The notes beneath the pieces were generated by a model. That model did not search any database. It was not told the origin of the DNA and was given only the letters and a program-made list of their open reading frames with translations. 64,000 nucleotides of DNA. Source: Halorussus rarus (GTDB taxonomy: Archaea > Halobacteriota > Halobacteria > Halobacteriales > Haladaptataceae). Shown here piece after piece: positions 1 through 64,000 of this stretch; position 1 is the stretch's first letter, and each line of letters starts with the position of its first letter. The stretch covers positions 930,001 through 994,000 of the forward strand of contig NZ_QPMJ01000001.1 of assembly GCF_003369835.1 (NCBI RefSeq). Reading direction: 5' to 3'. The position numbers and the translations under genes were made by a program.

Positions 1-473
1 AGCTCGCCATCCGGGAGGCGGCCCGCGAACTCAAGTCGTACCTCAACAAGCGCAAGTCGCTGCAGAAGCGCAAGAAGAAGCAGAACGTCATCGCCTCCAT
101 CCTGCCGAAGATGGCCGAGAAGCTGGCCGACGTGACCGAGCAGGGCGAACCCGAGTACGAGGACGCGCTGGCCCGCATCATGAACAACGTGCTGGTCGAG
201 CGCGAAGTCGAGGACGGGAAGGTCCGCCTCGTGATCGAGAACCACACCAGCACCAACGAGTCGCCGGAGGTGACCGACATCGTGACCGCCGAGCCGACCG
301 CCCTCTCGGACGGCGCGACCGCGGTCGACATGGACGGCGAGTGGTTCGTCAAGTGGTCGCCGACCGTCGAGAGCGGCGACGAGGCCGTCCTCGAGTACGA
401 GATCGACGGCGACGCGGAGTTCGACGTCAGCATCGACGGAGTCGAAGACCCCAAACTCACCATCAACCAATGA
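1..473 (+). CDS. top6B: DNA topoisomerase VI subunit B, C-terminal part (partial)
   Basis: The reading frame enters from outside the window (first full codon at base 3) and gives the last 156 residues of the ATP-binding B subunit of type IIB topoisomerase, which with subunit A relaxes and decatenates DNA. A basic helix rich in Lys and Arg ([12 protein letters not shown]) is followed by a beta-rich segment resembling the C-terminal Ig-like domain of archaeal Top6B, ending in KLTINQ. The GHKL ATPase region lies upstream and cannot be seen. The stop codon overlaps the start of top6A as ATGA, so the two subunits are probably translationally coupled. The identification rests on sequence character plus the intact top6A that follows. 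Confidence 0.93.
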
Positions 474-1561
474 GCGCAGACAACGAAGCCGAAGCCCAGG
501 AGAAGCTCATCGACCTCGCCGCGGAGTTCTACGACCAGTTCCAGCGGGGCCAGATCCCCGAGATGTCGGTCCCCACCCGGACCAAGAGCAACATCGTCTT
601 CGACGAGGAGGAGGACGTCTGGGTGTACGGCGACCGCGAGAGCACCCGGAGCGCAAACAGCGTCCGGGGCGCCCGTAAACTTCTCAAGGCGATATACACT
701 ATCGACTTCCTCTCCGAGCAGCTCGACCAGGACCGCTCGTCGACCCTGCGTGAGCTCTACTACCTCAGCGAGAGCTGGGACGTCGACGAGGCCCAGTTCA
801 ACTCCCAGGACGAGTCGAACCAGCTGGTCGAGGACCTGGAGATCGTCTCGGAGGTCACTCGCGAGGACTTCCACATGCGCCCGGAGGAGTCGGGCGCGAA
901 GGTGATGGGGCCGCTACTGCTCCGCGAGCAGACCAATCGGGGCGACAGAGAGATTCACTGCCAGGACGACGTGGGGCAGGGTGGCTATCAGATTCCGAAC
1001 AACGTCGACACCATCGAGTTCCTCGACAACGACGCCGACTTCGTGATGTGCGTGGAGACGGGCGGCATGCGCGACCGGTTGGTCGAGAACGGCTTCGACG
1101 ACGAGCACGACTGCATCGTCGTCCACCTCGGCGGCCAGCCCGCGCGGGCGACCCGCCGGCTGACCAAGCGCCTCCACGACGAACTAAACCTGCCGGTAAC
1201 GGTGTTCACTGACGGTGACCCGTGGTCGTACCGCATCTTCGGGTCGGTGGCGTACGGCTCCATCAAGTCGGCCCACCTCAGCGAGTACCTCGCCACCCCG
1301 GAGGCCGAGTTCATCGGCATCCAACCCGAGGACATCGTGGAGTACGACCTGCCGACCGACCCCCTGAGCGACTCGGACGTCAACGCCCTCGAGAGCGAGC
1401 TCGAGGACCCGAGGTTCCAGACCGACTACTGGGAGGAGCAGATCGAGATCCAGCTCGACATCGACAAGAAGTCCGAGCAGCAGTCGCTGGCGTCCCACGG
1501 TCTCGACTTCGTGACCGAGACGTATCTACCCGAACGCCTCGAGGAGATGGGCGTCCTCTGA
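470..1561 (+). CDS. top6A: DNA topoisomerase VI subunit A (Spo11-like)
   Basis: This is the 363-residue DNA-cleaving subunit of topoisomerase VI. The 5Y-CAP winged-helix part carries RELYY, with the second Tyr (about residue 98) as the expected nucleophile. The Toprim domain follows, with the acidic VETGGM motif (Glu196) and the DGDPW motif (Asp248 and Asp250), which bind Mg2+. Length and motif order are normal for the family. ATG at 470 was chosen because it overlaps the top6B stop by four bases and gives the usual haloarchaeal N-terminus; a longer upstream frame is only a shadow of top6B. The last codons (PERLEEMG) are echoed about 68 bases downstream, after the stop. Confidence 0.97.
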
Positions 1562-1629
1562 GGGCTCGCATCGAGATGGCGTTCGGGTCGATGCAACCCG
1601 AACGCCTCGCGGAGATGGGCGGCCTGTAA
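1528..1629 (+). repeat. Imperfect repeat of the top6A 3' end with an inverted third copy
   Basis: The 34 bases 1528-1561 that end top6A recur, with a few changes, at 1596-1629, where they again finish in a stop codon and would encode QPERLAEMGGL. An 11-base piece of the repeat (ACCCGAACGCC) also occurs inverted at 1578-1588. It forms a perfect 11-bp hairpin with the second copy (1578-1606, 7-base loop) and could instead pair with the first copy. This may be a remnant of local duplication, a termination structure, or both. Confidence 0.75.
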
Positions 1630-1675
1630 CCCGCGGCCGCGACCCTTTTGAACTGGTTCGTCGTATCCCGCGCGT

Positions 1676-1885
1676 ATGGCACTCAGCGCGCGCAACCGGC
1701 TCGCGGGAACGGTCGAATCGGTCGAGAGAGAGGGACTGATGGCGGAGGTCGCCGTCGAGGTCGACGACGGCCAGACGGTCACGGCGGTCATCACCGCCAG
1801 CTCCGCCGAGCGCCTCGGCCTCGAGGAGGGCGAGGAGGTCAGCGCGGTCGTCAAGGCGACTGAAGTGATGGTGGAGAACCGGTAG
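1676..1885 (+). CDS. TOBE/Mop-domain small protein (molbindin-like)
   Basis: This 69-residue protein consists of a single TOBE/Mop fold. It begins SARNRLAGTVESVEREG and ends with SAVVKATEVMVENR, both characteristic of the molybdate-binding domain found at the end of ModC and ModE and as free molbindins. Stand-alone forms of this length usually assemble into oligomers that bind molybdate or tungstate; that role is inferred from the family. No mod transport genes are nearby. It is preceded by a CCCTTTTGAA box about 25 bases upstream, so the transcript is probably short-leadered. The neighbour downstream is convergent. Confidence 0.85.
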   Translation: MALSARNRLAGTVESVEREGLMAEVAVEVDDGQTVTAVITASSAERLGLEEGEEVSAVVKATEVMVENR

Positions 1886-1927
1886 CTCCCGGTATCGAAC
1901 CGCACCAGGGAGTCCGACGACCGCCGC

Positions 1928-2959
1928 CTACAGTTCCCGCTCGACCTCGGCGGTCGTCGCCTCCCCGCGCGCCCCCTCGAACGCGAAGTCGTCGGTGAAG
2001 GGGTCGCCCTGCGCGCACGACCGACAGTAGCAGTTCTCGCCCCGCTCGTCGACCGCGACCGGCACGCCCGCGACGAACAGCTTCTCCGCGAACGTCCGCC
2101 TGACGCCGGTCCCGACCGGCCGCGAGCAGGCGGTGCAGGGCACGTCTGGCGCGTCGACGACCTCCTCGTCGGTCGTGCGGACGCGGCCGAACTTCGTGAC
2201 CTCTTCGCGCTCCTCCAGGCGTCTCCGGACCGGCGGCAGCGCGAGCAGCGCACCCGCGAGCAGCGCGAGGCCGATGAACACGGTCTTGACGCCCGTCGCG
2301 TCGCCGAGCATCCCGAGACCGACGAGCGCGAGGACGACGCTGGTCACGAGCGATCCGGGATTACCGAGCAGCGAGTCGTCCGACTCGTCGTCGGCTTCAC
2401 CGTGCTCGGGGTAATACGCGTCGTGGTTCCCGTCCGCGCCGTAACTGGTCCCGGAGTTCGTCTCGAAGCGCCCTTCGCTGCCCGACACGTCCCGGACCGT
2501 GCCGTCGTCGCGCAGTTCGACGCGGTCGGCGCCCGGCGCGTAGCTGTACCACGCGTAGATGGCGTTACCGATTCCCCACGTCAGCGGGAACAGCACCGCG
2601 TGGACGATGACCGACCCGAACCCGCGGTCGACCATCACGACCCGGTCGCCGTAGTCGCGTTCGAGCTCCCAGCCGTCGACGGCCCTGTCCTCGATGCGGC
2701 GCTGGAACGCCGAGCGGCTTCGGCCGGCGGTCGAACCCCCCGCGGAGCCGGTCCGGCGAGCGTGGGACCCGGTGGTCCCGGCACCACGACCGGCTTCCCG
2801 CGCGTTCGGCCCGGTCGCCCCGCCGGTAGCGGGGCCGGTCGCGGCCTCGGTCGCCGTCGGCTTCCCCACGTCGGCGCCGCACTGCGAGCAGAACGCGTCG
2901 TCGGGCGACAGCGACGACCCGCACTGCGAACAGAAGTTCGGAGCTGTGCGAGGACCCAT
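1928..2959 (-). CDS. Zinc-ribbon membrane protein, unknown function
   Basis: This 343-residue protein has a double zinc-ribbon start (CSQCG at about residue 10 and again at about 24), a low-complexity Ala/Thr/Gly linker, a hydrophobic segment at about 120-145 and two more at about 200-245. The C-terminus has a further Cys pair (CTAC) and a CYCRSC motif that could form another metal site. Membrane anchoring with soluble zinc ribbons at both ends is what the sequence supports; the function is not recognisable. Zinc-ribbon-plus-membrane proteins of this kind are common in haloarchaea and usually unassigned. It is convergent with the TOBE gene. Confidence 0.75.
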   Translation of the reverse strand: MGPRTAPNFCSQCGSSLSPDDAFCSQCGADVGKPTATEAATGPATGGATGPNAREAGRGAGTTGSHARRTGSAGGSTAGRSRSAFQRRIEDRAVDGWELERDYGDRVVMVDRGFGSVIVHAVLFPLTWGIGNAIYAWYSYAPGADRVELRDDGTVRDVSGSEGRFETNSGTSYGADGNHDAYYPEHGEADDESDDSLLGNPGSLVTSVVLALVGLGMLGDATGVKTVFIGLALLAGALLALPPVRRRLEEREEVTKFGRVRTTDEEVVDAPDVPCTACSRPVGTGVRRTFAEKLFVAGVPVAVDERGENCYCRSCAQGDPFTDDFAFEGARGEATTAEVEREL

Positions 2960-3089
2960 ACTCGAACCTACGTCCCGGAGGCCAAGTAGATTGTGCCGAG
3001 CGCGAGCCGTCGTCGGCCGCGGGCCTCACCGCGAGAGGCGCCACCGCCGGACACTCGGCGGGCCGGCCGACGCTTCGATGAACGTTGAC

Positions 3090-3536
3090 TCACTCGTCGT
3101 CGAACCAGGCGTCGAGCAGCGACTCGACCGCCTCGTCCTGCGAGCGGACGTGCTCGCGCTCGGGGTCGCTCCGGAACTCCAGCGGTCGGAGGTCCCGGAC
3201 GGCGACGCGCTCGGCGTCGAGCCGGGCCGCCGCGGCGACTTTCTCGTCGTCCAGGGCGAACGGTCGGCCGGACTCGCCGCGGCCCTCGCGGGCGACGAGC
3301 GTCCGGGCGTCGTCGAGGACGTCGACGCCGTCCTCCCAGCAGTCCCGACAGCACCGGAACGCGAGGGTCCCGCTCCTGTCGCCGATGTCGGTTGGGGCGA
3401 GCCCGCCGCGCATCGCCGCGCCCCAGACCAGGCCCAGCGAGTCGACCACGACGTGCCGGTCCTCGTCCCTCCCGCAGGCTGCGCAGACTGCGAGCTCGTC
3501 GGCGTAGGGCCAGTCGTCGGGCGGTTCGGCGTCCAT
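3090..3536 (-). CDS. Cys-motif hypothetical protein
   Basis: This 148-residue acidic soluble protein carries two Cys clusters, CAAC at about residue 18 and CCRDC at about residue 62, consistent with one bound zinc. The C-terminal half is charged and helical, ending in DAWFDDE. I do not recognise the family. An AT-rich box (ATTTTTCAT on the coding strand, about 25-30 bases upstream of the ATG) gives it its own promoter. The reading frame has normal haloarchaeal codon use and is probably real. Confidence 0.6.
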   Translation of the reverse strand: MDAEPPDDWPYADELAVCAACGRDEDRHVVVDSLGLVWGAAMRGGLAPTDIGDRSGTLAFRCCRDCWEDGVDVLDDARTLVAREGRGESGRPFALDDEKVAAAARLDAERVAVRDLRPLEFRSDPEREHVRSQDEAVESLLDAWFDDE

Positions 3537-3606
3537 GCGAGACGGTTGACGGCGACGTGATGAAAAATCTACCTTTCTTGTCCGTCGAGCGGGGTCGACG
3601 GCTCGG

Positions 3607-3945
3607 TCACCGGAGCAGCACCGCGAGCCCGACCAGCGGCCAGGCGACCAGTCCGAGCCCGTAGAACAGGAGTTTCGCCCTGATCGAGTAGTTCGACCCA
3701 GACCCGGGCACCAGTTGCATCCCCTCCGCCGTCGTACCCACGTCGGCGTCCTCGGCCGCCTCGACGCCCGCGGCAGGCGCCGGGCCGGCTTCGGCGGCCC
3801 CGAGGACGACGAGCATGACGCCCGCGCCCGCCAGCAGGAGCAGGGTGAGCCCCGAACTGAAGGCGAAGTACGCCGCGCCGACGGTCAGGGCCGCGCCGAG
3901 GAGGGTGTACTGGAGGAGCAGGGCGGCCAGGGCGTGCCAGTCCAT
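3607..3945 (-). CDS. Small membrane protein, unknown
   Basis: This 112-residue protein has three predicted membrane segments. Two are near the N-terminus (about residues 5-27 and 29-50), then comes a 35-residue Ala/Glu/Gly-rich loop, and a last helix lies at the C-terminus (LLFYGLGLVAWPLVGLAVLL). No catalytic motif is visible and the family is not recognised. A CCTTTATG box lies 26-33 bases upstream of the ATG, so the transcript is probably leaderless. Confidence 0.65.
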   Translation of the reverse strand: MDWHALAALLLQYTLLGAALTVGAAYFAFSSGLTLLLLAGAGVMLVVLGAAEAGPAPAAGVEAAEDADVGTTAEGMQLVPGSGSNYSIRAKLLFYGLGLVAWPLVGLAVLLR

Positions 3946-3970
3946 GCACTCGGGTACAATGCAGATGACA

Positions 3971-3978
3971 CATAAAGG
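3971..3978 (-). promoter_or_regulatory. TATA-type box for the membrane protein ending at 3607
   Basis: CCTTTATG on the minus strand lies 26-33 bases before the ATG at 3945, the spacing expected for a leaderless archaeal transcript. Confidence 0.6.
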
Positions 3979-4011
3979 TTTGCGTCGAGTGAAGCGCGGA
4001 CGGGCCGACGT

Positions 4012-4773
4012 CTACTCGTCGAGCACGACCGGGACGCCGCGGCCGGCCACATCGGCCGCGAAGGCGCCCGAGTCGGCCTCCAGCGCCTCGAAGGTGTTGT
4101 AGTGGACGGGCAACACGAGGTCGGGGTCCATCGCGCCGGCGAGGTCGGCGGCTTCCCGGCGGTCCATCGTGAACGACCCGCCGATGGGCGGGCAGAACAG
4201 CGAGACGTCGAGCTCGGCGTGGCCCGCCAGCGCGTCGGAGTCGCCGGGCCAGAACACCGTCACGTCCTCGGCGTTCCGACCCGGGAGCGTGAGGTGGTAG
4301 CCGACGCCGAACCCCTCGGGGTGGAAGGGTTCGCCGCTCGCGTCGGTGTGCAGACCGTCGGGCTCGTTGTAGCCGGGGATCGACCGGACGACCACCTCGC
4401 CGAACAGCCGGTCGTCGTCCTCGCCGACCCGGACGACGTCGTACGGGAGGTCGTCTAAGTCCTCGACGTCGCGGTCAATCTTCGGCGGGTAGACCGCCTC
4501 GTAGACGACCAGTGTGGCCTCCTCGCCGGCCACGCGCCGGATACCGTCGGAGTCGTAGTGGTGGTCGTGGGTCACGAGAACGAGGTCGCCGTCCTCGGGC
4601 CGGTAGTCCCGGGCCTCGGGGTGGCCGACGCCGGCCGAGTCCGGGCGCCACTCGCCGGTGAGGGTGCCGTACCGGCCGGGGTCGACGTAGACCACGGTGC
4701 CGTCCGGCGATTCGAGCCGGAGGCCGGCGTAGCCGAGCCACTCGGCGAGGAGTCCGTCGTGTCGGATCGTCAT
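4012..4773 (-). CDS. Metallo-beta-lactamase-fold hydrolase
   Basis: This 253-residue single-domain MBL-fold protein has the metal-binding motif THDHHYDSD at about residues 68-75, a later metal Asp in FWPGDSDA, and a C-terminal LPVHYNTFEA histidine. The overall form resembles the UPF0173/YtnP-like group of metal-dependent hydrolases, which usually bind two Zn or Mn ions. Substrate cannot be inferred. A CGTTTAGG box just upstream of the ATG indicates an independent promoter. Confidence 0.88.
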   Translation of the reverse strand: MTIRHDGLLAEWLGYAGLRLESPDGTVVYVDPGRYGTLTGEWRPDSAGVGHPEARDYRPEDGDLVLVTHDHHYDSDGIRRVAGEEATLVVYEAVYPPKIDRDVEDLDDLPYDVVRVGEDDDRLFGEVVVRSIPGYNEPDGLHTDASGEPFHPEGFGVGYHLTLPGRNAEDVTVFWPGDSDALAGHAELDVSLFCPPIGGSFTMDRREAADLAGAMDPDLVLPVHYNTFEALEADSGAFAADVAGRGVPVVLDE

Positions 4774-4796
4774 ACCCCGTGGTAGCGGGCGGCGGG

Positions 4797-4804
4797 CCTA
4801 AACG
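4797..4804 (-). promoter_or_regulatory. TATA-type box for the MBL-fold hydrolase
   Basis: CGTTTAGG on the minus strand is 24-31 bases upstream of the ATG at 4773, matching a leaderless arrangement. Confidence 0.55.
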
Positions 4805-4879
4805 GTTCGGCTTCGAGCACATGGCGGTGCCGATCTCCCGGCGAGCGCCGGTCGTTCTCGGCCCGGGCGGCCCGGTCGG

Positions 4880-5614
4880 TCAGTCCTCGCGCCGGAACGC
4901 CCGGACCGTGTCCCGGTCGGTCGACCGGCGCTCGACCTCCGCGAACCCGCGCTCGGTGAAGATCCGGTTCCAGTTCCGGTAGTACAGCGGGAACTCCCCG
5001 TGGACGTAGTTGATTCCCCGACCGGCCGCCGGCTCGTCGACGTCTCCGCCGTCCGGGGAGTCGACCGCCGAATCAGAGTCGGAGCCGGAGCCAGGATTGG
5101 AACCGGAATCGCCGCCGTTGGTGGCGTCGGCCGGGTCGGTCGACCCGGACTCGCCGTCCCGGTTCTCGTTCTCGACGGTGACCAGCAGGTCGTCGGTGAC
5201 CCGGGCGAGTTCGTCGAACACGGCCTCGGAGTCGGGGTGGACGTGCTGGAGGGTCTCGACCGAGAACACGGCGTCGAACCGGCGGTCGTCGAACTCTTCG
5301 ACGACGTCCTCGATGGCGGCGTGGTGGAAGGTCCCGTCCGCCGCGAGCTCGGGGTAGGCGTCGGCCATCACCTCGAACGCCTCGCCGTTTATCTCGACGC
5401 CGTGGAGGTCGTCGTAGCCGCGGTCCCGGAGGTGCGCGAGGTGCCGGCCCGAGCTACACCCCAGCTCCAGTACGGCCGCGTCGGGCCCGACGAACGCGTC
5501 GAGCAGCTCCGCGAGCAGTTCGCTGGTCTCGTCCGGGCCGTAGTAGGCGTAGTAGCGCGGCGAGTAGGCCCCGGACCGGTCGGCCCACTGTCGACGGACT
5601 TCGTTAGAATTCAC
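4880..5614 (-). CDS. SAM-dependent methyltransferase (class I)
   Basis: This 244-residue protein has the Rossmann motif I VLELGCSSGRHL at about residues 48-59, the post-I acidic residue in GVEINGEAFEVM, and the motif IV-like region FDAVFSVETLQHVHPD. About residues 148-200 form an insertion made almost only of Asp, Ser, Gly, Glu, Asn and Pro, which interrupts the C-terminal part of the fold before it resumes at YVHGEFPLYYRNWNRIF. Substrate is unknown. A CCTTTAGG box lies 23-30 bases upstream of the ATG. Confidence 0.85.
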   Translation of the reverse strand: MNSNEVRRQWADRSGAYSPRYYAYYGPDETSELLAELLDAFVGPDAAVLELGCSSGRHLAHLRDRGYDDLHGVEINGEAFEVMADAYPELAADGTFHHAAIEDVVEEFDDRRFDAVFSVETLQHVHPDSEAVFDELARVTDDLLVTVENENRDGESGSTDPADATNGGDSGSNPGSGSDSDSAVDSPDGGDVDEPAAGRGINYVHGEFPLYYRNWNRIFTERGFAEVERRSTDRDTVRAFRRED

Positions 5615-5636
5615 TGCCGGCGAGACGGACCCCTCG

Positions 5637-5644
5637 CCTAAAGG
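5637..5644 (-). promoter_or_regulatory. TATA-type box for the methyltransferase
   Basis: CCTTTAGG on the minus strand is 23-30 bases from the ATG at 5614. Confidence 0.5.
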
Positions 5645-5739
5645 TCCACCGGCCGGCGGCGATTCGGCGTCCGAGCGACCGGAGAACCCGCCTTCCCACC
5701 ACCGGCCTTATCATCGTCGCTCTCGAATTCCGGGGCCAC

Positions 5740-6717
5740 ATGGTCGCCTCGCCGCTGATTCCGGTGGTCGTCTTCTTGGTCGGCATCGGGCTGGTGGTCT
5801 GGAGCGTCGAGGAGTTCGTCGAGCACGTCGCCGAGGCCGCGACCGGAATCGGGGTCTCGACGTTCCTGTTGACCGTGCTGCTGGCCGGCATCGACCTCGA
5901 GAACGCGGTGCTCGGCGTCGCGGCCGCGGCCGGCGACCTGCCCGACGTGGCGCTGGGCACCGTCTTTGGCGAGGCGGTGTTCATCCTCGGCGCGGCGGTC
6001 GGCCTCGCCGGCGTGCTGGTCCCCTTCGAGCAGTCGACGCCCCGGGGGTACCTGGCGCTGACCGCGGTCTCGCCCGCGCTGCTCGGTCTGCTCTCGCTCG
6101 ACGGTCGGCTCTCGCGGTTCGACGGACTCCTGCTGGTGGTCGGGTTCGCGCCGCTGCTCTGGACGGTCTACCGGTGGGAGGCCGACCGGTCGACACGGTT
6201 CCTGGAGGCCGAGGACGCCGACGAGTTCGAGGACGGCGATGAGTCCGACCGCGACGAGGACGAAACCGACGACCGCGACCTGGTCGAACTCGGAATCGTC
6301 CTGCTCACGGTGGCGGGGATGACCGCGGGGTCGGAGCTGGCGGTGACCGGCGCACGGGACGTGCTGGCCATCTTCGACCTGCGGGGGCTGGCGTTCGGCG
6401 CGACCGTGATGAGCTTCATCGCAAGCCTGGAGGAGATCCTGCTCACGGTCGAGCCGGTCCGGGAGGGCCGGCCCGCGGTCGGCATCGGCAACATCGTCGG
6501 GAGCATGCTGTTCTTCGTCACGGCCAACGCGGGCGTCATCGCGCTCGTCCACCCGTTGACGCTCTCGGGCGCGGTGTTCGCGGTCCACTGGCCGTTCTTC
6601 CTCGGGTCGCTGGCGCTGGTGCTGGCGTTCCTCTTCCGGGGGTCGGTCGGCCGACTCGAGGGCGCGGTGCTGCTCGCGGTGTACGCCGCGTACTGGGTCG
6701 CGATATACGCGTTCTGA
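5740..6717 (+). CDS. Sodium/calcium exchanger family membrane protein
   Basis: This 325-residue protein has two homologous hydrophobic halves joined by an acidic cytoplasmic loop (about residues 150-178, nearly all Asp/Glu). Each half has a cation-exchanger alpha-repeat. The second is clear (FIASLEEILLT followed by GIGNIVGSMLFF); the first is divergent (LLAGIDLENAVLG). The layout matches the CaCA superfamily (Na+/Ca2+ or cation/H+ antiporters), acting in the cytoplasmic membrane. Because the first repeat lacks the usual Pro-Glu, ion specificity is uncertain. The gene is divergent from the methyltransferase and convergent with the next gene. Confidence 0.85.
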   Translation: MVASPLIPVVVFLVGIGLVVWSVEEFVEHVAEAATGIGVSTFLLTVLLAGIDLENAVLGVAAAAGDLPDVALGTVFGEAVFILGAAVGLAGVLVPFEQSTPRGYLALTAVSPALLGLLSLDGRLSRFDGLLLVVGFAPLLWTVYRWEADRSTRFLEAEDADEFEDGDESDRDEDETDDRDLVELGIVLLTVAGMTAGSELAVTGARDVLAIFDLRGLAFGATVMSFIASLEEILLTVEPVREGRPAVGIGNIVGSMLFFVTANAGVIALVHPLTLSGAVFAVHWPFFLGSLALVLAFLFRGSVGRLEGAVLLAVYAAYWVAIYAF

Positions 6718-6743
6718 CGGTCGGCGCACCCTCGACGCGTCGG

Positions 6744-7262
6744 TCACCAGTCGCGCACGACGGCCCCGCCATCGTCGACGAACTCGACCGGGACGCCGCG
6801 CTCTCGCAGGAGCCGCGTCGCCGCCTCGAACTCGGCGTCCGCGTAGGAGAGCGTCCGGGAGGGCATCAGGACGTACCGGCGCTTGACGTCGCCGCCGCGC
6901 CAGTACCGGACGACGAACCGCGGCGGGGAGAACCGGGCCTCGCCCGCGTAGGCCTCGACCGCCTCCACGTCGTACAGCGGGATGCGACTGTCGCGAGTGA
7001 CGTCCCGGCGAGCGCTGAATCGGCGGCCGGCGACGACCGCCGCCGCGACCGCGACCACCCCGAACGCGAGCGCGTCCCAGTCGCCGCGGGCGAGGACCCG
7101 GCCGGCGGCGACGGTCAGCGCGGCGTAGACGGCGAGATAGGCGGCGAGCAACAGTCTGTTGCCCTCCCAGTAGCGAAGGACGTGGCTCGCCAGCCCCGAC
7201 TCGATGCGGAGCTCGTCGTCGGTCAGGACGCACCGGCCGCGCCGGGTCCGGAAGCTCGCCAC
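6744..7262 (-). CDS. Two-TM PH-like membrane protein, unknown
   Basis: This 172-residue protein has an N-terminal soluble strand region (LTDDELRIESGLASH), two adjacent membrane helices at about 35-52 and 63-80, and a C-terminal soluble part with RYVLMPSRTLSYADAEFEAA. The pattern resembles bacterial-PH-like or DUF5673-type membrane proteins; this is only a resemblance. The start is GTG at 7262, with a GGAGG stretch a short way upstream. Function unknown. Confidence 0.6.
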   Translation of the reverse strand: MASFRTRRGRCVLTDDELRIESGLASHVLRYWEGNRLLLAAYLAVYAALTVAAGRVLARGDWDALAFGVVAVAAAVVAGRRFSARRDVTRDSRIPLYDVEAVEAYAGEARFSPPRFVVRYWRGGDVKRRYVLMPSRTLSYADAEFEAATRLLRERGVPVEFVDDGGAVVRDW

Positions 7263-7371
7263 GGTCGTCCCGTGGGCCTCCAGGTCGGAATAGCTTGCTG
7301 ACGGCGGTGCCAGCGGCGGAACGTCTGCGTGTCGGCCTCTTTCGACTGTCCACCGAGTGCCGGCCGGCCGC

Positions 7372-9168
7372 TTACTGCTGCTCTGCGAGCCGCTCGACGC
7401 GCGACAGCGAGTCGGCGTCCTCGGGGTCCTTGTCCTCGCGCACCCCGAGGAACCGGGGGAACCGCAGCGCGTAGCCCGACGAGTAGGTCGGCGACGCCTG
7501 GATCTCCTCGTAGCCCACCTCGAAGACGACCGACGGGGCGATGTCGACCGCCTGGCCGTCCTGCGCCCGGACGTGGGGTTCGAGCAGTTCGGTCAGCTCC
7601 GCGAGCTCCTCGTCGGTGATGCCGGTCGCGACCTTCCCGAGCGTCTCGAACTCGTCGGCGTCCGCGCCCCCGTCGTCGACGCGGGCCGAGAGCAGGAACG
7701 TCCCGAGGAAGCTCGCCCGCCGGCCCTCGCCCCACTCGGCGCCGGTGACCACCAGGTCGAGGGTCTCGACGTCGGGCTTGCGCTTGAGCCAGTGCTTCCC
7801 GCGGCGGCCGGGCGAGTAGGTCGACGCGGGGTCCTTGAGCATGATGCCCTCGTGGCCGGCGTCGAGCGCCTCGGCCTCTATCTCGGCGATCTCCTCGGTG
7901 TCGTCGGTGACCCACAGCGAGGAGACCGTCGACCCGTCCGCCGCGCCGTCGCTCGCTGATTCGCCCGCTGCGTCGACGACCTCCTCGAGTCGGTCGTGGC
8001 GCTCGGTCAGGGGAACTCGGAGCAGGTCGTCTCCATCGGCGTGGAGGCAGTCGAACGCGAACAGGTCGAGTTCGACCGCCTCGCGGGCGGCCTCGACGTC
8101 GTGCTTCCGGCGGAACCGCCGCAGGACCTCCTGGAACGGCAGGGGCTCGCCGTCCTCGGCGGCGACCACCTCGCCGTCCAGGATCGCGGGCGCGTCGAGG
8201 CGGGTCTCGACCTGCTCGACGATCTCGGGGAGCGCGTCGGTCACGTCCTCCATGTTCCGCGAGAAGACGGCGACCTCGCGACGGTCGCCGTTTTCGCCTC
8301 CTGCCGCATCCGTCCCGCTCTCTGCCGCCTCGCCGCCCGCCCAGCCGAGGCCGTCCGGGTCGTAGTGAATCTGAACGCGCGCACCGTCGTACTTCCACTC
8401 GACCGCGGCCGCGTCCCAGTCGTCGAGCGCGTCGCTCACGGTGCCGGCCTGGGCCAGCATCGCCTGGACCGGCCGACCGAGTTCGAGGTCCATCGCGTCC
8501 AGGCCGGCCTCGCCCTCGTCGCGGGCGACGCGGGCGACGTCGCCGTAGTCGTTCGAAACCTGGAGCGCGCGCTCGACCGACTCGACCGGGACGTCGAACG
8601 CCTGCGCGGTGGCGTCCCGGACGGTGCCCTCGCCGACGCCGATGCGCATCTCCGAGAGGACCAGCCGGGCGAGGTACCGGGCCTCCGCCGAGCTCGCCCG
8701 GTTGAACAGCCCGAACAGGATGTCGATCTTCTTGTCCTGGCTGCCCGAGCCCGCGGCGGCCGCCAGCGCGTCGAGTTCGTCTGCGAGCTCCGCGACGGTG
8801 AGGTCGTTCCCATCTGCGCCGTCCCCGTCGCCTCCACCGGCGAACGCGCCGAGGCCCCGCTGGCCCCCGAAGTCGTAGCTCGCGGCCACCTCGCCGATGT
8901 CGCCCACCTCGGCGAGACGGGCCTCCACGTCGTCGGCCGAGACGTTGGTCCCGGCCGCTCGGGCGACGGCCTCGTAGCAGTAGTTCGGCCCGATGTCGAG
9001 GGTCCGGGAGGACCACGCCGGGAACACCCGGCCCTGGACGAACCGGGCCAGCACGGGGAGGTCGTCGTTGGCGTTCTCGAGGAGCGTCGTCACTCGCTCG
9101 ACGATGTCGGTGTCGGCGCTCAGTGCCTCGATCTCGGCGGCCGCGTCGGCGAACTCCCCGAACTCCAT
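7372..9168 (-). CDS. lig: ATP-dependent DNA ligase
   Basis: This 598-residue replicative-type DNA ligase seals nicks using ATP. The N-terminal helical DNA-binding domain (about 1-200) is followed by the nucleotidyltransferase core with adenylation motif EWKYDGARVQIH (Lys259), motif III VFSRN, motif IV ILDGEVVA and motif V GIMLKDP, then an OB-fold with LDLVVTGAEWGEGRR. Short acidic Gly/Asp insertions (about 110-122 and in the core) are typical of halophiles. The C-terminus (YSSGYALRFPRFLGVREDKD) matches archaeal Lig. Start at 9168 is supported by a GTTTAATTCG box 23-32 bases upstream. Confidence 0.96.
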   Translation of the reverse strand: MEFGEFADAAAEIEALSADTDIVERVTTLLENANDDLPVLARFVQGRVFPAWSSRTLDIGPNYCYEAVARAAGTNVSADDVEARLAEVGDIGEVAASYDFGGQRGLGAFAGGGDGDGADGNDLTVAELADELDALAAAAGSGSQDKKIDILFGLFNRASSAEARYLARLVLSEMRIGVGEGTVRDATAQAFDVPVESVERALQVSNDYGDVARVARDEGEAGLDAMDLELGRPVQAMLAQAGTVSDALDDWDAAAVEWKYDGARVQIHYDPDGLGWAGGEAAESGTDAAGGENGDRREVAVFSRNMEDVTDALPEIVEQVETRLDAPAILDGEVVAAEDGEPLPFQEVLRRFRRKHDVEAAREAVELDLFAFDCLHADGDDLLRVPLTERHDRLEEVVDAAGESASDGAADGSTVSSLWVTDDTEEIAEIEAEALDAGHEGIMLKDPASTYSPGRRGKHWLKRKPDVETLDLVVTGAEWGEGRRASFLGTFLLSARVDDGGADADEFETLGKVATGITDEELAELTELLEPHVRAQDGQAVDIAPSVVFEVGYEEIQASPTYSSGYALRFPRFLGVREDKDPEDADSLSRVERLAEQQ

Positions 9169-9190
9169 CGGGCGAAGGTAGTCGGCACCC

Positions 9191-9200
9191 CGAATTAAAC
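9191..9200 (-). promoter_or_regulatory. TATA-type box for DNA ligase
   Basis: GTTTAATTCG on the minus strand lies 23-32 bases before the ATG at 9168, consistent with a leaderless ligase mRNA. Confidence 0.6.
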
Positions 9201-9564
9201 GGTTCGGGTTGGTCTGAGAGGTTCGTGACGCGGGGACGCTCGTGAATCTGTGACCGTGTAGGGGTTCAGGTAATTGAGAGCGGTGAACGCCGCGAGAACA
9301 TCGAGAACGGTGAGACCCGGCGAGAGGCTAGCTACTGCCGTCACCTCTGTTACCGCAACCGCCCCGCACCGCGAGAGCCTCACACCTCCCCAGCCTCCTC
9401 GCTCGCTGCGCTCGCTCGTCCCTCGCGCGCTCGGCGCGGCACGGAGGCCGCGCCGGCACGCGCCGACGGACTTTGGTTCGGGGGAGCTCGGTCATCGGCG
9501 ACGCCCCGTCCAGAGTTCTCCGGAGGACAACACTTTTCGCGCCGGCGTGAGCCAGTGACGGACG
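9201..9564. other. Intergenic region with GC-rich structured segment
   Basis: The roughly 395 bases between ligase and the next gene contain no convincing coding frame. The first 180 bases show no clear signal apart from the ligase promoter. Bases about 9381-9468 are a GC-extreme block made of CGCTCG-type simple repeats (9406-9425) and a perfect 8-bp hairpin with 6-base loop at 9433-9454 (GGCGCGGC/GCCGCGCC), itself inside an 8-bp inverted repeat (TCGGCGCG ... CGCGCCGA). The block resembles dispersed structured sequences I have seen between haloarchaeal genes, but I cannot confirm further copies. A CACTTTTCGC box near 9530 is the likely promoter for the gene at 9565. Confidence 0.5.
9433..9454. 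terminator. GC-rich perfect hairpin
   Basis: GGCGCGGC, a 6-base loop and GCCGCGCC form an 8-bp perfect stem. No T-run follows, so it may be a structured repeat rather than a true terminator. Confidence 0.4.
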
Positions 9565-10542
9565 ATGCCCTCCACTCCCGACGCGCCCGAGACCTCGCGG
9601 AACTCGCGGTCGTTCGGCACCCGGCTCCAGGTCGGTTGGGAGCGAGCGATGGCCAATCTTCCGCTGGCGCTCGTGCCCCTGCTGTCGAGCCTGCTCGCGC
9701 CGGAGAACGTCCGGCGGGTGCTCGCGGCCGAGGACCTCAACTTCGGCATCGCGTTCCGGTTCCCCGCCGCGCTGCCCGACCTCTGGTCGTTCGTGAGCCT
9801 GCCGAGCCAGCCGGCCGGCGTCCACGTCTCGCCGACGGTCTGGCTCCTGCCCGTGGTGATTCCCCTCCACGCCGCGCTGGTCGCGGGCCTCGTCGGGAGC
9901 GCCAGCCAGGCGATCCGCACCGGTCGGTACGACTTCTCCCAGAACGTCCGGCGGCACTTCGTCCCGGTGCTGGTGTTCGTCGCGCTCGTCCGCGCGGTCG
10001 GGTTCGGAGCCGTCACGCTCACCGCCCTCGCGCCCCCGTTCGTCCTCCTGACCGTCCCGCTCTTCCTGCTGCTGTCGTACCTCTTCTACGCGACGCCGTA
10101 CCTGCTGGTGGTCGCCGACGACTCGGTCGGCGACGCGCTGGCCCGGAGTTACGACTGGGCGGTCGCGGGCGGTCCGTACCTCTCCTACGCCGGGGGCTAC
10201 CTGCTCACGGTCGCCGCGGTCTCGGCGTTCGTCTCGGCCTTCGTTGTGAATCTCGGCGTCGTCGGCATCGGCGTCGGCGCGGTCGTCACCGCCCCGGTCG
10301 CGCTCGCGCTGACGTTCGCCACTACCGAGTTCGTCGCGGACCTCGCCGACGAGCGCGGGGCCGGGAGGGCTGACGGATACCCCGACGACGGCGGTCGCGG
10401 CGCGGCGGCTGACGACCGCTGGAGCGTCGACGAGTCCCGGGCAGACGACTCCGGTCAGGACCGCGACTCGGACCGGCACTCCGACGCCGATTCCGACGGG
10501 TCTGCGGACGCCGACTACTGGGACCGCCGGGAGGACGAGTAG
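9565..10542 (+). CDS. Polytopic membrane protein, unknown (DUF7847-like)
   Basis: This 325-residue protein has about six membrane segments between residues 30 and 265 and a soluble acidic tail from about 268 onwards, rich in Asp, Ser, Gly and Arg. The N-terminal pattern (FGTRLQVGWERAMANLPLAL) and a mid-protein ARSYDWAVAGGPY segment resemble the haloarchaeal multi-pass family that also seems to include the genes at 14549 and 61995 here. Function unknown. It is the first gene of a three-gene run: the next start abuts its stop directly. Confidence 0.72.
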   Translation: MPSTPDAPETSRNSRSFGTRLQVGWERAMANLPLALVPLLSSLLAPENVRRVLAAEDLNFGIAFRFPAALPDLWSFVSLPSQPAGVHVSPTVWLLPVVIPLHAALVAGLVGSASQAIRTGRYDFSQNVRRHFVPVLVFVALVRAVGFGAVTLTALAPPFVLLTVPLFLLLSYLFYATPYLLVVADDSVGDALARSYDWAVAGGPYLSYAGGYLLTVAAVSAFVSAFVVNLGVVGIGVGAVVTAPVALALTFATTEFVADLADERGAGRADGYPDDGGRGAAADDRWSVDESRADDSGQDRDSDRHSDADSDGSADADYWDRREDE

Positions 10543-10995
10543 GTGCTCGCGGTCCGCCTGCTCCACGTGCTCGCGATGGCGCTCGCCCTCGGCGGCGCGA
10601 CCCTGACGTGGTGGGCGCTCCGGGGCGACTCCGCAGCGCGTGCGACCGCGCTGGAAATCGCGGCCGGCTACGAACGGGCCTTCTGGGCCGCGACGGGCGT
10701 CCTCGTGATGACGGGCGTCGGCAACCTCGGGAGCCTCGCGCCGTACGTCCCGGACCGAACGACGCCCTGGGGCACCGCGTTCGCGGTCAAGCTCCTGCTC
10801 GTGCTGGCGGTGCTGGCGCTCTCGCTGGTCCGGACCCTCGTCGTGGCTCGGTACCGCCGTGCAGCCGACGCGGCCGACGCTGGCGAAGCGACTTCCTCGA
10901 ACTCAGCGACCGATACCCTTCGGACCGCCTACGGCGCGACAGCGCTGGCGCTCGCGGTGCTGGTCGCGCTCGCGGAGGTGCTAGCCCATGGGTGA
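10543..10995 (+). CDS. CopD-like small membrane protein
   Basis: This 150-residue, four-helix membrane protein begins with GTG immediately after the preceding stop. The N-terminal LLHVLAMALALGGATLTWW and the central GVGNLGSLAPY resemble CopD/YeaQ-type domains, in which membrane His residues can bind copper or heme. One His (about residue 7) is in the right place, but this is weak evidence. It overlaps the next gene by eight bases, so the three genes are probably one operon. Confidence 0.65.
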   Translation: MLAVRLLHVLAMALALGGATLTWWALRGDSAARATALEIAAGYERAFWAATGVLVMTGVGNLGSLAPYVPDRTTPWGTAFAVKLLLVLAVLALSLVRTLVVARYRRAADAADAGEATSSNSATDTLRTAYGATALALAVLVALAEVLAHG

Positions 10996-11587
10996 GTCGA
11001 CGGAGCGGTCGGATTCCCCGGCGTCCCAGACCGGGGCGGCGTCTTCCGACGACCGGCCGGCCCGGTCCGGCGGCGCGTCGTCACCGCTCGTGGACGGCGA
11101 CTCGCTGGTCGTCTGGGCGCTCGCGTCGTTCCACACCGCCGCGCTGGTGGCGGTGCTGGTCGTCGCACTCTATCTATTCGGTCCGGTCAACTGGGCGCTC
11201 TCCGGACTCGGCACGGTCGAGGGCCTCGGTCTCTACCTCGCGCTCTGGGCGCTCACGTGGTGGGCCACTCGGGGCGTCGTTCGGGCGGTGGCCCAGGTCG
11301 AGGACGGCGCCGCGTTCGCCGTCCTCCGCGAGGGCGGCAAGTGGGGCGGCGTCATCGGGGCCTGCTTCCTCTGGGTGCTGCTGGCGGTCGCTGTGGTGCC
11401 CGGCACCGCGATCAGCGACGTCACCCTCGAAGGAATCCTCCTCTTCCTCTTCTACGGCGGCATCGGTTCGATACTCGCGCTCGGCGTCGGCGGCATCGTC
11501 GGCGTGCTGTTCGCGGCCCTCGACCTCGCGCTGTTCCGGATCGCCCGGTCGCTCTCGTCCGGTGACTCGTCGGCGTCTCGCGGGTGA
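10988..11587 (+). CDS. Four-TM membrane protein, unknown
   Basis: This 199-residue protein has a soluble Ser/Asp-rich N-terminus (1-40) and four membrane helices (about 45-65, 75-95, 120-140 and 145-175). It starts inside the end of the preceding CopD-like gene (8-base overlap). No catalytic motif is visible. It presumably works with the two proteins encoded just upstream, judging only from the overlaps. Confidence 0.68.
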   Translation: MGESTERSDSPASQTGAASSDDRPARSGGASSPLVDGDSLVVWALASFHTAALVAVLVVALYLFGPVNWALSGLGTVEGLGLYLALWALTWWATRGVVRAVAQVEDGAAFAVLREGGKWGGVIGACFLWVLLAVAVVPGTAISDVTLEGILLFLFYGGIGSILALGVGGIVGVLFAALDLALFRIARSLSSGDSSASRG

Positions 11588-11663
11588 CCGACGGGTCAGG
11601 CCGACGCCGGGGACCGGAGCCGTGGCCCGTGGATTCAAGGGAACTCCGTGTGACGTACCCCGT

Positions 11664-13211
11664 ATGCCCGAGTCGGACCTCGCCGCGCAGGTCGACGACG
11701 TCCTCTCGGTCGACCCCGACGAGTTCCAGTCGAAGGTCGAAGCCGACGCCGAGGTCATCATCGAGGAGGTCGACGACGGAACGTTCGACAACCCCCAGGC
11801 CATCATCGGCTTCGAGTACGAGTTCTACGCGGTCGACGCCGAGACGGCCGCGCTCAGGCGCGTCCCCCGGCGACTGCTCGAGCTCATCGGCTTCGAGAAG
11901 GAGCTGGGGCTGCACAACGCCGAGATGTCGACCAGCCCCCAGCCGCTGAACCCCCACGGGCTCGCGGCCCAGGAGGCCGAGGTCAAGGCCCGGCTCTCGG
12001 CCGCCGAGGACCGGACCGGCGCCGAGGGGATGCGGCTGGTCAGCGACGCCATGTGGACCATCCCGCCCGAGGGCGAGAGCGCCCGGGAGTACCTCACCGA
12101 CAGCGTCGAGGACCGCGGGGTCCGCATCGCCTCGAACATGAGCGACTCGGTGCGCTATCACGCGATGGCCAACAGCGAATCGAGCGCCGGGATGAAGCTC
12201 GATGCCCCGCACGTGGATCTGGAGGCCGACACCGTGATGCCCGAGAGCCTCATCACCTCCATCCAGCCCCACTACCAGGTGCCCCACGCCAGGGACCTGC
12301 CGACCTACTTCCAGTACGCCGTCCGCATCGCCGGGCCGCTGCTCGCGCTCGGGGTCAACTCCCCGTTCTTCCCGCCGGACCTCTACGAACCCGGCGCCGA
12401 CCCGGAGGACGTCCTGGCCGACGGCTGGGACGAGCACCGCATCAGCGTCTTCGAGACGGTGCTCAACCGGGACGGCGACGACCCCGACAAGGTCCGGTTC
12501 CCCCGCGACGTCGACAGCGTCGAGGAGGCCGTCGAGCGGGTCGCCGAGGACCGCACCATCGTCCCGATGCCGGTCGAGACCAGCGACCGGTTCGACGACG
12601 AGTTCGCCCACTTCCGGCTCAAGCACGGCACCTACTGGCGGTGGGTCCGGCCGGTGTTCGGCGGGGCCACCCGGTCGTCGGCCAACGCCCGCATCGAGTT
12701 CCGGCCCATCGCGGCCCAGCCCACGGTCAGAGACTCCATCGCGTTCCAGGCCGCATTCGCCGGGCTCGTGGAGTCGATGTTCCGGCGCGAGCACCCGGTC
12801 CGCCACCTCGACTGGGTCATCGCCAGGGACAACTTCTACGACGCGATGCGCGACGGGCTCGACGCCGACCTCTACTGGATCACCAACGCCGGCGAGGAGA
12901 CCACCGACTACGAGGCCGTCTACGAGGACCTGTTCGCCCACGCCAAGGACGGCCTCCAGTCCCGGGGGCTCACCGACGAGCAGGCCGCCAAGTACCTCTA
13001 CCCGCTCCGCCAGCGCGCCCGCCACCGGCTGACGCCAGCGAGCTGGAAGCGCGAGCGGGTCCGCGAGCGCCTCGACGACGGCGAGGCGTTCGCCGACGCG
13101 GTCCACGGGATGCAGGCCGAGTACGTCGAGCGCCAGGCCGAGACCCTCATCGACGGCACGTTCGCCGACTGGGTCGGCCGGGGCGCCACCGAACTCGAGC
13201 GCGAGGACTGA
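11664..13211 (+). CDS. Glutamate-cysteine ligase-like (GCS2-type) protein
   Basis: This 515-residue soluble protein has features of the carboxylate-amine ligase/GCS2 group. These include IIGFEYEFYAVD near residue 50, where Glu residues would bind metal and ATP, LHNAEMSTSPQPLNPHG, a central HYQVPHARDLPTYFQYAVRIAGPLLALGVN segment cut here only for length, and SSANARIEFRPIAAQPTV, containing the Arg typical of the active site. Haloarchaea use gamma-glutamylcysteine as their thiol, but the characterised haloarchaeal GshA is shorter (about 360 residues), so this may be a paralogue with another amine substrate. The ATG at 11664 is the first start before the conserved part. Confidence 0.72.
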   Translation: MPESDLAAQVDDVLSVDPDEFQSKVEADAEVIIEEVDDGTFDNPQAIIGFEYEFYAVDAETAALRRVPRRLLELIGFEKELGLHNAEMSTSPQPLNPHGLAAQEAEVKARLSAAEDRTGAEGMRLVSDAMWTIPPEGESAREYLTDSVEDRGVRIASNMSDSVRYHAMANSESSAGMKLDAPHVDLEADTVMPESLITSIQPHYQVPHARDLPTYFQYAVRIAGPLLALGVNSPFFPPDLYEPGADPEDVLADGWDEHRISVFETVLNRDGDDPDKVRFPRDVDSVEEAVERVAEDRTIVPMPVETSDRFDDEFAHFRLKHGTYWRWVRPVFGGATRSSANARIEFRPIAAQPTVRDSIAFQAAFAGLVESMFRREHPVRHLDWVIARDNFYDAMRDGLDADLYWITNAGEETTDYEAVYEDLFAHAKDGLQSRGLTDEQAAKYLYPLRQRARHRLTPASWKRERVRERLDDGEAFADAVHGMQAEYVERQAETLIDGTFADWVGRGATELERED

Positions 13212-13304
13212 CCGTCGTCGGTCCCGCGTCGGACGTCCCCCGGCGGCCCCTCGACCGCCGGACGCAAGCGGGAGTTTCTTGTCGGCCAGCTACCATTCGC
13301 CGGT

Positions 13305-14552
13305 ATGGTCTCCGACTCCTCCAGGCGGTCGGCCCTCCGCGGCCTCGGCTGCGGGCTCGTCGGTCTCGGGTCCGCCGTCGTCGGGTCTGGTGCGTCGCGC
13401 CTCGACGTCTCGGCGGGCGCACGGCAGAACCCGGATGCAGACGACGCCGACGACGCCGGTCTCGACTGGCCGATGGCGCGGTACGACGCGGCCGGCACGG
13501 GCTACAACCCGCGGGCGTCAGGGCCGACGGACGGCGTCCGCGAGAAGTGGGTCCGGGAACCGGACGAGTTCTCCGGCGGCACCGGGTCGCCCGTCCTGGT
13601 GGACGGGACGCTCTTCGCGACCGGCGGGAGCCTGCTCGCGCTCGACGCCGACTCCGGCGAGACGCGGTTCGCCCACGAGGGCTCGTACCGGTCGAGCCCG
13701 GCCCGCGCCGCGGCCGAGGCGTACGCGACCGACACGCTGGCGGTCACCGCGCCGGCGGGCGCCTACGGCCTGAACGCCGGCGGGGGCCTCCGGCTTCTCG
13801 GCCGGGCGTTCGGCGTCGAGCGGTGGCACGGCCCGGGCGAGGAGCCCGGATTCAGCGTGTTCGGACCGCCGACCGCGGTTCCGCCGGTGGCGGTCGACGG
13901 GACGGTGTACGCGGCGATTCCCGGCACCGAACACGTCGTCGCGCTCGACGCGAGCAGCGGCCGGGAGCGCTGGCGCGTCTCGCCCGGCGACGAACTGCAC
14001 CGACCCGCGGTCCGCGACGGCAGGCTCTACGCGGTCAACTGGCCCTCTCAGACGAGCGCCTACGACGCAGCGACCGGCGAGCGACTGTGGCGGACCGACC
14101 TCGCCGACCAGATGGTGCTCCCGCCGACCGCGACCGCGGACGGCGTCGTGGTCCCCCAGCGGACCGGAATCAGCGCCCTCGCCGCTGAAGACGGGAGCGT
14201 CCGCTGGCGGTTCGACCACGACGGGAACGCGACGGAGGGCGCAGCCGCAGTCGCCGAAGGAACGGTGTACGTCCAGTCGAACCACGAGGACGGGGCGCTC
14301 CACGCGCTCAACCTCGCGACCGGCGAGGAGCGCTGGTCGGCCACCGTCTCCGGCGAGGGGACGCCCGTGGTCGCCGACGGGGTGGTATACGCCCGGGACT
14401 ACAACGACCTCGTCGCGGTCGACGCGAGCGACGGGACGGTCCGCTGGCGGTACGACTCCCGGATGCCGATCTCGACGCCCGCGATCGGCGACGGGGTGCT
14501 GTACGCCGTGTCGCACGGTCGAATCGTCGCGCTGGCGGAGGGCGAGCGATGA
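13305..14552 (+). CDS. Exported PQQ-type beta-propeller protein
   Basis: This 415-residue protein has a twin-Arg signal (SSRRSALRGLGCGLVGLG) at residues 3-20, followed by at least seven repeats of the type VDGTVYA...LDASSGRERWR that define PQQ-like beta-propellers (as in BamB and quinoprotein dehydrogenases). No PQQ-binding or metal-binding catalytic residues are obvious, so it is more likely a scaffold or binding protein outside the membrane than an enzyme. The stop overlaps the next start (ATGA), so it is coupled to the membrane protein downstream. Confidence 0.85.
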   Translation: MVSDSSRRSALRGLGCGLVGLGSAVVGSGASRLDVSAGARQNPDADDADDAGLDWPMARYDAAGTGYNPRASGPTDGVREKWVREPDEFSGGTGSPVLVDGTLFATGGSLLALDADSGETRFAHEGSYRSSPARAAAEAYATDTLAVTAPAGAYGLNAGGGLRLLGRAFGVERWHGPGEEPGFSVFGPPTAVPPVAVDGTVYAAIPGTEHVVALDASSGRERWRVSPGDELHRPAVRDGRLYAVNWPSQTSAYDAATGERLWRTDLADQMVLPPTATADGVVVPQRTGISALAAEDGSVRWRFDHDGNATEGAAAVAEGTVYVQSNHEDGALHALNLATGEERWSATVSGEGTPVVADGVVYARDYNDLVAVDASDGTVRWRYDSRMPISTPAIGDGVLYAVSHGRIVALAEGER

Positions 14553-15316
14553 GCACCGACGCGCCCGCCGAGAACGTCGACCGCGAACGACTTCCGGGTA
14601 CGTCGGCGGGCGACATCCTCCGCGAGTCGGTCGCACGCATCGCTGCCGACCCTGTGCTCGCGCTCCCGTTCGTCGTCGCGGGACTCCTGCTCGCCGCGGT
14701 GGACTGGCTCCGGCTCCGCGACCCGGTTCCGACGACGACACCGCCGCGGATGGGCGACGTGACCGTCCACGTCGCCTACCAGTTCTACCCCGCGGGGGTC
14801 CGGGGGACGGGCGTCCGGCCCGCCGCGCTGGTCGACCTCGAACTCCCCTACCTGGCGTGGACGGTCGGGGCCGAGCTCGCGGCGTTCCTCGCGGTGGCGC
14901 TCGCCGGATGGGTCGTCCTCTCGCGGGCCGCCGACGCCGAGCGCACTCCCGGGTCGCTCGCCCGGTATCTCGCGTTCGCGGTCGGCGCCCACGTCCTGCT
15001 CGGCCTGTTCGCGCTGTTCGACGGGCTCGGCTGGCTGGCGCTGCTCGCGCTGGCGGCGTACCTCTCGGCGGCGGTCCGGCTGTTCGCGGCGCCGGCGCTG
15101 GTCGTCGCCGGGCGCGACCTCCGGACGGCGATCGGCGAGAGCGCCCGACGGTCCCGGGGCGAAGGTGCGACCGTCGTCGCACTGGTCGTCCTCGTCGGCC
15201 TCGCGGCGTGGCTGCTCGGGAGCGTCCCCGTCGTCGGAGCGTTTCTGAGCACGGCGGTCGTCGCGCCGGTGCACGCGGTCGCGGCCGTCGCGTTCGTCGA
15301 ATCGGCCGAGGCGTAG
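14549..15316 (+). CDS. Membrane protein coupled to the beta-propeller
   Basis: This 255-residue protein has about six membrane segments. It starts within the stop of the PQQ-propeller gene. After an acidic start, ILRESVARIAADPVLALPFVV leads into the first helix, then an outside segment (residues 65-105), then paired helices to the C-terminus. A basic amphipathic stretch (RDLRTAIGESARRSRGEG) sits between the last pairs. The arrangement resembles the proteins at 9565 and 61995. It may hold or help export the beta-propeller partner; that is inference from coupling only. Confidence 0.7.
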   Translation: MSTDAPAENVDRERLPGTSAGDILRESVARIAADPVLALPFVVAGLLLAAVDWLRLRDPVPTTTPPRMGDVTVHVAYQFYPAGVRGTGVRPAALVDLELPYLAWTVGAELAAFLAVALAGWVVLSRAADAERTPGSLARYLAFAVGAHVLLGLFALFDGLGWLALLALAAYLSAAVRLFAAPALVVAGRDLRTAIGESARRSRGEGATVVALVVLVGLAAWLLGSVPVVGAFLSTAVVAPVHAVAAVAFVESAEA

Positions 15317-15375
15317 GGACGACCGACCGCCGACGAACGCGACGGCTCCGAGCCGGAGCTCTCGCTGGCGGGCGA

Positions 15376-15397
15376 GAAAACGGGGCGCGGAGCGCCC
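15376..15397 (-). terminator. Intrinsic-type terminator after psmB
   Basis: On the minus strand a perfect 6-bp stem (GGGCGC/GCGCCC, 3-base loop, 15383-15397) is followed by TTTT (15377-15380). It starts 38 bases past the psmB stop and is the clearest stem-plus-T-run in the window. Confidence 0.6.
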
Positions 15398-15434
15398 GAG
15401 TAGTTCGCGAGAAGCGGCGTGGTTCTTCGGAGTG

Positions 15435-16163
15435 CTACAGCGCCTCGTCGTAGTCCTCGTAGTCGGAGATCTCGACGCCCTCGTCGTCGATCTCGGCGAG
15501 CCACATGCCGTTGCCCGAGGCGGTGTCGCGCTCGACCGCGCTCTTGAGCGCGCGGACGGCGACGTCGCGGGCCTCGTCCTGGCTCATGTCCTCGTGGTAG
15601 TCCTGTTCGAGGACGCCGAGCGCGAACTGCGACCCGGACCCGGAGACGCTGTAGGTCTCCTCGGTCACGCCGCCGAGCGCGTCGTAGGAGTAGATGTGGC
15701 CGCCCTCGTCGTCGACGCCGCCGAGGACCGGAACCACGATGAGGAACGCGCCCGAGCGCAGGAGGTTGCTCGTCAGCGTCGAGAGCGCCTCCATGCTCAT
15801 GTCCTCGCCGCGGCGGGTCTCGTAGAGGTTGGTCTCGATCTCGAGCGTCTGGATGAGCGACTGGGCCGCCGAGACCGAGCCGGCGATGGTGAGCGCGCCC
15901 GAGGGGTGGACCTCCTCGACCTTCTGGGCGGTCTTCGAGGAGACCATGTTCCCGAGGCTGGCCCGCTTGTCCGTGACCATCACGACGCCGTCGGCCGTCG
16001 TCAGGCCGATGGTCGTCGTCCCGGTCTTGAGCTCCTCGACGTCCGAGGTGTCGACCGACCGGTCCGGGAGCGAGCCGAGTTCCGGCTCGTAGGGGTTCGT
16101 GTGGTCGGCCTCGAAGCGGGCAGCGTTCTGAGAGAATTCGGAACCGTGCATTGGGTTACGCAT
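15435..16163 (-). CDS. psmB: 20S proteasome beta subunit
   Basis: This 242-residue precursor forms the catalytic beta rings of the archaeal 20S proteasome. Autocleavage after KTG would expose Thr49 (TTTIGLTT) as the N-terminal nucleophile; mature Asp17 (TDKRAS) and Lys33 (KTAQKVEE) are present, as is GALTIAGSVSAAQSL. Start at 16163 (MRNPMHGSEF) is preferred over a longer frame because a GGTTTTATCA box lies 25-34 bases upstream and the propeptide then has the usual haloarchaeal length. The regulatory ATPase PAN is encoded 22 kb away in this window; the alpha subunit is not here. Confidence 0.96.
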   Translation of the reverse strand: MRNPMHGSEFSQNAARFEADHTNPYEPELGSLPDRSVDTSDVEELKTGTTTIGLTTADGVVMVTDKRASLGNMVSSKTAQKVEEVHPSGALTIAGSVSAAQSLIQTLEIETNLYETRRGEDMSMEALSTLTSNLLRSGAFLIVVPVLGGVDDEGGHIYSYDALGGVTEETYSVSGSGSQFALGVLEQDYHEDMSQDEARDVAVRALKSAVERDTASGNGMWLAEIDDEGVEISDYEDYDEAL

Positions 16164-16187
16164 TACCCGTCTGTAGTTCGCCAGCAC

Positions 16188-16197
16188 TGATAAAACC
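16188..16197 (-). promoter_or_regulatory. TATA-type box for psmB
   Basis: GGTTTTATCA on the minus strand is 25-34 bases before the chosen ATG (16163) and decides that start against the longer reading frame. Confidence 0.6.
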
Positions 16198-16274
16198 AAC
16201 TCTTCAGGCGAGCGCGTGGCGGTAGTAACCCCGGGAGCCGTCCTGGGGTGTGGAGGGAAGGATTGCGTTCGTCG

Positions 16275-16442
16275 TTACGACGTCATCTCGTAGGCCTGCT
16301 CCAGCCGCTTGACGAGCCGGTGGGCTGGCAGCGTCAGACCGACCTGGCGGGTGAGGACTGCGAGCGGCAGCAGCATGATGCTGGCCGCGACGCTGAGCTG
16401 ATACAGGGCGAACAGTGTGGCGCGGTGTAGCCGTGTGGCCAT
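16275..16442 (-). CDS. Small membrane protein, 55 residues
   Basis: This short frame reads MATRLHRATLFALYQ at the start, then a single hydrophobic helix (SVAASIMLLPLAVLT, about 16-31), then a basic C-terminal tail (PAHRLVKRLEQAYEMTS). The even distribution of codons and the helix-plus-amphipathic-tail design make it look real, and I believe similar tiny proteins occur in other haloarchaea. A strong CTTTTTATAA box lies 37-46 bases upstream of the ATG. Function unknown; it lies head-to-tail with psmB. Confidence 0.65.
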   Translation of the reverse strand: MATRLHRATLFALYQLSVAASIMLLPLAVLTRQVGLTLPAHRLVKRLEQAYEMTS

Positions 16443-16478
16443 CGGAGTTCGTACCTCGAGCGAGGGTCGGCCGACCGG

Positions 16479-16488
16479 TTATAAAAAG
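16479..16488 (-). promoter_or_regulatory. TATA box for the 55-residue membrane protein
   Basis: CTTTTTATAA on the minus strand, 37-46 bases before the ATG at 16442, within a broader AT-rich block. Confidence 0.6.
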
Positions 16489-16537
16489 ATTGTTGAAAAA
16501 TATATTCCATAATGGTTATTAATATCGTTCCGGGGCG

Positions 16538-16594
16538 CCGCAGTCTTGCGATTCAACTGCAGTTGGGTTACATCCAACGATGACGAGACTGCGG
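16538..16594. repeat. Nested inverted repeats / possible structured RNA
   Basis: A perfect 9-bp outer stem (CCGCAGTCT at 16538-16546 with AGACTGCGG at 16586-16594) encloses two mutually exclusive inner elements. One is the 12-base palindrome CAACTGCAGTTG (16554-16565). The other is a 5-bp stem with 7-base loop, GTTGG/CCAAC (16562-16578). It directly follows the AT-rich block. It could be a small RNA, an mRNA leader structure or a protein-binding dyad. Confidence 0.5.
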
Positions 16595-16803
16595 ACCGCG
16601 CAGCCGTAGGCGGCGGCGTTGCAACGGCGGCGGTACGCATAACTTATGAGGATAATGCGGTTCACGTGCGCGGTCGGCGCGCGGTCTGGATTCGGTCGGG
16701 ATGCGGTCCTGGCGCACCGGAGTCGACTAGCCGCGTCAGCTGACACGTGAATCCTCCGTCCCAAAACCGAAAGACACGAACCATCACGGCACGACTCCCC
16801 GAT

Positions 16804-17181
16804 ATGAGCAACTATCTCGTTGCGATGGAGGCGGCGTGGCTGGTCCGCGACGTGGAGGACATCGACGACGCCATCGGCGTCGCGGTCAGCGAAGCCGGCA
16901 AGCGGCTCAACGACCAGCAGATGGACTACGTCGAGGTCGAGGTCGGTGCGACGACCTGCCCGGCCTGCGCCGAACCGTTCGACTCGGCGTTCATCGCGGC
17001 CGGCACCTCGCTCGTGGGACTGCTGCTGGAGATGAAGGTGTTCAACGCCGACAGCGAGGAGCACGCCCAGCGCATCGCCAAGAGCGAGGTCGGCGGCGCG
17101 CTCCGGGACGTTCCGCTCGAAGTCGTCGAGACCATCGAGTACGGTGAGGACGAGGAGATCAAGCTGGGCACCGACGAGTAG
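16804..17181 (+). CDS. UPF0212 family protein
   Basis: This 125-residue protein of the archaeal UPF0212 (DUF555) family has an N-terminal MSNYLVAMEAAWLVRDV and a CPAC pair at residues 52-55, with DSAFIAAGTSLVGLLLEMKV following. The molecular role is unknown; the Cys pair could bind metal. The ATG at 16804 gives the standard family N-terminus, so a longer upstream frame is not used. It is followed about 40 bases later by the XRE-CBS gene, which has its own promoter box. Confidence 0.85.
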   Translation: MSNYLVAMEAAWLVRDVEDIDDAIGVAVSEAGKRLNDQQMDYVEVEVGATTCPACAEPFDSAFIAAGTSLVGLLLEMKVFNADSEEHAQRIAKSEVGGALRDVPLEVVETIEYGEDEEIKLGTDE

Positions 17182-17188
17182 ACCGAAC

Positions 17189-17200
17189 CTTTATCTATAA
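17189..17200 (+). promoter_or_regulatory. TATA-type box for the XRE-CBS regulator
   Basis: CTTTATCTATAA ends 20 bases before the ATG at 17221; either the TTTAT or the CTATAA part could serve. Confidence 0.55.
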
Positions 17201-17220
17201 CCCGTAGTTATCTTCCCCCC

Positions 17221-17760
17221 ATGGAACTCCCGACGCCCCAGGACCTCCGGGAGCACCGAACCGAACTCGGCCTGACCCAGAGCGAACTGGCCGACCGCGC
17301 GGGCGTCTCCCAGCCGCTCATCGCGCGCATCGAGGGCGGCGACGTCGACCCGCGGCTCTCGACGCTCCGGCACATCGTCGACGCGCTCGAGGAGTCGGAG
17401 GGCGACATCGTCCGCGCGGGCGACCTGATGCACGAGGACGTCGTCAGCGTCGGCCCCGACGAACCGGTGAGCAGCGCGGTCTCGCGGATGCAGGAGGAGG
17501 GGTTCTCGCAACTGCCCGTCATCGAGGACGGCGTCCCGGTCGGCTCCATCAGCTTCGAGGACCTGATGAACGTCGGCGAGGACGGCCGCGACCGACCGGT
17601 CTCGGAGTTCATGGGCGAGAGCTTCCCCACCAAGTCCAAGAACGCGACGCTCGACGAACTGAGCACCGACCTCGGCCACAACAAGGCGGTCGTGGTGACC
17701 GAGCGCGGCAACACCGTCGGCATCATCACCGAGGCCGACATCGCGGCTCGACTCTCGTAG
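17221..17760 (+). CDS. XRE-family HTH regulator with two CBS domains
   Basis: This 179-residue protein has an N-terminal XRE helix-turn-helix (about 5-55; GLTQSELADRAGVSQPLIARI). A CBS pair follows (about 68-120 and 125-178), with MHEDVVSVGPDEPVSSAV and FMGESFPTKSKNATLDELS. CBS pairs bind adenosine nucleotides or SAM, so DNA binding may respond to energy or methyl-donor state; this is a family inference. The combination is widespread in archaea. No target can be named, though it might control itself or the UPF0212 gene. Confidence 0.9.
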   Translation: MELPTPQDLREHRTELGLTQSELADRAGVSQPLIARIEGGDVDPRLSTLRHIVDALEESEGDIVRAGDLMHEDVVSVGPDEPVSSAVSRMQEEGFSQLPVIEDGVPVGSISFEDLMNVGEDGRDRPVSEFMGESFPTKSKNATLDELSTDLGHNKAVVVTERGNTVGIITEADIAARLS

Positions 17761-17977
17761 CAGCAGTCTGTACACCGTTTCCTTCTCTAGAGCGGACTCC
17801 AAACCCCGCGTGGCGACTTCGACAAGTACGTCCGGGAACTGATCGGGCGAGTTCCTGTCAGCTCTCTATTTTCATCAGCCGCGAGTCGACTGCGGTCGTG
17901 TTCATCGACGCTCTCAGCGTGGAGGGATACACAGGCGAGTCGGAAACCGTCCCGAGCGCGGACTCCGAGAGCAGGGA

Positions 17978-18000
17978 AGTGAAGAAAAGGGGCACTTCAC
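17978..18000. promoter_or_regulatory. Inverted repeat upstream of the DUF6498 gene
   Basis: GTGAAG (17979-17984) and CTTCAC (17995-18000) form a 6-bp inverted repeat ending three bases before the TATA box; an overlapping GAAGTG/CACTTC pair also exists. It may be a regulator site at the BRE. Confidence 0.45.
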
Positions 18001-18002
18001 CA

Positions 18003-18010
18003 ACTATATG
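18003..18010 (+). promoter_or_regulatory. TATA box for the DUF6498 gene
   Basis: ACTATATG lies 27-34 bases before the ATG at 18037, as for a leaderless mRNA. Confidence 0.6.
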
Positions 18011-18036
18011 ACCTGGCGAGAGCGACAAAGGAACCA

Positions 18037-19455
18037 ATGTCAGCCAGACGGTACGGCGACATCCTGCCGACCGAGCTCGGATTCCTCCCGGTTCTCCTCA
18101 CAAATCTCCCCCCACTTGTTGGGGTGCTGTGGTTCGACTGGAACCCCGAGACGCTGGTCGCCGTCTACGCGCTCGAACTGCTGGTGATGTTTCCGCTTGC
18201 GGGGGCCAAAGCGCTCTTCGCCGGGCGTCCACCGGTTTCCGACCGCGAGAGCGGCGTCTTCAGCGTGTCGGAAAGCGAACTCGTCGACAAACGCGGGAGC
18301 GTCACCATTCACGACCGGCTTCCGCCGATGTACCCTCGTAACGTTCCGTTCGTCACCGCAGTCGTCAGCGGTGGCGCGTGGATTTGCTTCTTCATCGTCG
18401 CCACTGTCTCGGAAGTCGTGGCGGTCACGGAGATCTTCCGCCGCCCGGAGGTTCTCACCAGCGTCGCTGCGCTCGTCGTCGGCCAACTCGTCGAAACCGC
18501 GAACACGTACATCGGAAGCGACCAGTACGCAGACCACTCCCCGTACGCTGTCGTCGAAACTCCCGCACGGCAAGGGTTCTTTCTAGCGTTCCTTCTGCTC
18601 GTTGTCACGGCCGGGGGACCGACGGTTGTGCTCGCCGGATTCGTCCTCGTGAAGGTACTCTTTGAGTGGTCCGGCTTCCGCGCTGAGTCCGACGGTGGGG
18701 GACGGATTACTGGTTGGTTCTCCGGCCCCGAGAGCGACTCGACGGTGGACTCGTTGGACGTTCCCGGATATCGGCCGTCGGCTACGGTCGACGTCGACCG
18801 GCGTGCGGTCGCGGCGGCCGCAGTCCGGCGTGGGGTCACCACGGTGGGACCGCTCTACGTCACCATGACCACGGTTATCTGGGTCGGGACGATCGGGGTC
18901 CTCACCGAAGGAACGGCCTCGCTGACTCTTTGGGTCGGGGTCGGTCTCGTCGCACTTCTCCTGTTCGTCCTCATGCTGGCCGGCGAAATCGTGGAGGACG
19001 TCCTCGCGAGCGGCTGGATGACCTACCGCCGTATCGGCGACCGACTCGTCGCCTACGACCGTCTGACCGACGACCCACAGTGGGTGGCACCGGTGGGCGG
19101 TCTCCGTGACGCCGCGGTCGTGGAAACTCGACCCTCCGACCGGTACTTCGGGACGCGAACGGTCACCGTGACGGCGGGATGGGGAGACGACAAAACCGAG
19201 CGTACCCTTGGTCCGGTCAGCGACCCCGAGAGACTCGTCGAGACGTTCGAACTCCCGGTCGGGTCGACCGAACTCCCGCCACTCGACCGGCGGTTCGCCA
19301 GTGCCGCGGTCGGCTCGGTTGCCCTCATGGCGGTCGCCGGTGTCGTCCTGGTCGTGACCCCACTCGGTCCGTCTACCGGTTGGCTGTTCGTGGTATTCTG
19401 CCTTCCGTTCCTTACCATCGTCCCGAAGGGACTCTGGCGACTCGCACACCCGTGA
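18037..19455 (+). CDS. DUF6498-type membrane protein
   Basis: This 472-residue protein has an N-terminal membrane region carrying LTNLPPLVGVLWFDWNP, the mark of DUF6498. There are about eight helices in all, with soluble stretches at about 60-100, 215-265 and 325-410. The last of these (DRLVAYDRLTDDPQWVAPVG, then TERTLGPVSDPERLVETF) looks like a small PH-like beta domain. Function unknown. Codon choice here is less GC-biased than in neighbouring genes, which hints at a different history. A 5-bp hairpin (GCGGT/ACCGC) follows the stop. Confidence 0.78.
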   Translation: MSARRYGDILPTELGFLPVLLTNLPPLVGVLWFDWNPETLVAVYALELLVMFPLAGAKALFAGRPPVSDRESGVFSVSESELVDKRGSVTIHDRLPPMYPRNVPFVTAVVSGGAWICFFIVATVSEVVAVTEIFRRPEVLTSVAALVVGQLVETANTYIGSDQYADHSPYAVVETPARQGFFLAFLLLVVTAGGPTVVLAGFVLVKVLFEWSGFRAESDGGGRITGWFSGPESDSTVDSLDVPGYRPSATVDVDRRAVAAAAVRRGVTTVGPLYVTMTTVIWVGTIGVLTEGTASLTLWVGVGLVALLLFVLMLAGEIVEDVLASGWMTYRRIGDRLVAYDRLTDDPQWVAPVGGLRDAAVVETRPSDRYFGTRTVTVTAGWGDDKTERTLGPVSDPERLVETFELPVGSTELPPLDRRFASAAVGSVALMAVAGVVLVVTPLGPSTGWLFVVFCLPFLTIVPKGLWRLAHP

Positions 19456-19545
19456 GGCGGTTGCTAGACCGCTTACCACGGTTTCAGGATCGAGACTGGA
19501 CGAAGTAACAACGTCTGCTGAAAGCGCGGCTCCCGAGACCACCAA

Positions 19546-19553
19546 CAATTATC
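19546..19553 (+). promoter_or_regulatory. TATA-type box for the aminotransferase
   Basis: CAATTATC lies 25-32 bases before the ATG at 19578 and supports that start over one eight codons upstream. Confidence 0.55.
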
Positions 19554-19577
19554 GTGCGCGGTGACACAGGGGGACAC

Positions 19578-20699
19578 ATGACGGACTTCTCCGAGCGAGT
19601 CGAGCAGGTGTCGATCAGCGGCATCCGCGAGGTGTTCGAGGCGGCCGGCGACGACGCCATCAACCTCGGGCTGGGCCAGCCCGACTTCCCGACGCCCGAG
19701 CACGCTCGCCGGGCCGCCGTGGAGGCCATCGAGGCCGGGAAGGTCGACGCCTACACCTCCAACAAGGGGACCCGGGAACTCCGGGAGGCCATCAGCGCGA
19801 AGCACGACCGGGACAACGGCTTCTCGGTCCCGCCCGAGAACCTCATCGCCACCTCCGGCGGGAGCGAGGCGCTCCACATCGCCATCGAGGCCCACGTCGA
19901 CCCGGGCGAGGAGGTCGTCTTCCCCGACCCCGGGTTCGTCTCCTACGACGCGCTGACCCGCATCGCGGGCGGCGAGCCGAAGCCGGTCGCGCTCCGCGAT
20001 GACCTGACGATGGACCCCGCGTCGGTCGAGGACGCCATCACCGACGACACCGCGGCGTTCGTCGTCAACAGCCCCTCGAACCCCACCGGCGCGGTCCAGA
20101 GCGAGCAAGACGTGCGGGAGTTCGCCCGCATCGCCGACGAGCACGACGTGCTCTGCATCTCCGACGAGGTGTACGAGCACATCGTCTTCGACGGCGAGCA
20201 CCACTCGCCGATGGCCTACGCCGAGTCGGACAACGTGGTCGTGGTCAACGCCTGCTCGAAGACCTACTCGATGACCGGGTGGCGGCTGGGCTGGGTCGCC
20301 GCCAGCGAGCGCCGCGTCGAGCGGATGCTCCGGGTCCACCAGTACGCCCAGGCCTGCGCCAGCGCCCCGGCCCAGTTCGCCGCCGAGGCCGCGCTGACGG
20401 GGCCGCAGGAACCGGTCGAGGAGATGGTCGCCGCCTTCGAGGAGCGCCGCGACGTCCTGCTCGACGGCCTCGCGGACATGGGTCTCGACACACCGACGCC
20501 CCGCGGCGCGTTCTACGCCATGCCCGAGGTGCCCGACGGCTGGGTCGACGAGGTGCTCGACCGCGGCGTCGTGGTCGTGCCCGGCGACGCCTTCGGCGAG
20601 CACGGCGAAGGTTACGCCCGCATCTCGTACGCGACCGACATGGAGACGCTGAAGGAGGCCATCGAGGTCATGCGCGAGGCGACGAACGCGGTCCGGTGA
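19578..20699 (+). CDS. PLP-dependent aminotransferase class I/II
   Basis: This 373-residue fold-type I aminotransferase has GLGQPDFPTP near the N-terminus, the NSPSNPTGA loop at about 164-172, CISDEVYEHIVFDG (the Asp that contacts the PLP pyridine N), and SKTYSMTGWRLGW with the PLP Lys at about residue 228. Phosphate-binding and substrate-carboxylate Arg residues are in place (YARISYA). It resembles archaeal aspartate/aromatic aminotransferases; exact substrate is not decidable. The start at 19578 (MTDFSERVEQVSISG) is supported by the promoter box. A tandem repeat begins exactly at its stop codon. Confidence 0.92.
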   Translation: MTDFSERVEQVSISGIREVFEAAGDDAINLGLGQPDFPTPEHARRAAVEAIEAGKVDAYTSNKGTRELREAISAKHDRDNGFSVPPENLIATSGGSEALHIAIEAHVDPGEEVVFPDPGFVSYDALTRIAGGEPKPVALRDDLTMDPASVEDAITDDTAAFVVNSPSNPTGAVQSEQDVREFARIADEHDVLCISDEVYEHIVFDGEHHSPMAYAESDNVVVVNACSKTYSMTGWRLGWVAASERRVERMLRVHQYAQACASAPAQFAAEAALTGPQEPVEEMVAAFEERRDVLLDGLADMGLDTPTPRGAFYAMPEVPDGWVDEVLDRGVVVVPGDAFGEHGEGYARISYATDMETLKEAIEVMREATNAVR

Positions 20700-20760
20700 C
20701 GCTGAAACGATTCGGTGACGCTGAACGCGAATCAGTGACGCCGAACCCGGTCCGGTGACT
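20694..20760 (+). repeat. Degenerate 20-bp tandem repeat over the aminotransferase stop
   Basis: About 3.4 copies of a unit starting CGGTGACGCTGAA begin at 20694, 20713, 20733 and 20753 (spacings 19, 20 and 20). The first copy includes the TGA stop of the aminotransferase. Later copies carry one to several changes. Confidence 0.7.
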
Positions 20761-20890
20761 GGGCCGGCGTATCAGCGCGTTTCTCCGATATCCGTCCCCG
20801 TTTCTCCCGCCAGAGACCGCCGCTCCGCCGACCTCGCCGGAGCGTGGCGGAATCGCGGCGGCGCGGCCCGACAAGCCCTCGTTTCGCCTG

Positions 20891-20900
20891 AGAATTTATG
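20891..20900 (+). promoter_or_regulatory. TATA box for the UbiA-type prenyltransferase
   Basis: AGAATTTATG is 26-35 bases before the ATG at 20926, which fixes that start as leaderless and rules out a 57-codon upstream extension. Confidence 0.65.
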
Positions 20901-20925
20901 CGTCTCGCTCCCGTGTACTGGTACC

Positions 20926-21777
20926 ATGCCCGTATCGCGCCGGGAGTCCGGCGTCGTCCCCGCGGTCCGCGCGCTGGCGTCGCAGGTCCACCCCGTGTTC
21001 ATGCTCCCGCCGGTGGCCTGCTCGCTGTTCGGCGGGGTGCTGGCCGGCGCGTTCGCGCCGCTGTCGGGGATGCTCCACGCGACCGCCATCTTCGCTGCGG
21101 TGTACACCGCCCACGTCAAGGACGGCTACGTCGACTTCTACGTCCGCGACGAGGACGACGACCATCCGCTCTCGGAGCGGGGATGCCGGGCCGCGCTCGC
21201 GGGGTCGACCGGGCTCTTCTTCGCCTGCCTGCTGGGGCTCTGGCTCGTCGCCGGCGTCGGGACCGCGCTGGTGACCCTGCCGACCTGGCTCATCGCCTTC
21301 CACCACGCCCCGCAACTCGACACCAACCCCGTGACCGCGACGACGGGCTACCCCCTCGGCATCTCGCTGGCCATCCTCGGAGGCTACTACGCTCAGGCCG
21401 GGGCGCTGACGGCGGTACCGGTCGCGTTCGCGGCCGTGTTCCTCGTGCTGCTCTCGGGCGTGAAGGTCATCGACGACGCCCAGGACTTCGACTACGACCG
21501 GTCGATCCAGAAGCGCACCGTCGCGGTGACGGTCGGCCCCGAACGGGCCCGGACTGCGGCGTACGCGCTGATGGCGACCGCGCTCGTGCTCGTGGTCGCG
21601 CTGGCGGGCCTGGCGGTGTTCCCGCCGAGCAGCGTCGCCGCCGTCGCCGGCTTCGGCGCGGTGGCCGGGGTCGCCCGCCGGGCCGACCCGGAGATCGCGA
21701 CGATGCTGCTCGTCCGCGGGTCGTACGTCTTCCTCGCGCTGCTGCTCGTGGCGGTGTGGTTCCGACCGCTGGGATGA
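20926..21777 (+). CDS. UbiA-family prenyltransferase
   Basis: This 283-residue integral membrane protein has about eight helices and the two Asp-rich loops of UbiA enzymes: KDGYVDFYVRDEDDD (about 66-79) and DDAQDFDYDRSIQKRT (about 186-201). These bind Mg-diphosphate of a polyprenyl donor. In haloarchaea the family makes ether lipids (geranylgeranylglyceryl phosphate to digeranylgeranyl product), menaquinone, carotenoids and other prenylated products; which applies is not evident from the neighbours. The aminotransferase upstream is separated by a repeat and an independent promoter. Confidence 0.85.
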   Translation: MPVSRRESGVVPAVRALASQVHPVFMLPPVACSLFGGVLAGAFAPLSGMLHATAIFAAVYTAHVKDGYVDFYVRDEDDDHPLSERGCRAALAGSTGLFFACLLGLWLVAGVGTALVTLPTWLIAFHHAPQLDTNPVTATTGYPLGISLAILGGYYAQAGALTAVPVAFAAVFLVLLSGVKVIDDAQDFDYDRSIQKRTVAVTVGPERARTAAYALMATALVLVVALAGLAVFPPSSVAAVAGFGAVAGVARRADPEIATMLLVRGSYVFLALLLVAVWFRPLG

Positions 21778-21839
21778 GGTGTCGTCGGCGAGGCTGTCGA
21801 TTCTTGAAGACGGTGACGAGAAGAACGTATCGAAAGCCC

Positions 21840-21935
21840 CCGCGCGGTCGCGGTCGCTGAGCGACATATCCTCGGTTCGCTCCGCTCACCTCGGATAGGG
21901 GTCGCTCAGACGACCAGGTAAACGCGACCGCGCGG
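21840..21935. repeat. Bipartite long inverted repeat
   Basis: Two sets of arms are nested: CCGCGCGGTCGCG (21840-21852) with CGCGACCGCGCGG (21923-21935), 13 bp perfect; and CTGAGCGAC (21857-21865) with GTCGCTCAG (21901-21909), 9 bp perfect. The 35-base centre contains TATCC ... GGATA. It lies between two plus-strand genes and could fold as a long stem in RNA or be a small dispersed palindromic element. Confidence 0.7.
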
Positions 21936-22060
21936 CCCCTTTCAGTCCCGTCCGACGTGGTCCGTCGGGGGTCTCGACCGCGGAAAACGGGGTGGCCGGC
22001 CCGAGACCCTGCATCCGGCCGACCTGAACAGTTTTGCCGCCGGCCTGCGATACCGATTCT

Positions 22061-22858
22061 ATGGCCGACTGGCTCGAGGACGCCGACGCGCTCGCCGAGC
22101 AGTACGCCGACGCGGAGAACCTCAACGACCGCATCGCCCTCCACGAGCGGTACAGCGTCGCCGACCGGGACTTCCGGCCGTGGCAGTTCGACCAGTTCGA
22201 CCTGCCGGCCGACGCCCGGGTGCTGGGCGTGGGCGTCGGGCCGGCCGAGCTCTGGGTCGCGAACCGCGACCGGGTTCCCGGCGGCTGGGACGTCGTCCTC
22301 ACCGACTTCTCGCCCGGGATGGCCGAGGAGGCGCGAGCGAACCTCGACGCGGCGGAACCGCCGGCAGATGCGGAGACCGAGGGATTCGGTTTCGGCGTCG
22401 CCGACGCGGTCGCGCTGCCCTTCGCCGACGACGCGTTCGACGCCGTCACCGCCCACCACATGCTGTACCACGTCCCGGACCGGGAGGCCGCGTTCTCGGA
22501 GTTCCGGCGGGTCCTGGCACCCGGCGGGCGGCTCTACGCGACGACGAACGGCGAGGACAACATGGCGGTCGTCTACGACGTGCTGGAATCGGTGACCGGC
22601 GAGCGACCGGACAGCGGGACCGGCTTCCGACTGGAGAACGGCCGCGAGCAACTGGCCGCGGTGTTCGACGAGGTCGCGCTCCGGGAGTACGACGACGCGC
22701 TGGCGGTCACCGACCCCGACGCGCTGGTCGCGTACGCGATCTCCCGCGACGACGTCGACGAATCGCTGGCGCCCGAGTTGCGCGAGGCGTTCGCCGACCG
22801 GTTCGCGGACGGGCGCCTCCGGGTCGAGAAATCGGTCGGCATGTTCGTCGCGGAGTGA
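22061..22858 (+). CDS. SAM-dependent methyltransferase
   Basis: This 265-residue class I methyltransferase has a degenerate motif I (VLGVGVGPAELWV, about 55-67), DVVLTDFSPGMAEEA as motif II region, and FDAVTAHHMLYHVPDREAAF plus LAPGGRLYATTNG typical of the Methyltransf_11 group. The canonical DxGxGxG is altered to GVGVGP, which may weaken or alter SAM binding. The ATG at 22061 is used because upstream codons are not protein-like. Substrate unknown. A strong hairpin follows the stop. Confidence 0.85.
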   Translation: MADWLEDADALAEQYADAENLNDRIALHERYSVADRDFRPWQFDQFDLPADARVLGVGVGPAELWVANRDRVPGGWDVVLTDFSPGMAEEARANLDAAEPPADAETEGFGFGVADAVALPFADDAFDAVTAHHMLYHVPDREAAFSEFRRVLAPGGRLYATTNGEDNMAVVYDVLESVTGERPDSGTGFRLENGREQLAAVFDEVALREYDDALAVTDPDALVAYAISRDDVDESLAPELREAFADRFADGRLRVEKSVGMFVAE

Positions 22859-22873
22859 CGAGGCGGTGAACGG

Positions 22874-22892
22874 CGCCGGGGTAATCCCGGCG
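22874..22892 (+). terminator. Hairpin after the methyltransferase
   Basis: A perfect 7-bp stem (CGCCGGG/CCCGGCG) with a 5-base loop starts 16 bases after the stop codon. No strong T-run follows, so it is terminator-like only. Confidence 0.5.
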
Positions 22893-23066
22893 GTCGTCCC
22901 CGAGTGGCCGGCCACCGTCCGTTCCGTCGGCGATTGCCGATCGTTACGGTCGGACTATCGGTCGCCGACTCCGTCGTAAAGGGGAATTCGCCCGGGTTAT
23001 CTGGTCGTTCCCGGGTGAACGATTGATACGCTCTTCCCTCCGAGCGGCTTGCGTCCCACCGGAGCC

Positions 23067-23774
23067 ATGACACGCAAAACGGCAGTTCTGGCGGTAGTCG
23101 CACTGGTCGTCGCGGGAACGTCGGCCGCGCTGGCGGCGGGCGCCGCGCCGAGCGCGACCGGCGACGCGGCGCTCGCGCAGGAGACGACGACCGCGGCGGA
23201 CGGCGAAACGACGGACGACGGTAACGAAACCACGGCGGAGATGGACGCGGAGGCGACGACGACGGCGGAGGGACAGCCCGGCGCCGACACAGCGAGCGTC
23301 ATCTTCCTGAACCAGAGCGCGGGCTTCACCTTCACTGAAGGCGTGCCCAACAAGACGTCCGTGATGGTCGAGCGCGCCGTCGTTCCCGAGGGCGGCTTCG
23401 TCGTGATTCACGAGGCGTCGAACGTCTCGGGCGACTACGCGTCGGCCGACAACCTCACCATCGGTCCGGTGGTCGGGAACTCGACGTACCTCGAACCCGG
23501 CGACCACAGCAACGTTGCGGTCGTGGTCGACGAGAACGTCAACGAGAGCCAGACGCTGGTCGCCATGCCCCACCGGGACACGAACGACAACCGGGAGTAC
23601 GACTTCCCCGAGGCCGACGATCCGTACGTGACCGACGGCAGTCCGGTCACCGAGTCCGCGTACATCATCGTCAACTACGACGTGATCGACGCGGAGTTCG
23701 GCGACGAACAGACGACGACCGCCGAGACCGACGGGGAAACGACGGCCGCGAACGAGACCACGACCGAGGCCTGA
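23067..23774 (+). CDS. DUF7282 secreted protein
   Basis: This 235-residue protein has a Sec-type signal (residues 1-30, TAVLAVVALVVAGTSAALAA), then a Thr/Glu/Asp-rich linker (about 35-75), then one DUF7282 domain (about 76-210). That domain holds VERAVVPEGGFVVIHEA, STYLEPGDHSNVAVVVDE and SAYIIVNYDVID. A low-complexity Thr/Glu tail follows. DUF7282 occurs in haloarchaeal surface proteins of unknown role. The start at 23067 puts the signal peptide at the N-terminus. Confidence 0.82.
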   Translation: MTRKTAVLAVVALVVAGTSAALAAGAAPSATGDAALAQETTTAADGETTDDGNETTAEMDAEATTTAEGQPGADTASVIFLNQSAGFTFTEGVPNKTSVMVERAVVPEGGFVVIHEASNVSGDYASADNLTIGPVVGNSTYLEPGDHSNVAVVVDENVNESQTLVAMPHRDTNDNREYDFPEADDPYVTDGSPVTESAYIIVNYDVIDAEFGDEQTTTAETDGETTAANETTTEA

Positions 23775-23779
23775 GGTCG

Positions 23780-23796
23780 GACCGGTCGTTCCGGTC
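23780..23796 (+). terminator. Hairpin after the DUF7282 gene
   Basis: GACCGG and CCGGTC pair across a 5-base loop, six bases after the stop codon. It is a plausible 3' end structure without a T-run. Confidence 0.4.
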
Positions 23797-23875
23797 GGTG
23801 GACGACAGACAGTACGGGACCTCATTTCTTCGGAATCATCCGGTGCGAGCAGCGGTAGCCCGCGCCCGCCTCAAG

Positions 23876-23883
23876 GCTTAATC
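23876..23883 (+). promoter_or_regulatory. TATA-type box for the alpha/beta hydrolase
   Basis: GCTTAATC lies 23-30 bases before the ATG at 23906. Confidence 0.5.
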
Positions 23884-23905
23884 GCGTGGCCCGTCCACGT
23901 CCGAT

Positions 23906-24850
23906 ATGGCAACCGAGGGTTCGGGCCGCCCGGGAACCGCCGGGGAACCGACCGCCGACGTCGAGGGACCGTGGAGCCACGACCAGGCCGTCGTCGGCGA
24001 CGTCCGCCTCCACTACGTCGAGGCGGGCGACGAGGACGACCCGCTGGTGGTCCTGCTCCACGGCTTCCCGGAGTTCTGGTACTCGTGGCGCCACCAGCTC
24101 CCGGCGCTGGCCGACGCCGGCTTCCGGGCGGTCGCGCCCGACATGCGGGGGTACAACCGGTCGGAGAAGCCCCGCGGGCTCGACAGCTACCGGACGGACG
24201 AACTGGTCGGCGACGTCGCGGGCCTGATCGAGCACTTCGGCCGAGAGCGGGCACACGTCGTCGGCCACGACTGGGGCGGACTGGTGGCGTGGCAGACCGC
24301 GATGCGCCGCCCCGACGCGGTCGACCGCCTGGCGGTCCTGAACGCGCCGCATCCGGCGGCGTACCGGCGGGAGCTCAAGCGGAACCCCGAGCAGTGGCGC
24401 CGGTCGTGGTACGTGGGCTGGTTCCAGGTGCCGGCCCTGCCCGAGACGTTCCTCGGCGCGCGGAACGCCGCCGGGGTCGGTCGACTGCTCCGGGAGAGCG
24501 CCGACCCCGACACCTTCAGCGACGCCGAGGTCCGGCGCTACCGGGCGGCGGCCTCGCGACCGGGTGCGCTCTCGTCGGCCCTGAACTACTACCGGGCGCT
24601 CTTCCGCGAGAGCCTGGGCGACGAGCTCCGGCGCGCCGTCGGTCGACGGGAGCGCCGGGACCGGGTCCGGGCGCCGACGCGGCTGATCTGGGGCGAGCGG
24701 GACCCAGCTCTCGCCGTGGAACTGACCGAGGGGCTCGACCGGTGGGTGCCCGACCTCCGTGTCGAGCGCCTGCCGGCGGCGACCCACTGGGTCCAGAACG
24801 ACCGCCCGGACGCGGTGAGCGACCTGCTGGTCGACCACTTCGAGGAGTGA
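23906..24850 (+). CDS. Alpha/beta hydrolase, epoxide-hydrolase-like
   Basis: This 314-residue alpha/beta-hydrolase has the oxyanion motif HGFPEFWYSWRHQ (about 52-64), the nucleophile elbow GHDWGG (Asp122), a helical cap (about 155-240) and the catalytic His in ATHWVQNDRPD near the C-terminus. An Asp nucleophile with HGFPE/W is typical of soluble epoxide hydrolases and haloalkane dehalogenases. The cap Tyr residues expected for epoxide hydrolases cannot be confirmed by eye. It probably stands alone in transcription. Confidence 0.88.
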   Translation: MATEGSGRPGTAGEPTADVEGPWSHDQAVVGDVRLHYVEAGDEDDPLVVLLHGFPEFWYSWRHQLPALADAGFRAVAPDMRGYNRSEKPRGLDSYRTDELVGDVAGLIEHFGRERAHVVGHDWGGLVAWQTAMRRPDAVDRLAVLNAPHPAAYRRELKRNPEQWRRSWYVGWFQVPALPETFLGARNAAGVGRLLRESADPDTFSDAEVRRYRAAASRPGALSSALNYYRALFRESLGDELRRAVGRRERRDRVRAPTRLIWGERDPALAVELTEGLDRWVPDLRVERLPAATHWVQNDRPDAVSDLLVDHFEE

Positions 24851-24887
24851 GCCGCTCGTCCGCTCGCTCGTCGGTGGCTCTGCCGAT

Positions 24888-25433
24888 TCACTCGTCGTGC
24901 TCCTCGGGGAGCCGGACGATCTCCTCGGGGTTCTGGAACGCCCAGAGGACGACCCGACCCTCGAGCCGCTGGGACCGCAGGAGGCGGCGGGCCTCGCTCC
25001 GGTCCATATCCGCGATGATCTCGACCGCCGTCAGCAGGTCGTCCTGGGCGACGCCGAGGTCGCTACGGTCGACCTCGACGCCCTCGGGGGTCCGGACGCT
25101 CTCGAGCATCACCTCGACGAACTTCGAGAGGTCGGTGGTGTCCGCGAGCTGCTCGTGCCACGAGGGCGGGTAGATGCTGACGTTGCCGTCGACGCGGTAG
25201 AGCCGGTCGCCGGGCTGCCAGGTCCGGGCGTCGGTGAGCCGGTCCTCGAGCGACTCCTCGAACCGCTCCAGATCGTACTCGAGCTCCTCGGCGTAGGCTT
25301 CCACGAGGTCGCGGGGGACGCCCGGCCCCTCGACGGGGTGGTGACGTTCGAGGTACCGGACGAGTTCGCGGGCGGTGTAGTACTCGTCGTGGCGAGACAA
25401 CTGGGTCACGAGGTCAGAATCCACCGAGGCCAT
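24888..25433 (-). CDS. Conserved-looking hypothetical protein
   Basis: This 181-residue soluble acidic protein begins with SDLVTQLSRHDEYYTARELVRYLERHH, which looks like a small helical or winged-helix element. A charged helical middle (ELEYDLERFEESLEDRLTDA), a beta-like RLYRVDGNVSIYPPSWHEQL and ADMDRSEARRLLRSQRLEGR near the end follow. The last segment could be a second DNA- or protein-binding helix pair. I do not recognise the family. The ATG at 25433 was chosen because upstream codons look like non-coding sequence. Confidence 0.65.
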   Translation of the reverse strand: MASVDSDLVTQLSRHDEYYTARELVRYLERHHPVEGPGVPRDLVEAYAEELEYDLERFEESLEDRLTDARTWQPGDRLYRVDGNVSIYPPSWHEQLADTTDLSKFVEVMLESVRTPEGVEVDRSDLGVAQDDLLTAVEIIADMDRSEARRLLRSQRLEGRVVLWAFQNPEEIVRLPEEHDE

Positions 25434-25595
25434 GCTGTCACTGCGACGGGAACGTGGAAAAACGCCGCGTAAGATTTCCGAGGTTTCCGGCGCGAGACGG
25501 ACGCCTACGGTGCTGTCTCGGCTCTCGCGACCGCGTCCGGTGGCGACCGGCTCCGGCTTCACGGCTGCCCTCGGCGCGGTCGTCGACCTCGACCG

Positions 25596-26513
25596 CTACT
25601 CGCGGAGGTGCGGGCGGTACGGTCGGACCCACGCCGGCAGTTCGCAGCCGAGCGCCCCGGCGCGGGACTCGATGGATGGGTGGGTCGCGAACACCGCGAA
25701 CAGCAGCGAACGGTCGGCGTCCCACGGCACCGGCCCGGCGACGTCCTCGTCGTTGTCGCCGGTGGCGACCGCCGCGATGCGGTAGAGCGCCTCGGTCAGG
25801 TCGGCGGGAGAGACCACCTGGGCGGCGTAGGCGTCGGCACGGTACTCCTCGAGCCGGTTGGCGTACCGACTCGCCGCCAGCGCGAGCACCTCCGCGCCGA
25901 GTCCGAGCGCGTACCGGACCGCGGCGGCCCGCCGATCCGAGACGTACGCGAGCGCGAGGAACGCGGCGCTGCCCGCCGACGCGACGGTCGGCCCCCGGCC
26001 GGCGAGGAACGCCGACCAGTACGCGGCGAAACCGACGACCTGCGGCAGGTAGAGTCTGATGGCGTCGGTGTGGAGATCGCGGCCCAGGTGGCCGAGTTCG
26101 TGGGCGAGGATGGCCCGGAGACCGGCGGGCCCGATGACGGCCGGAAGCCGGTCGTCGACCGCCAGGAGGGGCGCGCCGTCGTCGTAGCCGACCTTCGCGC
26201 CCGGCACGTCCATCCGGACGAGGACCGTCTCTGGAACCGACCGCCCGGCCCGCTCGCAGACCGCGAACAGCGCGGACTGTATCTCGGGCGCGTCGGCGAG
26301 CCGCGGGGCGTCGGTCGCCAGCAGTTCGGCCTCGACGTCGAACCGACCGCCCGAGTAGTACGCCTGGAGCGAGACGTACGCCAGGAACAGGACGCCGGCC
26401 CCCACGTAGAGCGGCGGCGCGCCGGTCCGGACGAGCGTCCCGACGGCGACCGCGGCCGCGAGCAGCAGCGCCGCGGTGAGAGCCCAGATGCGGACGGCCA
26501 GCGACGGTGTCAT
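25596..26513 (-). CDS. M48-family membrane metalloprotease (HtpX-like)
   Basis: This 305-residue protein has two N-terminal membrane helices (about 8-50), the zinc motif HELGH in AILAHELGHLGRD at about residues 153-165, two further helices and the third-ligand region LEEYRADAYAAQVV. This layout is that of HtpX/CAAX-type M48 peptidases, which act on membrane proteins. Haloarchaea typically carry several copies; this one lacks an obvious partner gene. Substrates are unknown. Confidence 0.88.
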   Translation of the reverse strand: MTPSLAVRIWALTAALLLAAAVAVGTLVRTGAPPLYVGAGVLFLAYVSLQAYYSGGRFDVEAELLATDAPRLADAPEIQSALFAVCERAGRSVPETVLVRMDVPGAKVGYDDGAPLLAVDDRLPAVIGPAGLRAILAHELGHLGRDLHTDAIRLYLPQVVGFAAYWSAFLAGRGPTVASAGSAAFLALAYVSDRRAAAVRYALGLGAEVLALAASRYANRLEEYRADAYAAQVVSPADLTEALYRIAAVATGDNDEDVAGPVPWDADRSLLFAVFATHPSIESRAGALGCELPAWVRPYRPHLRE

Positions 26514-26621
26514 GCCGACGAGCGCGGACGCCGGGGTGAAAAACGTTCCTCTTCAGTTGACAGTAACGGTTCGCGGTGGGCCGGTCGGACGGGTCGGGGA
26601 CCGGCGCGCGGGGAAGGTCGG

Positions 26622-27803
26622 TCAGTTCGCGGTGCTCACGATCTTGATGACGTCGCCCTCCTCGAGCTCGTAGTCGTCGCCGACGTCCCGATTCGTCTTC
26701 CCGTTGACCGCGTGGAGGTAGCCGTCGCCGATGTCGGAGTGGACCGCGTAGGCGAGGTCCACGGGCGTCGACCCGCGGGCCAGCAGGAAGGCGTCGGGCA
26801 GGACGTTGCCCTTGGCGTCGGTCCACCTGGTCTCGTTCTGGACCGGGTAGGCGGTGATCCGGTCGAGCAGGTCGTACACCGCGGCGTTCATCGCCTCCTG
26901 GACGCCGGTGTCGCCCCACTCCTGCATGACGTCCCGAATCTTCTCGAGGCCCGCTTCCTGCTCGCCCGAGAGGTCGCCGACCACCTCGAAGTCGTCGTCG
27001 CCCGGGTCGTAGTCGACGACGCCGGCCTGCTCGGCCTGCCGGAGCGCGAGTTCGCCCTCGGCGGTCGCCGGGATGACCGGCTTGCCGGTCTCGCGCAGGC
27101 GCTCGACGTTCTCCGGGGGCGCGACGTCGGCCTTGTTCGCGACGAGGATGATGGGCTTGGTCCGGGCGCGGACGTCGCGGGCCAGCGCCTCGCGGTGCTC
27201 GTCGGTCCACTGGATGGGGTCGGCGGGGTAGTCGAGTTCGCGCAGGCTGGCGGCCACGTCGGCCTCGGTCGCGCCGAACCCGGTCAGCATGTCGGCCAGC
27301 GCGTCGTCGATGTCGAAGTCGGGCGACCGGGACTTGCGCTCGACGCTCTCCCAGTTGCGGTCGATGATGCCGGCGAGCCACTGGTCCATCTCCTCCTCGA
27401 TGAAGTCGACCTCGTCGACCGGGTCGTACGTCCCGACCTCGACGGGTTCGCCCTCCTCGTCGGTTCCGCCGGAGGCGTCGACGACGTTGACGATGGCGTC
27501 GGCGTTGGTCAGTTCGTCGAGGAACTGGTTGCCCAGCCCGCGGCCCTCGTGGGCGCCGGGGACCAGCCCGGCCACGTCGAGCAGTTCGACGGGGACGTAG
27601 CGCTTGCCGGCGCGGCAGTTGTCGTCGCCGCAGCGCTCGTCGCGTTCGAGGCAGGGACACTCGGTGCGGACGTGGCTCACCCCGCGGTTGGCGTCGATGG
27701 TCGTGAACGGGTAGTTGGCCACGTCCACGTCGGCCATCGTCGCCGCCTTGTAGAAGGTGGACTTGCCCGCGTTGGGCTTGCCCGCCAGCGCGATGGAGAT
27801 CAT
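26622..27803 (-). CDS. YchF/OLA1-type ATP/GTPase with TGS domain
   Basis: This 393-residue Obg-related P-loop protein has G1 at GKPNAGKST (about residues 8-16), switch-II region LLDVAGLVPGAHEG, G4 VANKAD, a coiled-coil insertion and a C-terminal TGS domain (DLAYAVHSDIGDG ... ELEEGDVIKIVSTAN). YchF proteins bind ribosomes and are often ATP-preferring; the NKAD motif here is the one usual for GTP, so nucleotide preference is open. Four Cys residues (CPCLERDERCGDDNC) just before G3 could bind zinc and are common in archaeal members. Confidence 0.92.
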   Translation of the reverse strand: MISIALAGKPNAGKSTFYKAATMADVDVANYPFTTIDANRGVSHVRTECPCLERDERCGDDNCRAGKRYVPVELLDVAGLVPGAHEGRGLGNQFLDELTNADAIVNVVDASGGTDEEGEPVEVGTYDPVDEVDFIEEEMDQWLAGIIDRNWESVERKSRSPDFDIDDALADMLTGFGATEADVAASLRELDYPADPIQWTDEHREALARDVRARTKPIILVANKADVAPPENVERLRETGKPVIPATAEGELALRQAEQAGVVDYDPGDDDFEVVGDLSGEQEAGLEKIRDVMQEWGDTGVQEAMNAAVYDLLDRITAYPVQNETRWTDAKGNVLPDAFLLARGSTPVDLAYAVHSDIGDGYLHAVNGKTNRDVGDDYELEEGDVIKIVSTAN

Positions 27804-27931
27804 GGGGGAGAGTACCCGCGTTCGGGGGAACTGCCTTTCGGTTCCGGGAGTCGCGAGCCCGAAGCGGATTTTCGGGTATCGTTAGCACGGCCACAAGACG
27901 CTACTCGGAGAACGTCGTACGGTCACCGGCC

Positions 27932-28141
27932 ATGACGGCAGTGAAAATCATCAAGGTGCTCGGCACCTCCGACGAGGGCTGGGAGCAGGCCGCTCAGGAA
28001 GCGGTCGACCAGGCGAGCCAGACCATCGACGACATCCACGGCATCGAGGTCGAGGACTGGACCGCCAACGTGGAGAACGGCCAGATTCAGGAGTACAAGA
28101 CGACCGTCGAGGTGGCGTTCCCGGTCCACGACCAGCAGTAA
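27932..28141 (+). CDS. Dodecin-family flavin-binding protein
   Basis: This 69-residue protein contains VKIIKVLGTSDEGWEQAAQ and IEVEDWTANVENGQIQEYKT. The Trp in EDWTA stacks on flavin in dodecamers of this family. In Halobacterium, dodecin stores riboflavin/lumichrome and protects against light; that role is taken from the family. The gene has its own intergenic region and is divergent from the YchF gene. Confidence 0.93.
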   Translation: MTAVKIIKVLGTSDEGWEQAAQEAVDQASQTIDDIHGIEVEDWTANVENGQIQEYKTTVEVAFPVHDQQ

Positions 28142-28213
28142 CTGCGGCGAACGCTCTTTTCCGCCCGGGCACCGAGCGGACGGGCGACGAGAACACCGAA
28201 CGACACGCGGGCA

Positions 28214-28996
28214 TCAGGTCGACTTCGGTGACCCGGTCAGGCGGTACCCGAGCGCGAACCACGGAGTCGTGACCAGGGTGAACGCAAAGAGGCCGGCCCC
28301 GACCGCCGAGGCGTGACCCGTCGCGATTGTGACTCCGGTTCCCGCGACCACGAGCAGCGCGACCGGGAGCAGGGGACGGAGCGATCCCCGGTGTCTGACC
28401 GCGGACCCGACGACCGACGCCGCGACGAACGCCGCGGCCATCGCCGGCAGGTGGACCGGCGACGGCGGAGCGACCGCGCCGCCGGCCGCCGCGTCGTAGT
28501 ACTCGGTTGCCACCAGCACGGCGAAGACGCCGACCGGAATCCAGAGCGCCCGCCGGGGCGTCAGCGGTCGGCGTCGCCCGGTCCTGGTCGTGAAGACGCC
28601 GACGACGAGCGCGATTACGGCGAGCGTCGAGAGGACCATCCGGAGGATGCTCCGCATGCCCCCGCCGAAATCGCCGGCGTCTCTGAACTGGTACTGGTAG
28701 TAATCGCCGCGGTACCGCACGTACTGGTGTTCGGAGAGGGCCTCGTAGGCCGCGGCGTGTTCGCCGCTCCAGACGTCCTCGGAGAAGTTGTCCTCCAACG
28801 CCTGCTCGAAGCGGTCCTTGCCGACCGGCGGCAGTTCCTCGTAGGCGATGGTCTCGGCCGGCGCCCGCTCGCCGATTCGTTCGACCTGCGAGAGAAAGGA
28901 GGCGGTCTCGCCGTGGTGGGGAAAGAGATAGAGGGGATGTGCGAGGACGACGAGGCTCGCGACCGCGACGAGGACACCGACCGTCCGGGTGTTCAT
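28214..28996 (-). CDS. Membrane protein with extracytoplasmic domain, unknown
   Basis: This 260-residue protein has a signal-anchor helix at 5-26, an outside charged region of about 85 residues (SQVERIGERAPAETIAYEEL to QYQFRDAGDF), and then about five membrane helices from 115 to the end. The outside part may sense or bind something, but no known fold is recognised. A GCGTTTAGTTT box (near 29012-29022) gives it a leaderless-type promoter. It is convergent with dodecin. Confidence 0.68.
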   Translation of the reverse strand: MNTRTVGVLVAVASLVVLAHPLYLFPHHGETASFLSQVERIGERAPAETIAYEELPPVGKDRFEQALEDNFSEDVWSGEHAAAYEALSEHQYVRYRGDYYQYQFRDAGDFGGGMRSILRMVLSTLAVIALVVGVFTTRTGRRRPLTPRRALWIPVGVFAVLVATEYYDAAAGGAVAPPSPVHLPAMAAAFVAASVVGSAVRHRGSLRPLLPVALLVVAGTGVTIATGHASAVGAGLFAFTLVTTPWFALGYRLTGSPKST

Positions 28997-29114
28997 ACCC
29001 GGCGTCCCGTCCGGGAAACTAAACGCTTTGTGGTGTCACCGCCACGACCAATTCCGCGCGAGGCCGACGTCCAGCTCCTCGCCCTCGGCCAGGTCGGCCC
29101 CAATCGCTCCGCGC

Positions 29115-29846
29115 CTACAGCTCGACAGCCATCATCACTTCGTCGACGTACTCCCCACCGATCTTGTAGTGGTCCTCGCGGACCGCCTCGGTCTCCCAGC
29201 CGTGATCTTCGAGGAACCCGATGGCGTCCTCGTTGGTCGAGGGGACGCTCTGGTACACCTTCTCGTAGCCGTTCGAGGCCGCCCACTCCAGGCCGCGCTC
29301 GAGCAGGTGGCTCCCGATGCCGTGGTCGCGGTAGGCCTCGAGGACGCCCACGGTCAGCTCGGCGGTGTGGGCCAGCTTGTCGAGCTCCGGCGCGTAGAGG
29401 TGGACCCAGCCGACCACCTCCTCGCCCACCGTGGCGACGAAGAACATCCGGGACTCGATCTCGTTGTGGCGCAAGAGCGCCTCGTCGTGGTCGATCTCGT
29501 CGGCGACGCTCTCGGCGACGATGTAGCTGCCCTGCTCGGCGACCTCCCGGATGGCGCCGACGATGCCCGAGAGGTCCTCCTGTCGCGCGGGCCGGATGAC
29601 GAACGACACCTCGTCGGTGTCGTACTCCTCGGCCGCGCCCTCGTCGAAGGCCGCCCGGAGCTTCCCGTCGCGCTCGGCCAGGTAGCCGTCGCGCTTCAGG
29701 ATGGCGACGTGGTGGCGGAACCCGCCGGGGTCGACGCGGAGGCGGTCGCGGGCGTCGGCGGCGTCCACCTCGCCGTGGCTCTCGACGTACTCGTAGATTC
29801 GCTTGCGGTCCTCGTGGTCGAACTCCAGCGTCTCGGAGAACTGCAT
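29115..29846 (-). CDS. Winged-helix / GNAT acetyltransferase fusion
   Basis: This 243-residue protein joins an N-terminal winged-helix-like domain (about 8-62; DRKRIYEYVESHGEVDAADA, then RDGYLAERDGKL) to a GNAT domain (about 80-243). The acetyl-CoA loop is in GVLEAYRDHGIGSHLLERGL and the end is DAIGFLEDHGWETEAVREDH. GNAT enzymes acetylate small molecules or protein N-termini/lysines; the substrate is unknown. The fusion suggests a DNA- or RNA-directed or self-regulated acetylase. Start at 29846 is supported by a GAGTTAAG-type box about 30 bases upstream. Confidence 0.85.
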   Translation of the reverse strand: MQFSETLEFDHEDRKRIYEYVESHGEVDAADARDRLRVDPGGFRHHVAILKRDGYLAERDGKLRAAFDEGAAEEYDTDEVSFVIRPARQEDLSGIVGAIREVAEQGSYIVAESVADEIDHDEALLRHNEIESRMFFVATVGEEVVGWVHLYAPELDKLAHTAELTVGVLEAYRDHGIGSHLLERGLEWAASNGYEKVYQSVPSTNEDAIGFLEDHGWETEAVREDHYKIGGEYVDEVMMAVEL

Positions 29847-29950
29847 GGTTAATGGTAACACACGTCCCGCGAACTTAACTCTTCCCGTGACGCCGACACG
29901 AGGCCGTCAGACGTTTCCACGCCGCGTCGGTCCCGACTTCGGTCGGTCTC

Positions 29951-30319
29951 TCACCCGTCCCGCCCTGGCACCCCGGTGTGAATCCGGGCCGCGTCGACCA
30001 GGTCGTAGGTGTCCATCACCACGGTCTCGGCGACCTCCCGGACCGTCAACTCCGGGTCGACCGCCCGGCCGTGGCACCGGGCGTACAGCGCCAGCCAGTC
30101 GTTCAGCGCTCGCTCCAGTCCCTCCATCTCGTCGGCGTCGAGCGGCGCGAACTCGCCGGTTCGGGCCTCGACGTACACCGAGACGACGTCGCCGACGCCG
30201 TCCCGGAGGTACGCCACGGCGCGCTCCTCGTCCGGCGGGTCGGCCGGCGGGTCGAACGCCCGGCGGTCCGCCCGGGCGCGCGCCGCGAGGTCGTCGATTC
30301 GGTCGCGGTACTCGCTCAT
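29951..30319 (-). CDS. Hypothetical protein at the end of the fix operon
   Basis: This 122-residue soluble protein has a helical N-terminus (YRDRIDDLAARARADRRAF), a central PDEERAVAYLRDGVGDVVSVYVEARTG and a helical C-terminus (LNDWLALYARCHGRAVD and VVMDTYDLVDAARI). Its ATG lies 21 bases after the fixCX stop, so it is probably the fourth gene of the electron-transfer operon. No cofactor motif is present. The family is not recognised; it could be an assembly or partner protein for the flavoproteins. Confidence 0.7.
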   Translation of the reverse strand: MSEYRDRIDDLAARARADRRAFDPPADPPDEERAVAYLRDGVGDVVSVYVEARTGEFAPLDADEMEGLERALNDWLALYARCHGRAVDPELTVREVAETVVMDTYDLVDAARIHTGVPGRDG

Positions 30320-30340
30320 TGGATTGTGCGCCGGCCGGCC

Positions 30341-32008
30341 CTACCCCTGCTTGAACTCGACGCCCTTCCCGCCGCGGGGGTGCTCCCACTCGGTGTCGGC
30401 GACGACCGCGCAGGTGCCACACTCCACGCAGGGCTGGGTGTCGAGGCTGACCCGCTTCTCCTCGGTCCCGTTCGTCTTGACGGTCTCCTCGCGGTAGCAG
30501 CCCCCGCCGAACCCCTTCGCGCTGACCGGACAGGCGGTGACGGCCGCGCCGCTGGCCTCGACCGAGGCGTCGCGGAGCTCGATGTGGGGGTTGCCCACGT
30601 CGGTGTCGTAGGTCAGGTCCCCGATGCGCTCGACGAGGCTCTTCGGCTCGTAGTCGGCCTCGCCGGTGACGCGCTCGCCGAGCTCCTCGGCGATGACGGT
30701 CGGCAGGGTGACGTACGGCGTCCGGGTGTCGGGCACCAGCATCGAGAGCCGGGGCGAGGAGTAGAGCCGCTCCAGGGTCCCGCCGAACAGCGACACCGCG
30801 GTCCGGCCAACGCCCGAGGTGAGCACCGAGTCGGCCAGGTTCGTCACGGCCTCGTGCTCGCCCAGCGCGCTGACCGCCCGGTAGCCCGAGGGCCTGAGCT
30901 TGCCCATCACGCCCTCGTCTCGGAGCTTCTTCTCATACAGCTGTCCGGTCTTCTCGGGACTGTCGCGGAGTTTGGCCTCCGCGAACGCCTCGCCCGCGAG
31001 CCCGCCCGCGCTCACGGCGTGGTTCATCCCCTTGATGATGGGGCCCTGGGCCTGCATCTGGCCGGCGGCGTCGCCGACCACGAGCAGTCGGCCCTGGTGG
31101 GGCGACGGGTGGGCGGCCTTCTTCGAGTCGGGCACCAGCTTCGCGCTGTACTCGACCTCGTCGTAGTGGCCCTCGAGCCAGTCGGCCAGCAGGGGATGGG
31201 TCAGCAGGTTGTCGAGCAACTGGTGGGGCTCGGCCTCCTCCTCGACGATGCTGTCGAGGTGGAACACCGACCCGATGGACAGCGAGCCGTCGTTGGTGTA
31301 CACGAACCCGCCGCCCCGGACGCCCTCGAACAGGTCGCCCGAGAACAGGTGGGCCGCGCCCTCGTCGTCGGCCACGCCGAACCGGTCGGCGATGACGTCG
31401 CTCGGCACGTCCACCACGGCCTTGACGCCCTGGAACCACTCGTCGGGCTCCTCCCAGTCCATCAGGCCGGCGTCGCGGGCCAGCTCGGAGTTGACGCCGT
31501 CGGCCGCGATCACGACGTCGGCCCGGATGGGGTCGAGTTCGTCGCAGGTCACGCCCGCGATCTCGCCGTCCTCGCGGAGCAGCCCGTTGACCCGGACGTC
31601 CGTCAGCAGGCCGCCGCCGGTCTCGCTGGCCATCTCGTGGACCCGGTCGGCGGTCCACGAGTCCATCTTCCGGCGGAGCACGGCGTCGGCCCACTCGGTG
31701 TCGTGGTCGTGGAGGTCCGTGATGTCGAAGGTCTCGACCTTGTCCCCGGCCACGTTGTGGAGGAGGTAGTCGGTGACCGGCCGCTCGGTCGCCTCCTCCC
31801 GGAAGTCGGGGAACAGCCCGTCGATAGTGTAGGGCGCCGACTCCTCGGCGTAGATGAGCCCGCCGGTCACGTTCTTCGAACCGGCTTCGACCCCGCGCTC
31901 GAGCACCAGGGTCTCCACGTCGTTGCGCGCCAGTACGGCAGCGGCGGCGGCGCCGCCGGGACCCGCCCCGACGACGACCGCCTCGTAGTGTTCGTAGTCG
32001 TCAGTCAT
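30341..32008 (-). CDS. fixC: FixC-FixX fusion: ETF-quinone oxidoreductase-like flavoprotein
   Basis: This 555-residue FAD enzyme begins with the dinucleotide motif VVVGAGPGGAAAAAVLAR and continues with the GLLTDVRVNGLLREDGEI and RLLVVGDAAGQMQAQGPII regions of FixC. The last about 65 residues are a ferredoxin-like FixX module with Cys at about 493, 504, 527, 530 and 533 (ACP ... CVECGTC) and the typical WEHPRGGKGV. The pair passes electrons from ETF (FixAB) to quinone through one 4Fe-4S cluster. In most bacteria fixC and fixX are separate genes; here they are one chain. Confidence 0.93.
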   Translation of the reverse strand: MTDDYEHYEAVVVGAGPGGAAAAAVLARNDVETLVLERGVEAGSKNVTGGLIYAEESAPYTIDGLFPDFREEATERPVTDYLLHNVAGDKVETFDITDLHDHDTEWADAVLRRKMDSWTADRVHEMASETGGGLLTDVRVNGLLREDGEIAGVTCDELDPIRADVVIAADGVNSELARDAGLMDWEEPDEWFQGVKAVVDVPSDVIADRFGVADDEGAAHLFSGDLFEGVRGGGFVYTNDGSLSIGSVFHLDSIVEEEAEPHQLLDNLLTHPLLADWLEGHYDEVEYSAKLVPDSKKAAHPSPHQGRLLVVGDAAGQMQAQGPIIKGMNHAVSAGGLAGEAFAEAKLRDSPEKTGQLYEKKLRDEGVMGKLRPSGYRAVSALGEHEAVTNLADSVLTSGVGRTAVSLFGGTLERLYSSPRLSMLVPDTRTPYVTLPTVIAEELGERVTGEADYEPKSLVERIGDLTYDTDVGNPHIELRDASVEASGAAVTACPVSAKGFGGGCYREETVKTNGTEEKRVSLDTQPCVECGTCAVVADTEWEHPRGGKGVEFKQG

Positions 32009-32029
32009 CGTTGTCCTCCGCGTTCGTCG

Positions 32030-33598
32030 TCAGTCATCGCTCGCCTCGGCCGTCATCGTCAGTTCGCCCGCCTCGACCGACTCGGTCAGGCGGGGGAGCA
32101 CGTCGAACAGGTCGCCCTCGACGAAGTAGTCGCTGAAGTCCCTGATGCGGGCGTCGGTGTCGGTGTTTATCGCCACGATGGTGTCGGACTCGTCCATCCC
32201 GACCTTGTGCTGGACCGCGCCCGAGATGCCGGCCGCGATGTACAGCGTCGGCTGGACCACCTGGCCGGTCTCGCCGATCTGGCGCTCCTCGGCCACGTAG
32301 TCGGCGACGTGGCCGTCCACGTCGTAGGAGGCCGTCACCACGCCCCGCGAGAGGCCGAGGGCGGCGTCGTCGAAGGCCTCGACCAGGTCGAGGCCGAGTT
32401 CGATGCCCTCGGTCGGGTCGTCACCGATGCCCCGACCTAGCGCCACGACGACCTCGTGACCGGTGAGGTCGACCCCCTCGTCGAGGCGGTCGAACTCGGT
32501 CACCTCGACCCGGAACCAGTCGTCGGGCAGGGAGATGTCGTGTTCGACGACCTGGCCCTCCCGCTCGTAGTCGGGGTCGATGGGGTCGAAGCTGCCGGGA
32601 ATCACCGAGCAGCCCTGCGGGTGGAACTCCCGGCCGGGGTTGTCCAGACACAGAATCGTGGAGTACTCGAACCCCGAGAAGTCCGGCCGCTTCATGTGGA
32701 GCACGCGCTCGAACTCCACCTTCTCGCCGGGCTCGCCCGTCTTCACGGGGTTCGAGACGAGCTCCTTCTCGATGGTCAGTCCCGAGCAGTCGCTGGCCAG
32801 CCCCGAGTCGAGTTCGCCCTGGACCTGCGCCGAGAGGTCCCGGCCGTTGTTCGTCGCCGGGAACAGGAAGTACCGGGGTTTGTCGTAGTCGCGCCACTCG
32901 GCGGTGGGTTCGGTGCCGGGGTCGCCGGTCTCCCAGTTCGGGGGCTCGGCCCCGCCGCGGGCCATGTCGGCGACGATCTCGGTGTACGGCTTGTGGCGGA
33001 ACCGCTCCAGACGGTCGTCCTCGTGGTAGATGGCCACGTCCGCGCCGTAGGCGACGACCTCGTCGGTGAGGTCGGCAACAGTCTCGTCGCCCACGAGCAC
33101 GCCGACGACGCGCTCGTCGCCGTCGTACTCGTCGTTGTACGCGTCCATCAGCTCGCGGGCCTTCCCGAGCATCTCCTTGGACACGTCGAGGAGTTCGCCC
33201 TGCTGGGTCTCGCAGTAGACCCACATGTCCTCGTACGCGCCGCCCTTCAGCGCCCGGACGTGCTTCTTGTCGCGGGTGTGGTTCTCGACCTCGTAGTTGA
33301 CCTCGCCGTCGTCGGTGGATTCGCCATCGCCTTCGCCGCCGGCAGTTTCGGGCGCCTCGGTGCCGCCCTCGTCGGCGTACTCCTCCTCGTGGTCGGTATC
33401 GGCGGGCTCGCCCGGCGTCTCCGCTTCCAGCTCGTCGATGCGAGCCTGGATGGCCTCCCTGGCGGTCTTGCGGTCGTCGCCCTCCTGCTCGGCCGCGAGG
33501 GCGGCGTCCAGGTCGGCCGGGTCCTCGACCGACGCGAGCTTCTCCTCAAGTTCGTCGACCGTGTACTCGCTCGGGTCGAGGTCGACGTCGTCGCCCAC
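32030..33598 (-). CDS. fixB: Electron transfer flavoprotein alpha subunit (FixB), extended
   Basis: This 522-residue protein is much longer than the usual about 320. About residues 1-108 are an added acidic region (a helical DELEEKLASVEDPADLDAAL part, then an Asp/Glu/Gly-rich linker). The ETF fold follows, with the FAD-binding domain near the C-terminus (QIGETGQVVQPTLYIAAGIS from about 440, AVQHKVGM and VAINTD). Inserted loops also lengthen the N-terminal ETF domain (around 210-250). It pairs with FixA, whose stop lies only two bases upstream. Confidence 0.93.
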   Translation of the reverse strand: MGDDVDLDPSEYTVDELEEKLASVEDPADLDAALAAEQEGDDRKTAREAIQARIDELEAETPGEPADTDHEEEYADEGGTEAPETAGGEGDGESTDDGEVNYEVENHTRDKKHVRALKGGAYEDMWVYCETQQGELLDVSKEMLGKARELMDAYNDEYDGDERVVGVLVGDETVADLTDEVVAYGADVAIYHEDDRLERFRHKPYTEIVADMARGGAEPPNWETGDPGTEPTAEWRDYDKPRYFLFPATNNGRDLSAQVQGELDSGLASDCSGLTIEKELVSNPVKTGEPGEKVEFERVLHMKRPDFSGFEYSTILCLDNPGREFHPQGCSVIPGSFDPIDPDYEREGQVVEHDISLPDDWFRVEVTEFDRLDEGVDLTGHEVVVALGRGIGDDPTEGIELGLDLVEAFDDAALGLSRGVVTASYDVDGHVADYVAEERQIGETGQVVQPTLYIAAGISGAVQHKVGMDESDTIVAINTDTDARIRDFSDYFVEGDLFDVLPRLTESVEAGELTMTAEASDD

Positions 33599-33600
33599 GG

Positions 33601-34452
33601 TCAGTCACCTCCCGCGAGCGGCCGCATCTCGTCGAGCACCTGCTCCATCCCCTCGGGGTCGTCGGGGGTGACCATCGTGGCCTCGCGCTCCGAGGGCGCC
33701 TTCGGGATGGGGTCGACGCCCGAGACGATGGTCGGCGAGCCGTCGAGGCCGATGAAGTCGGGGTCGAGGTCGAGCTCTTCGGCGCTCCACGACGTGAGGT
33801 GGTCCTCGTACTCCTCGACGCGCTCCTCGGTCTCGGCCCGCAACCGCTTGTGCCGGAGTCGGTGTTCGGCCCGGCGGTACGAGGGCTCGAACTCGGGGTC
33901 GGTCACGACGAACGCGGGCAGGGGCGCCTCGACGGTCTCTATCTCGTCGACGTCGCCCTCCACCAGGCGCTTGGCCCGGAGCTGGCCGGCCTCCTCGTCG
34001 ACCTCCAGGGAGATGACGTGGGTGACGATGGACCGGTCGAGACACCAGCAGGTCTGGGGACCGGTCTGACCGGTCTCGCCGTCGGCGGTCTTGAAGCCCG
34101 CGAACACGACGTCGGGCTCCTCGTCGAGCTTCTCGATGCCCGCCGACAGCGTGATCGCGGTCGCCCACGTGTCGGAGGCGGCCAGTTCCCGGTCCGAGAG
34201 CAGGTAGAGGTCGTCGGCGTACACCCCCATCGCCTCCTCCAGCACGCTCTCGTAGCCCGGCGGCCCCATGCTCATCACGCTCACCGTGCCGCCGCGTTTG
34301 ACCTTGGTCTGGAGCGCCGCCTCCAGCGCGAACTCGTCGTTGGGGTTCATCACGGTGGGGGTCGCACCGCGCTCGAGGTGGCCGTCCTCGTCGAACGACA
34401 CCTGCCCCTCGCGGAAGTCCGGCACGCCCTTCGTCAGCACTACCGAGTGCAT
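33601..34452 (-). CDS. fixA: Electron transfer flavoprotein beta subunit (FixA)
   Basis: This 283-residue beta subunit of the ETF heterodimer contains VVLTKGVPDFREGQ at the N-terminus, MNPNDEFALEAALQTK, and a central FAGFKTADGETGQTGPQTCW loop region that binds the partner nucleotide. FixA of the bifurcating type binds FAD; mitochondrial-type ETF-beta binds AMP; I cannot separate these by eye. The ATG at 34452 matches the ETF-beta N-terminus, so the 14 extra upstream codons are excluded; those codons overlap the dyad at the promoter. First gene of a four-gene minus-strand operon. Confidence 0.92.
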   Translation of the reverse strand: MHSVVLTKGVPDFREGQVSFDEDGHLERGATPTVMNPNDEFALEAALQTKVKRGGTVSVMSMGPPGYESVLEEAMGVYADDLYLLSDRELAASDTWATAITLSAGIEKLDEEPDVVFAGFKTADGETGQTGPQTCWCLDRSIVTHVISLEVDEEAGQLRAKRLVEGDVDEIETVEAPLPAFVVTDPEFEPSYRRAEHRLRHKRLRAETEERVEEYEDHLTSWSAEELDLDPDFIGLDGSPTIVSGVDPIPKAPSEREATMVTPDDPEGMEQVLDEMRPLAGGD

Positions 34453-34482
34453 CGATACCACCTCATGCGGGTGAGTCTCTCT

Positions 34483-34497
34483 CCCATGAGTCATGGG
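34483..34497. promoter_or_regulatory. Perfect dyad at the fix operon start site
   Basis: CCCATGAGTCATGGG has 7-bp arms around one central base. It lies 15-29 bases downstream (minus strand) of the AT-rich promoter box, so it covers the expected transcription start. This is a good position for a repressor. Confidence 0.6.
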
Positions 34498-34511
34498 ATA
34501 TTCAGCCTCAA

Positions 34512-34526
34512 TGTTTATTATATTAT
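34512..34526 (-). promoter_or_regulatory. AT-rich promoter box of the fix operon
   Basis: On the minus strand GATAATATAATAAAC is the strongest TATA-like block between 30 and 35 kb. It lies 60-74 bases before the fixA ATG, predicting a leader of about 35-45 bases that contains the dyad. Confidence 0.6.
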
Positions 34527-34660
34527 CCCCGACACTGCAGAGTACCGCAAGCGCCGAAATCGGCCAGTAAATCGCTGTAAGGTGTAGAATTAGTGCTTCA
34601 CCGGGTGCCGGAGATCGGCCGGGCTACGAGAACTGAAACTGCGGCCTCGAGCGGTCGGAA

Positions 34661-35914
34661 TTACTCGTCGGCGGGGGACTCGACCGCCGGGTCGGCGTCG
34701 TCGACCTCGCGCTCCGGGTCGCTCTGGGCGCCGGACTCCACTTCGCCGCCCGGGGCCGCGGGGGAGTCGGCGTCCGCGCCGACGTCCGTCGAAATGCTGG
34801 CGTCCGTCCGAGAGTCCGCGTCACCGTCGGCCTCGGAACCGTCACCGGTCTCGAAGTCGACGTCGAAGTCGGCCCCCGAGTCGGTCTCGGTGGCGCCCCT
34901 TCCGTCGTCGTCGGTTTCGGCGGCCTCGTCGTCAGTAGTGGCCCCGTCTCCGCCGGTCGCGGCCTCGGTATCGCCGTCGTCGGCTGCATCGCTGTTACCC
35001 GCGGACTCGCTTTCGGCGTCGTCGCCGTGGAACCGCTTGCGGCCCCCGTCGCCGTCGGCCGCGATGCGCTCGTGGGTCCCGCCCTGGACCATCGACATCT
35101 CGCCGCTGGCGCGCATCGTCCCGTCGACGACGGCGCCGTCGTGGAAGTGGAGGTCCTCGCAGGAGACGTCGCCGCGTATCTCGACGTCGTCGGCGAGTTC
35201 GACCGTCCCGCTCCGGGTGGTCACGTCGCCGTGGATGACCGTCCCCTCGTCGACCGAGATGTCGCCGCGGGCCCGGAGGCTGCCGAACACGTCGTTGCGC
35301 TCGCCGACCTCGATGGACTCGGCGCGGATGTTGCCGTGGAGCCGGCAGTCGTCGCCGATGGTCGCGGGGGTCGAGACCCGCCAGGAGTCGTCGGATACGT
35401 GGCCGTTCCGCGGGATGACGACCGGGTCGGCCTCGATGTCCTCGTTCTCCATGAGTTCGGAGACGACCTCCTGGGCGGCCTCCTCCTCGCCGATGCGGAG
35501 CAACTGCTGGAGGTAGACGAAGACGAACACGATGGTCGGCATGGGGTTGCGGATGACGATCCAGCCGTTCGCCTCGAACCCCTCCTCGATGTCGACGTCG
35601 TCGCCGATGTCGAGGTCGCCGCTCACCATCAGGCGGCCGCCGATGTGGACGCGCTCGCCGAGGTAGGCGTCGCGTCCGACCAGCACGTTGTCCTGGACGT
35701 CGGACCACATGTCGAGCCGGCAGTCGGCCTCGGCCTCGATGTGGCCGCCGAACTGCACGCGCTCGCCCGCGATGACGTTGTGACCCCGGACGCCGAACTC
35801 GACCGTGCTCTGACCGCCGACGATGACGTCGCCGTCGGTCACCAGGTCGTGCTCCTCGACGGTCGTCCCGTCCGGAATCGCGAGCTCGTCCAGTGGGTCC
35901 GATCCAAGCGGCAC
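34661..35914 (-). CDS. Polymer-forming (bactofilin-like) cytoskeletal protein
   Basis: This 417-residue protein has several tens of short beta-helix rungs (VIVGGQSTVEFGVRGHNVI, RVHIGGRLMVSGDLDIGDDV, RLHGNIRAESIEVGERNDVF, and so on) over about residues 20-290. This right-handed or bactofilin-like helix is what lets such proteins polymerise. A hydrophobic patch (PTIVFVFVYLQQLL, about 125-140) interrupts the rungs and may contact the membrane. Residues about 295-417 are an Asp/Glu/Gly/Ser/Thr-rich tail. Start is GTG at 35914, just downstream of a GTTTATTAGG box. Confidence 0.82.
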   Translation of the reverse strand: MPLGSDPLDELAIPDGTTVEEHDLVTDGDVIVGGQSTVEFGVRGHNVIAGERVQFGGHIEAEADCRLDMWSDVQDNVLVGRDAYLGERVHIGGRLMVSGDLDIGDDVDIEEGFEANGWIVIRNPMPTIVFVFVYLQQLLRIGEEEAAQEVVSELMENEDIEADPVVIPRNGHVSDDSWRVSTPATIGDDCRLHGNIRAESIEVGERNDVFGSLRARGDISVDEGTVIHGDVTTRSGTVELADDVEIRGDVSCEDLHFHDGAVVDGTMRASGEMSMVQGGTHERIAADGDGGRKRFHGDDAESESAGNSDAADDGDTEAATGGDGATTDDEAAETDDDGRGATETDSGADFDVDFETGDGSEADGDADSRTDASISTDVGADADSPAAPGGEVESGAQSDPEREVDDADPAVESPADE

Positions 35915-35935
35915 ACCGGTTCCTTTCCGTTCGAG

Positions 35936-35945
35936 CCTAATAAAC
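35936..35945 (-). promoter_or_regulatory. TATA-type box for the polymer-forming protein
   Basis: GTTTATTAGG on the minus strand is 22-31 bases from the GTG start at 35914. Confidence 0.6.
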
Positions 35946-35997
35946 TTCCGTCAGACAATCCGGCGCAGACTTGTCCCGACCGGCGCGGTTCGGATGG

Positions 35998-36006
35998 GTT
36001 TTTGAG
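35998..36006 (+). promoter_or_regulatory. TATA-type box for the 65-residue gene
   Basis: GTTTTTGAG lies 23-31 bases before the ATG at 36029. Confidence 0.5.
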
Positions 36007-36028
36007 TGGCGGGGTCAAACGCGGGGGT

Positions 36029-36226
36029 ATGACGACGCTCGCGTTCGACGAGGACGGCGTGGACGTGGTGTACGAGGGGACCGAGTTCCGGCTCTCGAAG
36101 GACCTCATCGAGGGCGCGACCGGCAAGTCCTACTTCGACGTGACCGACCACGAGGTACTCCGCATCGTCGAGGAGAGCCCGGAGCTCACCGGCCAGGCCC
36201 GCCGCATCGGCGACATCGTCCGGTAG
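36029..36226 (+). CDS. Small conserved protein (DUF5800-like)
   Basis: This 65-residue soluble protein reads TLAFDEDGVDVVYEGTEFRL, then KDLIEGATGKSYFDVTDHEV and ends TGQARRIGDIVR. I associate this pattern with the haloarchaeal DUF5800 family, but tentatively. Only the part from 36029 on is real; the open frame continuing upstream runs through the antisense of the polymer-forming gene. It is divergent from that gene. Confidence 0.72.
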   Translation: MTTLAFDEDGVDVVYEGTEFRLSKDLIEGATGKSYFDVTDHEVLRIVEESPELTGQARRIGDIVR

Positions 36227-36271
36227 GCATCCGGTCGCCGGAGTCCGCCCCGTCGGCTTCAGGTAGCGTTA

Positions 36272-36287
36272 AGGGGCGTCCGCCCCT
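36272..36287. promoter_or_regulatory. Palindrome at the promoter of the 45-residue gene
   Basis: AGGGGCG-TC-CGCCCCT has 7-bp perfect arms. It directly follows the GCGTTAAGG box (36267-36275) and ends 10 bases before the ATG at 36298, spanning the expected start of transcription. Confidence 0.45.
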
Positions 36288-36297
36288 CGCATCGACC

Positions 36298-36435
36298 ATG
36301 AACCTGCCCGCCGACCTCGACCACCCCTCGTGGACCACCGCGCTCGGGACGTTCGCCGGCTACGGCGCGATTCTGCTGGCGATGTTCGTCGTGCTCTTCC
36401 TCCTGCCGTACGCGGTGTTCGTCGCGCTCGGATAG
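36298..36435 (+). CDS. Tiny single-helix membrane protein (45 residues)
   Basis: This 45-residue frame reads MNLPADLDHPSWTTALGTF, then a helix GYGAILLAMFVVLFLLPYAV and a short end FVALG. A promoter-like GCGTTAAGG box and a palindrome precede it, with the ATG about 25-30 bases after the box. Very small one-helix membrane proteins are common in haloarchaea. Codon use is consistent with coding. Function unknown. Confidence 0.6.
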   Translation: MNLPADLDHPSWTTALGTFAGYGAILLAMFVVLFLLPYAVFVALG

Positions 36436-36614
36436 CGCGTTCCGGTCGCGCCCGTACGTAAACGTCGCATATCGTCGGCGTCGACTCGGTATCGTCTCGC
36501 TGTCGGCCGAATTTTTGCCGAGAACTGTTCGACCGGTAGACCTATCACTTTCGATTCGAAGCTCTCGAACGAGATGCTATCGCAAGACACAGTCCGATTC
36601 GGGAGTGATTCAGA

Positions 36615-37616
36615 GTGAGCGCTCTCGACGCCCTGCGTCGGGCCAGCGACGTCGCCAACCGCTACTTCGTCGTCTGGGTGCTGGTCGCCTCGGGGCTCGC
36701 GCTGGCCGCCCCGTCGGCGTTCACGTGGATCGAGCCGTACATCACGCCGCTGCTCGGCGTCATCATGCTCGGGATGGGGCTGACCCTCCGACCCGAGGAC
36801 TTCCGGCGGCTGGCCGAGCGGCCCCGCGACGTCGCCATCGGCGCGGTCACCCAGTGGGTGGTCATGCCGGTCGCGGCGTACGCCCTCGTGGTCGCGCTGT
36901 CGCTGCCGACCGAACTCGCCGTCGGCGTCATCCTGGTCGGGGCCGCGCCGGGCGGCACCGCCTCGAACGTGATGACCTACCTCGGGAAGGGCGACGTGGC
37001 GCTGTCGGTGGCCATCACCACCGTCACGACGCTGGCCGCGCCGGTCGTCATGCCCGCGTGGGTCGTCTTCCTCGCCGGCGAGCAGCTGAGCGTCACCTTC
37101 GGCCAGATGTTCACCAGCATCGTCCAGATCGTCATCGTCCCGGTCGTCGCCGGCTTCGCGCTCCGGTACGTCCTCGACCGGAAGGCCCCCGAGGTCGCCG
37201 AGGCGGGCCTCGACGTGTTCCCGGCGGTCAGCGTCGTCGCCATCGTCGCCATCGTCGCGGCCGTCGTCGGGCTGAGCAAGGGGACCATTCTGTCGGCGGG
37301 CGCCGCGGCCGCCGTGGCCGTCGTCGCCCACAACGGCATCGGTCTCGGCACGGGCTACGGCGTGGGTCGACTCGCCGGGATGCCGGAGGACCGGGCCCGG
37401 ACCTGCGCGTTCGAGGTCGGCCTGCAGAACAGCGGGCTGGCGGTGGCGCTCGCGACCGCGTTCTTCTCGCCGGCGGCGGCGCTGCCGCCCGCGCTGTTCA
37501 GCGTCTGGCACAACGTGACCGGCCCGGCGCTGGCCTCGTACTTCTCGCGCAACGAACCGGCCGGGACGGCGGAATCGGGGTCGGCGAACCGGCCCGGTTC
37601 GTCGGCCGGCGACTGA
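36615..37616 (+). CDS. BASS-family (bile acid:Na+ symporter-like) transporter
   Basis: This 333-residue protein has about nine to ten membrane helices and the BASS signatures GMGLTLRPEDFRRLAERP, GAAPGGTASNVMTYLGKGD and FEVGLQNSGLAVALAT. In bacteria and archaea such proteins move organic anions (for example pantoate-, pyruvate- or ketoacid-like substrates) with sodium; the substrate here cannot be told. Start is GTG at 36615. A short Gly/Ser/Ala tail follows the last helix. Confidence 0.9.
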   Translation: MSALDALRRASDVANRYFVVWVLVASGLALAAPSAFTWIEPYITPLLGVIMLGMGLTLRPEDFRRLAERPRDVAIGAVTQWVVMPVAAYALVVALSLPTELAVGVILVGAAPGGTASNVMTYLGKGDVALSVAITTVTTLAAPVVMPAWVVFLAGEQLSVTFGQMFTSIVQIVIVPVVAGFALRYVLDRKAPEVAEAGLDVFPAVSVVAIVAIVAAVVGLSKGTILSAGAAAAVAVVAHNGIGLGTGYGVGRLAGMPEDRARTCAFEVGLQNSGLAVALATAFFSPAAALPPALFSVWHNVTGPALASYFSRNEPAGTAESGSANRPGSSAGD

Positions 37617-37748
37617 CGTCCGACTTCTCCTTCTTCCCGGCGGCGCTCACCGTTGGTGGAGCGGCCGCTATTCTGTCGAAGTAGTCGGAGAAACGAAGCG
37701 AACGAAACGAAATACGACGAGGGTCGCGTCGTCAGCAGGCGCGTCGAA

Positions 37749-38963
37749 TCAGGCGAACGTCTTCGAGATCTCCTCGTCCTCGTCCTCGGCGTCGATCTTG
37801 GCCTTCGCGCTCTCGAAGTCGTCCATCGTGATCTCGGTCCGGTCGTCGCGGATGGCGAACATCCCGGCCTCGGTGCAGATGGCCTTGATGTCCGCGCCGG
37901 AGGCGTCCTCGGCGTTCTTCGCCAGCTTCTCGAAGTCCACGTCGTCGGCGACGTTCATGTCGCGGGTGTGGATCTGGAAGATCTTCTCGCGGCCCTCGAG
38001 GTTGGGCTTGGGCACCTCGATGAGGCGGTCGAACCGGCCGGGCCGGAGGATGGCGCGGTCGAGCATGTCGAACCGGTTGGTCGCGGCGATGATGCGGATC
38101 TCGCCGCGCTCCTCGAAGCCGTCCATCTCGCTGAGCAGTTGCATCATCGTCCGCTGGACCTCGGCGTCGCCCGAGGTCTTCGAGTCGGTCCGCTTGGCTG
38201 CGATGGCGTCGATCTCGTCGATGAAGAGGACGGCGGGCTCGTGCTGGCGGGCGACCTCGAAGAGGTCGCGGACCAGTTTGGCGCCCTCGCCGATGAACTT
38301 GTGGACGAGCTCGGAGCCGGCCATCTTGATGAAGGTGGCGTCGGTCTGGTTCGCGACCGCCTTCGCCAGCATCGTCTTGCCCGTCCCCGGCGGGCCGTAG
38401 AGCAGCACGCCGCTCGGGGGCTCGATGCCGACCTCGCCGAACATGTCGGGGTTCTCGAGGGGCATCTCGACCGTCTCGCGGACCTCGTTCATCTGCTCCT
38501 CGAGGCCGCCGATGTCCTCGTAGGTCACGTCGGGGCTCTCCTCGACCTGCATGACCCGGGCCCGGACGTCGGTCTCGTTCTCCAGGGTCTTGACGATGGA
38601 CAGCGAGTTGTTGACCGCGACGCGGTCGTCGGGTTCGAGCTCCTCGCGCATCTCGTCGGTGACCTCGGTCACGGCCTCCTGGTTGTTCCCGTGCTGCTTG
38701 ATGATGACGCCGTCGTCGGTGAGCTCCTGCACCGTCGCGACGAACAGCGGGGACTGCTTGAGCTTCTTGTTCTCGTGGGTCAGCCGCTCGAGCTTCTGCT
38801 GGTACTTGTTGTTCTCCGCGTTGGCGTCGAGGAGCTTGTCGCGCATCTCCTCGTTCTGCGACTCCAGAACCTCCAACCGCTCTTGGAGGGCTTCGATCTT
38901 GTCCTGCTGGGACGCGCTCTCCTCGTCGTAGGGGAGGTCGACGTCTTCCACAGTGTCGGTCAT
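37749..38963 (-). CDS. pan: Proteasome-activating nucleotidase (PAN)
   Basis: This 404-residue AAA ATPase unfolds proteins and feeds them to the 20S core. It has an N-terminal coiled coil (about 18-70), an OB domain, Walker A GPPGTGKT (190-197), Walker B VLFIDEID, and the arginine-finger region [15 protein letters not shown]. The last residues are KTFA: the usual hydrophobic-Tyr-X docking motif has Phe at the penultimate position. The ATG at 38963 is preferred to the upstream GTG. It is divergent from the wHTH gene. Confidence 0.95.
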
Positions 38964-38983
38964 CACGACGCTCTAGGTCCCAC

Positions 38984-38995
38984 CCTCATAAGAGG
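38984..38995 (-). promoter_or_regulatory. TATA-type box for pan
   Basis: CCTCTTATGAGG on the minus strand is 21-32 bases before the ATG at 38963; the TTAT core sits in a small CCTC/GAGG dyad. Confidence 0.5.
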
Positions 38996-39080
38996 CTTCG
39001 GGTGAGTGTGACACCTGTCGGACGCCCCGTATCCGCCGGGAGACGCGACAGCGCCCCAGGTCTCGCATAATGCCCTCTAG

Positions 39081-39108
39081 TAATATCCCTGAATGGGAAA
39101 TATTATTA
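39081..39108 (+). promoter_or_regulatory. Promoter of the wHTH gene with overlapping imperfect dyad
   Basis: AATATTATTA (39099-39108) lies 28-37 bases before the ATG at 39136. Overlapping and upstream of it is an imperfect dyad: TAATATCCC (39081-39089) opposite GGGAAATATTA (39095-39105). A regulator bound there would cover the BRE/TATA element; self-control is possible. Confidence 0.5.
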
Positions 39109-39135
39109 CGCTGTATCCAAAAGAGGGGTAGTACC

Positions 39136-39411
39136 ATGAGTGCTTCAGAAACTGCACGGCCCGAGAATGGTCGCCTGACGGGGGAGAACGTGACCGAGGA
39201 GATCCGGGACCTGCCGCCGAGCGCCAAGCTGGTCGCGAAGGTCCTCGAGTACAACGACACGATGACCCAGAGCCAGATCGCCGAGGAGTCGCTGCTGCCC
39301 GACCGCACGGTCCGGTACGCCCTGAACCGGCTCGACGACGAGGGCGTCGTCAGCTCCCGGTTCTCGTTCTCGGACGCCCGGAAGCGGCTCTACACGCTGG
39401 ACCTCGAGTAG
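39136..39411 (+). CDS. Winged-helix (MarR/TrmB-like) transcription regulator
   Basis: This 91-residue protein is a single winged helix: LPPSAKLVAKVLEYNDTMTQ, SQIAEESLLPDRTVRYALNRL and a wing GVVSSRFSFSDARKRLYTL. Stand-alone minimal winged-helix proteins of this kind are common DNA-binding regulators in haloarchaea. The ATG at 39136 sits about 30 bases after an AT-rich box; an upstream 22-codon extension is not protein-like. It is divergent from pan. Confidence 0.85.
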   Translation: MSASETARPENGRLTGENVTEEIRDLPPSAKLVAKVLEYNDTMTQSQIAEESLLPDRTVRYALNRLDDEGVVSSRFSFSDARKRLYTLDLE

Positions 39412-39556
39412 CGACACCGTCGACGGCGTTCGGTCGGTCGAACAGTTCCGCGGCAAGTCGACCGATTTCGCGCCCGATCCGTTCTCGAAGTACCCGGCGC
39501 CTACCGCGTCGGAATCTGCGTTCTCACTGAACGGCCAGGTATCGCGTCGGACCGCG

Positions 39557-40000
39557 TTACGACTCCGGCGACCGGGCCAGCCCGTGCCAGACCACCGACC
39601 AGTCGGCCGGGCTGAGCAGGCCGCACGCGGTCGCGGCGACGAGCACGACGGTGCCCGCCTGGTCGCCGGCCGCGATGGGATTCGCCAGGACGCCCGCCGC
39701 GACCAGGCCGAACGGGAGCGCCAGCGCGAGCGGCAGGAGCGCGGCGGCGCGGACGACCCACTCGGGCGTGGCCGGCGGGACGCGGGTGACCTCCACGCGC
39801 ACGAGGCTGCCCGACAGGACGTTTTGGAGTCCGGGCCGCCCCGCCGCCGACGCGGCGTCGCTCGGCAGGACGGTGACCGTGTAGCTGGCGTCGACGAGGT
39901 GGAGCGGAACGAGGTGGAGCAGTTCGTGAACGCAGATACCGACCGCGAGCGTCGCGAGGAAGAGGGCTCCGAGCGCGATCCCGTGGACGACGGTGTGCAT
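39557..40000 (-). CDS. Membrane protein with HExxH motif (DUF3267-like)
   Basis: This 147-residue protein has an N-terminal helix directly containing HELLH (residues 25-29 in VGICVHELLHLVP), a soluble beta-like part (about 35-80) and two C-terminal helices. An HExxH motif inside the first membrane helix is typical of site-2-protease-like and DUF3267 membrane zincins, though a clear third ligand is not visible. Start at 40000 puts the motif at the usual depth; a start 11 codons upstream is also possible. Function unknown. Confidence 0.6.
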   Translation of the reverse strand: MHTVVHGIALGALFLATLAVGICVHELLHLVPLHLVDASYTVTVLPSDAASAAGRPGLQNVLSGSLVRVEVTRVPPATPEWVVRAAALLPLALALPFGLVAAGVLANPIAAGDQAGTVVLVAATACGLLSPADWSVVWHGLARSPES

Positions 40001-40123
40001 CGACGGTGCGCAGTGTTCGTTCGGGGGACTCAACTGTTACGATACCGGGCCGGGGTCGACCCGGCGGGCCGACGGCGGCGAGCGGCCGAAGTATTGAGGG
40101 ACGCGGCCGCCGTTCGACGCACC

Positions 40124-40420
40124 GTGACGACCGACCAGTTCCAGCCGAACGACCTCGAGGAGGGACGCCGCGTCCGCGTCGAGTGGTCGCCCCGGGGTGG
40201 TCGCGGTCCCGGCGACGACGCGACGGGCGAAGTCACTCGCGTCTGGCGGCCGGACGGCGACGTCGAGGAGTTCACGGTGGACGTAGACGACGGCGCCATC
40301 AACGTGTACGCCGACTACCGCAATCCCGTGGTCGAGCGCGTGGAGGGCGGGCTCGACGGCGACGAGCCCGAGACCGAGACGGTGGGCCGCCTCGACCGCA
40401 TCGTGCCCGCCGGCGGGTAA
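40124..40420 (+). CDS. Small hypothetical beta-rich protein
   Basis: This 98-residue acidic protein starts with GTG (TTDQFQPNDLEEGRRVRVEW) and continues with a beta-rich core (GEVTRVWRPDGDVEEFTVDV, GAINVYADYR) and PETETVGRLDRIVPAGG at the end. The pattern suggests an SH3/OB-like small barrel; I do not recognise the family. The start codon choice is a best guess because the open frame runs further upstream. Confidence 0.55.
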   Translation: MTTDQFQPNDLEEGRRVRVEWSPRGGRGPGDDATGEVTRVWRPDGDVEEFTVDVDDGAINVYADYRNPVVERVEGGLDGDEPETETVGRLDRIVPAGG

Positions 40421-40540
40421 TATCCGTTACCGCGGACCGCGCCGACCGTAGTCGCGTTTACCCGTCGTTAAACAATCAATTAGTCGCTGGCAAAAACATT
40501 GACCACAGTTAGCACACAATCGTGTCGTGGGGGATGACCT

Positions 40541-40900
40541 ATGGGGACTTCCGAACACGACACCGGTGTCACGTTCGACCCGGACACCGACACGTACCGA
40601 CTGCACCACGACTGGCGGGGCGACGAGTCGGTCAGCGCCGCCGTCGTCAGGGGGGTCGCGGCGGTGACGAACACCGCGCCGACCGAGCTCGACCCGCTGT
40701 TCGAGACGCTCGACCCCGACGCGCTCGACCAGCTGTACCGATCGACGGCCCGCGGTCCCGGTCGCGGGGACTGCTGGGTGTCGTTCTGCTACAACGACTG
40801 CGCGGTGACCGTCGCCGCGACCGGGGAGATAGCCATCGCACCGGACGGGGTGGCCGAGCCGGTCTCGGCGGACGTACCACGGAGCCTCCGGGACAGATGA
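40541..40900 (+). CDS. HalOD1 output-domain protein
   Basis: This 119-residue protein has TYRLHHDWRGDESVSAAVVR, AAVTNTAPTELDPLFETLDPDALDQL and a final WVSFCYNDCAVTVAATGEI, which match the haloarchaeal HalOD1 output domain. HalOD1 occurs alone or after sensor domains and is thought to be a signalling output; its mechanism is not established. The stop overlaps the start of the next small gene as ATGA. A GTTAAACAATCAATTAG block (about 40465-40481) is the likely promoter. Confidence 0.85.
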   Translation: MGTSEHDTGVTFDPDTDTYRLHHDWRGDESVSAAVVRGVAAVTNTAPTELDPLFETLDPDALDQLYRSTARGPGRGDCWVSFCYNDCAVTVAATGEIAIAPDGVAEPVSADVPRSLRDR

Positions 40901-41091
40901 AGCGACTGCTCAACGAACACACCGGTACGCTCCACCGGCTCCAGCCCGGGTCGACCGGCGGGTCGACCGCCTGCGGCGCGCTCCGACACGTGCCGCGCCG
41001 GTACGTCACGACCGTCGGGACCGACGACGCCCTGCTCGGCGAGGACGTCGAGCGGTGCGGTCGGTGCTTCGAGGACGCGGGGGGCTACTGA
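40897..41091 (+). CDS. Small Cys-containing protein coupled to HalOD1
   Basis: This 64-residue basic-to-neutral protein (MKRLLNEHTGTLHRLQPGST at the start) has one Cys in TACGALRHVPRRYV and a CGRCF pair near the end (ERCGRCFEDAGGY). Together these could make a zinc knuckle. The ATGA overlap with the HalOD1 stop indicates translational coupling. Family not recognised. It may be a DNA- or protein-binding partner of HalOD1; that is inference from coupling. Confidence 0.65.
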   Translation: MKRLLNEHTGTLHRLQPGSTGGSTACGALRHVPRRYVTTVGTDDALLGEDVERCGRCFEDAGGY

Positions 41092-41185
41092 CCGCCCTCC
41101 CGTTCGAACGGACGACCTGCAACGGGGGCCCGGAGCGGTGGCTCGTATCCACACGCATTTGACCGCTGGTTGCGTACGGGCACCC

Positions 41186-41440
41186 ATGAACGCCGAAGAC
41201 GTGGCGGAGCTCATCGAGGACAACATCGAGGACGCCGAGGCGACGGTCACGCACCCGCGCGGGCCGGAGGACGAGGACCACCTCGCTGCCGTCGTGGTCT
41301 CGCCCGCGTTCGAGGGCGAACTGCTCGTCGACCAGCACGAGATGGTGTACGACGCGCTCGGCGACCACATGACCGAGGACATCCACGCGCTCGAACTCCA
41401 GACCTACACGCCCGACGAGTACGAGGAGCACGGCGAGTAA
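41186..41440 (+). CDS. BolA family protein
   Basis: This 84-residue BolA/IbaG-type protein has NAEDVAELIEDNIEDAEATV, then DHLAAVVVSPAFEGELLVDQHEMVYDAL, with the conserved His of the family in HEMVYD. BolA proteins work with monothiol glutaredoxins in iron-sulfur cluster handling. The ATG at 41186 is about 25-30 bases after a CGCATTTGAC box and matches the family N-terminus. No glutaredoxin gene is adjacent. Confidence 0.88.
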   Translation: MNAEDVAELIEDNIEDAEATVTHPRGPEDEDHLAAVVVSPAFEGELLVDQHEMVYDALGDHMTEDIHALELQTYTPDEYEEHGE

Positions 41441-41486
41441 CGCACGGGCGGTGAGCGACGAGAGCGAGTGCGAGCAGCCGACCGAC

Positions 41487-42677
41487 TCACTCGGCCCGCC
41501 GCTCGAACGACTCCATGGCGACGACCGCGTTGTTCAGCGGGTGGTAGCCCGGTTCGACCGCGGTGCCGCGGTTCGGCCCGTCGCGCTCGTTCTCCCGGGA
41601 GAGCCGCTCGTACCAGTTGCCGTACTTCGGGTTGACGAAGTGCTCGTCGGCGTAGGCCCAGAGCCGGTCGTACCACGCCAGGTAGTCGTCGTCGCGCTCC
41701 GAGAGCAGCGCCGCCGCCCCGATGGCCTCGGCGACCGCCCAGCCGTACTTGTCGGCGACGACCGGTTCGCCGTCGGCCTCGACGGTGTAGTAGAAGCCGC
41801 CGTACTCGTCGTCCCACCAGTCGGTCGCGGCGTCGAACAGTTCCCGGGCGCGCTCGGCCGGCCACTCCTCCGGCCGGTGGCGGTCGAGGACGAGGAGGAG
41901 CTTCGCCCACTCGGCGTGGTGGCCCGGCTGGTACCCCCAGGGCCGGAACTGGTGGCGCGGCTCGTCACGGTTGTACGACAGGTCCGGCTCCCACGCCTCG
42001 GTGTAGTGCTCCCAGAGCAGGTCGTCGGTCTGGCTCGCGACCTCGCGGACGAACGAGTCGGCGATCCGGTACGCCCGGTCGAGGAACTCCGCCTCGCCGG
42101 TCGCTTCGTGGGCGGCCAGCATCGCCTCGCAGGCGTGCATGTTGGCGTTCTGGCCGCGATAGGAGGCGAGCTCGCTCCAGTCGCCGTCCGCGCGGTCCGC
42201 GCACAGGCCGCGGTCGGGCTCCCAGAACTGCTCGTCGATGACCCCGAACGCGCGGTCGAGTTCCCGCCGGGCGCCGGGAATCCCGGCCTCCACGGCCCTG
42301 GCGGCCGCGAGCAGGACGAACGCGTGGCCGTAGCAGTACCGTGTGTCGTCGACGGTCTCGCGGCCCGCGAGCAGCCAGTCGTACCCCTCGCGGTCGGCGT
42401 CCCAGTGGGCGTTCGCGAGGAAGGTCAGCCCCCGCTCGGCCGCAGGTCGGCACCAGTCCGGTCCGCCCAGCGCCGCCCCGAGGCTGAAGTTGTGGACCGC
42501 CCGCGCGGTCGCGACCAGGTGCTTCGTCTCGCCGTCGTAGACGTGGCCGGTCCGCTCGTCGAGTTGGGCCACGTACCCGCCGAACCGGTCGTCGAGGCAC
42601 GCCGGATGGTAGAAGTTCAGCACGTCGCGGACCTGCCGCCACAGCATCGCGGGCTCCCGGTAGACGGTCGCGGCCAT
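41487..42677 (-). CDS. AGE-family epimerase/isomerase
   Basis: This 396-residue protein has an (alpha/alpha)6 barrel of the N-acylglucosamine 2-epimerase (AGE)/cellobiose epimerase/YihS group. Family regions include DRFGGYVAQLDERTGHVYDG, HLVATARAVHNFS, NANMHACEAMLAAHEATGE, DGFHLDG-like WGYQPGHHAEWAKLLL and YHPLNNAVVAMESFERRAE. Catalytic His residues are in HNFS and GHHAEW. It interconverts sugars, probably mannose/glucose- or related epimers, but the exact reaction is not clear. A GTTAAATCCC-type box lies 24-33 bases upstream. Confidence 0.88.
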   Translation of the reverse strand: MAATVYREPAMLWRQVRDVLNFYHPACLDDRFGGYVAQLDERTGHVYDGETKHLVATARAVHNFSLGAALGGPDWCRPAAERGLTFLANAHWDADREGYDWLLAGRETVDDTRYCYGHAFVLLAAARAVEAGIPGARRELDRAFGVIDEQFWEPDRGLCADRADGDWSELASYRGQNANMHACEAMLAAHEATGEAEFLDRAYRIADSFVREVASQTDDLLWEHYTEAWEPDLSYNRDEPRHQFRPWGYQPGHHAEWAKLLLVLDRHRPEEWPAERARELFDAATDWWDDEYGGFYYTVEADGEPVVADKYGWAVAEAIGAAALLSERDDDYLAWYDRLWAYADEHFVNPKYGNWYERLSRENERDGPNRGTAVEPGYHPLNNAVVAMESFERRAE

Positions 42678-42992
42678 ACCGGGACGTGGCCGGGCCCGCG
42701 GTTAAATCCCGGCGGTCGTACCGGCGGCGCCCACCGCCCGCCGCGCCGAGTTTCCAACGGTGGAAGTCGGTCCGTAACGCGGTTACCGCCGGACTACGGC
42801 CGACTCGAAGTCTCCGCGTGGGCGCAGTCACTCCGAGCGCGACACGGCGACGGGAGCGCGACGCCGACCGTATCGCCGGCCTACGATTGCTTAAGCGCCA
42901 CATAACTTTCTCCGACCGTCCCCAGCGACCGGACGAGAGATGTACTGCACCGCACGCCGAGCGACTCACCGTCGGGCCGGGCCGCCGCGAGG
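42678..42992. other. Divergent intergenic region between epimerase and DUF4129 cluster
   Basis: This region is 315 bases with no convincing coding frame. GGGATTTAAC (minus strand, 42701-42710) is the epimerase promoter box. On the plus strand GCTTAAGC (about 42890-42897) and CATAACTTTC (about 42901) are the only AT-rich candidates for the DUF4129 operon, 90-100 bases before its ATG, so that operon probably has a real leader. The rest shows no repeat or dyad. Confidence 0.5.
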
Positions 42993-43883
42993 ATGAACGC
43001 CGACACGGTCCTCACGGCGGTCGTCGGCCTGTGCTGCGTGCTCGCCATCGGCGCGACCTCGACGACGCTCGACTCGACCGTCGCGACCGACCCGGAGGAG
43101 GTCACGAACTTCGACTACTCGAAGGTCCCGATCGGGTCCGGGCCGGCCCAGGCGCTCGACGACGCCATCGACAGCGGCCGCTCGGACGGGGCGGAGTCGG
43201 GGTCGGCGTCGTCGGGTGGTTCGAACGACGGGTCGGGCTCGAAGAGCGCCGGTTCGCGGCCCGCCGAAGAGGGGAGCCGGACCGGCCAGGCGTCGAAGTC
43301 CGGCGGCGGCCAGCAGCAGAACCAGAACGGCGGGAGCGGCGACGGCCAGCAGCAGAGCGGCGGCAGCGGCGGCGACGATCAGCGCAGTTCGGGCGGCAGC
43401 GACTCGAAGCAGGACCAGTCCGGCGACGGGACGCGGCTCGCCGAGCCGAGCCTGCTCGACAGACTGCTGTGGCTGCTCCAGGACCTGCTCGACCTCCTGC
43501 TGGCGGTGCTGCCGTGGGCCGTGCTGGCGGCGATGCTCGCCGCCGCGTACCGGTACCGCGACCGACTCCTCGTCGGCGATCCGATTGATGCCGACGACGA
43601 GGACGGCGAAGCGCCGCCGCGCGACCCGAGCCCCGACAACGACGTCGCGTCGGCGTGGTTCGAGATGGTCGAGCGCCTCGGCCTCGCGGACCGCCGGGAC
43701 CTCACCCCGCGGGAGTGCGCGGCGGCCGCCAGCGACCGGGGCGTCGACCCCGACGCCGCGCGGTCGCTGACCGCGCTGTTCGAGGAGGTCCGGTACGGCG
43801 GCGCCCGCGTGACCGACGAGCGGCGGCGTCGGGCCGAGCAGACCCTGAGCGAGGTCCGGTCGCAACTGGAGGGCTCCCGGTGA
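42993..43883 (+). CDS. DUF4129-domain membrane protein
   Basis: This 296-residue protein has an N-terminal helix (about 5-24), a long Ser/Gly/Gln/Asp linker (about 60-145), a second helix (about 163-185) and a C-terminal DUF4129 domain (about 210-296). That domain shows AWFEMVERLGLADRRDLTPR, DAARSLTALFEEVRYGGARV and RRAEQTLSEVR. DUF4129 occurs with DUF58 and transglutaminase proteins in surface or wall-related clusters. The stop overlaps the next start (GTGA). First gene of a four-gene overlapping run. Confidence 0.85.
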   Translation: MNADTVLTAVVGLCCVLAIGATSTTLDSTVATDPEEVTNFDYSKVPIGSGPAQALDDAIDSGRSDGAESGSASSGGSNDGSGSKSAGSRPAEEGSRTGQASKSGGGQQQNQNGGSGDGQQQSGGSGGDDQRSSGGSDSKQDQSGDGTRLAEPSLLDRLLWLLQDLLDLLLAVLPWAVLAAMLAAAYRYRDRLLVGDPIDADDEDGEAPPRDPSPDNDVASAWFEMVERLGLADRRDLTPRECAAAASDRGVDPDAARSLTALFEEVRYGGARVTDERRRRAEQTLSEVRSQLEGSR

Positions 43884-44458
43884 AGCGGTACCGGGTGGCG
43901 TCGGGCGCCGCCGGCGTCGTCGCGCTCGCCGCGGCGCTCGCGCTCGGCGGGAGTCCGGCCGGCGGCGCGGTGGCGGCTCTGGTGAGGGCGCTCGGCAACG
44001 ACTACTTCGTGGTAGCGGCGTTCGCCGGTGCGGGGCTGCTGGTCGCCGCCTCGGTGATGGCGTCGCGGGAGCGAAGCGGTATCAGTCAGACCGAGACGCC
44101 GACGCCCGAGCGACCGGTCACCGCGCCCGCCGCGGGCGACGCCGTCGACGAGGCGCTGGCGAGCCGAACCGCGCTGCTCCCGGTGGTCGGCGAGGCCCGC
44201 CGCGAGCAGTTACGCGAGCGACTCCGGACCGCCGCGGTCGAGACCCGGGTCCGGCGGGGCGAGTGCGGTCCGGAAGAAGCCCGCCGCCGGCTCGACGAAG
44301 GGACCTGGACCGACGACCCTGAGGCCGCGGCGTTCCTCGCCGGCCGCGACCCGGGAACCGACGCCCGCGTCGCGGCGGTCCTGCGGGCCGAACCCTGGAG
44401 TCGTCGCGGCGCCCGCCGGGCCGTGCGGGCCGTCGCCGACCGGGAGGGCGAGCAGTGA
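43880..44458 (+). CDS. DUF58-cluster membrane protein (DUF7269-like)
   Basis: This 192-residue protein has two N-terminal helices (about 8-25 and 38-62) and a soluble C-terminal helical part (about 85-192). That part starts AVDEALASRTALLPVVGEARREQL and contains TAAVETRVRRGECGPEEARR and DAGRR-type charged ends. It starts with GTG inside the DUF4129 stop. It matches what I know as DUF7269, a constant neighbour of DUF58 in haloarchaea; the number is tentative. Confidence 0.72.
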   Translation: MKRYRVASGAAGVVALAAALALGGSPAGGAVAALVRALGNDYFVVAAFAGAGLLVAASVMASRERSGISQTETPTPERPVTAPAAGDAVDEALASRTALLPVVGEARREQLRERLRTAAVETRVRRGECGPEEARRRLDEGTWTDDPEAAAFLAGRDPGTDARVAAVLRAEPWSRRGARRAVRAVADREGEQ

Positions 44459-44474
44459 CGCCCGCTCCCCGGCG

Positions 44475-44481
44475 GGAGGTG
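44475..44481 (+). promoter_or_regulatory. Shine-Dalgarno of the DUF58 gene
   Basis: GGAGGTG lies five bases before the GTG at 44487 and decides that start; it is one of the few perfect ribosome-binding sites in the window. Confidence 0.7.
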
Positions 44482-44486
44482 CCGGC

Positions 44487-45749
44487 GTGACCGGGACCAA
44501 CCGGTGGCGCGGTATCGTCGCGGTGACGCTGCTCGTGGGCGGCGTCGGCGTCCTGGCCGACCGCCCGGACATGGTCCTGGTGTCGGTCGTCGGCGTGGCG
44601 TTCGCGGTCTACCCCCGGCTCTCGCCCGCGCCGCCGTCCGCGCCCGACCTCGAGATCGAACGTCGCGTCGGCGACCACGCGCCCGACCCGGGCAGCGCGG
44701 TCGAGGTGAGCGTGACGGTGCGCAACGTCGGCGGCGACGCGCTGGCCGACGTCCGCGTCGTCGACGGCGTCCCGCCCGCGCTGACGGTCACCGGGGGGTC
44801 GCCGCGGTACGGCGGCCCGCTCCGGCCCGGCGACGAGGCGACGTTCGACTACGCGGTCCGGGCCGAGGAGGGCAAGCACGGCTTCGAGCCGGCGACGGTC
44901 GTCGTCCGGGACCTGAGCGGCGCCCGCGAGGTCGAGACCCCGGTCGAGGCCGAGACCGAGATCGACTGCACCGCCGCCCGCGAGACCCCGCCCAAGCGCG
45001 ACCTCGCGGTCAGGGACGCCGGCGAACTCCTCACCGACACCGGCGGGGCCGGCATCGAGTTCCACCAGACCCGCGAGTATCGGGCGGGCGACGCGATGAG
45101 CCGCATCGACTGGAAGCGGTTCGCCCGGGTCGGCGAGCTCACCACCGTCGAGTACCGCGAGGAGCGCAGCGCCGCCGTCGTGCTGGTCGTCGACGCCCGC
45201 GAGCCGGCATACCGGGCCGCCGGCGACGGGCCCCACGCGGTCGTCCGGAGCGTCACCGCGGCCCAGCGGCTCGTCGGCGCGCTGCTGGGCGAGCGCAACC
45301 GGGTCGGGGTGACGGCGCTCGGCCGCGAGGACTGCTGGCTCGCGCCGGGCGCGGGCGCCGAGCACCGCGCCAGGGCGGAGCGGCTGCTGGCGACCCACCC
45401 GGCGTTCGCGGCCGCGCCGCCGGACGAAGACGACTGCGCGCCGGTCGAGGACCAGGTGAACCGACTGCGGCGCCACCTGTCGGGCGACGCCCAGGTGCTG
45501 CTGCTCACGCCGCTGTGCGACGACGGCGCGGTGACGGCCGCGAGCACACTCGAAGCCCGCGGCCACCGCGTGACGGTCGTGAGTCCGGACGCGACCGACG
45601 ACGGGACGCCGGGCCGGCGGCTGGCGGCGACCGAGCGGGAGAACCGGGTCGCGTCGCTCCGCCGGCGACAGATTCCGGTGGTCGACTGGGCCGACGGCGA
45701 GGGCCTGGTCGCCGCGGTCGCCAAGGCGGGCCACACGGGGGTGCCCTGA
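44487..45749 (+). CDS. DUF58-domain protein
   Basis: This 420-residue protein has two N-terminal helices (about 8-45), then a beta domain (VEVSVTVRNVGGDALADVRV), then the DUF58 signature YRAGDAMSRIDWKRFARVGE at about 196-215 followed by a VWA-like part (AAVVLVVDAREPAYRAAGD). DUF58 proteins are usually paired with MoxR AAA ATPases and work on surface or protein-complex maturation; no MoxR gene is present here. Its stop and the next ATG overlap (TGATG). Confidence 0.88.
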   Translation: MTGTNRWRGIVAVTLLVGGVGVLADRPDMVLVSVVGVAFAVYPRLSPAPPSAPDLEIERRVGDHAPDPGSAVEVSVTVRNVGGDALADVRVVDGVPPALTVTGGSPRYGGPLRPGDEATFDYAVRAEEGKHGFEPATVVVRDLSGAREVETPVEAETEIDCTAARETPPKRDLAVRDAGELLTDTGGAGIEFHQTREYRAGDAMSRIDWKRFARVGELTTVEYREERSAAVVLVVDAREPAYRAAGDGPHAVVRSVTAAQRLVGALLGERNRVGVTALGREDCWLAPGAGAEHRARAERLLATHPAFAAAPPDEDDCAPVEDQVNRLRRHLSGDAQVLLLTPLCDDGAVTAASTLEARGHRVTVVSPDATDDGTPGRRLAATERENRVASLRRRQIPVVDWADGEGLVAAVAKAGHTGVP

Positions 45750-46600
45750 TGGCGGGCGGCGTCGGAGAGACGGTCGGCGGGGACCGGGCCCAGACGAGCC
45801 GTGACGCCGCGGCGACGACGGACACCGACGATGTGACAGCCGACGCTGGGAACGCGACCAGGGCGATAGGGCCCGATTCCGGCGAAACGAACGCGACCGA
45901 CGACGCAGGGGTCGACGAGGGCGTCGCCGTCGGTCGCCGCCCGACCCGACTCAGCGCCGGGCTCGGCGCGCTCGCCCTGGCGGCGGGGACGCTCCTCGTC
46001 GCGGGGCCCGGCGGGGCCGCGGTCGGCCTGGTCCTGGTCGGCCTCGTCGCGATGGCAGTGGGCGACGAACTCCGGGCGCGGGACCGGCGGGCGCAGTCGG
46101 TGGCCGCGCTCGCCGCCGGGGGCGCCGTCGGCCTGCTCGGCGTCGCCGGGGGCGCGGCGCTCGCCGGCACCTTCCCCGCGACGCTCCGGGCGCTGCCCGG
46201 GCTGCTCGGCGTCCTCCTGTTCGGCGCGGGCGCGGCACCGGCGCGAGGGGAGGGGTCGCGGGCGCTGGTGAAACTCGGCGCGGGTTTCGTCCTCGTCGGC
46301 GTCCTGGTCGCGGGCGTGTTCGACGCGGTGCCGGCCGGGACGCTGGTCGCCGGCGCGACCGCCGCGGTCGTCGGCTGGGATCTCGGCGAGAACGCCGTCA
46401 ACGTCGGCGAGCAGTTGGGCCGAGCTGCCTCGACCTGGCGGACCGAGACCGTCCACGCTGCCGGCGCGACTCTGGTCGGCATCGCGGCGGTCCTGCTGGG
46501 CGACCTCGTGGGCGGAATCGGGTCGAGCGGGCTGTCGCTGCCGGCGCTCGCGCTGCTGCTCGTCGCTGTCGTCCTCCTCAGTATCGCGCTCCACGAGTAG
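45749..46600 (+). CDS. DUF58-cluster polytopic membrane protein (DUF7519-like)
   Basis: This 283-residue protein has an Asp/Thr-rich soluble N-terminus (1-68) and about eight short, very Gly/Ala/Leu-rich membrane helices filling the rest. A polar break lies at about 212-230 (GENAVNVGEQLGRAASTWRTE). It overlaps the DUF58 stop and is the last gene of the tight run. It corresponds to the membrane protein usually called DUF7519 in such clusters (tentative). It may be the membrane anchor or channel for the cluster. Confidence 0.72.
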   Translation: MAGGVGETVGGDRAQTSRDAAATTDTDDVTADAGNATRAIGPDSGETNATDDAGVDEGVAVGRRPTRLSAGLGALALAAGTLLVAGPGGAAVGLVLVGLVAMAVGDELRARDRRAQSVAALAAGGAVGLLGVAGGAALAGTFPATLRALPGLLGVLLFGAGAAPARGEGSRALVKLGAGFVLVGVLVAGVFDAVPAGTLVAGATAAVVGWDLGENAVNVGEQLGRAASTWRTETVHAAGATLVGIAAVLLGDLVGGIGSSGLSLPALALLLVAVVLLSIALHE

Positions 46601-46649
46601 ACCGGTACGGTTGCGGGCGCTTCCGTGCGATATATCAGACAGGTCAGGA

Positions 46650-46668
46650 AGGGCATGATTTATGCCCT
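46650..46668. promoter_or_regulatory. Palindrome over the TATA box of the beta-helix gene
   Basis: AGGGCAT-GATTT-ATGCCCT has 7-bp perfect arms. The ATTTAT (46658-46663) inside it is 25-30 bases before the GTG start at 46688, so the dyad encloses the probable TATA box; a bound protein would block TBP. Confidence 0.6.
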
Positions 46669-46687
46669 GCATCTCTGAACTCCCACC

Positions 46688-49600
46688 GTGAAGCGAGCGT
46701 CGACACGGGCACTCGCCGTCGTCCTCGTCGTCGGTTTCGGCGTCTCGACGGCCGGTCTCGCGGCAGTCGGCTCTCCGGCCGGCGCCGCCGCGGCCGACGG
46801 GGCGCAGCAAGTGACCTACGTCGAGGACGACGTCACCGAGAACACGACCTGGACCGCAGCCGGCGGCCCGTACCGCGTCGTCGCGGACGTGACCGTCGAG
46901 GCCGGCGCGACGCTGCGCGTCGAACCCGGAACGAGCGTCCAGTTCGCCGAGGACATCGCGATCCGGGTCGAGGGGAACCTCTCTGCCGCGGGGACGGCGG
47001 CCGACCCCGTCTCGTTCGGGACCGCGCCCGGCGCGCCCGACCGCGTCCGGTGGGCCACCATCCGCTACGCCGGCGGGGCGGACTCGCACCTCTCGCTGTC
47101 GCACGTCGCGGTCGAGCGGGCCCGGAACGGACTCACCGTGAGCAGCGCGGCCGGCGCGGTCCGGGTCTCGGACGCCACCTTCCGGGACGTCGCCGGCGAC
47201 GGGATCCGTGTCGTCGACGCCACGCGGACGCCGAAACTCACCGTCGACCGCTCGACGTTCACCGACGTCGGCGGCCGCGGCGTCTCGATCGCGCCCGGGA
47301 TGGGCGCGGTGACGGCCGCCGACGTCGTCTCGAACACGAGCCGGCTCGGCCGCCGGGCGACCCACCGGACCGCGGTCGCGCTCGGGGCCGACACGTCTGT
47401 CGACACCGTCCGGGTGTCGTACCGCGGACAAGGCGAGGCGGGCGACGTCGACCGAGGGTCGATCGTCCGGTTCGGCCTCGACCGCGACGGCGACGGGCGC
47501 GTCGACCGTCGGCTGACGTCCTCGGTCGAGAGCGTCGGTCACTCGACCCCCAACGGGTTCGAGCTCCGGCTGAACCGGTCGATCACGGTGCCGGCCGGCG
47601 CGACCGTGGTCGCGGTGTACCGGAGCGTCGTCAACCCTCGGACCTACGGGACCTACCCGGTCGAGGTGAGTTTCCGGGCCCACGGCGTCGAGCAGGCCGC
47701 GACCGCGACCCTGCCCTTCGACCTCCGCTCCGGCGGCAACCGGGGTCGAGGGGCCGGGTCGACCGCCGAGAGCCGGGCCGCCGGGTTCTCGGTCACGGGC
47801 TCGACGTTCGAGTCGGTCGGCGCCCAGGGCGTGTTCGTCGCCGCCGACGCAGTCAGGGACTTCCGGGTCGCGGGGAACTCGTTCGCCGACGTCGGCGGGT
47901 CGGCCGTCAGCCTCCGCGCCCCGCTGGTCCGGGCCGCGACGGTCGAGCGCAACCGCGTCGAGTCGCTCGACCGCGGGGCCGACGGCGTCCGGGTCGCCGC
48001 GAAGCTGGCGACCGACTCGGTGCTCCGCGACAACCGAATTTCGGGCGCGGACGCCGGCATCGCCCTCGCCACGCGCCACCGGACCGTCGACGGGGTCCGC
48101 ATCGCCGGCAACACAGTCACCGGGAGCACGACCGGGCTCCGGGTCCGGCACGTGCCCGAGTACCGGTCCCACACCCTCTCGCTCGCCATCGTCGACAACA
48201 ACTTCTCGCGGAACGCCCGGCGCGGGGCGCTCGTCCGGGCGCCGAGCGCGAAGCTCGTCGGGCTCGCCGTCCGCGGGAACGAGCTCGCGGGGAACGGACT
48301 GGCGAGTGGCGGGGACGGTCCGAGCCCCCGCGCCGGGGACGGGAACGCCACCGCAGCCACCGACGGCTGGGCCGGCCTCGAACTGGTCGCTCGCCAGGTG
48401 CGGAACAGCCGCGTCGCGGCCAACCGCTTCGCCGACAACCGCGGCCACGGGCTCTCGGTCCGGACGAGCACCGCCGTCGACAACCTCACGGTCGCGGCGA
48501 ACCGCGCGTTCGACAACGCCGGCGTCGGCCTGAATCTGGACAACGCGCTGACCCACGCCGGGCGGCTGAACCTGACCCGGAACGTCGCGGCGGCGAACGC
48601 CTACGGCGTCCGGGTCGCCGGGTCGATCGGCGCGCGAGTCGCGAACAACACGGTCGTCTACAACACCTACGGCGGCCGGCCGGCCGGTATCGACGGGATT
48701 CCGCCGGGGACGGGCATCGTCGTCGAGGGCGGCGACGCGGGCGCGATATTCCGGCGGGGCGCCGTCCGCGAAGAACTCCGGGCGCTGCTCGACGACAGGG
48801 AGGTCGAGGAGAAGCTCCCCGACCCGCGCGACGAACAGGAGTACACGGTCGTCCTTCGGCCCGGCGCGGAGGGCGAGGTCTGGACGGGCAGCGCCGCCGC
48901 GCTCACGGCCCGGTCGGTCTCCGAGGACATCCCCACCGGCATCACGCTGACCAGGGACGACGACGGACGCTCGGGGATCGTCGTCCGGGGCAACGACGTC
49001 TACGGCCACGCCCGCGGGCTGACGGTGAACGTGGCCGCGCTGGTCGACGCGAACACGACCATCCGCCTGCTCGTCAACACGACCCGGACGGTCGACGCCG
49101 AGGGCAACTACTGGGGCGCGTCCGACGGTCCGACCCACTCGTCGATCCGCCCGGAGGGCACCGGCGACCGCGTCGTCACCCGGCGGGGCTGGGTCGACTT
49201 CCTCCCCGCCGCGGACTCGCCCTACGGGGAGCGGCGCTACCGCCCCACGGCGAACGTCAGCGCCTCGCCGAACCCGGTCCAGGTCGGCGAGCGCGTCGTC
49301 GTCTCGGGTCGCGACTCGACCGACCGCGACGGCCGGGTCGCCTCTTACCGGTTCGAGACCCGGGGGTCGAACGTCACGTTCGGGGCCTCGCCCGAACTGA
49401 CCGCCTCGTTCGACGCGCCCGGCAACTACACGGTCTCGCTGGTCGCGACCGACGACTGGGGAGTCGAGAGCCCGCCGGCGACCGCGACGGTCGACGTGCG
49501 GCCCGCGAACTGGACCCCGGCGGCGCTCCGGACGACTACCCCGACCTCGACCTCCGACGTGGCGAACGCGACGACGGCCGGCGAGCGGGAGACGACCGCC

Positions 49601-49912
49601 GCGGCGACGGGCGGCGCCGGGCTCCTCCCCTCGGCGACCCTCCTCGGGACGCTCGGGGGGCTGCTCGGCCTCGCGCTCTACGGCGCGGGGCTTGCGCTCG
49701 GCGCGTTCGGGGCGGTCCAGACGCTCCGGAGCGCGGGCGTCCCCGTGAGCGGGCTGACCATCAACGGCCTGGCGGCTGCCGGCGTCGGAGTCTGGGCGCT
49801 CGCCGGTCTGCTCGGCGCCGAGGGACTGCTCGAAGTGGGACTCGGCAGCGGCGTCGTCTGGGTCGCGGGGGTCGTCCTCCTGTGGGCAGTGACGCGCGTG
49901 CTCTACGACTGA
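46688..49912 (+). CDS. Secreted beta-helix/PKD protein with C-terminal membrane anchor
   Basis: This 1074-residue protein starts with GTG and a Sec signal (about 1-35; ALAVVLVVGFGVSTAGLAAV). Residues about 60-830 are a right-handed parallel beta-helix (repeats such as FRVAGNSFADVGGSAVSL, VRGNELAGNGL, NDVYGHARGLTV). A PKD domain follows at about 852-940 (SASPNPVQVGERVVVSGRDS ... NYTVSLVATDDWG), and about four membrane helices lie at 978-1074. It is probably a cell-surface carbohydrate-binding or carbohydrate-cleaving protein held at the membrane; no catalytic residues are identifiable. It directly follows the DUF58 run but has its own promoter. Confidence 0.85.
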   Translation: MKRASTRALAVVLVVGFGVSTAGLAAVGSPAGAAAADGAQQVTYVEDDVTENTTWTAAGGPYRVVADVTVEAGATLRVEPGTSVQFAEDIAIRVEGNLSAAGTAADPVSFGTAPGAPDRVRWATIRYAGGADSHLSLSHVAVERARNGLTVSSAAGAVRVSDATFRDVAGDGIRVVDATRTPKLTVDRSTFTDVGGRGVSIAPGMGAVTAADVVSNTSRLGRRATHRTAVALGADTSVDTVRVSYRGQGEAGDVDRGSIVRFGLDRDGDGRVDRRLTSSVESVGHSTPNGFELRLNRSITVPAGATVVAVYRSVVNPRTYGTYPVEVSFRAHGVEQAATATLPFDLRSGGNRGRGAGSTAESRAAGFSVTGSTFESVGAQGVFVAADAVRDFRVAGNSFADVGGSAVSLRAPLVRAATVERNRVESLDRGADGVRVAAKLATDSVLRDNRISGADAGIALATRHRTVDGVRIAGNTVTGSTTGLRVRHVPEYRSHTLSLAIVDNNFSRNARRGALVRAPSAKLVGLAVRGNELAGNGLASGGDGPSPRAGDGNATAATDGWAGLELVARQVRNSRVAANRFADNRGHGLSVRTSTAVDNLTVAANRAFDNAGVGLNLDNALTHAGRLNLTRNVAAANAYGVRVAGSIGARVANNTVVYNTYGGRPAGIDGIPPGTGIVVEGGDAGAIFRRGAVREELRALLDDREVEEKLPDPRDEQEYTVVLRPGAEGEVWTGSAAALTARSVSEDIPTGITLTRDDDGRSGIVVRGNDVYGHARGLTVNVAALVDANTTIRLLVNTTRTVDAEGNYWGASDGPTHSSIRPEGTGDRVVTRRGWVDFLPAADSPYGERRYRPTANVSASPNPVQVGERVVVSGRDSTDRDGRVASYRFETRGSNVTFGASPELTASFDAPGNYTVSLVATDDWGVESPPATATVDVRPANWTPAALRTTTPTSTSDVANATTAGERETTAAATGGAGLLPSATLLGTLGGLLGLALYGAGLALGAFGAVQTLRSAGVPVSGLTINGLAAAGVGVWALAGLLGAEGLLEVGLGSGVVWVAGVVLLWAVTRVLYD

Positions 49913-49925
49913 GCGAATCCCACCG

Positions 49926-49947
49926 GACCGGCTCTTCGAGGCCGGTC
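49926..49947 (+). terminator. Hairpin after the beta-helix gene
   Basis: GACCGG-CTC pairs with GAG-G-CCGGTC (one bulged base, 3-base loop), starting 14 bases past the stop. It is terminator-like but lacks a T-run. Confidence 0.45.
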
Positions 49948-49977
49948 GCGCGGCCCCGTCAGTAAGCATAAGTGGAC

Positions 49978-49987
49978 TTCACGTGAA
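49978..49987. promoter_or_regulatory. 10-bp palindrome TTCACGTGAA
   Basis: A perfect 10-base palindrome lies a few bases after the TAAGCATAAG block (49962-49971), the likely promoter of the gene at 50140. It could be a regulator site near the transcription start, giving a leader of about 150 bases. Confidence 0.35.
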
Positions 49988-50139
49988 CCGTGACCCGATG
50001 ACCACTTCGGACAGGCGCTCTGCTCGTGGCAGGCCCGACGACGGGCGCGGACCGGCGAGTCCCGCTCCCACCGCAGGTTCTCGCTCGCCCCGCTCGCGTC
50101 GACGGGCGCGACGACCACAAGGCGCGCCCACCACCTCCC

Positions 50140-50691
50140 ATGCCCACGTTCGTTGAGGAGGTGCAGGCGGTCGATGACGACAACGCCGCGGCGTTCGGCC
50201 GGCGACTGGCCGACCGCGTCGAGACGCTCGGCGAAGCGCTGGACCTGCTCGAGGACTGGACCGAGTCGAGCCGCGACACCGGCACCGAACTCTCCTCGAA
50301 GTACGAGACGGCAAAGCAGCTCGCGAGGGACGAGATCCGGGACGCGACCGATGACGACGGGGACGCCGCCGACATCCCGGCCGAGGATCTGCTCGACCAC
50401 CCCGCGGTGAGCGACCAGACCAAGGAGCGACTCCGCGAGTACGGCACCAAGCTCCACGTCTTCCTCGACGAGGAGCGGTCGTACGGCGAGGCCCGGTCGG
50501 CGCTGGCCCGGTCGCTCGACGACGAACTCGACCTCTACAAGGAACTGCTCGCGGGGCTCCAGTCTGGCGACGCCGGCGTCGATGACGCCCGACAGGCGAT
50601 CGCCCGGTTCGCGCGCGAGGACTCGCTGGGAGCGCCGAACCGGACCGCGGCCGACGTGCTGCTCGAATCGGCCGTCGACGGCGAGTCGTAG
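50140..50691 (+). CDS. Acidic coiled-coil hypothetical protein
   Basis: This 183-residue soluble, very acidic, almost wholly helical protein contains EEVQAVDDDNAAAFGRRLAD, VETLGEALDLLEDWTES, KYETAKQLARDEIRDATDD and a C-terminal VDDARQAIARFAREDSLG. Heptad-like spacing suggests coiled coils. No known domain is recognised. It is convergent with the nitrilase gene. Confidence 0.7.
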   Translation: MPTFVEEVQAVDDDNAAAFGRRLADRVETLGEALDLLEDWTESSRDTGTELSSKYETAKQLARDEIRDATDDDGDAADIPAEDLLDHPAVSDQTKERLREYGTKLHVFLDEERSYGEARSALARSLDDELDLYKELLAGLQSGDAGVDDARQAIARFAREDSLGAPNRTAADVLLESAVDGES

Positions 50692-50737
50692 TCGTCGGCG
50701 CGGACGGGGTGGTTCGCTCGCGCTCCCGCTCTCGCAG

Positions 50738-51913
50738 TCAGTCGCTCCCGCGCAGCGCCGCGGCGACGTCCTCTATCGCGCCGACCGGGACGTCGTGCTC
50801 GTCGGCGATTTCCGCCGCCTCCGCCGGCGAGATGGCGTCCTCTGTGCCGTCCAGCCCCCGCCGTCCGTTCGTCGACGCTCCGTCGCGACCGCCGGACCCG
50901 GACCGCGCGTCGGTGCGGCCGCCCGCCGCGCGGCCGTCGTGGTCGTGGCGGTGGACCGGTTCGAGCACCTCGTCGCTGATCTCGAGGTTCACGGCGTCCC
51001 AGCGAGAGTAGTGGCCCATCGCGTCGAAGTACGCCTTCGTGGCCCGGCGCTCGTCGCGGTCGAACTCCGCGGTCAGCAGCGCCTCCTCGCCGACCACCGG
51101 CCCGGCCTTCACGACGCCCGCCGGGTTGACGAGCATGCTCCCGCCGGCGCCGAGGTCGTAGCCGAGTTCGTCCTCGTACCCCTCCGGCGGGTCGCCCATG
51201 TATGCCGAGCACGAGACCACGAACGACTGGGTCTCGAAGGCGTACTCGCGCACCGCCGGGTAGATGTCGCAGGTGTCGACGTCCTCGGCGGACTCGGCCC
51301 GCGACTTGTCGCCGGGGTGGCCGTTCTGCGACCAGAACCCCGGCCAGACCGCGGCGTGGATCTCCTCGCCCATGGTCGCCAGCGCGGCCTTCGAGAGGGT
51401 CATGTGGTTCTCGTAGCAGACGAGTCCGCCGAGGGTGCCGAGGTCGGTGTCGTGGGTCGCCAGGCTGGCCGGGTCGCCCCGTCCCCAGATGGAGCGCTCG
51501 CCGTGGGTCGGCATGAGCTTGCGGTGGCGCCGGACCAGGTCGCCCGACCGGTCGAACCAGAACACCGAGTTGTACAGCGTCTCGCTGCCGGGTCGGTCGT
51601 CGAGCTCGTTCACGCCGAGCGCGACGTGGAGGTCGGCCTCGCGTATCGCGTCGCCCAACACGTCCAGCGCGTCGTCGCCGACCGAGAGGCTGTTCCGCTG
51701 GAGTTCGACCATCAGCTCGGTCCACCGCGGGATGGACACCGAGCGCCGCCAGTACGGGTAGCCGGGGAAGTACGTCTCGGGGAAGACCAGCAGGTCGACG
51801 TCCCGCTCGCCAGCGCGCTCGATCCACTCGCACGTCCTGTCGAGCGTCGCTTCCTTGTCGTGGTAGACGGGTTCGACCTGCGCGGCCGCCAGGGTGAACG
51901 ATTCGGCTGGCAT
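50738..51913 (-). CDS. Nitrilase-family carbon-nitrogen hydrolase
   Basis: This 391-residue protein has the Glu-Lys-Cys triad of the CN-hydrolase superfamily: Glu46 in LVFPETYFPGYPYW, Lys132 in RRHRKLMPTHGER and Cys166 in GLVCYENHM. The CYE(N/H) context, the HRKLMPTH stretch and the length are those of true nitrilases (branch 1, nitrile to acid plus ammonia) rather than amidases. The C-terminal about 70 residues are low-complexity and acidic. A TTTTCAG-like AT box 28-37 bases upstream gives it its own promoter. It lies downstream of an ABC importer on the same strand. Confidence 0.88.
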   Translation of the reverse strand: MPAESFTLAAAQVEPVYHDKEATLDRTCEWIERAGERDVDLLVFPETYFPGYPYWRRSVSIPRWTELMVELQRNSLSVGDDALDVLGDAIREADLHVALGVNELDDRPGSETLYNSVFWFDRSGDLVRRHRKLMPTHGERSIWGRGDPASLATHDTDLGTLGGLVCYENHMTLSKAALATMGEEIHAAVWPGFWSQNGHPGDKSRAESAEDVDTCDIYPAVREYAFETQSFVVSCSAYMGDPPEGYEDELGYDLGAGGSMLVNPAGVVKAGPVVGEEALLTAEFDRDERRATKAYFDAMGHYSRWDAVNLEISDEVLEPVHRHDHDGRAAGGRTDARSGSGGRDGASTNGRRGLDGTEDAISPAEAAEIADEHDVPVGAIEDVAAALRGSD

Positions 51914-51940
51914 CGTGACCCAGTGGCACGCGAGGAGGGA

Positions 51941-51950
51941 TAGTTTTCAG
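51941..51950 (-). promoter_or_regulatory. TATA-type box for the nitrilase
   Basis: CTGAAAACTA on the minus strand, 28-37 bases before the ATG at 51913. Confidence 0.5.
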
Positions 51951-52069
51951 GGTCGAGAGACGGGTACACCGGCGGTCGTCGCGAGAACGGATGAATGCGA
52001 CGCTCGTCGAGGGGGGACAGTCAGAAGAAGGTCCGACGGTGAATCGGCGGTGAACGGCCGGGTCGTCGC

Positions 52070-53233
52070 TCAGAAGTTGGCCTGCGCGACCTCGGTCCGC
52101 TCGAGTTCGCGGTTGTGGAGCGCCTCGCCCGTGTCCCGGTCGAAGACGTGGATGGCCTCCTCGGGGATGCGGGAGACGACCTCCTGGCCGCTCTCGACGT
52201 TGCGCATGCCCGAGACGGTGGCGACGAACGTCTCGACCTCCTCGCCGGTCGCGTCGACGCGCTCGGCGCCGGCGAAGGTGAGGTAGACGTTGTTCTCGTC
52301 GCCCATCGGCTCGACCACGTCGACGCGGGTCCGGAAGTCGTGGCGTTCGTCGCCCTGGCCGACCAGTTCGATGTCCTCGGGGCGGATGCCCAGGACGAGC
52401 CGGTCGTGGCCCTCGACGTCGGCCAGCGTCTCCTCGGACAGCGCGTACTCGAAGTCGTCGGCGACGAGCGCGCCGTCCTCGAGTTCGCAGTCGAAGAAGT
52501 TCATCGACGGCTCGCCGATGAACCCGGCGACGAAGACGTTCCGGGGCTCGTGGTAGCACTCCAGCGGCGTGCCGACCTGCTGGAGCTCGCCGTCGTTGAG
52601 GATGGCGATTCGGTCGCCCATGGTCATCGCCTCCGTCTGGTCGTGGGTGACGTACACCGTGGTGACGCCGAGGTCCTCCTGGAGGCGCTGGAGTTCGGTC
52701 CGCATCTGCGAGCGGAGCTTGGCGTCGAGGTTGCTGAGCGGCTCGTCCATCAGGAACACCTCGGGGTCGCGGACGATGGCGCGGCCGAGCGCGACCCGCT
52801 GCTGCTGGCCGCCAGAGAGCTCCCGGGGCTTGCGGTCGAGCAGGTCGGCGATGCCCATCATCTCGGCGGTCTGCTCGACCTGGGCGGCGATCTCGTCGTC
52901 GGGCATGTCGGTCGACTCCTCCAGCCCGAAGCTCATGTTCTCCCGCACGGTCATGTGGGGGTAGAGCGCGTACGACTGGAACACCATCGCGATGTCCCGC
53001 GTGGTCGGCGGCTCGTCGGTGATCGAGCGGCCGCCCAGCCGGATGTCGCCCCGCGAGACCGTCTCCAGGCCCGCGATCATCCGCAGCGTCGTCGACTTGC
53101 CGCAGCCCGAGGGGCCGACCAGCACGAGGAACTCGCCGTCCTCGATGTCGACGTCGGCGTCGTCGACCGCGACGATGCGGTCGCCGTCGTCGTCGAACCA
53201 CTTGGTGACGCCGTCGAGCGTCAGTTCGGCCAT
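52070..53233 (-). CDS. Carbohydrate-type ABC importer, ATPase (MalK/UgpC-like)
   Basis: This 387-residue ATPase has Walker A GPSGCGKSTTLRMIAGLE, signature LSGGQQQRVALGRAI, Walker B VFLMDEPLSNLDAKLR and the H-loop YVTHDQTEAMTMGDR. The C-terminal about 130 residues form the OB-type regulatory domain of the CUT1 (MalK/UgpC) group (LVLGIRPEDIELVGQ). The ATG at 53233 is chosen because GGAGGA lies 9 bases upstream. Last gene of the importer operon; it energises the two permeases encoded before it. Confidence 0.94.
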   Translation of the reverse strand: MAELTLDGVTKWFDDDGDRIVAVDDADVDIEDGEFLVLVGPSGCGKSTTLRMIAGLETVSRGDIRLGGRSITDEPPTTRDIAMVFQSYALYPHMTVRENMSFGLEESTDMPDDEIAAQVEQTAEMMGIADLLDRKPRELSGGQQQRVALGRAIVRDPEVFLMDEPLSNLDAKLRSQMRTELQRLQEDLGVTTVYVTHDQTEAMTMGDRIAILNDGELQQVGTPLECYHEPRNVFVAGFIGEPSMNFFDCELEDGALVADDFEYALSEETLADVEGHDRLVLGIRPEDIELVGQGDERHDFRTRVDVVEPMGDENNVYLTFAGAERVDATGEEVETFVATVSGMRNVESGQEVVSRIPEEAIHVFDRDTGEALHNRELERTEVAQANF

Positions 53234-53282
53234 CGTACTGTCCTCCGTCGCGAACCGGTGTAAATGTTTGTCGCACTCATGG

Positions 53283-54221
53283 TTACGAACCCGCAACTCC
53301 TTCCGCGAACTGTTCGCCGAACAGGACGTACACCAGCAGCGTGGGCAGGGCCGCGACGAACGCGCCCGCCATCTGGGTGTTGAACGACTGGATGATGCCG
53401 CCGGTGAGGCTGTTGAGCGCCACGGTCACCGGGGCGGCCGCCCCGCCGCCGGACGGCAGGATGACCAGCGCGAACAGCAGGTCGTTCCAGATCTGGGTGA
53501 ACTGGTAGATCAGCGTCACCGCGAACATCGACGTCGACAGCGGCAGCACGATGTTGCGGTAGATGCTGAACACGCTCGCGCCGTCGAGCTTCGCGGCCTC
53601 GATCATCTCGACGGAGAGGTTCTGGTAGTAGCCCCGGAACAGCAGGAACGTGATGGGGATCCCGTACGCGACGTGGGTGATGATGAGGTTGATGATGCTC
53701 GCGTAGTGCTCGTGCATCAGCGGGAGCCCCCAGAGGAACGACAGCAGCTCCTGGGTGTTCACGATGGCGAACAGCCGCGAGAGGGGCACCAGCACCGCCT
53801 GGTACGGGATGAAGATGCCGGCGACGAACAGCGCGACGATCGGCATCTGGTACTTCCAGTCGATGGTGGTCAGCCCGTAGGCCGCGATCGAACCCAGCCC
53901 CGCCGACAGGATGGTCGCCGGGACCGCCAGCAGCATGCTGTTGATCAGCGCGTGGGACATCTCGTTGAACGCGACCCGCCACGGTTCGAGGGTGAACCCG
54001 CCGAAGATGGGCGGGACGAACGGCACCGTCCGGTTGAACGCGTCGGTCGTCTTGAACGCGGTCATCAGCCCCGCCTCGAGCGGGGCGAGGTAGAAGCCGA
54101 CGAGGCCGAACAGGACGACGTACAGCGCGATTCGTCGCCTGCCGGCGTCGCGGACGGCGTCCGCGATCTCCTCGCGGCGCGTGCGGTTCTCCGGCGTGGG
54201 TGTGGCCGGCGGACTGCTCAT
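53283..54221 (-). CDS. ABC importer permease (MalG-like)
   Basis: This 312-residue protein has six membrane helices and the permease EAA loop EMIEAAKLDGASVFSIYRNIVLPLS, which docks the ATPase. It is the MalG-type (CUT1) inner-membrane permease. A GAGGTGA sequence ends three bases before the ATG. The upstream MalF-type permease ends 28 bases away, as expected for a single mRNA. Confidence 0.94.
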   Translation of the reverse strand: MSSPPATPTPENRTRREEIADAVRDAGRRRIALYVVLFGLVGFYLAPLEAGLMTAFKTTDAFNRTVPFVPPIFGGFTLEPWRVAFNEMSHALINSMLLAVPATILSAGLGSIAAYGLTTIDWKYQMPIVALFVAGIFIPYQAVLVPLSRLFAIVNTQELLSFLWGLPLMHEHYASIINLIITHVAYGIPITFLLFRGYYQNLSVEMIEAAKLDGASVFSIYRNIVLPLSTSMFAVTLIYQFTQIWNDLLFALVILPSGGGAAAPVTVALNSLTGGIIQSFNTQMAGAFVAALPTLLVYVLFGEQFAEGVAGS

Positions 54222-54249
54222 CGCTCACCTCTTCGGTTCCGTCGGTCGG

Positions 54250-55374
54250 TCATAGCTCTCCCCTCCGGTACTCGCTGTAGAGGTACGGGGTGACCACCGC
54301 CAGCGCCATGCCGAACAGCACGATGGCGATGGCCGACCCGTACGCCCAGTTGTTCGACCCGAACGCCTCGCGGAACATCATCGTCGCGAGGATGTCGGCG
54401 GCCGGGCCGGGGTGGTTGCCGAACATCACGTAGAGGAAGTCGAACGCCTTCAGCGCGAACACCATCAGCACCACCGCGGCGCTCATGGTCGAGGCCCGCA
54501 GCTGGGGCAGGATGACCCGCCAGTACATCTTGATCGTGCTCGCGCCGTCGACCCTGGCGGCCTCGTAGTGAGCGGTCGGAATCGCTCGCAGGCCCGCGAG
54601 GTAGACGACCATCGCGTAGCCCGAGTACTGCCAGATGAGCGCGAAGATGACCGCGGCCAGCTTCGTCGACGGGTTCGAGATCCACTGGGTCGTCAGGAAG
54701 CCCAGCCCGAACTGGCGGAGCGTGACGTTTATCATCCCGATCTGGGGGTTGTACATCCACGCCCAGAACTTCGCGGTCACGACGAACGAGAGGCTCATCG
54801 GCAGCAGGTATATCGTTCGGAAGGTGTTCTCGAACCTGATGCCCTGGTCGATCAGGATGGCCAGCAGCATGCCGAACAGCAGGCAGACGGTGGTGAACAC
54901 CACCAGCAGGACCAGGGTGTTCCGGGCCGCGGTCCAGAACGTGGGGTCCGAGAACGCCTGTCGGTACATCTCGAGGTCGAACTCCGAAATCGCGTACTCC
55001 GGCAGGATGAGCCCGCTGAAGTCGGTCAGCGAGATGACGAGGTTCCAGCCGATGGCGCCGTAGACGAAGAACGCCATCAGCAGGAACGGCGGCAGCCAGA
55101 ACGGGATCGACTGCACGAAGTCGCTCGACGTGAGCGACCGAAGGGTCCCCGTCTCGGAGTCTGTGCGCTCGCCGGTGACGGTCGCGCCGCCGTCAGAACG
55201 GAGCTCTGACGAGGTTCGCGGACTGTCGGTCCGCTCACCGCCGTCAGAACGGAGCTCTGACGAGTCACCCGAGTCGGCGGTCGGCTCGGCGCCGCCGGTG
55301 GGAACGTCCGGCGCCCCGCCGTCTCCGCTATCTCCGGGGGTTACCCGTCGGAGTACGTCTCTAAGTCGTTGCAT
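54250..55374 (-). CDS. ABC importer permease (MalF-like) with repetitive N-terminus
   Basis: This 374-residue permease has six membrane helices (from about residue 93) and the EAA loop YEAARVDGASTIKMYWRVILPQLRAS. Before the first helix lies a 90-residue soluble acidic segment with a duplicated SSELRSDGG block (17-residue period), not normal for MalF-type permeases. The segment may be a spacer only. It is followed 28 bases later by the MalG-type gene. Confidence 0.92.
   Translation of the reverse strand: MQRLRDVLRRVTPGDSGDGGAPDVPTGGAEPTADSGDSSELRSDGGERTDSPRTSSELRSDGGATVTGERTDSETGTLRSLTSSDFVQSIPFWLPPFLLMAFFVYGAIGWNLVISLTDFSGLILPEYAISEFDLEMYRQAFSDPTFWTAARNTLVLLVVFTTVCLLFGMLLAILIDQGIRFENTFRTIYLLPMSLSFVVTAKFWAWMYNPQIGMINVTLRQFGLGFLTTQWISNPSTKLAAVIFALIWQYSGYAMVVYLAGLRAIPTAHYEAARVDGASTIKMYWRVILPQLRASTMSAAVVLMVFALKAFDFLYVMFGNHPGPAADILATMMFREAFGSNNWAYGSAIAIVLFGMALAVVTPYLYSEYRRGEL
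55187..55264. repeat. 51-bp tandem duplication inside the permease gene
   Basis: A 27-bp block is repeated perfectly at 55187-55213 and 55238-55264. The 51-base period keeps the frame, giving two SSELRSDGG copies. Each block also contains TCAGA...TCTGA arms. Confidence 0.8.
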
Positions 55375-55401
55375 GGGAAAAACGGACAGTCGGGACCGAC
55401 T

Positions 55402-56787
55402 TCAGTTGAACGCCTGCTCGAACTGGTTGTAGGTCTCGTCGACGTTCCAGTTCGAGATGAACGTCGACATCGCCTCGCCGATGTTGCTCTTGATCTCCGG
55501 CGCGACGGCCAGCCCGTGCTGGATGGACTGGACCTGGGCGTCGGAGTTCTTGAAGTCGTCCATCTGCCGGGTGAGGAACGGCCCGAACGCGTCGCTCGGG
55601 ACGTCGGTGCGCGGCGGGATCGACCCCTTCTTGGGGTTGAACCGCTTCTGGGCGTCGACCGAACCGCAGTACTGCAGGAACTTCTTGGTCGCCTCGGGCG
55701 AGGGGTTGTTGGTCGGCATCGGGAACGAGTCCATGTTGAGCGCGTAGACGCCCTCGGACCCGGGGAACGGGACGTGGTTCCAGTCGGACTCGAACTCGAA
55801 GCCGTCCTGCGAGCGGTACATGCCCGCGGCCCAGTCGCCCTGGTGGAAGAACGCCGCGTCGCCCTTCAGGATGTTCTGGTTGGTCTGGGTCCAGTCGACC
55901 GAGCCCGCGTCGTCGTTGAAGTACTCCTTGTACTGCTTGACGATGCTGAGCGAGTCCTTGATCTTCTTCTTGTTCTCGGCGACTTTACCGTCGGTGAACG
56001 CGTTGTACGTCTCGACGCCGTACTCGCCGAGCAGCACCGACGCCCACATCTGGGTGGTCGACCAGGCCGAGGAGGTCTGGTGGGCCATCCCGACCGCGTC
56101 GGTGTTGTTCTCTACCTTCTTCATCGCGGCGACGAGGTCGCTGGGCTTGCTGATCGACGACGGGTCGACGCCCGCGTCCTCGACGACCGAGACGTTGTAG
56201 AAGAGGTTGTTGAGCCGGTGGATGTTGATCGGCACCGACACGAACGTCCCGTTCGGGGCGGCCGCGTCCTTCGGCCCCTGCAGGTAGGCGTCCTTCATCC
56301 CGTTCTGCGACCAGACCGACTCACCGATGTCCTCGAGCTTGTTCGCCTGGATGTACGGCTGGAGGTTCGCGCCCGGCCACGCTTGCCAGGTGCTCGGCGG
56401 GTTGTTGTTCAGCACCCGCTTCTTGATGACCGTCTTGAGGTTCTGGCCCGCGCCGCCCGACACCGGGTTCTCGTTGACCTCGATGTCGGGGTACTTCTTC
56501 TTGAAACCGTCGAACAGCGCCTTGATGGCGGGACCGCCGTCGCCGCCGGTCCACCAGTGCTGGACCTCCAGCGTGTTGTAGTCCGTCGAGGAGTCGTCCT
56601 CCGTCGTCGTGTCACCGCCGGAGTCGCCGCCTTCGGTCGTGGTGTCGTCCGCGGTGGTCGTTTCGACGTCGCCGTCACCGCCGCCGCCCATACAGCCCGC
56701 GAGACCGGTCACGCCGATGGTACCCGCACCGGCGACTTTCAGGTAGTCGCGCCGAGAAACGTCGGAACCTTCGTTGGCATCTGTCAT
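55402..56787 (-). CDS. ABC importer substrate-binding lipoprotein (sugar type)
   Basis: This 461-residue extracellular binding protein has a twin-Arg motif (SRRDYLKVAGAG, about 11-22) combined with a lipobox LAGC (Cys32), then a Thr/Asp/Gly linker and a family-1-type solute-binding fold (LEVQHWWTGGDGGPAIKAL, AAFFHQGDWAAGMY). It has the general form of CUT1 sugar-binding proteins. The ATG at 56787 is used rather than a TTG two codons upstream. First gene of the operon. Confidence 0.93.
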   Translation of the reverse strand: MTDANEGSDVSRRDYLKVAGAGTIGVTGLAGCMGGGGDGDVETTTADDTTTEGGDSGGDTTTEDDSSTDYNTLEVQHWWTGGDGGPAIKALFDGFKKKYPDIEVNENPVSGGAGQNLKTVIKKRVLNNNPPSTWQAWPGANLQPYIQANKLEDIGESVWSQNGMKDAYLQGPKDAAAPNGTFVSVPINIHRLNNLFYNVSVVEDAGVDPSSISKPSDLVAAMKKVENNTDAVGMAHQTSSAWSTTQMWASVLLGEYGVETYNAFTDGKVAENKKKIKDSLSIVKQYKEYFNDDAGSVDWTQTNQNILKGDAAFFHQGDWAAGMYRSQDGFEFESDWNHVPFPGSEGVYALNMDSFPMPTNNPSPEATKKFLQYCGSVDAQKRFNPKKGSIPPRTDVPSDAFGPFLTRQMDDFKNSDAQVQSIQHGLAVAPEIKSNIGEAMSTFISNWNVDETYNQFEQAFN

Positions 56788-56821
56788 GCTCAAAGCCTAG
56801 GGAGTGCATCAGCCACCAGCT

Positions 56822-56850
56822 ACTTAAACGTTATTGAAATTAATGCAATA
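56822..56850 (-). promoter_or_regulatory. Promoter of the ABC operon with upstream dyad
   Basis: GTTTAAGT (56822-56829) is 35-42 bases before the ATG at 56787. The dyad TATTG-N9-CAATA (56832-56850) adjoins it on the upstream side, the position of the BRE or an activator site. Confidence 0.5.
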
Positions 56851-56876
56851 CCGAGTAAATTGACAACCAGTAACAT

Positions 56877-56903
56877 GACGGGTGCTACTCGACGCCACCC
56901 GTC
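56877..56903. promoter_or_regulatory. 8-bp inverted repeat in the divergent region
   Basis: GACGGGTG and CACCCGTC are separated by 11 bases, midway between the two divergent promoters. Candidate binding site for a dimeric regulator. Confidence 0.45.
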
Positions 56904-57057
56904 GCAGTACGGTGGTTTTCGGCCCGAGATTTCTATCAGGATTTCTGCCATTTCCGGAGGTGACGGGATTCTATCAACTCTTTCGCAGTTGAATCGCCGC
57001 CGTACCGGGGTCTCCGGAGTCGACCGCCGAGTCGGCCCCACCGGCGGGAGCGTTCCG

Positions 57058-57089
57058 GAGGGTTTTACGCCCGCTGGGGACCAACCCTC
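57058..57089 (+). promoter_or_regulatory. Fumarase promoter flanked by inverted repeat
   Basis: GGTTTTAC (57061-57068) lies 29-36 bases before the ATG at 57097. GAGGGTT (57058-57064) and AACCCTC (57083-57089) form a 7-bp inverted repeat spanning box and start region. Confidence 0.45.
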
Positions 57090-57096
57090 GACCCGT

Positions 57097-58512
57097 ATGA
57101 GCGACGACGAGGACTACCGGATCGAGCAGGACAGCCTCGGAGAGATGCAGGTGCCCGCCGACGCCTACTGGGGCGCCCAGACCCAGCGCGCGCTCGGGAA
57201 CTTCCCCATCTCGGGCATCACCTTCGGCCGCCGGTTCGTGCGGGCGCTCGGCGTCGTCAAGAAGGCCGCCGCCGAGGCCAACCGCGACCTCGAACTGGTC
57301 CCGGAGGAGAAGGCCGACGCCGTCGTCGAGGCCGCCGACGAGGTCATCGCCGGCGAGCACGACGACCAGTTCCCCGTCGACGTGTTCCAGACCGGGTCGG
57401 GCACCTCGACGAACATGAACGCCAACGAGGTCATCGCCAACCGCGCGACCGAGATCTACGGCGGCGAGGTCGGCACGCGCGAGATCCACCCCAACGACCA
57501 CGTCAACTTCGGGCAGTCGTCCAACGACGTCATCCCGACCGCGATGCACGTCGCGTCGCTCGAAGCGGTCGAGAAGGACCTGCTGCCCGCGCTCGACCAG
57601 CTCCGCGAGGCGCTCGAGGACAAAGAAGCGGAGTTCGACGGCGTGGTCAAGACCGGTCGGACCCACCTCCAGGACGCCACGCCGGTCCGGCTCGGCCAGG
57701 AGTTCGGCGGCTACCGCACCCAGGTCGAGAAGGGCCTCGCCCGGCTCGACCACGTCAGGGACCACCTCTCGGAACTGGCCCTCGGCGGCACCGCGGTCGG
57801 CACCGGCCTCAACACCCATCCGGACTTCCCGGAGAAGGCCGCGGCGTACATCTCCGAGGAGACCGGCGTCGAGTTCCGCGAGGCCGACAACCACTTCGAG
57901 GCCCAGGCCGCCCACGACGCGATGAGCGAGGCCCACGGTGCGCTCCGGACCATCGCGGGGTCGCTCAACAAGATCGCCAACGACCTCCGACTGCTCGCCT
58001 CCGGCCCCCGTAACGGCCTGGGCGAGCTCGAACAGCCCGAGAACCAGCCCGGCAGCTCCATCATGCCCGGCAAGATCAACCCCGTCGTCGCCGAGGCTGT
58101 CAACCAGGTCCACAAGCAGGTCGTCGGCAACGACGCCGCGGTGAGCGCGGGCGCCGCCGAGGGCCAGATCGACCTCAACCTCTACAAGCCGGTGCTGGCG
58201 CACAACTTCCTCCAGTCGGCCGAACTGCTCGCGAACGGCTCGGAGGTGTTCGCCGAGAAGTTCGTCCGGAAGCTGGAGGCCAACGAGGAGCACGTCGAGA
58301 AGCAGGTCGAGCAGAGCATGGCGCTGGCCACCGCACTCAACCCCCACATTGGCTACGACAAGGCCAGCGACGCCGCCAAGACCGCGCTCAAGGAGGGCAA
58401 GACGGTCAAGCAGGTCGTCGTCGAGAAGGGCTACCTCAGCGAGGAGGAGGCCGACGAGGTCATCGACCCCGAGGCGATGACCCACCGGGGCATCCTCGGC
58501 AGCGACGACTGA
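57097..58512 (+). CDS. fumC: Class II fumarate hydratase
   Basis: This 471-residue TCA-cycle enzyme interconverts fumarate and malate. It has the superfamily signature GSSIMPGKINP, GTGLNTHPDFPEKAA, and the GSGTSTNMNANEVIANRA and HPNDHVNFGQSSNDVIPTAM regions with the catalytic His/Ser. Length and motifs are standard for FumC. Start at 57097 is chosen because it gives the family N-terminus and a promoter box lies about 30 bases upstream; the extra upstream codons are not protein-like. Confidence 0.96.
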   Translation: MSDDEDYRIEQDSLGEMQVPADAYWGAQTQRALGNFPISGITFGRRFVRALGVVKKAAAEANRDLELVPEEKADAVVEAADEVIAGEHDDQFPVDVFQTGSGTSTNMNANEVIANRATEIYGGEVGTREIHPNDHVNFGQSSNDVIPTAMHVASLEAVEKDLLPALDQLREALEDKEAEFDGVVKTGRTHLQDATPVRLGQEFGGYRTQVEKGLARLDHVRDHLSELALGGTAVGTGLNTHPDFPEKAAAYISEETGVEFREADNHFEAQAAHDAMSEAHGALRTIAGSLNKIANDLRLLASGPRNGLGELEQPENQPGSSIMPGKINPVVAEAVNQVHKQVVGNDAAVSAGAAEGQIDLNLYKPVLAHNFLQSAELLANGSEVFAEKFVRKLEANEEHVEKQVEQSMALATALNPHIGYDKASDAAKTALKEGKTVKQVVVEKGYLSEEEADEVIDPEAMTHRGILGSDD

Positions 58513-58516
58513 GTCG

Positions 58517-60547
58517 CTACTCGGCGGTGGTCGTCCCACCGGCGCCAGTGGTCGTCTCGCTCCCCGACTCGGGCGGTTCGTCGTTCGTCCCCGGGACGCC
58601 CCGGCCCTCGAAGAAGTCGCCGGCCCACTGTGCGATCCAGATGTCCTGGTTGGCGAGGTACAGCGCCTGCGCCGTCGTGAACCGGTCGTTCGACACCGAC
58701 CACTCGTCGGCGTCGGTGTCGTAGGTGACCTCCGTGTTGTACACCGCAGCCTGCCCGAACTCCCCGCCGGCGTCCTGCGGGAGCGGGAGGGCGTACTCGG
58801 CGTCCTCGCTCCGCGACTGCGGGCGCTCGGCGCGCTGGAGTCGCCCGCGGTTGAACGTCTGGTTGAAGTACGACGCGTACTTCTCCCGCGCGCCGCCGAT
58901 GCCGAGGACGGCGTCGGCCGCGTTGACGCCGCCGGTGATGTCGCCGGCGTCCCGCGCGGTGACGGTGTACGTTCCGTCGCCGGTGCCGTCGGCGAAGGTG
59001 CCAGCCCCCTCGTCCCAGAGGTCCTCCAGAAGATACGTGAGGACGGGTCGGGCCATCTCCTCGCGGTCCACGCCCGGAATCTGGGAGGCCCAGAGCAGCC
59101 CCTGACCGACCGCTCCCTGTGCGGCCGCCCGGTTCCCGGACTCGACCGAGAGCGCGCCGCCGTCGCGGAGTCGCTCCTCGACCGCACTCGCGAGGCCCTC
59201 GGCGTACTCCGTGGCCCGATTCCGGAGCTCCTCGCTCCCGGCGTGAGTCCCGTACCAGCCGACCGCGCCGAGCATCACGCCGAGGTCCCGGACCGAGCCC
59301 ATCTCCAGCACGGCCTCGGGCGGAAACGCCTCGAACGTCGTCTTCGCCATCCCGTCGGTGAGCCGCTGGATCTTCTCGGCCGGAATCAACGGTTCGGGGT
59401 TGACGTAGCCGTACCACCCGCCCTTCGCGAGGCTGGTCATGTCCGAGAGGAACCACAGCATCGCTGCGTGTTGCATCGGCCGCGCCGTGGCGTCCACCAC
59501 CTCGCCCGTGTTCGGGTTGAAGCCGGAGACGAGCTCGAGGGTGTCGTCGCCCCTCGTGAGCGCGCCGTTGCCGTCCGGCCCGCCCTCGATCAGCGTGGCG
59601 TTGATGGCGATCTGTGCGACGGTCGCGAGCAGTTGCGTCCGGAACTTCGGGGCCATCCCTCCCGGGAGCTTGTCGAAGTGCGCCTGGAAGTTCTTCGCCC
59701 ACGTCACCCCCTTCAGGTGGGTCCACGCCACCGACGCCGGGCTCACCACGCCCGACATCTCCGACTCGTCCCACGCCATCGTGTCGGCGTGGATGCGCTC
59801 GACGTCCGCGCTGAACGGCGCGACCGGCTGCTGGGTGAACTGCGGGTCGCCCTCGGTGAACGGCGCCATGTTCAGGTTCGGGTTCCTGATGGGCGGCCGG
59901 TCGACGTCGGCGTTCTGCAGTATCCCCCGCAGTCGCTGCTCGAACATCTGCTGCTGTTGCTCGTTGTGCGGGAACAACACCCCGACGCCGCTCACCGCGA
60001 TGGTGGTGTTCATGTTGTACAGCGAGTACCAGTAGGAGTCCCAGGTCGCGTCCTGACAGTTGTAGGCCGCCTGCTGTGTCGTCTGCGTGGTCTGTGTCGC
60101 GCCACCCCCGGCCTGGATGTCGCCAACCATGGTCGAGGGATGAACCGTACAGACGTACCGGTCCATCTCCTCCGACGCCGTGAAGGAGAGCGTTCGCGTC
60201 TCCCCCTGGTTCGACATCGTCTCCGTACTCGCGACGTCGTCGCCGTCGGCGTCCGTGATGGTGAAGTTGTGCGGCGCGCCGTCGAGGTTCTCCCAGACGA
60301 CCTCGTACTCGGTCCCCGGTCGAAGCGTCAACGTCGGGTTCGTCTCGCTCTCGATGGACGCCGGTGCGCGGCCCTGCCACCCCTGGATGCGGCCGCCGAG
60401 TTCGTACCTGGTCGCGTCGTCCTGTCCGGCTGCGAGTCCGCCGAGGCCGCCGACTGCGCCCACCGCTCCCGTCGCGACCGCCCCGCGAAGGAATCGCCGT
60501 CTCGAAGCCGGTTTCGTACGGAATCCGCCGTTCGCGTCGTCTGTCAT
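58517..60547 (-). CDS. Tat-exported type-1 copper protein fused to a large unknown domain
   Basis: This 676-residue protein has a twin-Arg signal (SRRRFLRGAVATGAVG, about 16-31), then a halocyanin-like cupredoxin domain (about 45-145). All four type-1 copper ligands are in place: His93 in APHNFTI, then Cys133, His136 and Met140 in YVCTVHPSTM. Residues about 165-640 form a helical domain with repeated long helices (FRTQLLATVAQIAINATLIE, AVEERLRDGGALSVESGN) that I do not recognise; an alpha-alpha barrel is possible. The end is a Thr/Gly/Glu tail. It may be an electron carrier built into an extracellular enzyme. Confidence 0.8.
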   Translation of the reverse strand: MTDDANGGFRTKPASRRRFLRGAVATGAVGAVGGLGGLAAGQDDATRYELGGRIQGWQGRAPASIESETNPTLTLRPGTEYEVVWENLDGAPHNFTITDADGDDVASTETMSNQGETRTLSFTASEEMDRYVCTVHPSTMVGDIQAGGGATQTTQTTQQAAYNCQDATWDSYWYSLYNMNTTIAVSGVGVLFPHNEQQQQMFEQRLRGILQNADVDRPPIRNPNLNMAPFTEGDPQFTQQPVAPFSADVERIHADTMAWDESEMSGVVSPASVAWTHLKGVTWAKNFQAHFDKLPGGMAPKFRTQLLATVAQIAINATLIEGGPDGNGALTRGDDTLELVSGFNPNTGEVVDATARPMQHAAMLWFLSDMTSLAKGGWYGYVNPEPLIPAEKIQRLTDGMAKTTFEAFPPEAVLEMGSVRDLGVMLGAVGWYGTHAGSEELRNRATEYAEGLASAVEERLRDGGALSVESGNRAAAQGAVGQGLLWASQIPGVDREEMARPVLTYLLEDLWDEGAGTFADGTGDGTYTVTARDAGDITGGVNAADAVLGIGGAREKYASYFNQTFNRGRLQRAERPQSRSEDAEYALPLPQDAGGEFGQAAVYNTEVTYDTDADEWSVSNDRFTTAQALYLANQDIWIAQWAGDFFEGRGVPGTNDEPPESGSETTTGAGGTTTAE

Positions 60548-60681
60548 TGCTTCTCGTACCCCCGGAGAGCGTACCGCGGTCGCACTGATAAGTCGGGGGC
60601 GGATGCGCAATTCGAATGCACAACCGCCGCCGACCGAAACGCCCACCAGTCGTTTCAGGCGTGCTACCGTGCCGCTAGTGC

Positions 60682-61080
60682 ATGTCCGACCGAGACACCG
60701 CTACCTTCGACATGACGCGCAACGAGGCGCGGGTCGTCATCGCCGCGCTCTCCGACGAGGAGATGACCGCCTCCGGCGACCGGGCCGTTCGGCTCCAGAA
60801 CGTCCAGGACCACCTCGCGGCCGAGTTCGACTTCGACGAGCACCGGGGCGTCGAGAAGGGCGAGATGGCGGCGGGCGACGACGGCGGCTGGCTCGACAAC
60901 GACGCCATCTTCGGCGACAACGACCCCGACGACACCGAGGAGATTCAACTCTCGCGCGCCGAGGCCGACGTAGTGCTGGACTCGCTCGCCGATTTCGAAC
61001 TGGATGAGACCCACGAGAACGCCGGAACGGCCGAGAACGTGCGCGAGCGCGTCGCGGACGCCTTCGACGACAGCCGGTAG
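60682..61080 (+). CDS. Acidic hypothetical protein
   Basis: This 132-residue acidic soluble protein has two similar halves: FDMTRNEARVVIAALSDEEM (about 9-28) and IQLSRAEADVVLDSLADFEL (about 87-107). Each is followed by a helical end, which suggests an internal duplication. No known domain is recognised. It is divergent from the copper protein gene. Confidence 0.68.
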   Translation: MSDRDTATFDMTRNEARVVIAALSDEEMTASGDRAVRLQNVQDHLAAEFDFDEHRGVEKGEMAAGDDGGWLDNDAIFGDNDPDDTEEIQLSRAEADVVLDSLADFELDETHENAGTAENVRERVADAFDDSR

Positions 61081-61102
61081 CGGACTCCTCCGAAGCCCGG
61101 AC

Positions 61103-61804
61103 TCAGAACGGGAGTGCGGCCGTAATCGCGCCGGCGATGGTCCCGACGACCGCCTCCCAGACCGAGAAGCCCGTGAGGATCTGGAGGACGGCGTCCAGCC
61201 CGAAGAACAGGAACAGCGCCGCGCCGGCGTAGTGGGCCTTCCGGACGTCGAACGAGTGGGAGAACTTGTGGAAGAAGAACGCGTTGGCGATGCTGACCGG
61301 GATGATGGCCAGCATCTCGCCCGCCCAGATGGCCGGGCTCGCGCCGTACTGGACCGCCAGCCCGATGGTGACGAGCTGGGTCTTGTCGCCGAACTCCCCG
61401 GCCGCCATCATGGCGAAGATGGGGAGGAACCCGCCGAGCGCGTTCGGGACGTCGCGGCCGAACACCGACACGTCGAGGTCGCCGGCGCCCATGACGCCGC
61501 CGTCGGTCTCGGCGGGAGCCTCCCCCGGGTCGGGGGCCGACCGGACTAGCAGGGCGGCGAACAGTAGGAACAGCACTGCGGTGAACGCCGTGAGCACGAC
61601 CGGCGGGAGCGCGCCCTTGAGCGCGCTCCCGAACCAGATCTCGAGCGCGGTCCACCCGGCGAACGCGCTGCCGGCGGCCGCGACGACGACCCAGGGGTCG
61701 TAGCGGGTCGCGAGACCGGCGATGATGAACTGGACCTTCTCGCCGGGCAGGACGGCCAGCTGGGCGGTGAACGCCACGACGAGGATCTCGAGCCAGCCGG
61801 TCAT
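61103..61804 (-). CDS. GDT1/TMEM165 (UPF0016) cation transporter
   Basis: This 233-residue, six-to-seven-helix membrane protein of the UPF0016/GDT1 family exports Mn2+ or Ca2+ in other organisms. The second half carries the intact ExGDKT motif (GEFGDKTQLV, Glu137-Thr142). The first half has LPGEKVQF at the matching place, so one half keeps only part of the motif. A good ribosome site (GGAGGTGA, seven bases before ATG) supports the start. The metal-regulator-like dyad at 61890-61905 lies just upstream of its promoter box. Confidence 0.9.
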   Translation of the reverse strand: MTGWLEILVVAFTAQLAVLPGEKVQFIIAGLATRYDPWVVVAAAGSAFAGWTALEIWFGSALKGALPPVVLTAFTAVLFLLFAALLVRSAPDPGEAPAETDGGVMGAGDLDVSVFGRDVPNALGGFLPIFAMMAAGEFGDKTQLVTIGLAVQYGASPAIWAGEMLAIIPVSIANAFFFHKFSHSFDVRKAHYAGAALFLFFGLDAVLQILTGFSVWEAVVGTIAGAITAALPF

Positions 61805-61883
61805 CGGCGTCTCACCTCCGCGGAGAAGTCCGAGACCGAGCGGTGGCCGCGAGAGCGGGCACCGACTGTAGACAGCATAGTTG

Positions 61884-61891
61884 GTATAATT
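61884..61891 (-). promoter_or_regulatory. TATA box for the GDT1 gene
   Basis: AATTATAC on the minus strand predicts transcription starting near 61860 and a leader of about 55 bases with a strong Shine-Dalgarno. Confidence 0.6.
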
Positions 61892-61905
61892 TAGATTCGT
61901 CTAAA
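61890..61905. promoter_or_regulatory. DtxR/MntR-like dyad at the GDT1 promoter
   Basis: TTTAGATTCGTCTAAA has perfect 6-bp arms (TTTAGA/TCTAAA) and a 4-base centre. Its length and T-A-G/C-T-A pattern resemble operators of Mn/Fe-dependent DtxR-family repressors. It overlaps the TATA box by two bases on the BRE side. Confidence 0.6.
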
Positions 61906-61994
61906 CCAAAAAGGTTGTCGCTCTAATCACCGGGTCCGGGACGCCCTCTCCCGAGTCGCGGGGCCTTGAACCCGTGAGCGCTCTCGACCTCGAT

Positions 61995-62942
61995 TCACCA
62001 GTTCCGACTGCTCTCGAGGTAGAGGTGCGCGAGCGCGAGGCCGAACACGGGGAACAGCACCGCACCCACGGCGGCCCCGACGATGGCGGGCGCGACGTCG
62101 TACGGTCCGCCGAACGCCGCCGCCACGTAGTCCGAGCCCAGGACGACGAGGAGGTAGGCGACCGCCACGACGAACATCTTCCGGGCGTTCTCGCGGGTCG
62201 CGCGCCACCCGGCCCGGACGCTGGCGAGGGGGCCGGCCCGGTCGACGACGCAGGCCTGGAACGCGAGCAGGAGGCGGTCGAGGAGGTACGCCGGCACGAC
62301 CAGCAGCGCCAGCCCCGGGAGATAGCGCTCGCTCTCCATCGCGGCGTACGACGGGAGCCCGCCGAACGCGACCAGCACTCCCACGGCGACCGCCGTGCCG
62401 GCCAATGCCGGAAGTCGCTTCGTCGCGGCGACCACCCGGGCGCCGAGCGGCCGGGCCTCGGCGGTCAGCGTCTCGCCGGCCACCGCGTCGGCGGCGGTCA
62501 GCGAGAACGCGCCGGCCGCGACCGCGAGGGCGAGGAACTGGGCGAGGTACGCCGGGAGCACCCAGTCGGCGACCTCGAGGTCGGCGGTGGGCGACGACCG
62601 GGTGACGCCGGCCACCGCGACGACCGCCGGGAGCCCCGCGGCGAGCGCGACCCCAAACAGTTCCCGGCGGTGCCGCGCGACCCCCCACGACCACCGGAGG
62701 GTGTCGAGCACGTCGAGTTTCCGGACGTGGACGCGGGGGGACCGCCGGGCGGAACGGTCCTCGGAATCAGAGTGGTCGACGGAGCTGTCCGCGGCCGCGG
62801 GGTTGCGGGCGTCGCGGGCGCCACCGTCGTCGACAGGGGAGTGGCCGGTCGTGCTGCCGTCGAGTCCGGTCGCGTCTCGGCGTCCGCGGTCGCGGTCGCG
62901 CTCGACGGACTCGCGCCCGGTTCCGTCCCGCCGGTCGTCCAT
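61995..62942 (-). CDS. Polytopic membrane protein, unknown (DUF7847-like)
   Basis: This 315-residue protein has a long soluble Asp/Ser/Arg N-terminus (1-75), then VLDTLRWSWGVARHRRELFGVAL leading into about six helices, with RAGWRATRENARKMFVVAVA before the last pair. The design resembles the proteins at 9565 and 14549 in this window. A GATATAAATTT-type box gives a leaderless promoter. Function unknown. Confidence 0.72.
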   Translation of the reverse strand: MDDRRDGTGRESVERDRDRGRRDATGLDGSTTGHSPVDDGGARDARNPAAADSSVDHSDSEDRSARRSPRVHVRKLDVLDTLRWSWGVARHRRELFGVALAAGLPAVVAVAGVTRSSPTADLEVADWVLPAYLAQFLALAVAAGAFSLTAADAVAGETLTAEARPLGARVVAATKRLPALAGTAVAVGVLVAFGGLPSYAAMESERYLPGLALLVVPAYLLDRLLLAFQACVVDRAGPLASVRAGWRATRENARKMFVVAVAYLLVVLGSDYVAAAFGGPYDVAPAIVGAAVGAVLFPVFGLALAHLYLESSRNW

Positions 62943-62964
62943 GCGGCGTCGTTCACGAACGGCT

Positions 62965-62975
62965 GATATAAATTT
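62965..62975 (-). promoter_or_regulatory. TATA box for the membrane protein at 61995
   Basis: AAATTTATATC on the minus strand lies 23-33 bases before the ATG at 62942. Confidence 0.6.
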
Positions 62976-63030
62976 CGCGGAGGCGGCGCGGGCGAGCGCG
63001 CTGCACTGCCGCGCCGTGGTCGGGTCGGCC

Positions 63031-64000
63031 TCAGTCCATCGACTCGCCGCTCCCCATCCCCTCCCGGGCGACCCGGGCGCTGGCCTGCTCGACGAACTCG
63101 TCGGGCAGGCGGTCGATCTCGCCGGCCTGGACCCGCCAGAGGTTGGCGTACAGCCCCTCCTCGGCCAGCAGTTGCTCGTGGGTGCCCCGCTGGACGATGC
63201 GGCCGTCCTCGACCACGAGGATGGTGTCGGCGTCGCGCACCGTCGAGAGCCGGTGAGCGATGACGAAGGTCGTGCGGTCGGCCGCCAGCTTGTCGATGGA
63301 CTGCTGGATGAGCATCTCGGTCTCGGTGTCGACCGCGGAGGTCGCCTCGTCGAAGACGAGAATCTCCGGGCGCTGGAGGATGGTCCGCGCGATGGCGACC
63401 CGCTGGCGCTGGCCCCCCGACAGCTTCACGCCGCGCTCGCCGATGTCGGTGTCGTAGCCCGCCGAGAGGTTCCGGACGAACTCGTGGGCCTCCGCCCGTT
63501 TCGCGGCCTCGACGACCTCCTCGCGGCTCGCGTCGAAGCTCCCGTACCGGATGTTCTCCGCGACCGTCCCGTCGAACAGGAAGTTGTCCTGGCCGACGTA
63601 CCCCATCGACCGCCGGAGGCTGGCGATGGTCACGTCGCGTACGTCCGTCCCGTCGATCCGTACCGCGCCCTCGTCGACGTCGTAGAGGCGCAGCAGCAGT
63701 TTGACGATGGTCGTCTTGCCCGCGCCGGTCGGGCCCACGATGCCGACAGTCTCCCCGGGTTCGGCCTCGAAGTCGACGTCCTCGAGGACAAATTCGTCCT
63801 CGTACCCGAACGAGACGTCGTCGAACTCGACCCGGCCCTCGACGTCGCCGAGGTCGGTGGCGTCGGGCGCGTCCTCGATGCCGACCGGGAGGCTCATCAG
63901 CCCGAGAATGCGCTTGGTCGAGGCCTTCGCGTCCTCGTAGCGCTCGACGATGTTGCCCATCTGGGCGAGGGGGTTGACCATGCGCTGGGTCAGCAGCAGG
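63031..64000 (-). CDS. ABC exporter with ATPase domain (partial, C-terminal part)
   Basis: The gene runs in from beyond 64000. Visible is the end of the membrane domain (QRMVNPLAQMGNIVERYEDA) and a full ATPase domain with Walker A GPTGAGKT, Q-loop GYVGQDNFLFDG, signature KLSGGQRQR, Walker B ILVFDEATSAVDTET and H-loop IAHRLS. A short acidic C-terminal extension follows. It is of the exporter type with membrane and ATPase parts in one chain (multidrug/lipid ABCB-like); substrate unknown. Confidence 0.92.
   Translation of the reverse strand, partial: LLLTQRMVNPLAQMGNIVERYEDAKASTKRILGLMSLPVGIEDAPDATDLGDVEGRVEFDDVSFGYEDEFVLEDVDFEAEPGETVGIVGPTGAGKTTIVKLLLRLYDVDEGAVRIDGTDVRDVTIASLRRSMGYVGQDNFLFDGTVAENIRYGSFDASREEVVEAAKRAEAHEFVRNLSAGYDTDIGERGVKLSGGQRQRVAIARTILQRPEILVFDEATSAVDTETEMLIQQSIDKLAADRTTFVIAHRLSTVRDADTILVVEDGRIVQRGTHEQLLAEEGLYANLWRVQAGEIDRLPDEFVEQASARVAREGMGSGESMD

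Follow-up and report, generated by a model that had tools for sequence, protein, structure and literature searches.

A conserved haloarchaeal FixABCX-type operon with a fused FixCX, an altered NAD(H) motif and a fourth gene

Halorussus rarus carries a four-gene operon that we read, with roughly even confidence, as a haloarchaeal variant of EtfABCX/FixABCX in which a bifurcation-type flavin would couple ferredoxin to menaquinone through a remodelled donor site. Gene content, motif states and cysteine content are conserved among its relatives, and linkage to a ferredoxin gene is partial. In the window, the 64,000-nucleotide stretch analysed here, fixA, fixB, fixCX and a fourth gene occupy positions 29951-34452 of the minus strand with intergenic gaps of 2, 21 and 21 bases (Table 1). 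Of 60 haloarchaeal loci that we fetched, 58 have all four adjacent, in the same order and on the same strand, and contig ends interrupt the other two; among 80 named loci, 76 yielded all four ORFs (some genomes are common to both sets). Because it recurs across both sets, the arrangement is not due to chance. Among 99 sampled genomes, 66 have FixCX, 66 the fourth gene and 65 both; the operon also occurs in several Haloferax species. Domain matches and recurrence thus agree with a preliminary description of this DNA, which had proposed a four-gene fix operon with a FixCX fusion, an enlarged FixB and an extra ORF.

Table 1. Features of the operon and its downstream neighbour in the window
Feature	Position	Strand	Basis
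GNAT acetyltransferase with N-terminal HTH-like segment, downstream neighbour	29115-29861	-	Pfam GNAT 6e-16; HTH below cut-off
Fourth gene, 122-aa predicted five-helix protein	29951-30319	-	Conserved with operon; predicted model
fixCX, 555 aa, FixC quinone-reductase-type flavoprotein fused to FixX ferredoxin-like domain	30341-32008	-	Domain models
FixX domain, residues 466-555; Cys 493, 504, 527, 530, 533	30344-30613	-	Each Cys in 61/61
fixB, EtfA-like, 522 aa, GTG start	32030-33598	-	ETF and ETF_alpha domains
FixB Arg304 in RPDFSGF, predicted beside bifurcating FAD	32687-32689	-	R in 60/60 (RPXFGG motif, here RPDFSG)
FixB acidic linker, residues 61-118	33245-33418	-	pLDDT <50 over residues 64-117
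FixB N-terminal three-helix module (predicted), residues 7-57	33428-33580	-	Conserved; pLDDT ~95 over residues 11-60
fixA, EtfB-like, 283 aa, bifurcating-FAD-type subunit	33601-34452	-	Bifurcating-type ETF subunits lead the PDB matches
FixA residues 124-132, DGETGQTGP, bifurcating-FAD motif (DGDTAQVGP type)	34057-34083	-	Conserved in clade
FixA residues 88-92, RELAA, altered RxFxG NAD(H) motif	34177-34191	-	Alignment

By sequence comparison, FixA belongs with the bifurcating-side ETFs (Group 2, the grouping following PMC10734219 and PMC5861303). It matches the ETF domain with an E-value of 1.2e-34, and its best PDB matches are all of the bifurcating type (6fah, 8e-35; 5ol2, 4e-29; 7koe, 8e-29), whereas the best ordinary ETF chain is 2a1t at 5e-7. 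Overall, bifurcating-type subunits score from 8e-35 to 3e-23 and ordinary ETF 5e-7 or weaker. The function of the DGDTAQVGP-type bifurcating-FAD motif is treated in section 8 of PMC9232219. Its form in this clade is DGETGxTGP: DGETG and the T-G ahead of the final P are invariant (59/59 sequences) and P is kept in 57/59, with D replaced by E and V by T throughout. The S, P and T of the SPT anchor are each kept in 58/59. The equivalent of R38 is R in 59/59, yet the RXGV motif reads RGxT in the clade. By eye, a ribosome-binding-like stretch, GAGGTG, precedes the ATG at 34452, and a further in-frame ATG lies upstream at 34494.

The RxFxG motif for NAD(H), intact in 19/19 comparison proteins, is altered in FixA. 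Ala replaces Gly at position 5 in 59/59 and Phe is found at position 3 in only 3/59, with R kept. The named loci give the same picture (F in 2/72, G in 0/72; 5/77 FixA fell outside the search pattern). When R87, F89 and G91 of Ldh-EtfAB were all changed to Ala, NADH activity was nearly lost (PMC9232219). Other replacements run through the clade in the alignment as well, among them A67 to Tyr, just past an MGPP stretch, and, within the FAD motif, V130 to Thr.

FixB, too, is closer in its PDB matches to the bifurcating type (5e-40 to 1e-27) than to ordinary ETF (3e-23 or weaker). Its Arg304 is the equivalent of the essential Arg140 of T. maritima and Arg205 of A. woodii. The role of this Arg beside the bifurcating FAD is described in PMC10734219 and PMC9232219, and each of the five ETF groups includes some proteins with this same residue (PMC10734219). 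The N-terminal addition of about 108 residues had been described as acidic, and so it is: the first 108 residues hold 40 Asp/Glu against 5 Lys/Arg, and residues 59-108 hold 19 against 0. It is not a mere acidic tail, however. In the AlphaFold model (mean pLDDT 78.8) the addition is predicted to be a folded three-helix module on a disordered acidic tether. Among 60 FixB sequences the module occurs once in 22, twice in 29 and three times in 8, and is lacking in one truncated sequence. It has no Pfam match above cut-off, and no further copies were found in the Halorussus genome at E<=0.001. Two weak matches there (E 0.12 and 0.43) were not counted as copies, the former sitting among long overlapping frames.

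The proposal that ETF is joined here with a quinone-linked flavoprotein carrying a fused ferredoxin holds. Residues 7-372 of FixCX match the FixC model (8e-64) and residues 465-555 the ferredoxin-like FixX model (3e-6). The protein fits FixC far better than ETF-QO, and its closest solved chains are T. maritima EtfC and EtfX. The FixX domain contains exactly five Cys in 61/61 sequences, so one [4Fe-4S] cluster is predicted, not two. Four of these invariant residues form a CP and CxxCxxC pattern, which by motif fits the cluster that PMC10765413 puts on the high-potential path; the need for the other cluster is called unexplained there. From the CP and CxxCxxC motifs we infer which cluster is missing; a pairwise alignment with T. 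maritima EtfX pairs Cys 493 with a different Cys. The suggestion of a bifurcating FixABCX therefore stands in part: the bifurcating-flavin residues, sought by alignment in FixA, are kept, but RxFxG is altered clade-wide and the FixX cysteines are too few for two clusters.

Far from being an oddity, the fourth gene is a standing part of the operon. Its position 21 bases after fixCX and its want of recognizable family were as first described: NCBIfam gave no match and Pfam none with E below 0.25, and linkage to the operon is tight rather than loose. The predicted model has a mean pLDDT of 88.6. Foldseek against the PDB gave no match at E<=0.001, a second structural aligner gave a best Z of 7.1, which is inside the noise range given for helical bundles, and a sequence profile against the PDB gave a best E of 0.63; for a predicted model, this does not establish a new fold. 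One genome (G076) has a relative of the fourth gene without FixCX, placed after a gene that by eye resembles the bactofilin-like gene upstream of fixA in the window, and looks like an operon remnant. In one named locus (L159) the gene was missed by the ORF search and is present in two frames, and another genome (G234) has a second, weak match (5e-8). A homologue of the GNAT gene is present in 73 of 80 named loci. Of these, the 72 in which the fourth-gene ORF was called all have the homologue downstream of that ORF, 68 of them on the same strand; it may be part of the system or a neighbour only.

If the EtfABCX-variant reading is right, the complex would be membrane-associated. The bifurcating-type FAD of FixA would trade electrons with ferredoxin and, together with the electron-transfer FAD of FixB, would feed FixCX, by way of its one [4Fe-4S] cluster and its FAD, and thereby menaquinone. 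The two-electron donor site by the FixA FAD would be remodelled, and would bind NAD(P)H in an atypical mode or else accept a different hydride carrier. The tethered FixB module and the five-helix fourth protein would probably act in docking (to ferredoxin, FixCX or the membrane) or in assembly. We infer cofactor binding, the ferredoxin partner, the menaquinone acceptor, bifurcation and the direction of flow, as we do these two roles. In favor of the reading are the closest PDB chains of FixA, FixB and FixCX, the conserved bifurcating-FAD motif, SPT anchor and Arg, and the FixX Cys pattern. Irrespective of the operon, 90 of 99 genomes encode an ordinary EtfB. A dicluster ferredoxin gene is found no more than 9 kb from FixCX in 38 of 66 genomes, on the upstream side in 36 and on the downstream side in 2; of the 80 named loci, 60 have it upstream of fixA. 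Against it are the altered NAD(H) motif and three traits of that ferredoxin gene. It is unlinked to the operon in the Halorussus genome, as in 28 of 66 genomes; it is separated from fixA by a median of about 145 bases, which may mean separate transcription; and it is present in 94 of 99 genomes, so we dropped the idea of an operon-specific ferredoxin.

A somewhat unlikely alternative is a ferredoxin:menaquinone oxidoreductase that works without NAD(H) or bifurcation, reduced ferredoxin, from 2-oxoacid:ferredoxin oxidoreductases for example, passing electrons through the FixA FAD, FixB and FixCX to menaquinone. The clade-wide change of the NAD motif with the Tyr and Thr replacements, and the ferredoxin gene linkage, would suit such a relay. 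So would the relevant passage of a 2021 review of Haloferax annotation (PMC8305020), which treats haloarchaeal ferredoxin reoxidation as unresolved, suggests the Nuo complex and regards the tentative NADH dehydrogenase assignment as questionable. However, the bifurcating-FAD, SPT and Arg motifs are all kept, and it is not obvious why a one-electron relay should need them. Nor can the operon be the general exit for ferredoxin, because one third of the sampled genomes are without it.

We consider it quite unlikely that the operon encodes a non-bifurcating ETF serving dehydrogenases such as acyl-CoA dehydrogenases, with FixCX as the functional ETF-QO. FixCX does have the ETF-QO layout, an FAD protein with a C-terminal one-cluster domain, and scores 21.6 bits against Pfam Fer4_ETF_QO, slightly below the cut-off of 24. 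Moreover, acyl-CoA dehydrogenase domains occur in 65 of 66 FixCX genomes, and no separate ETF-QO was found among the PF05187 matches that were listed for these 99 genomes. Assigned by position or neighbours, these are all FixCX, separate FixX or ferredoxin, those in G001, G018 and G042 being ferredoxin and six others being FixX beside a FixC. But FixA is far nearer to bifurcating than to ordinary ETF and keeps the FAD motif, ordinary EtfB is found regardless of the operon, and the Halorussus genome encodes an EtfD-like iron-sulfur protein, a possible outlet for its ordinary ETF. A simple beta-oxidation ETF is argued against by the distribution of ordinary EtfB and acyl-CoA dehydrogenases: 27 of 33 genomes lacking FixCX have both, and the operon is therefore not required for that pathway.

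The operon would encode a conserved flavin complex, found in two thirds of the sampled genomes of the order, with plausible contacts to ferredoxin and menaquinone, and is a directly testable candidate for ferredoxin reoxidation. A word search through the main text of PMC8305020 turned up none that begins with flavoprotein or etf. It is unlikely, taken as a whole, that in aerobic haloarchaea a bifurcating EtfABCX became a menaquinone reductase driven by ferredoxin and independent of NAD(H) (or one using another hydride carrier, e.g. F420H2) with one to three copies of a docking module and a new all-helical fourth subunit. If the NAD(H)-independent reading were true, the operon would be one missing exit for reduced ferredoxin in haloarchaeal respiration. 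It also offers a natural test of the purpose of the distal FixX cluster, and of the fate of a bifurcating flavin once the NAD(H) site changes.

Among known systems, T. maritima EtfABCX (PDB 7koe) has the same four functions and is the closest solved relative of FixB (5e-40) and FixCX (3e-49), as well as being close to FixA. Its R38, P239 and V242 (EtfA) and Arg140 (EtfB) have equivalents in the haloarchaeal proteins. It differs in that EtfC and EtfX are separate chains, EtfX has two clusters (PMC10734219), RxFxG is intact, and the 338-residue chain corresponding to FixB has no space for the module. Two traits of NADH-dependent bifurcating EtfABCX of the T. maritima and A. vinelandii type, an intact RxFxG and two X clusters, are thus absent here. 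Rhizobial FixABCX (Sinorhizobium fredii NGR234, Bradyrhizobium guangdongense) has the same gene set, but with FixC and FixX unfused, RxFxG intact and nif genes adjoining. Both rhizobial FixX have six Cys, also too few for two clusters; a one-cluster FixX is therefore not unique to haloarchaea, and we dropped the claim that the cluster loss is novel. Of 1efv and 2gmh, which we take to be mitochondrial-type ETF and ETF-QO, the quinone reductase shares with FixCX the layout of FAD plus one C-terminal [4Fe-4S] domain, but FixA is far from ordinary ETF (1e-6 versus 8e-35 for the bifurcating type) and has the bifurcating-FAD motif, whose absence marks ordinary ETF.

The same class of archaea also has standard FixABCX, which we compared in nine genomes and a Halomicrobium urmianum plasmid. 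The module and the fourth gene were not found in these loci, and the FixB tree, made quickly without bootstrap, was not relied on. The FixA and FixC trees both place the two haloarchaeal types in separate clades with support of 100/99 or better, but they give different answers as to a sister relationship between these types, and long branches were flagged. In the standard type, FixA, FixB and FixC lie in a row, with FixX too in 9/10. FixX is a separate gene with 8 or 9 Cys in the 9/10 read, RxFxG of FixA is intact in 10/10, and FixB has 336-346 aa in 8/10, the other two ORFs being longer through an upstream start.

The preliminary description had named a four-gene fix operon with a FixCX fusion. 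That operon is present on the minus strand, with fixA, fixB and fixCX identified by Pfam and NCBIfam matches; the fourth gene had no significant match in either database. Across 99 genomes sampled evenly from the order, FixCX (E<=1e-60) and the fourth gene (E<=0.001) were each found in 66, with both in 65. Only G048 has FixCX but lacks the fourth gene, and its FixCX runs off the contig end. The sole genome with an orphan fourth gene, G076, carries it (locus L241) directly after a gene resembling the window's bactofilin-like gene upstream of fixA, and it looks like an operon remnant. We fetched 60 of the 65 FixCX loci other than the window's own (G001, G048, G081, G089 and G096 were left out). 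All four genes keep the same order and strand in 58, and the remaining two are cut by contig ends. Among named haloarchaeal loci, the best 80 of 181 and overlapping with the unnamed set, 76 have all four ORFs; of the four exceptions, three begin too near the end of their contig to include fixA and one has its fourth gene divided between two frames. The gene first described as an extra unknown is thus conserved with the operon. Haloarchaeal bins of ~0.9-1.1 Mb (58-71% complete; loci L120, L121 and L122) retain both genes, the fourth and the fused FixCX. A wider sampling of the phylum (294 genomes) gave the fourth gene in 27, none of them outside the order. In the 11 genomes from outside the order that have FixC relatives (E<=1e-40), the alignment is confined to the FixC part and the reading frames are 421-477 residues long, so that sample showed no FixC-FixX fusion beyond the order.

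Features of the fix region in the window and the ordinary ETF pair elsewhere in the genome
Feature	Position	Strand	Remark
fixA, fixB, fixCX, 122-codon gene	34452 down to 29951	minus	gaps of 2, 21 and 21 bases
GNAT acetyltransferase with N-terminal HTH-like segment	29115-29861	minus	follows the operon
Bactofilin-domain (polymer-forming) protein	34661-35914	minus	directly upstream of fixA, same strand
Ordinary EtfB/EtfA pair	L006:7754-9492, contig C3		own genome

Bifurcation had been raised from the gene content, and the FAD residues that it calls for are in place. The closest solved relatives of FixA in the PDB are five bifurcating-type chains (6fah, 5ol2, 7koe, 4kpu and 7qh2; E 8e-35 to 3e-23), whereas the best ordinary ETF chain reaches 5e-7. 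Residues with published roles were scored on an alignment of 59 FixA and 60 FixB. In FixA the bifurcating-FAD motif has the form DGETGxTGP, its D, G, E, T, G and T each standing at 59/59; the SPT anchor is kept in 58/59 and the Arg of RPDFSG in FixB in 60/60. The NAD(H) motif, RxFxG, is altered. In Ldh-EtfAB, changing its R, F and G all to Ala nearly abolishes NADH activity (PMC9232219). The aligned haloarchaeal FixA mostly have REMAA, REMGA or RELAA at this position (R 58/59, F 3/59, G 0/59), and FixA from the named loci have F in 2/72 and G in 0/72, 5 of 77 having failed to match the search pattern. RxFxG is intact in 19/19 comparison proteins: 10 haloarchaeal FixA of the standard type, which has a separate FixX, 2 rhizobial, 1 acyl-CoA-dehydrogenase type, 1 lactate-dehydrogenase type (so classed because it adjoins an FAD-binding oxidoreductase) and 5 PDB chains; seven ETFs from other-family genomes of the phylum, more distant and without the motif, were left out. 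Columns conserved within both sets of 19 are alike in 31 cases and different in five, Q9G, A67Y, G78Y, G92A and V130T, with G92A inside the NAD motif and V130T inside the FAD motif.

The FixX domain points to a single cluster. T. maritima EtfX is described as having two [4Fe-4S] clusters (PMC10734219). The high-potential path runs through cluster II, and why cluster I is needed is stated to be unexplained (PMC10765413). Each of the 61 haloarchaeal domains contains five Cys and no more, at the invariant positions 493, 504, 527, 530 and 533, a number insufficient for two clusters. From the CP and CxxCxxC pattern we infer a match to cluster II and to the ETF-QO cluster; we go no further than inference because the raw pairwise alignment with T. 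maritima EtfX sets Cys 493 at a different place. The two rhizobial FixX that we read have six Cys each, and haloarchaea are therefore not alone in having a one-cluster FixX.

The best-supported reading is a putative membrane-side FixA-FixB-FixCX complex that would link menaquinone with ferredoxin and a two-electron donor. In it, the bifurcation-type flavin of FixA would be followed by a shuttling flavin in FixB and then by the cluster and flavin of FixCX, and the donor pocket would be a changed one. Ferredoxin reoxidation in haloarchaea was called unresolved in a 2021 review (PMC8305020). Among the listed titles and abstract openings of open-licence papers on FixC, FixABCX or bifurcation in archaea, haloarchaea included, none concerned the fused type; a likely member is mentioned in PMC10821996.

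A dicluster ferredoxin (Pfam Fer4_7), in which Asp replaces one Cys of the first cluster when read by eye, is present in 94/99 genomes. In 38/66 genomes no more than 9 kb separates it from FixCX; it is upstream in 36 and downstream in 2 (one of these on the other strand). Among the named loci (best 80 of 181), 60 have it on the fixA strand and upstream of that gene, at a median gap of ~145 bases, the gap being 70-260 bases in 49 of the 60. The Halorussus genome itself has it unlinked, on contig C2. In Haloferax volcanii, HVO_2729 is given as ferredoxin ferB2 (PMC11349517) and HVO_2732, close to an ETF alpha gene, as a paralogue of geranylgeranyl reductase (PMC10821996); judged from these published descriptions, the two fit the ferredoxin-Fix gene order. 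Because a homologue of the GNAT acetyltransferase is near the operon in 73 of the same 80 loci, it may be a regulator or a member of the operon.

A role for the fused operon in acyl-CoA dehydrogenation is possible, since 65/66 FixCX genomes have acyl-CoA dehydrogenase domains and no separate ETF-QO was found among the listed PF05187 matches. We argue, however, that it is not the general acyl-CoA ETF. Ordinary EtfB (E<=1e-30) occurs in 90/99 genomes and acyl-CoA dehydrogenase domains in 94/99; FixCX is absent from 33 genomes, 29 of which have these domains and 27 both the domains and ordinary EtfB. The Halorussus genome has one ordinary EtfAB, and no quinone oxidoreductase gene was recognised among the ORFs beside it. 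The same genome encodes a ~615-residue protein that combines two CCG domains with ferredoxin domains and matches a membrane subunit slightly below cut-off, a layout we take to be that of EtfD-type ETF:menaquinone oxidoreductases.

The addition to FixB, described initially as acidic, is so in part. In the AlphaFold model, three confident helices within residues 14-60 precede a disordered acidic stretch (64-117) and then the ETF body, and part of the addition is thus a three-helix module. A profile seeded from the same 60 FixB in which it was counted gives one copy of a ~51-residue module in 22, two in 29 and three in 8, the remaining FixB being truncated; the profile search found none in standard haloarchaeal FixB. 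The fourth protein is modelled as five helices (mean pLDDT 88.6), for which structure searches and a sequence profile against the PDB returned no informative match. G41, Y49, Y79, G84, R94, T104 and P118 are invariant in 50 aligned sequences.

The fused and standard types form separate clades in FixA and FixC trees (19 fused and 10 standard rows; support 100/99 or better). The FixA tree groups the two haloarchaeal types and the FixC tree places the standard type with the rhizobial proteins, with long branches flagged. A third kind of FixB-FixC-FixX row, in genome G039 (L271:27-2520; FixC 7e-49, FixX with CPAQCF), is more distant than the standard type. On the Halomicrobium urmianum plasmid, a complete standard operon (L248:4986-8474) lies near universal stress protein genes. 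The fourth gene was not found in the standard loci, which come from this plasmid and nine genomes. The fused type occurs as well in five of these nine genomes. In five further genomes, G016, G046, G054, G078 and G089, the fused type is joined by a FixC adjoining FixX elsewhere in the genome. A FixABCX with FixX as a separate gene product has been proposed for the natronoarchaeon AArc1 (PMC6176080). Unlike the fused operon, the standard haloarchaeal type has a short FixB, an intact RxFxG and a separate FixX, which was recovered in 9 of 10 and has 8 or 9 Cys in those nine.
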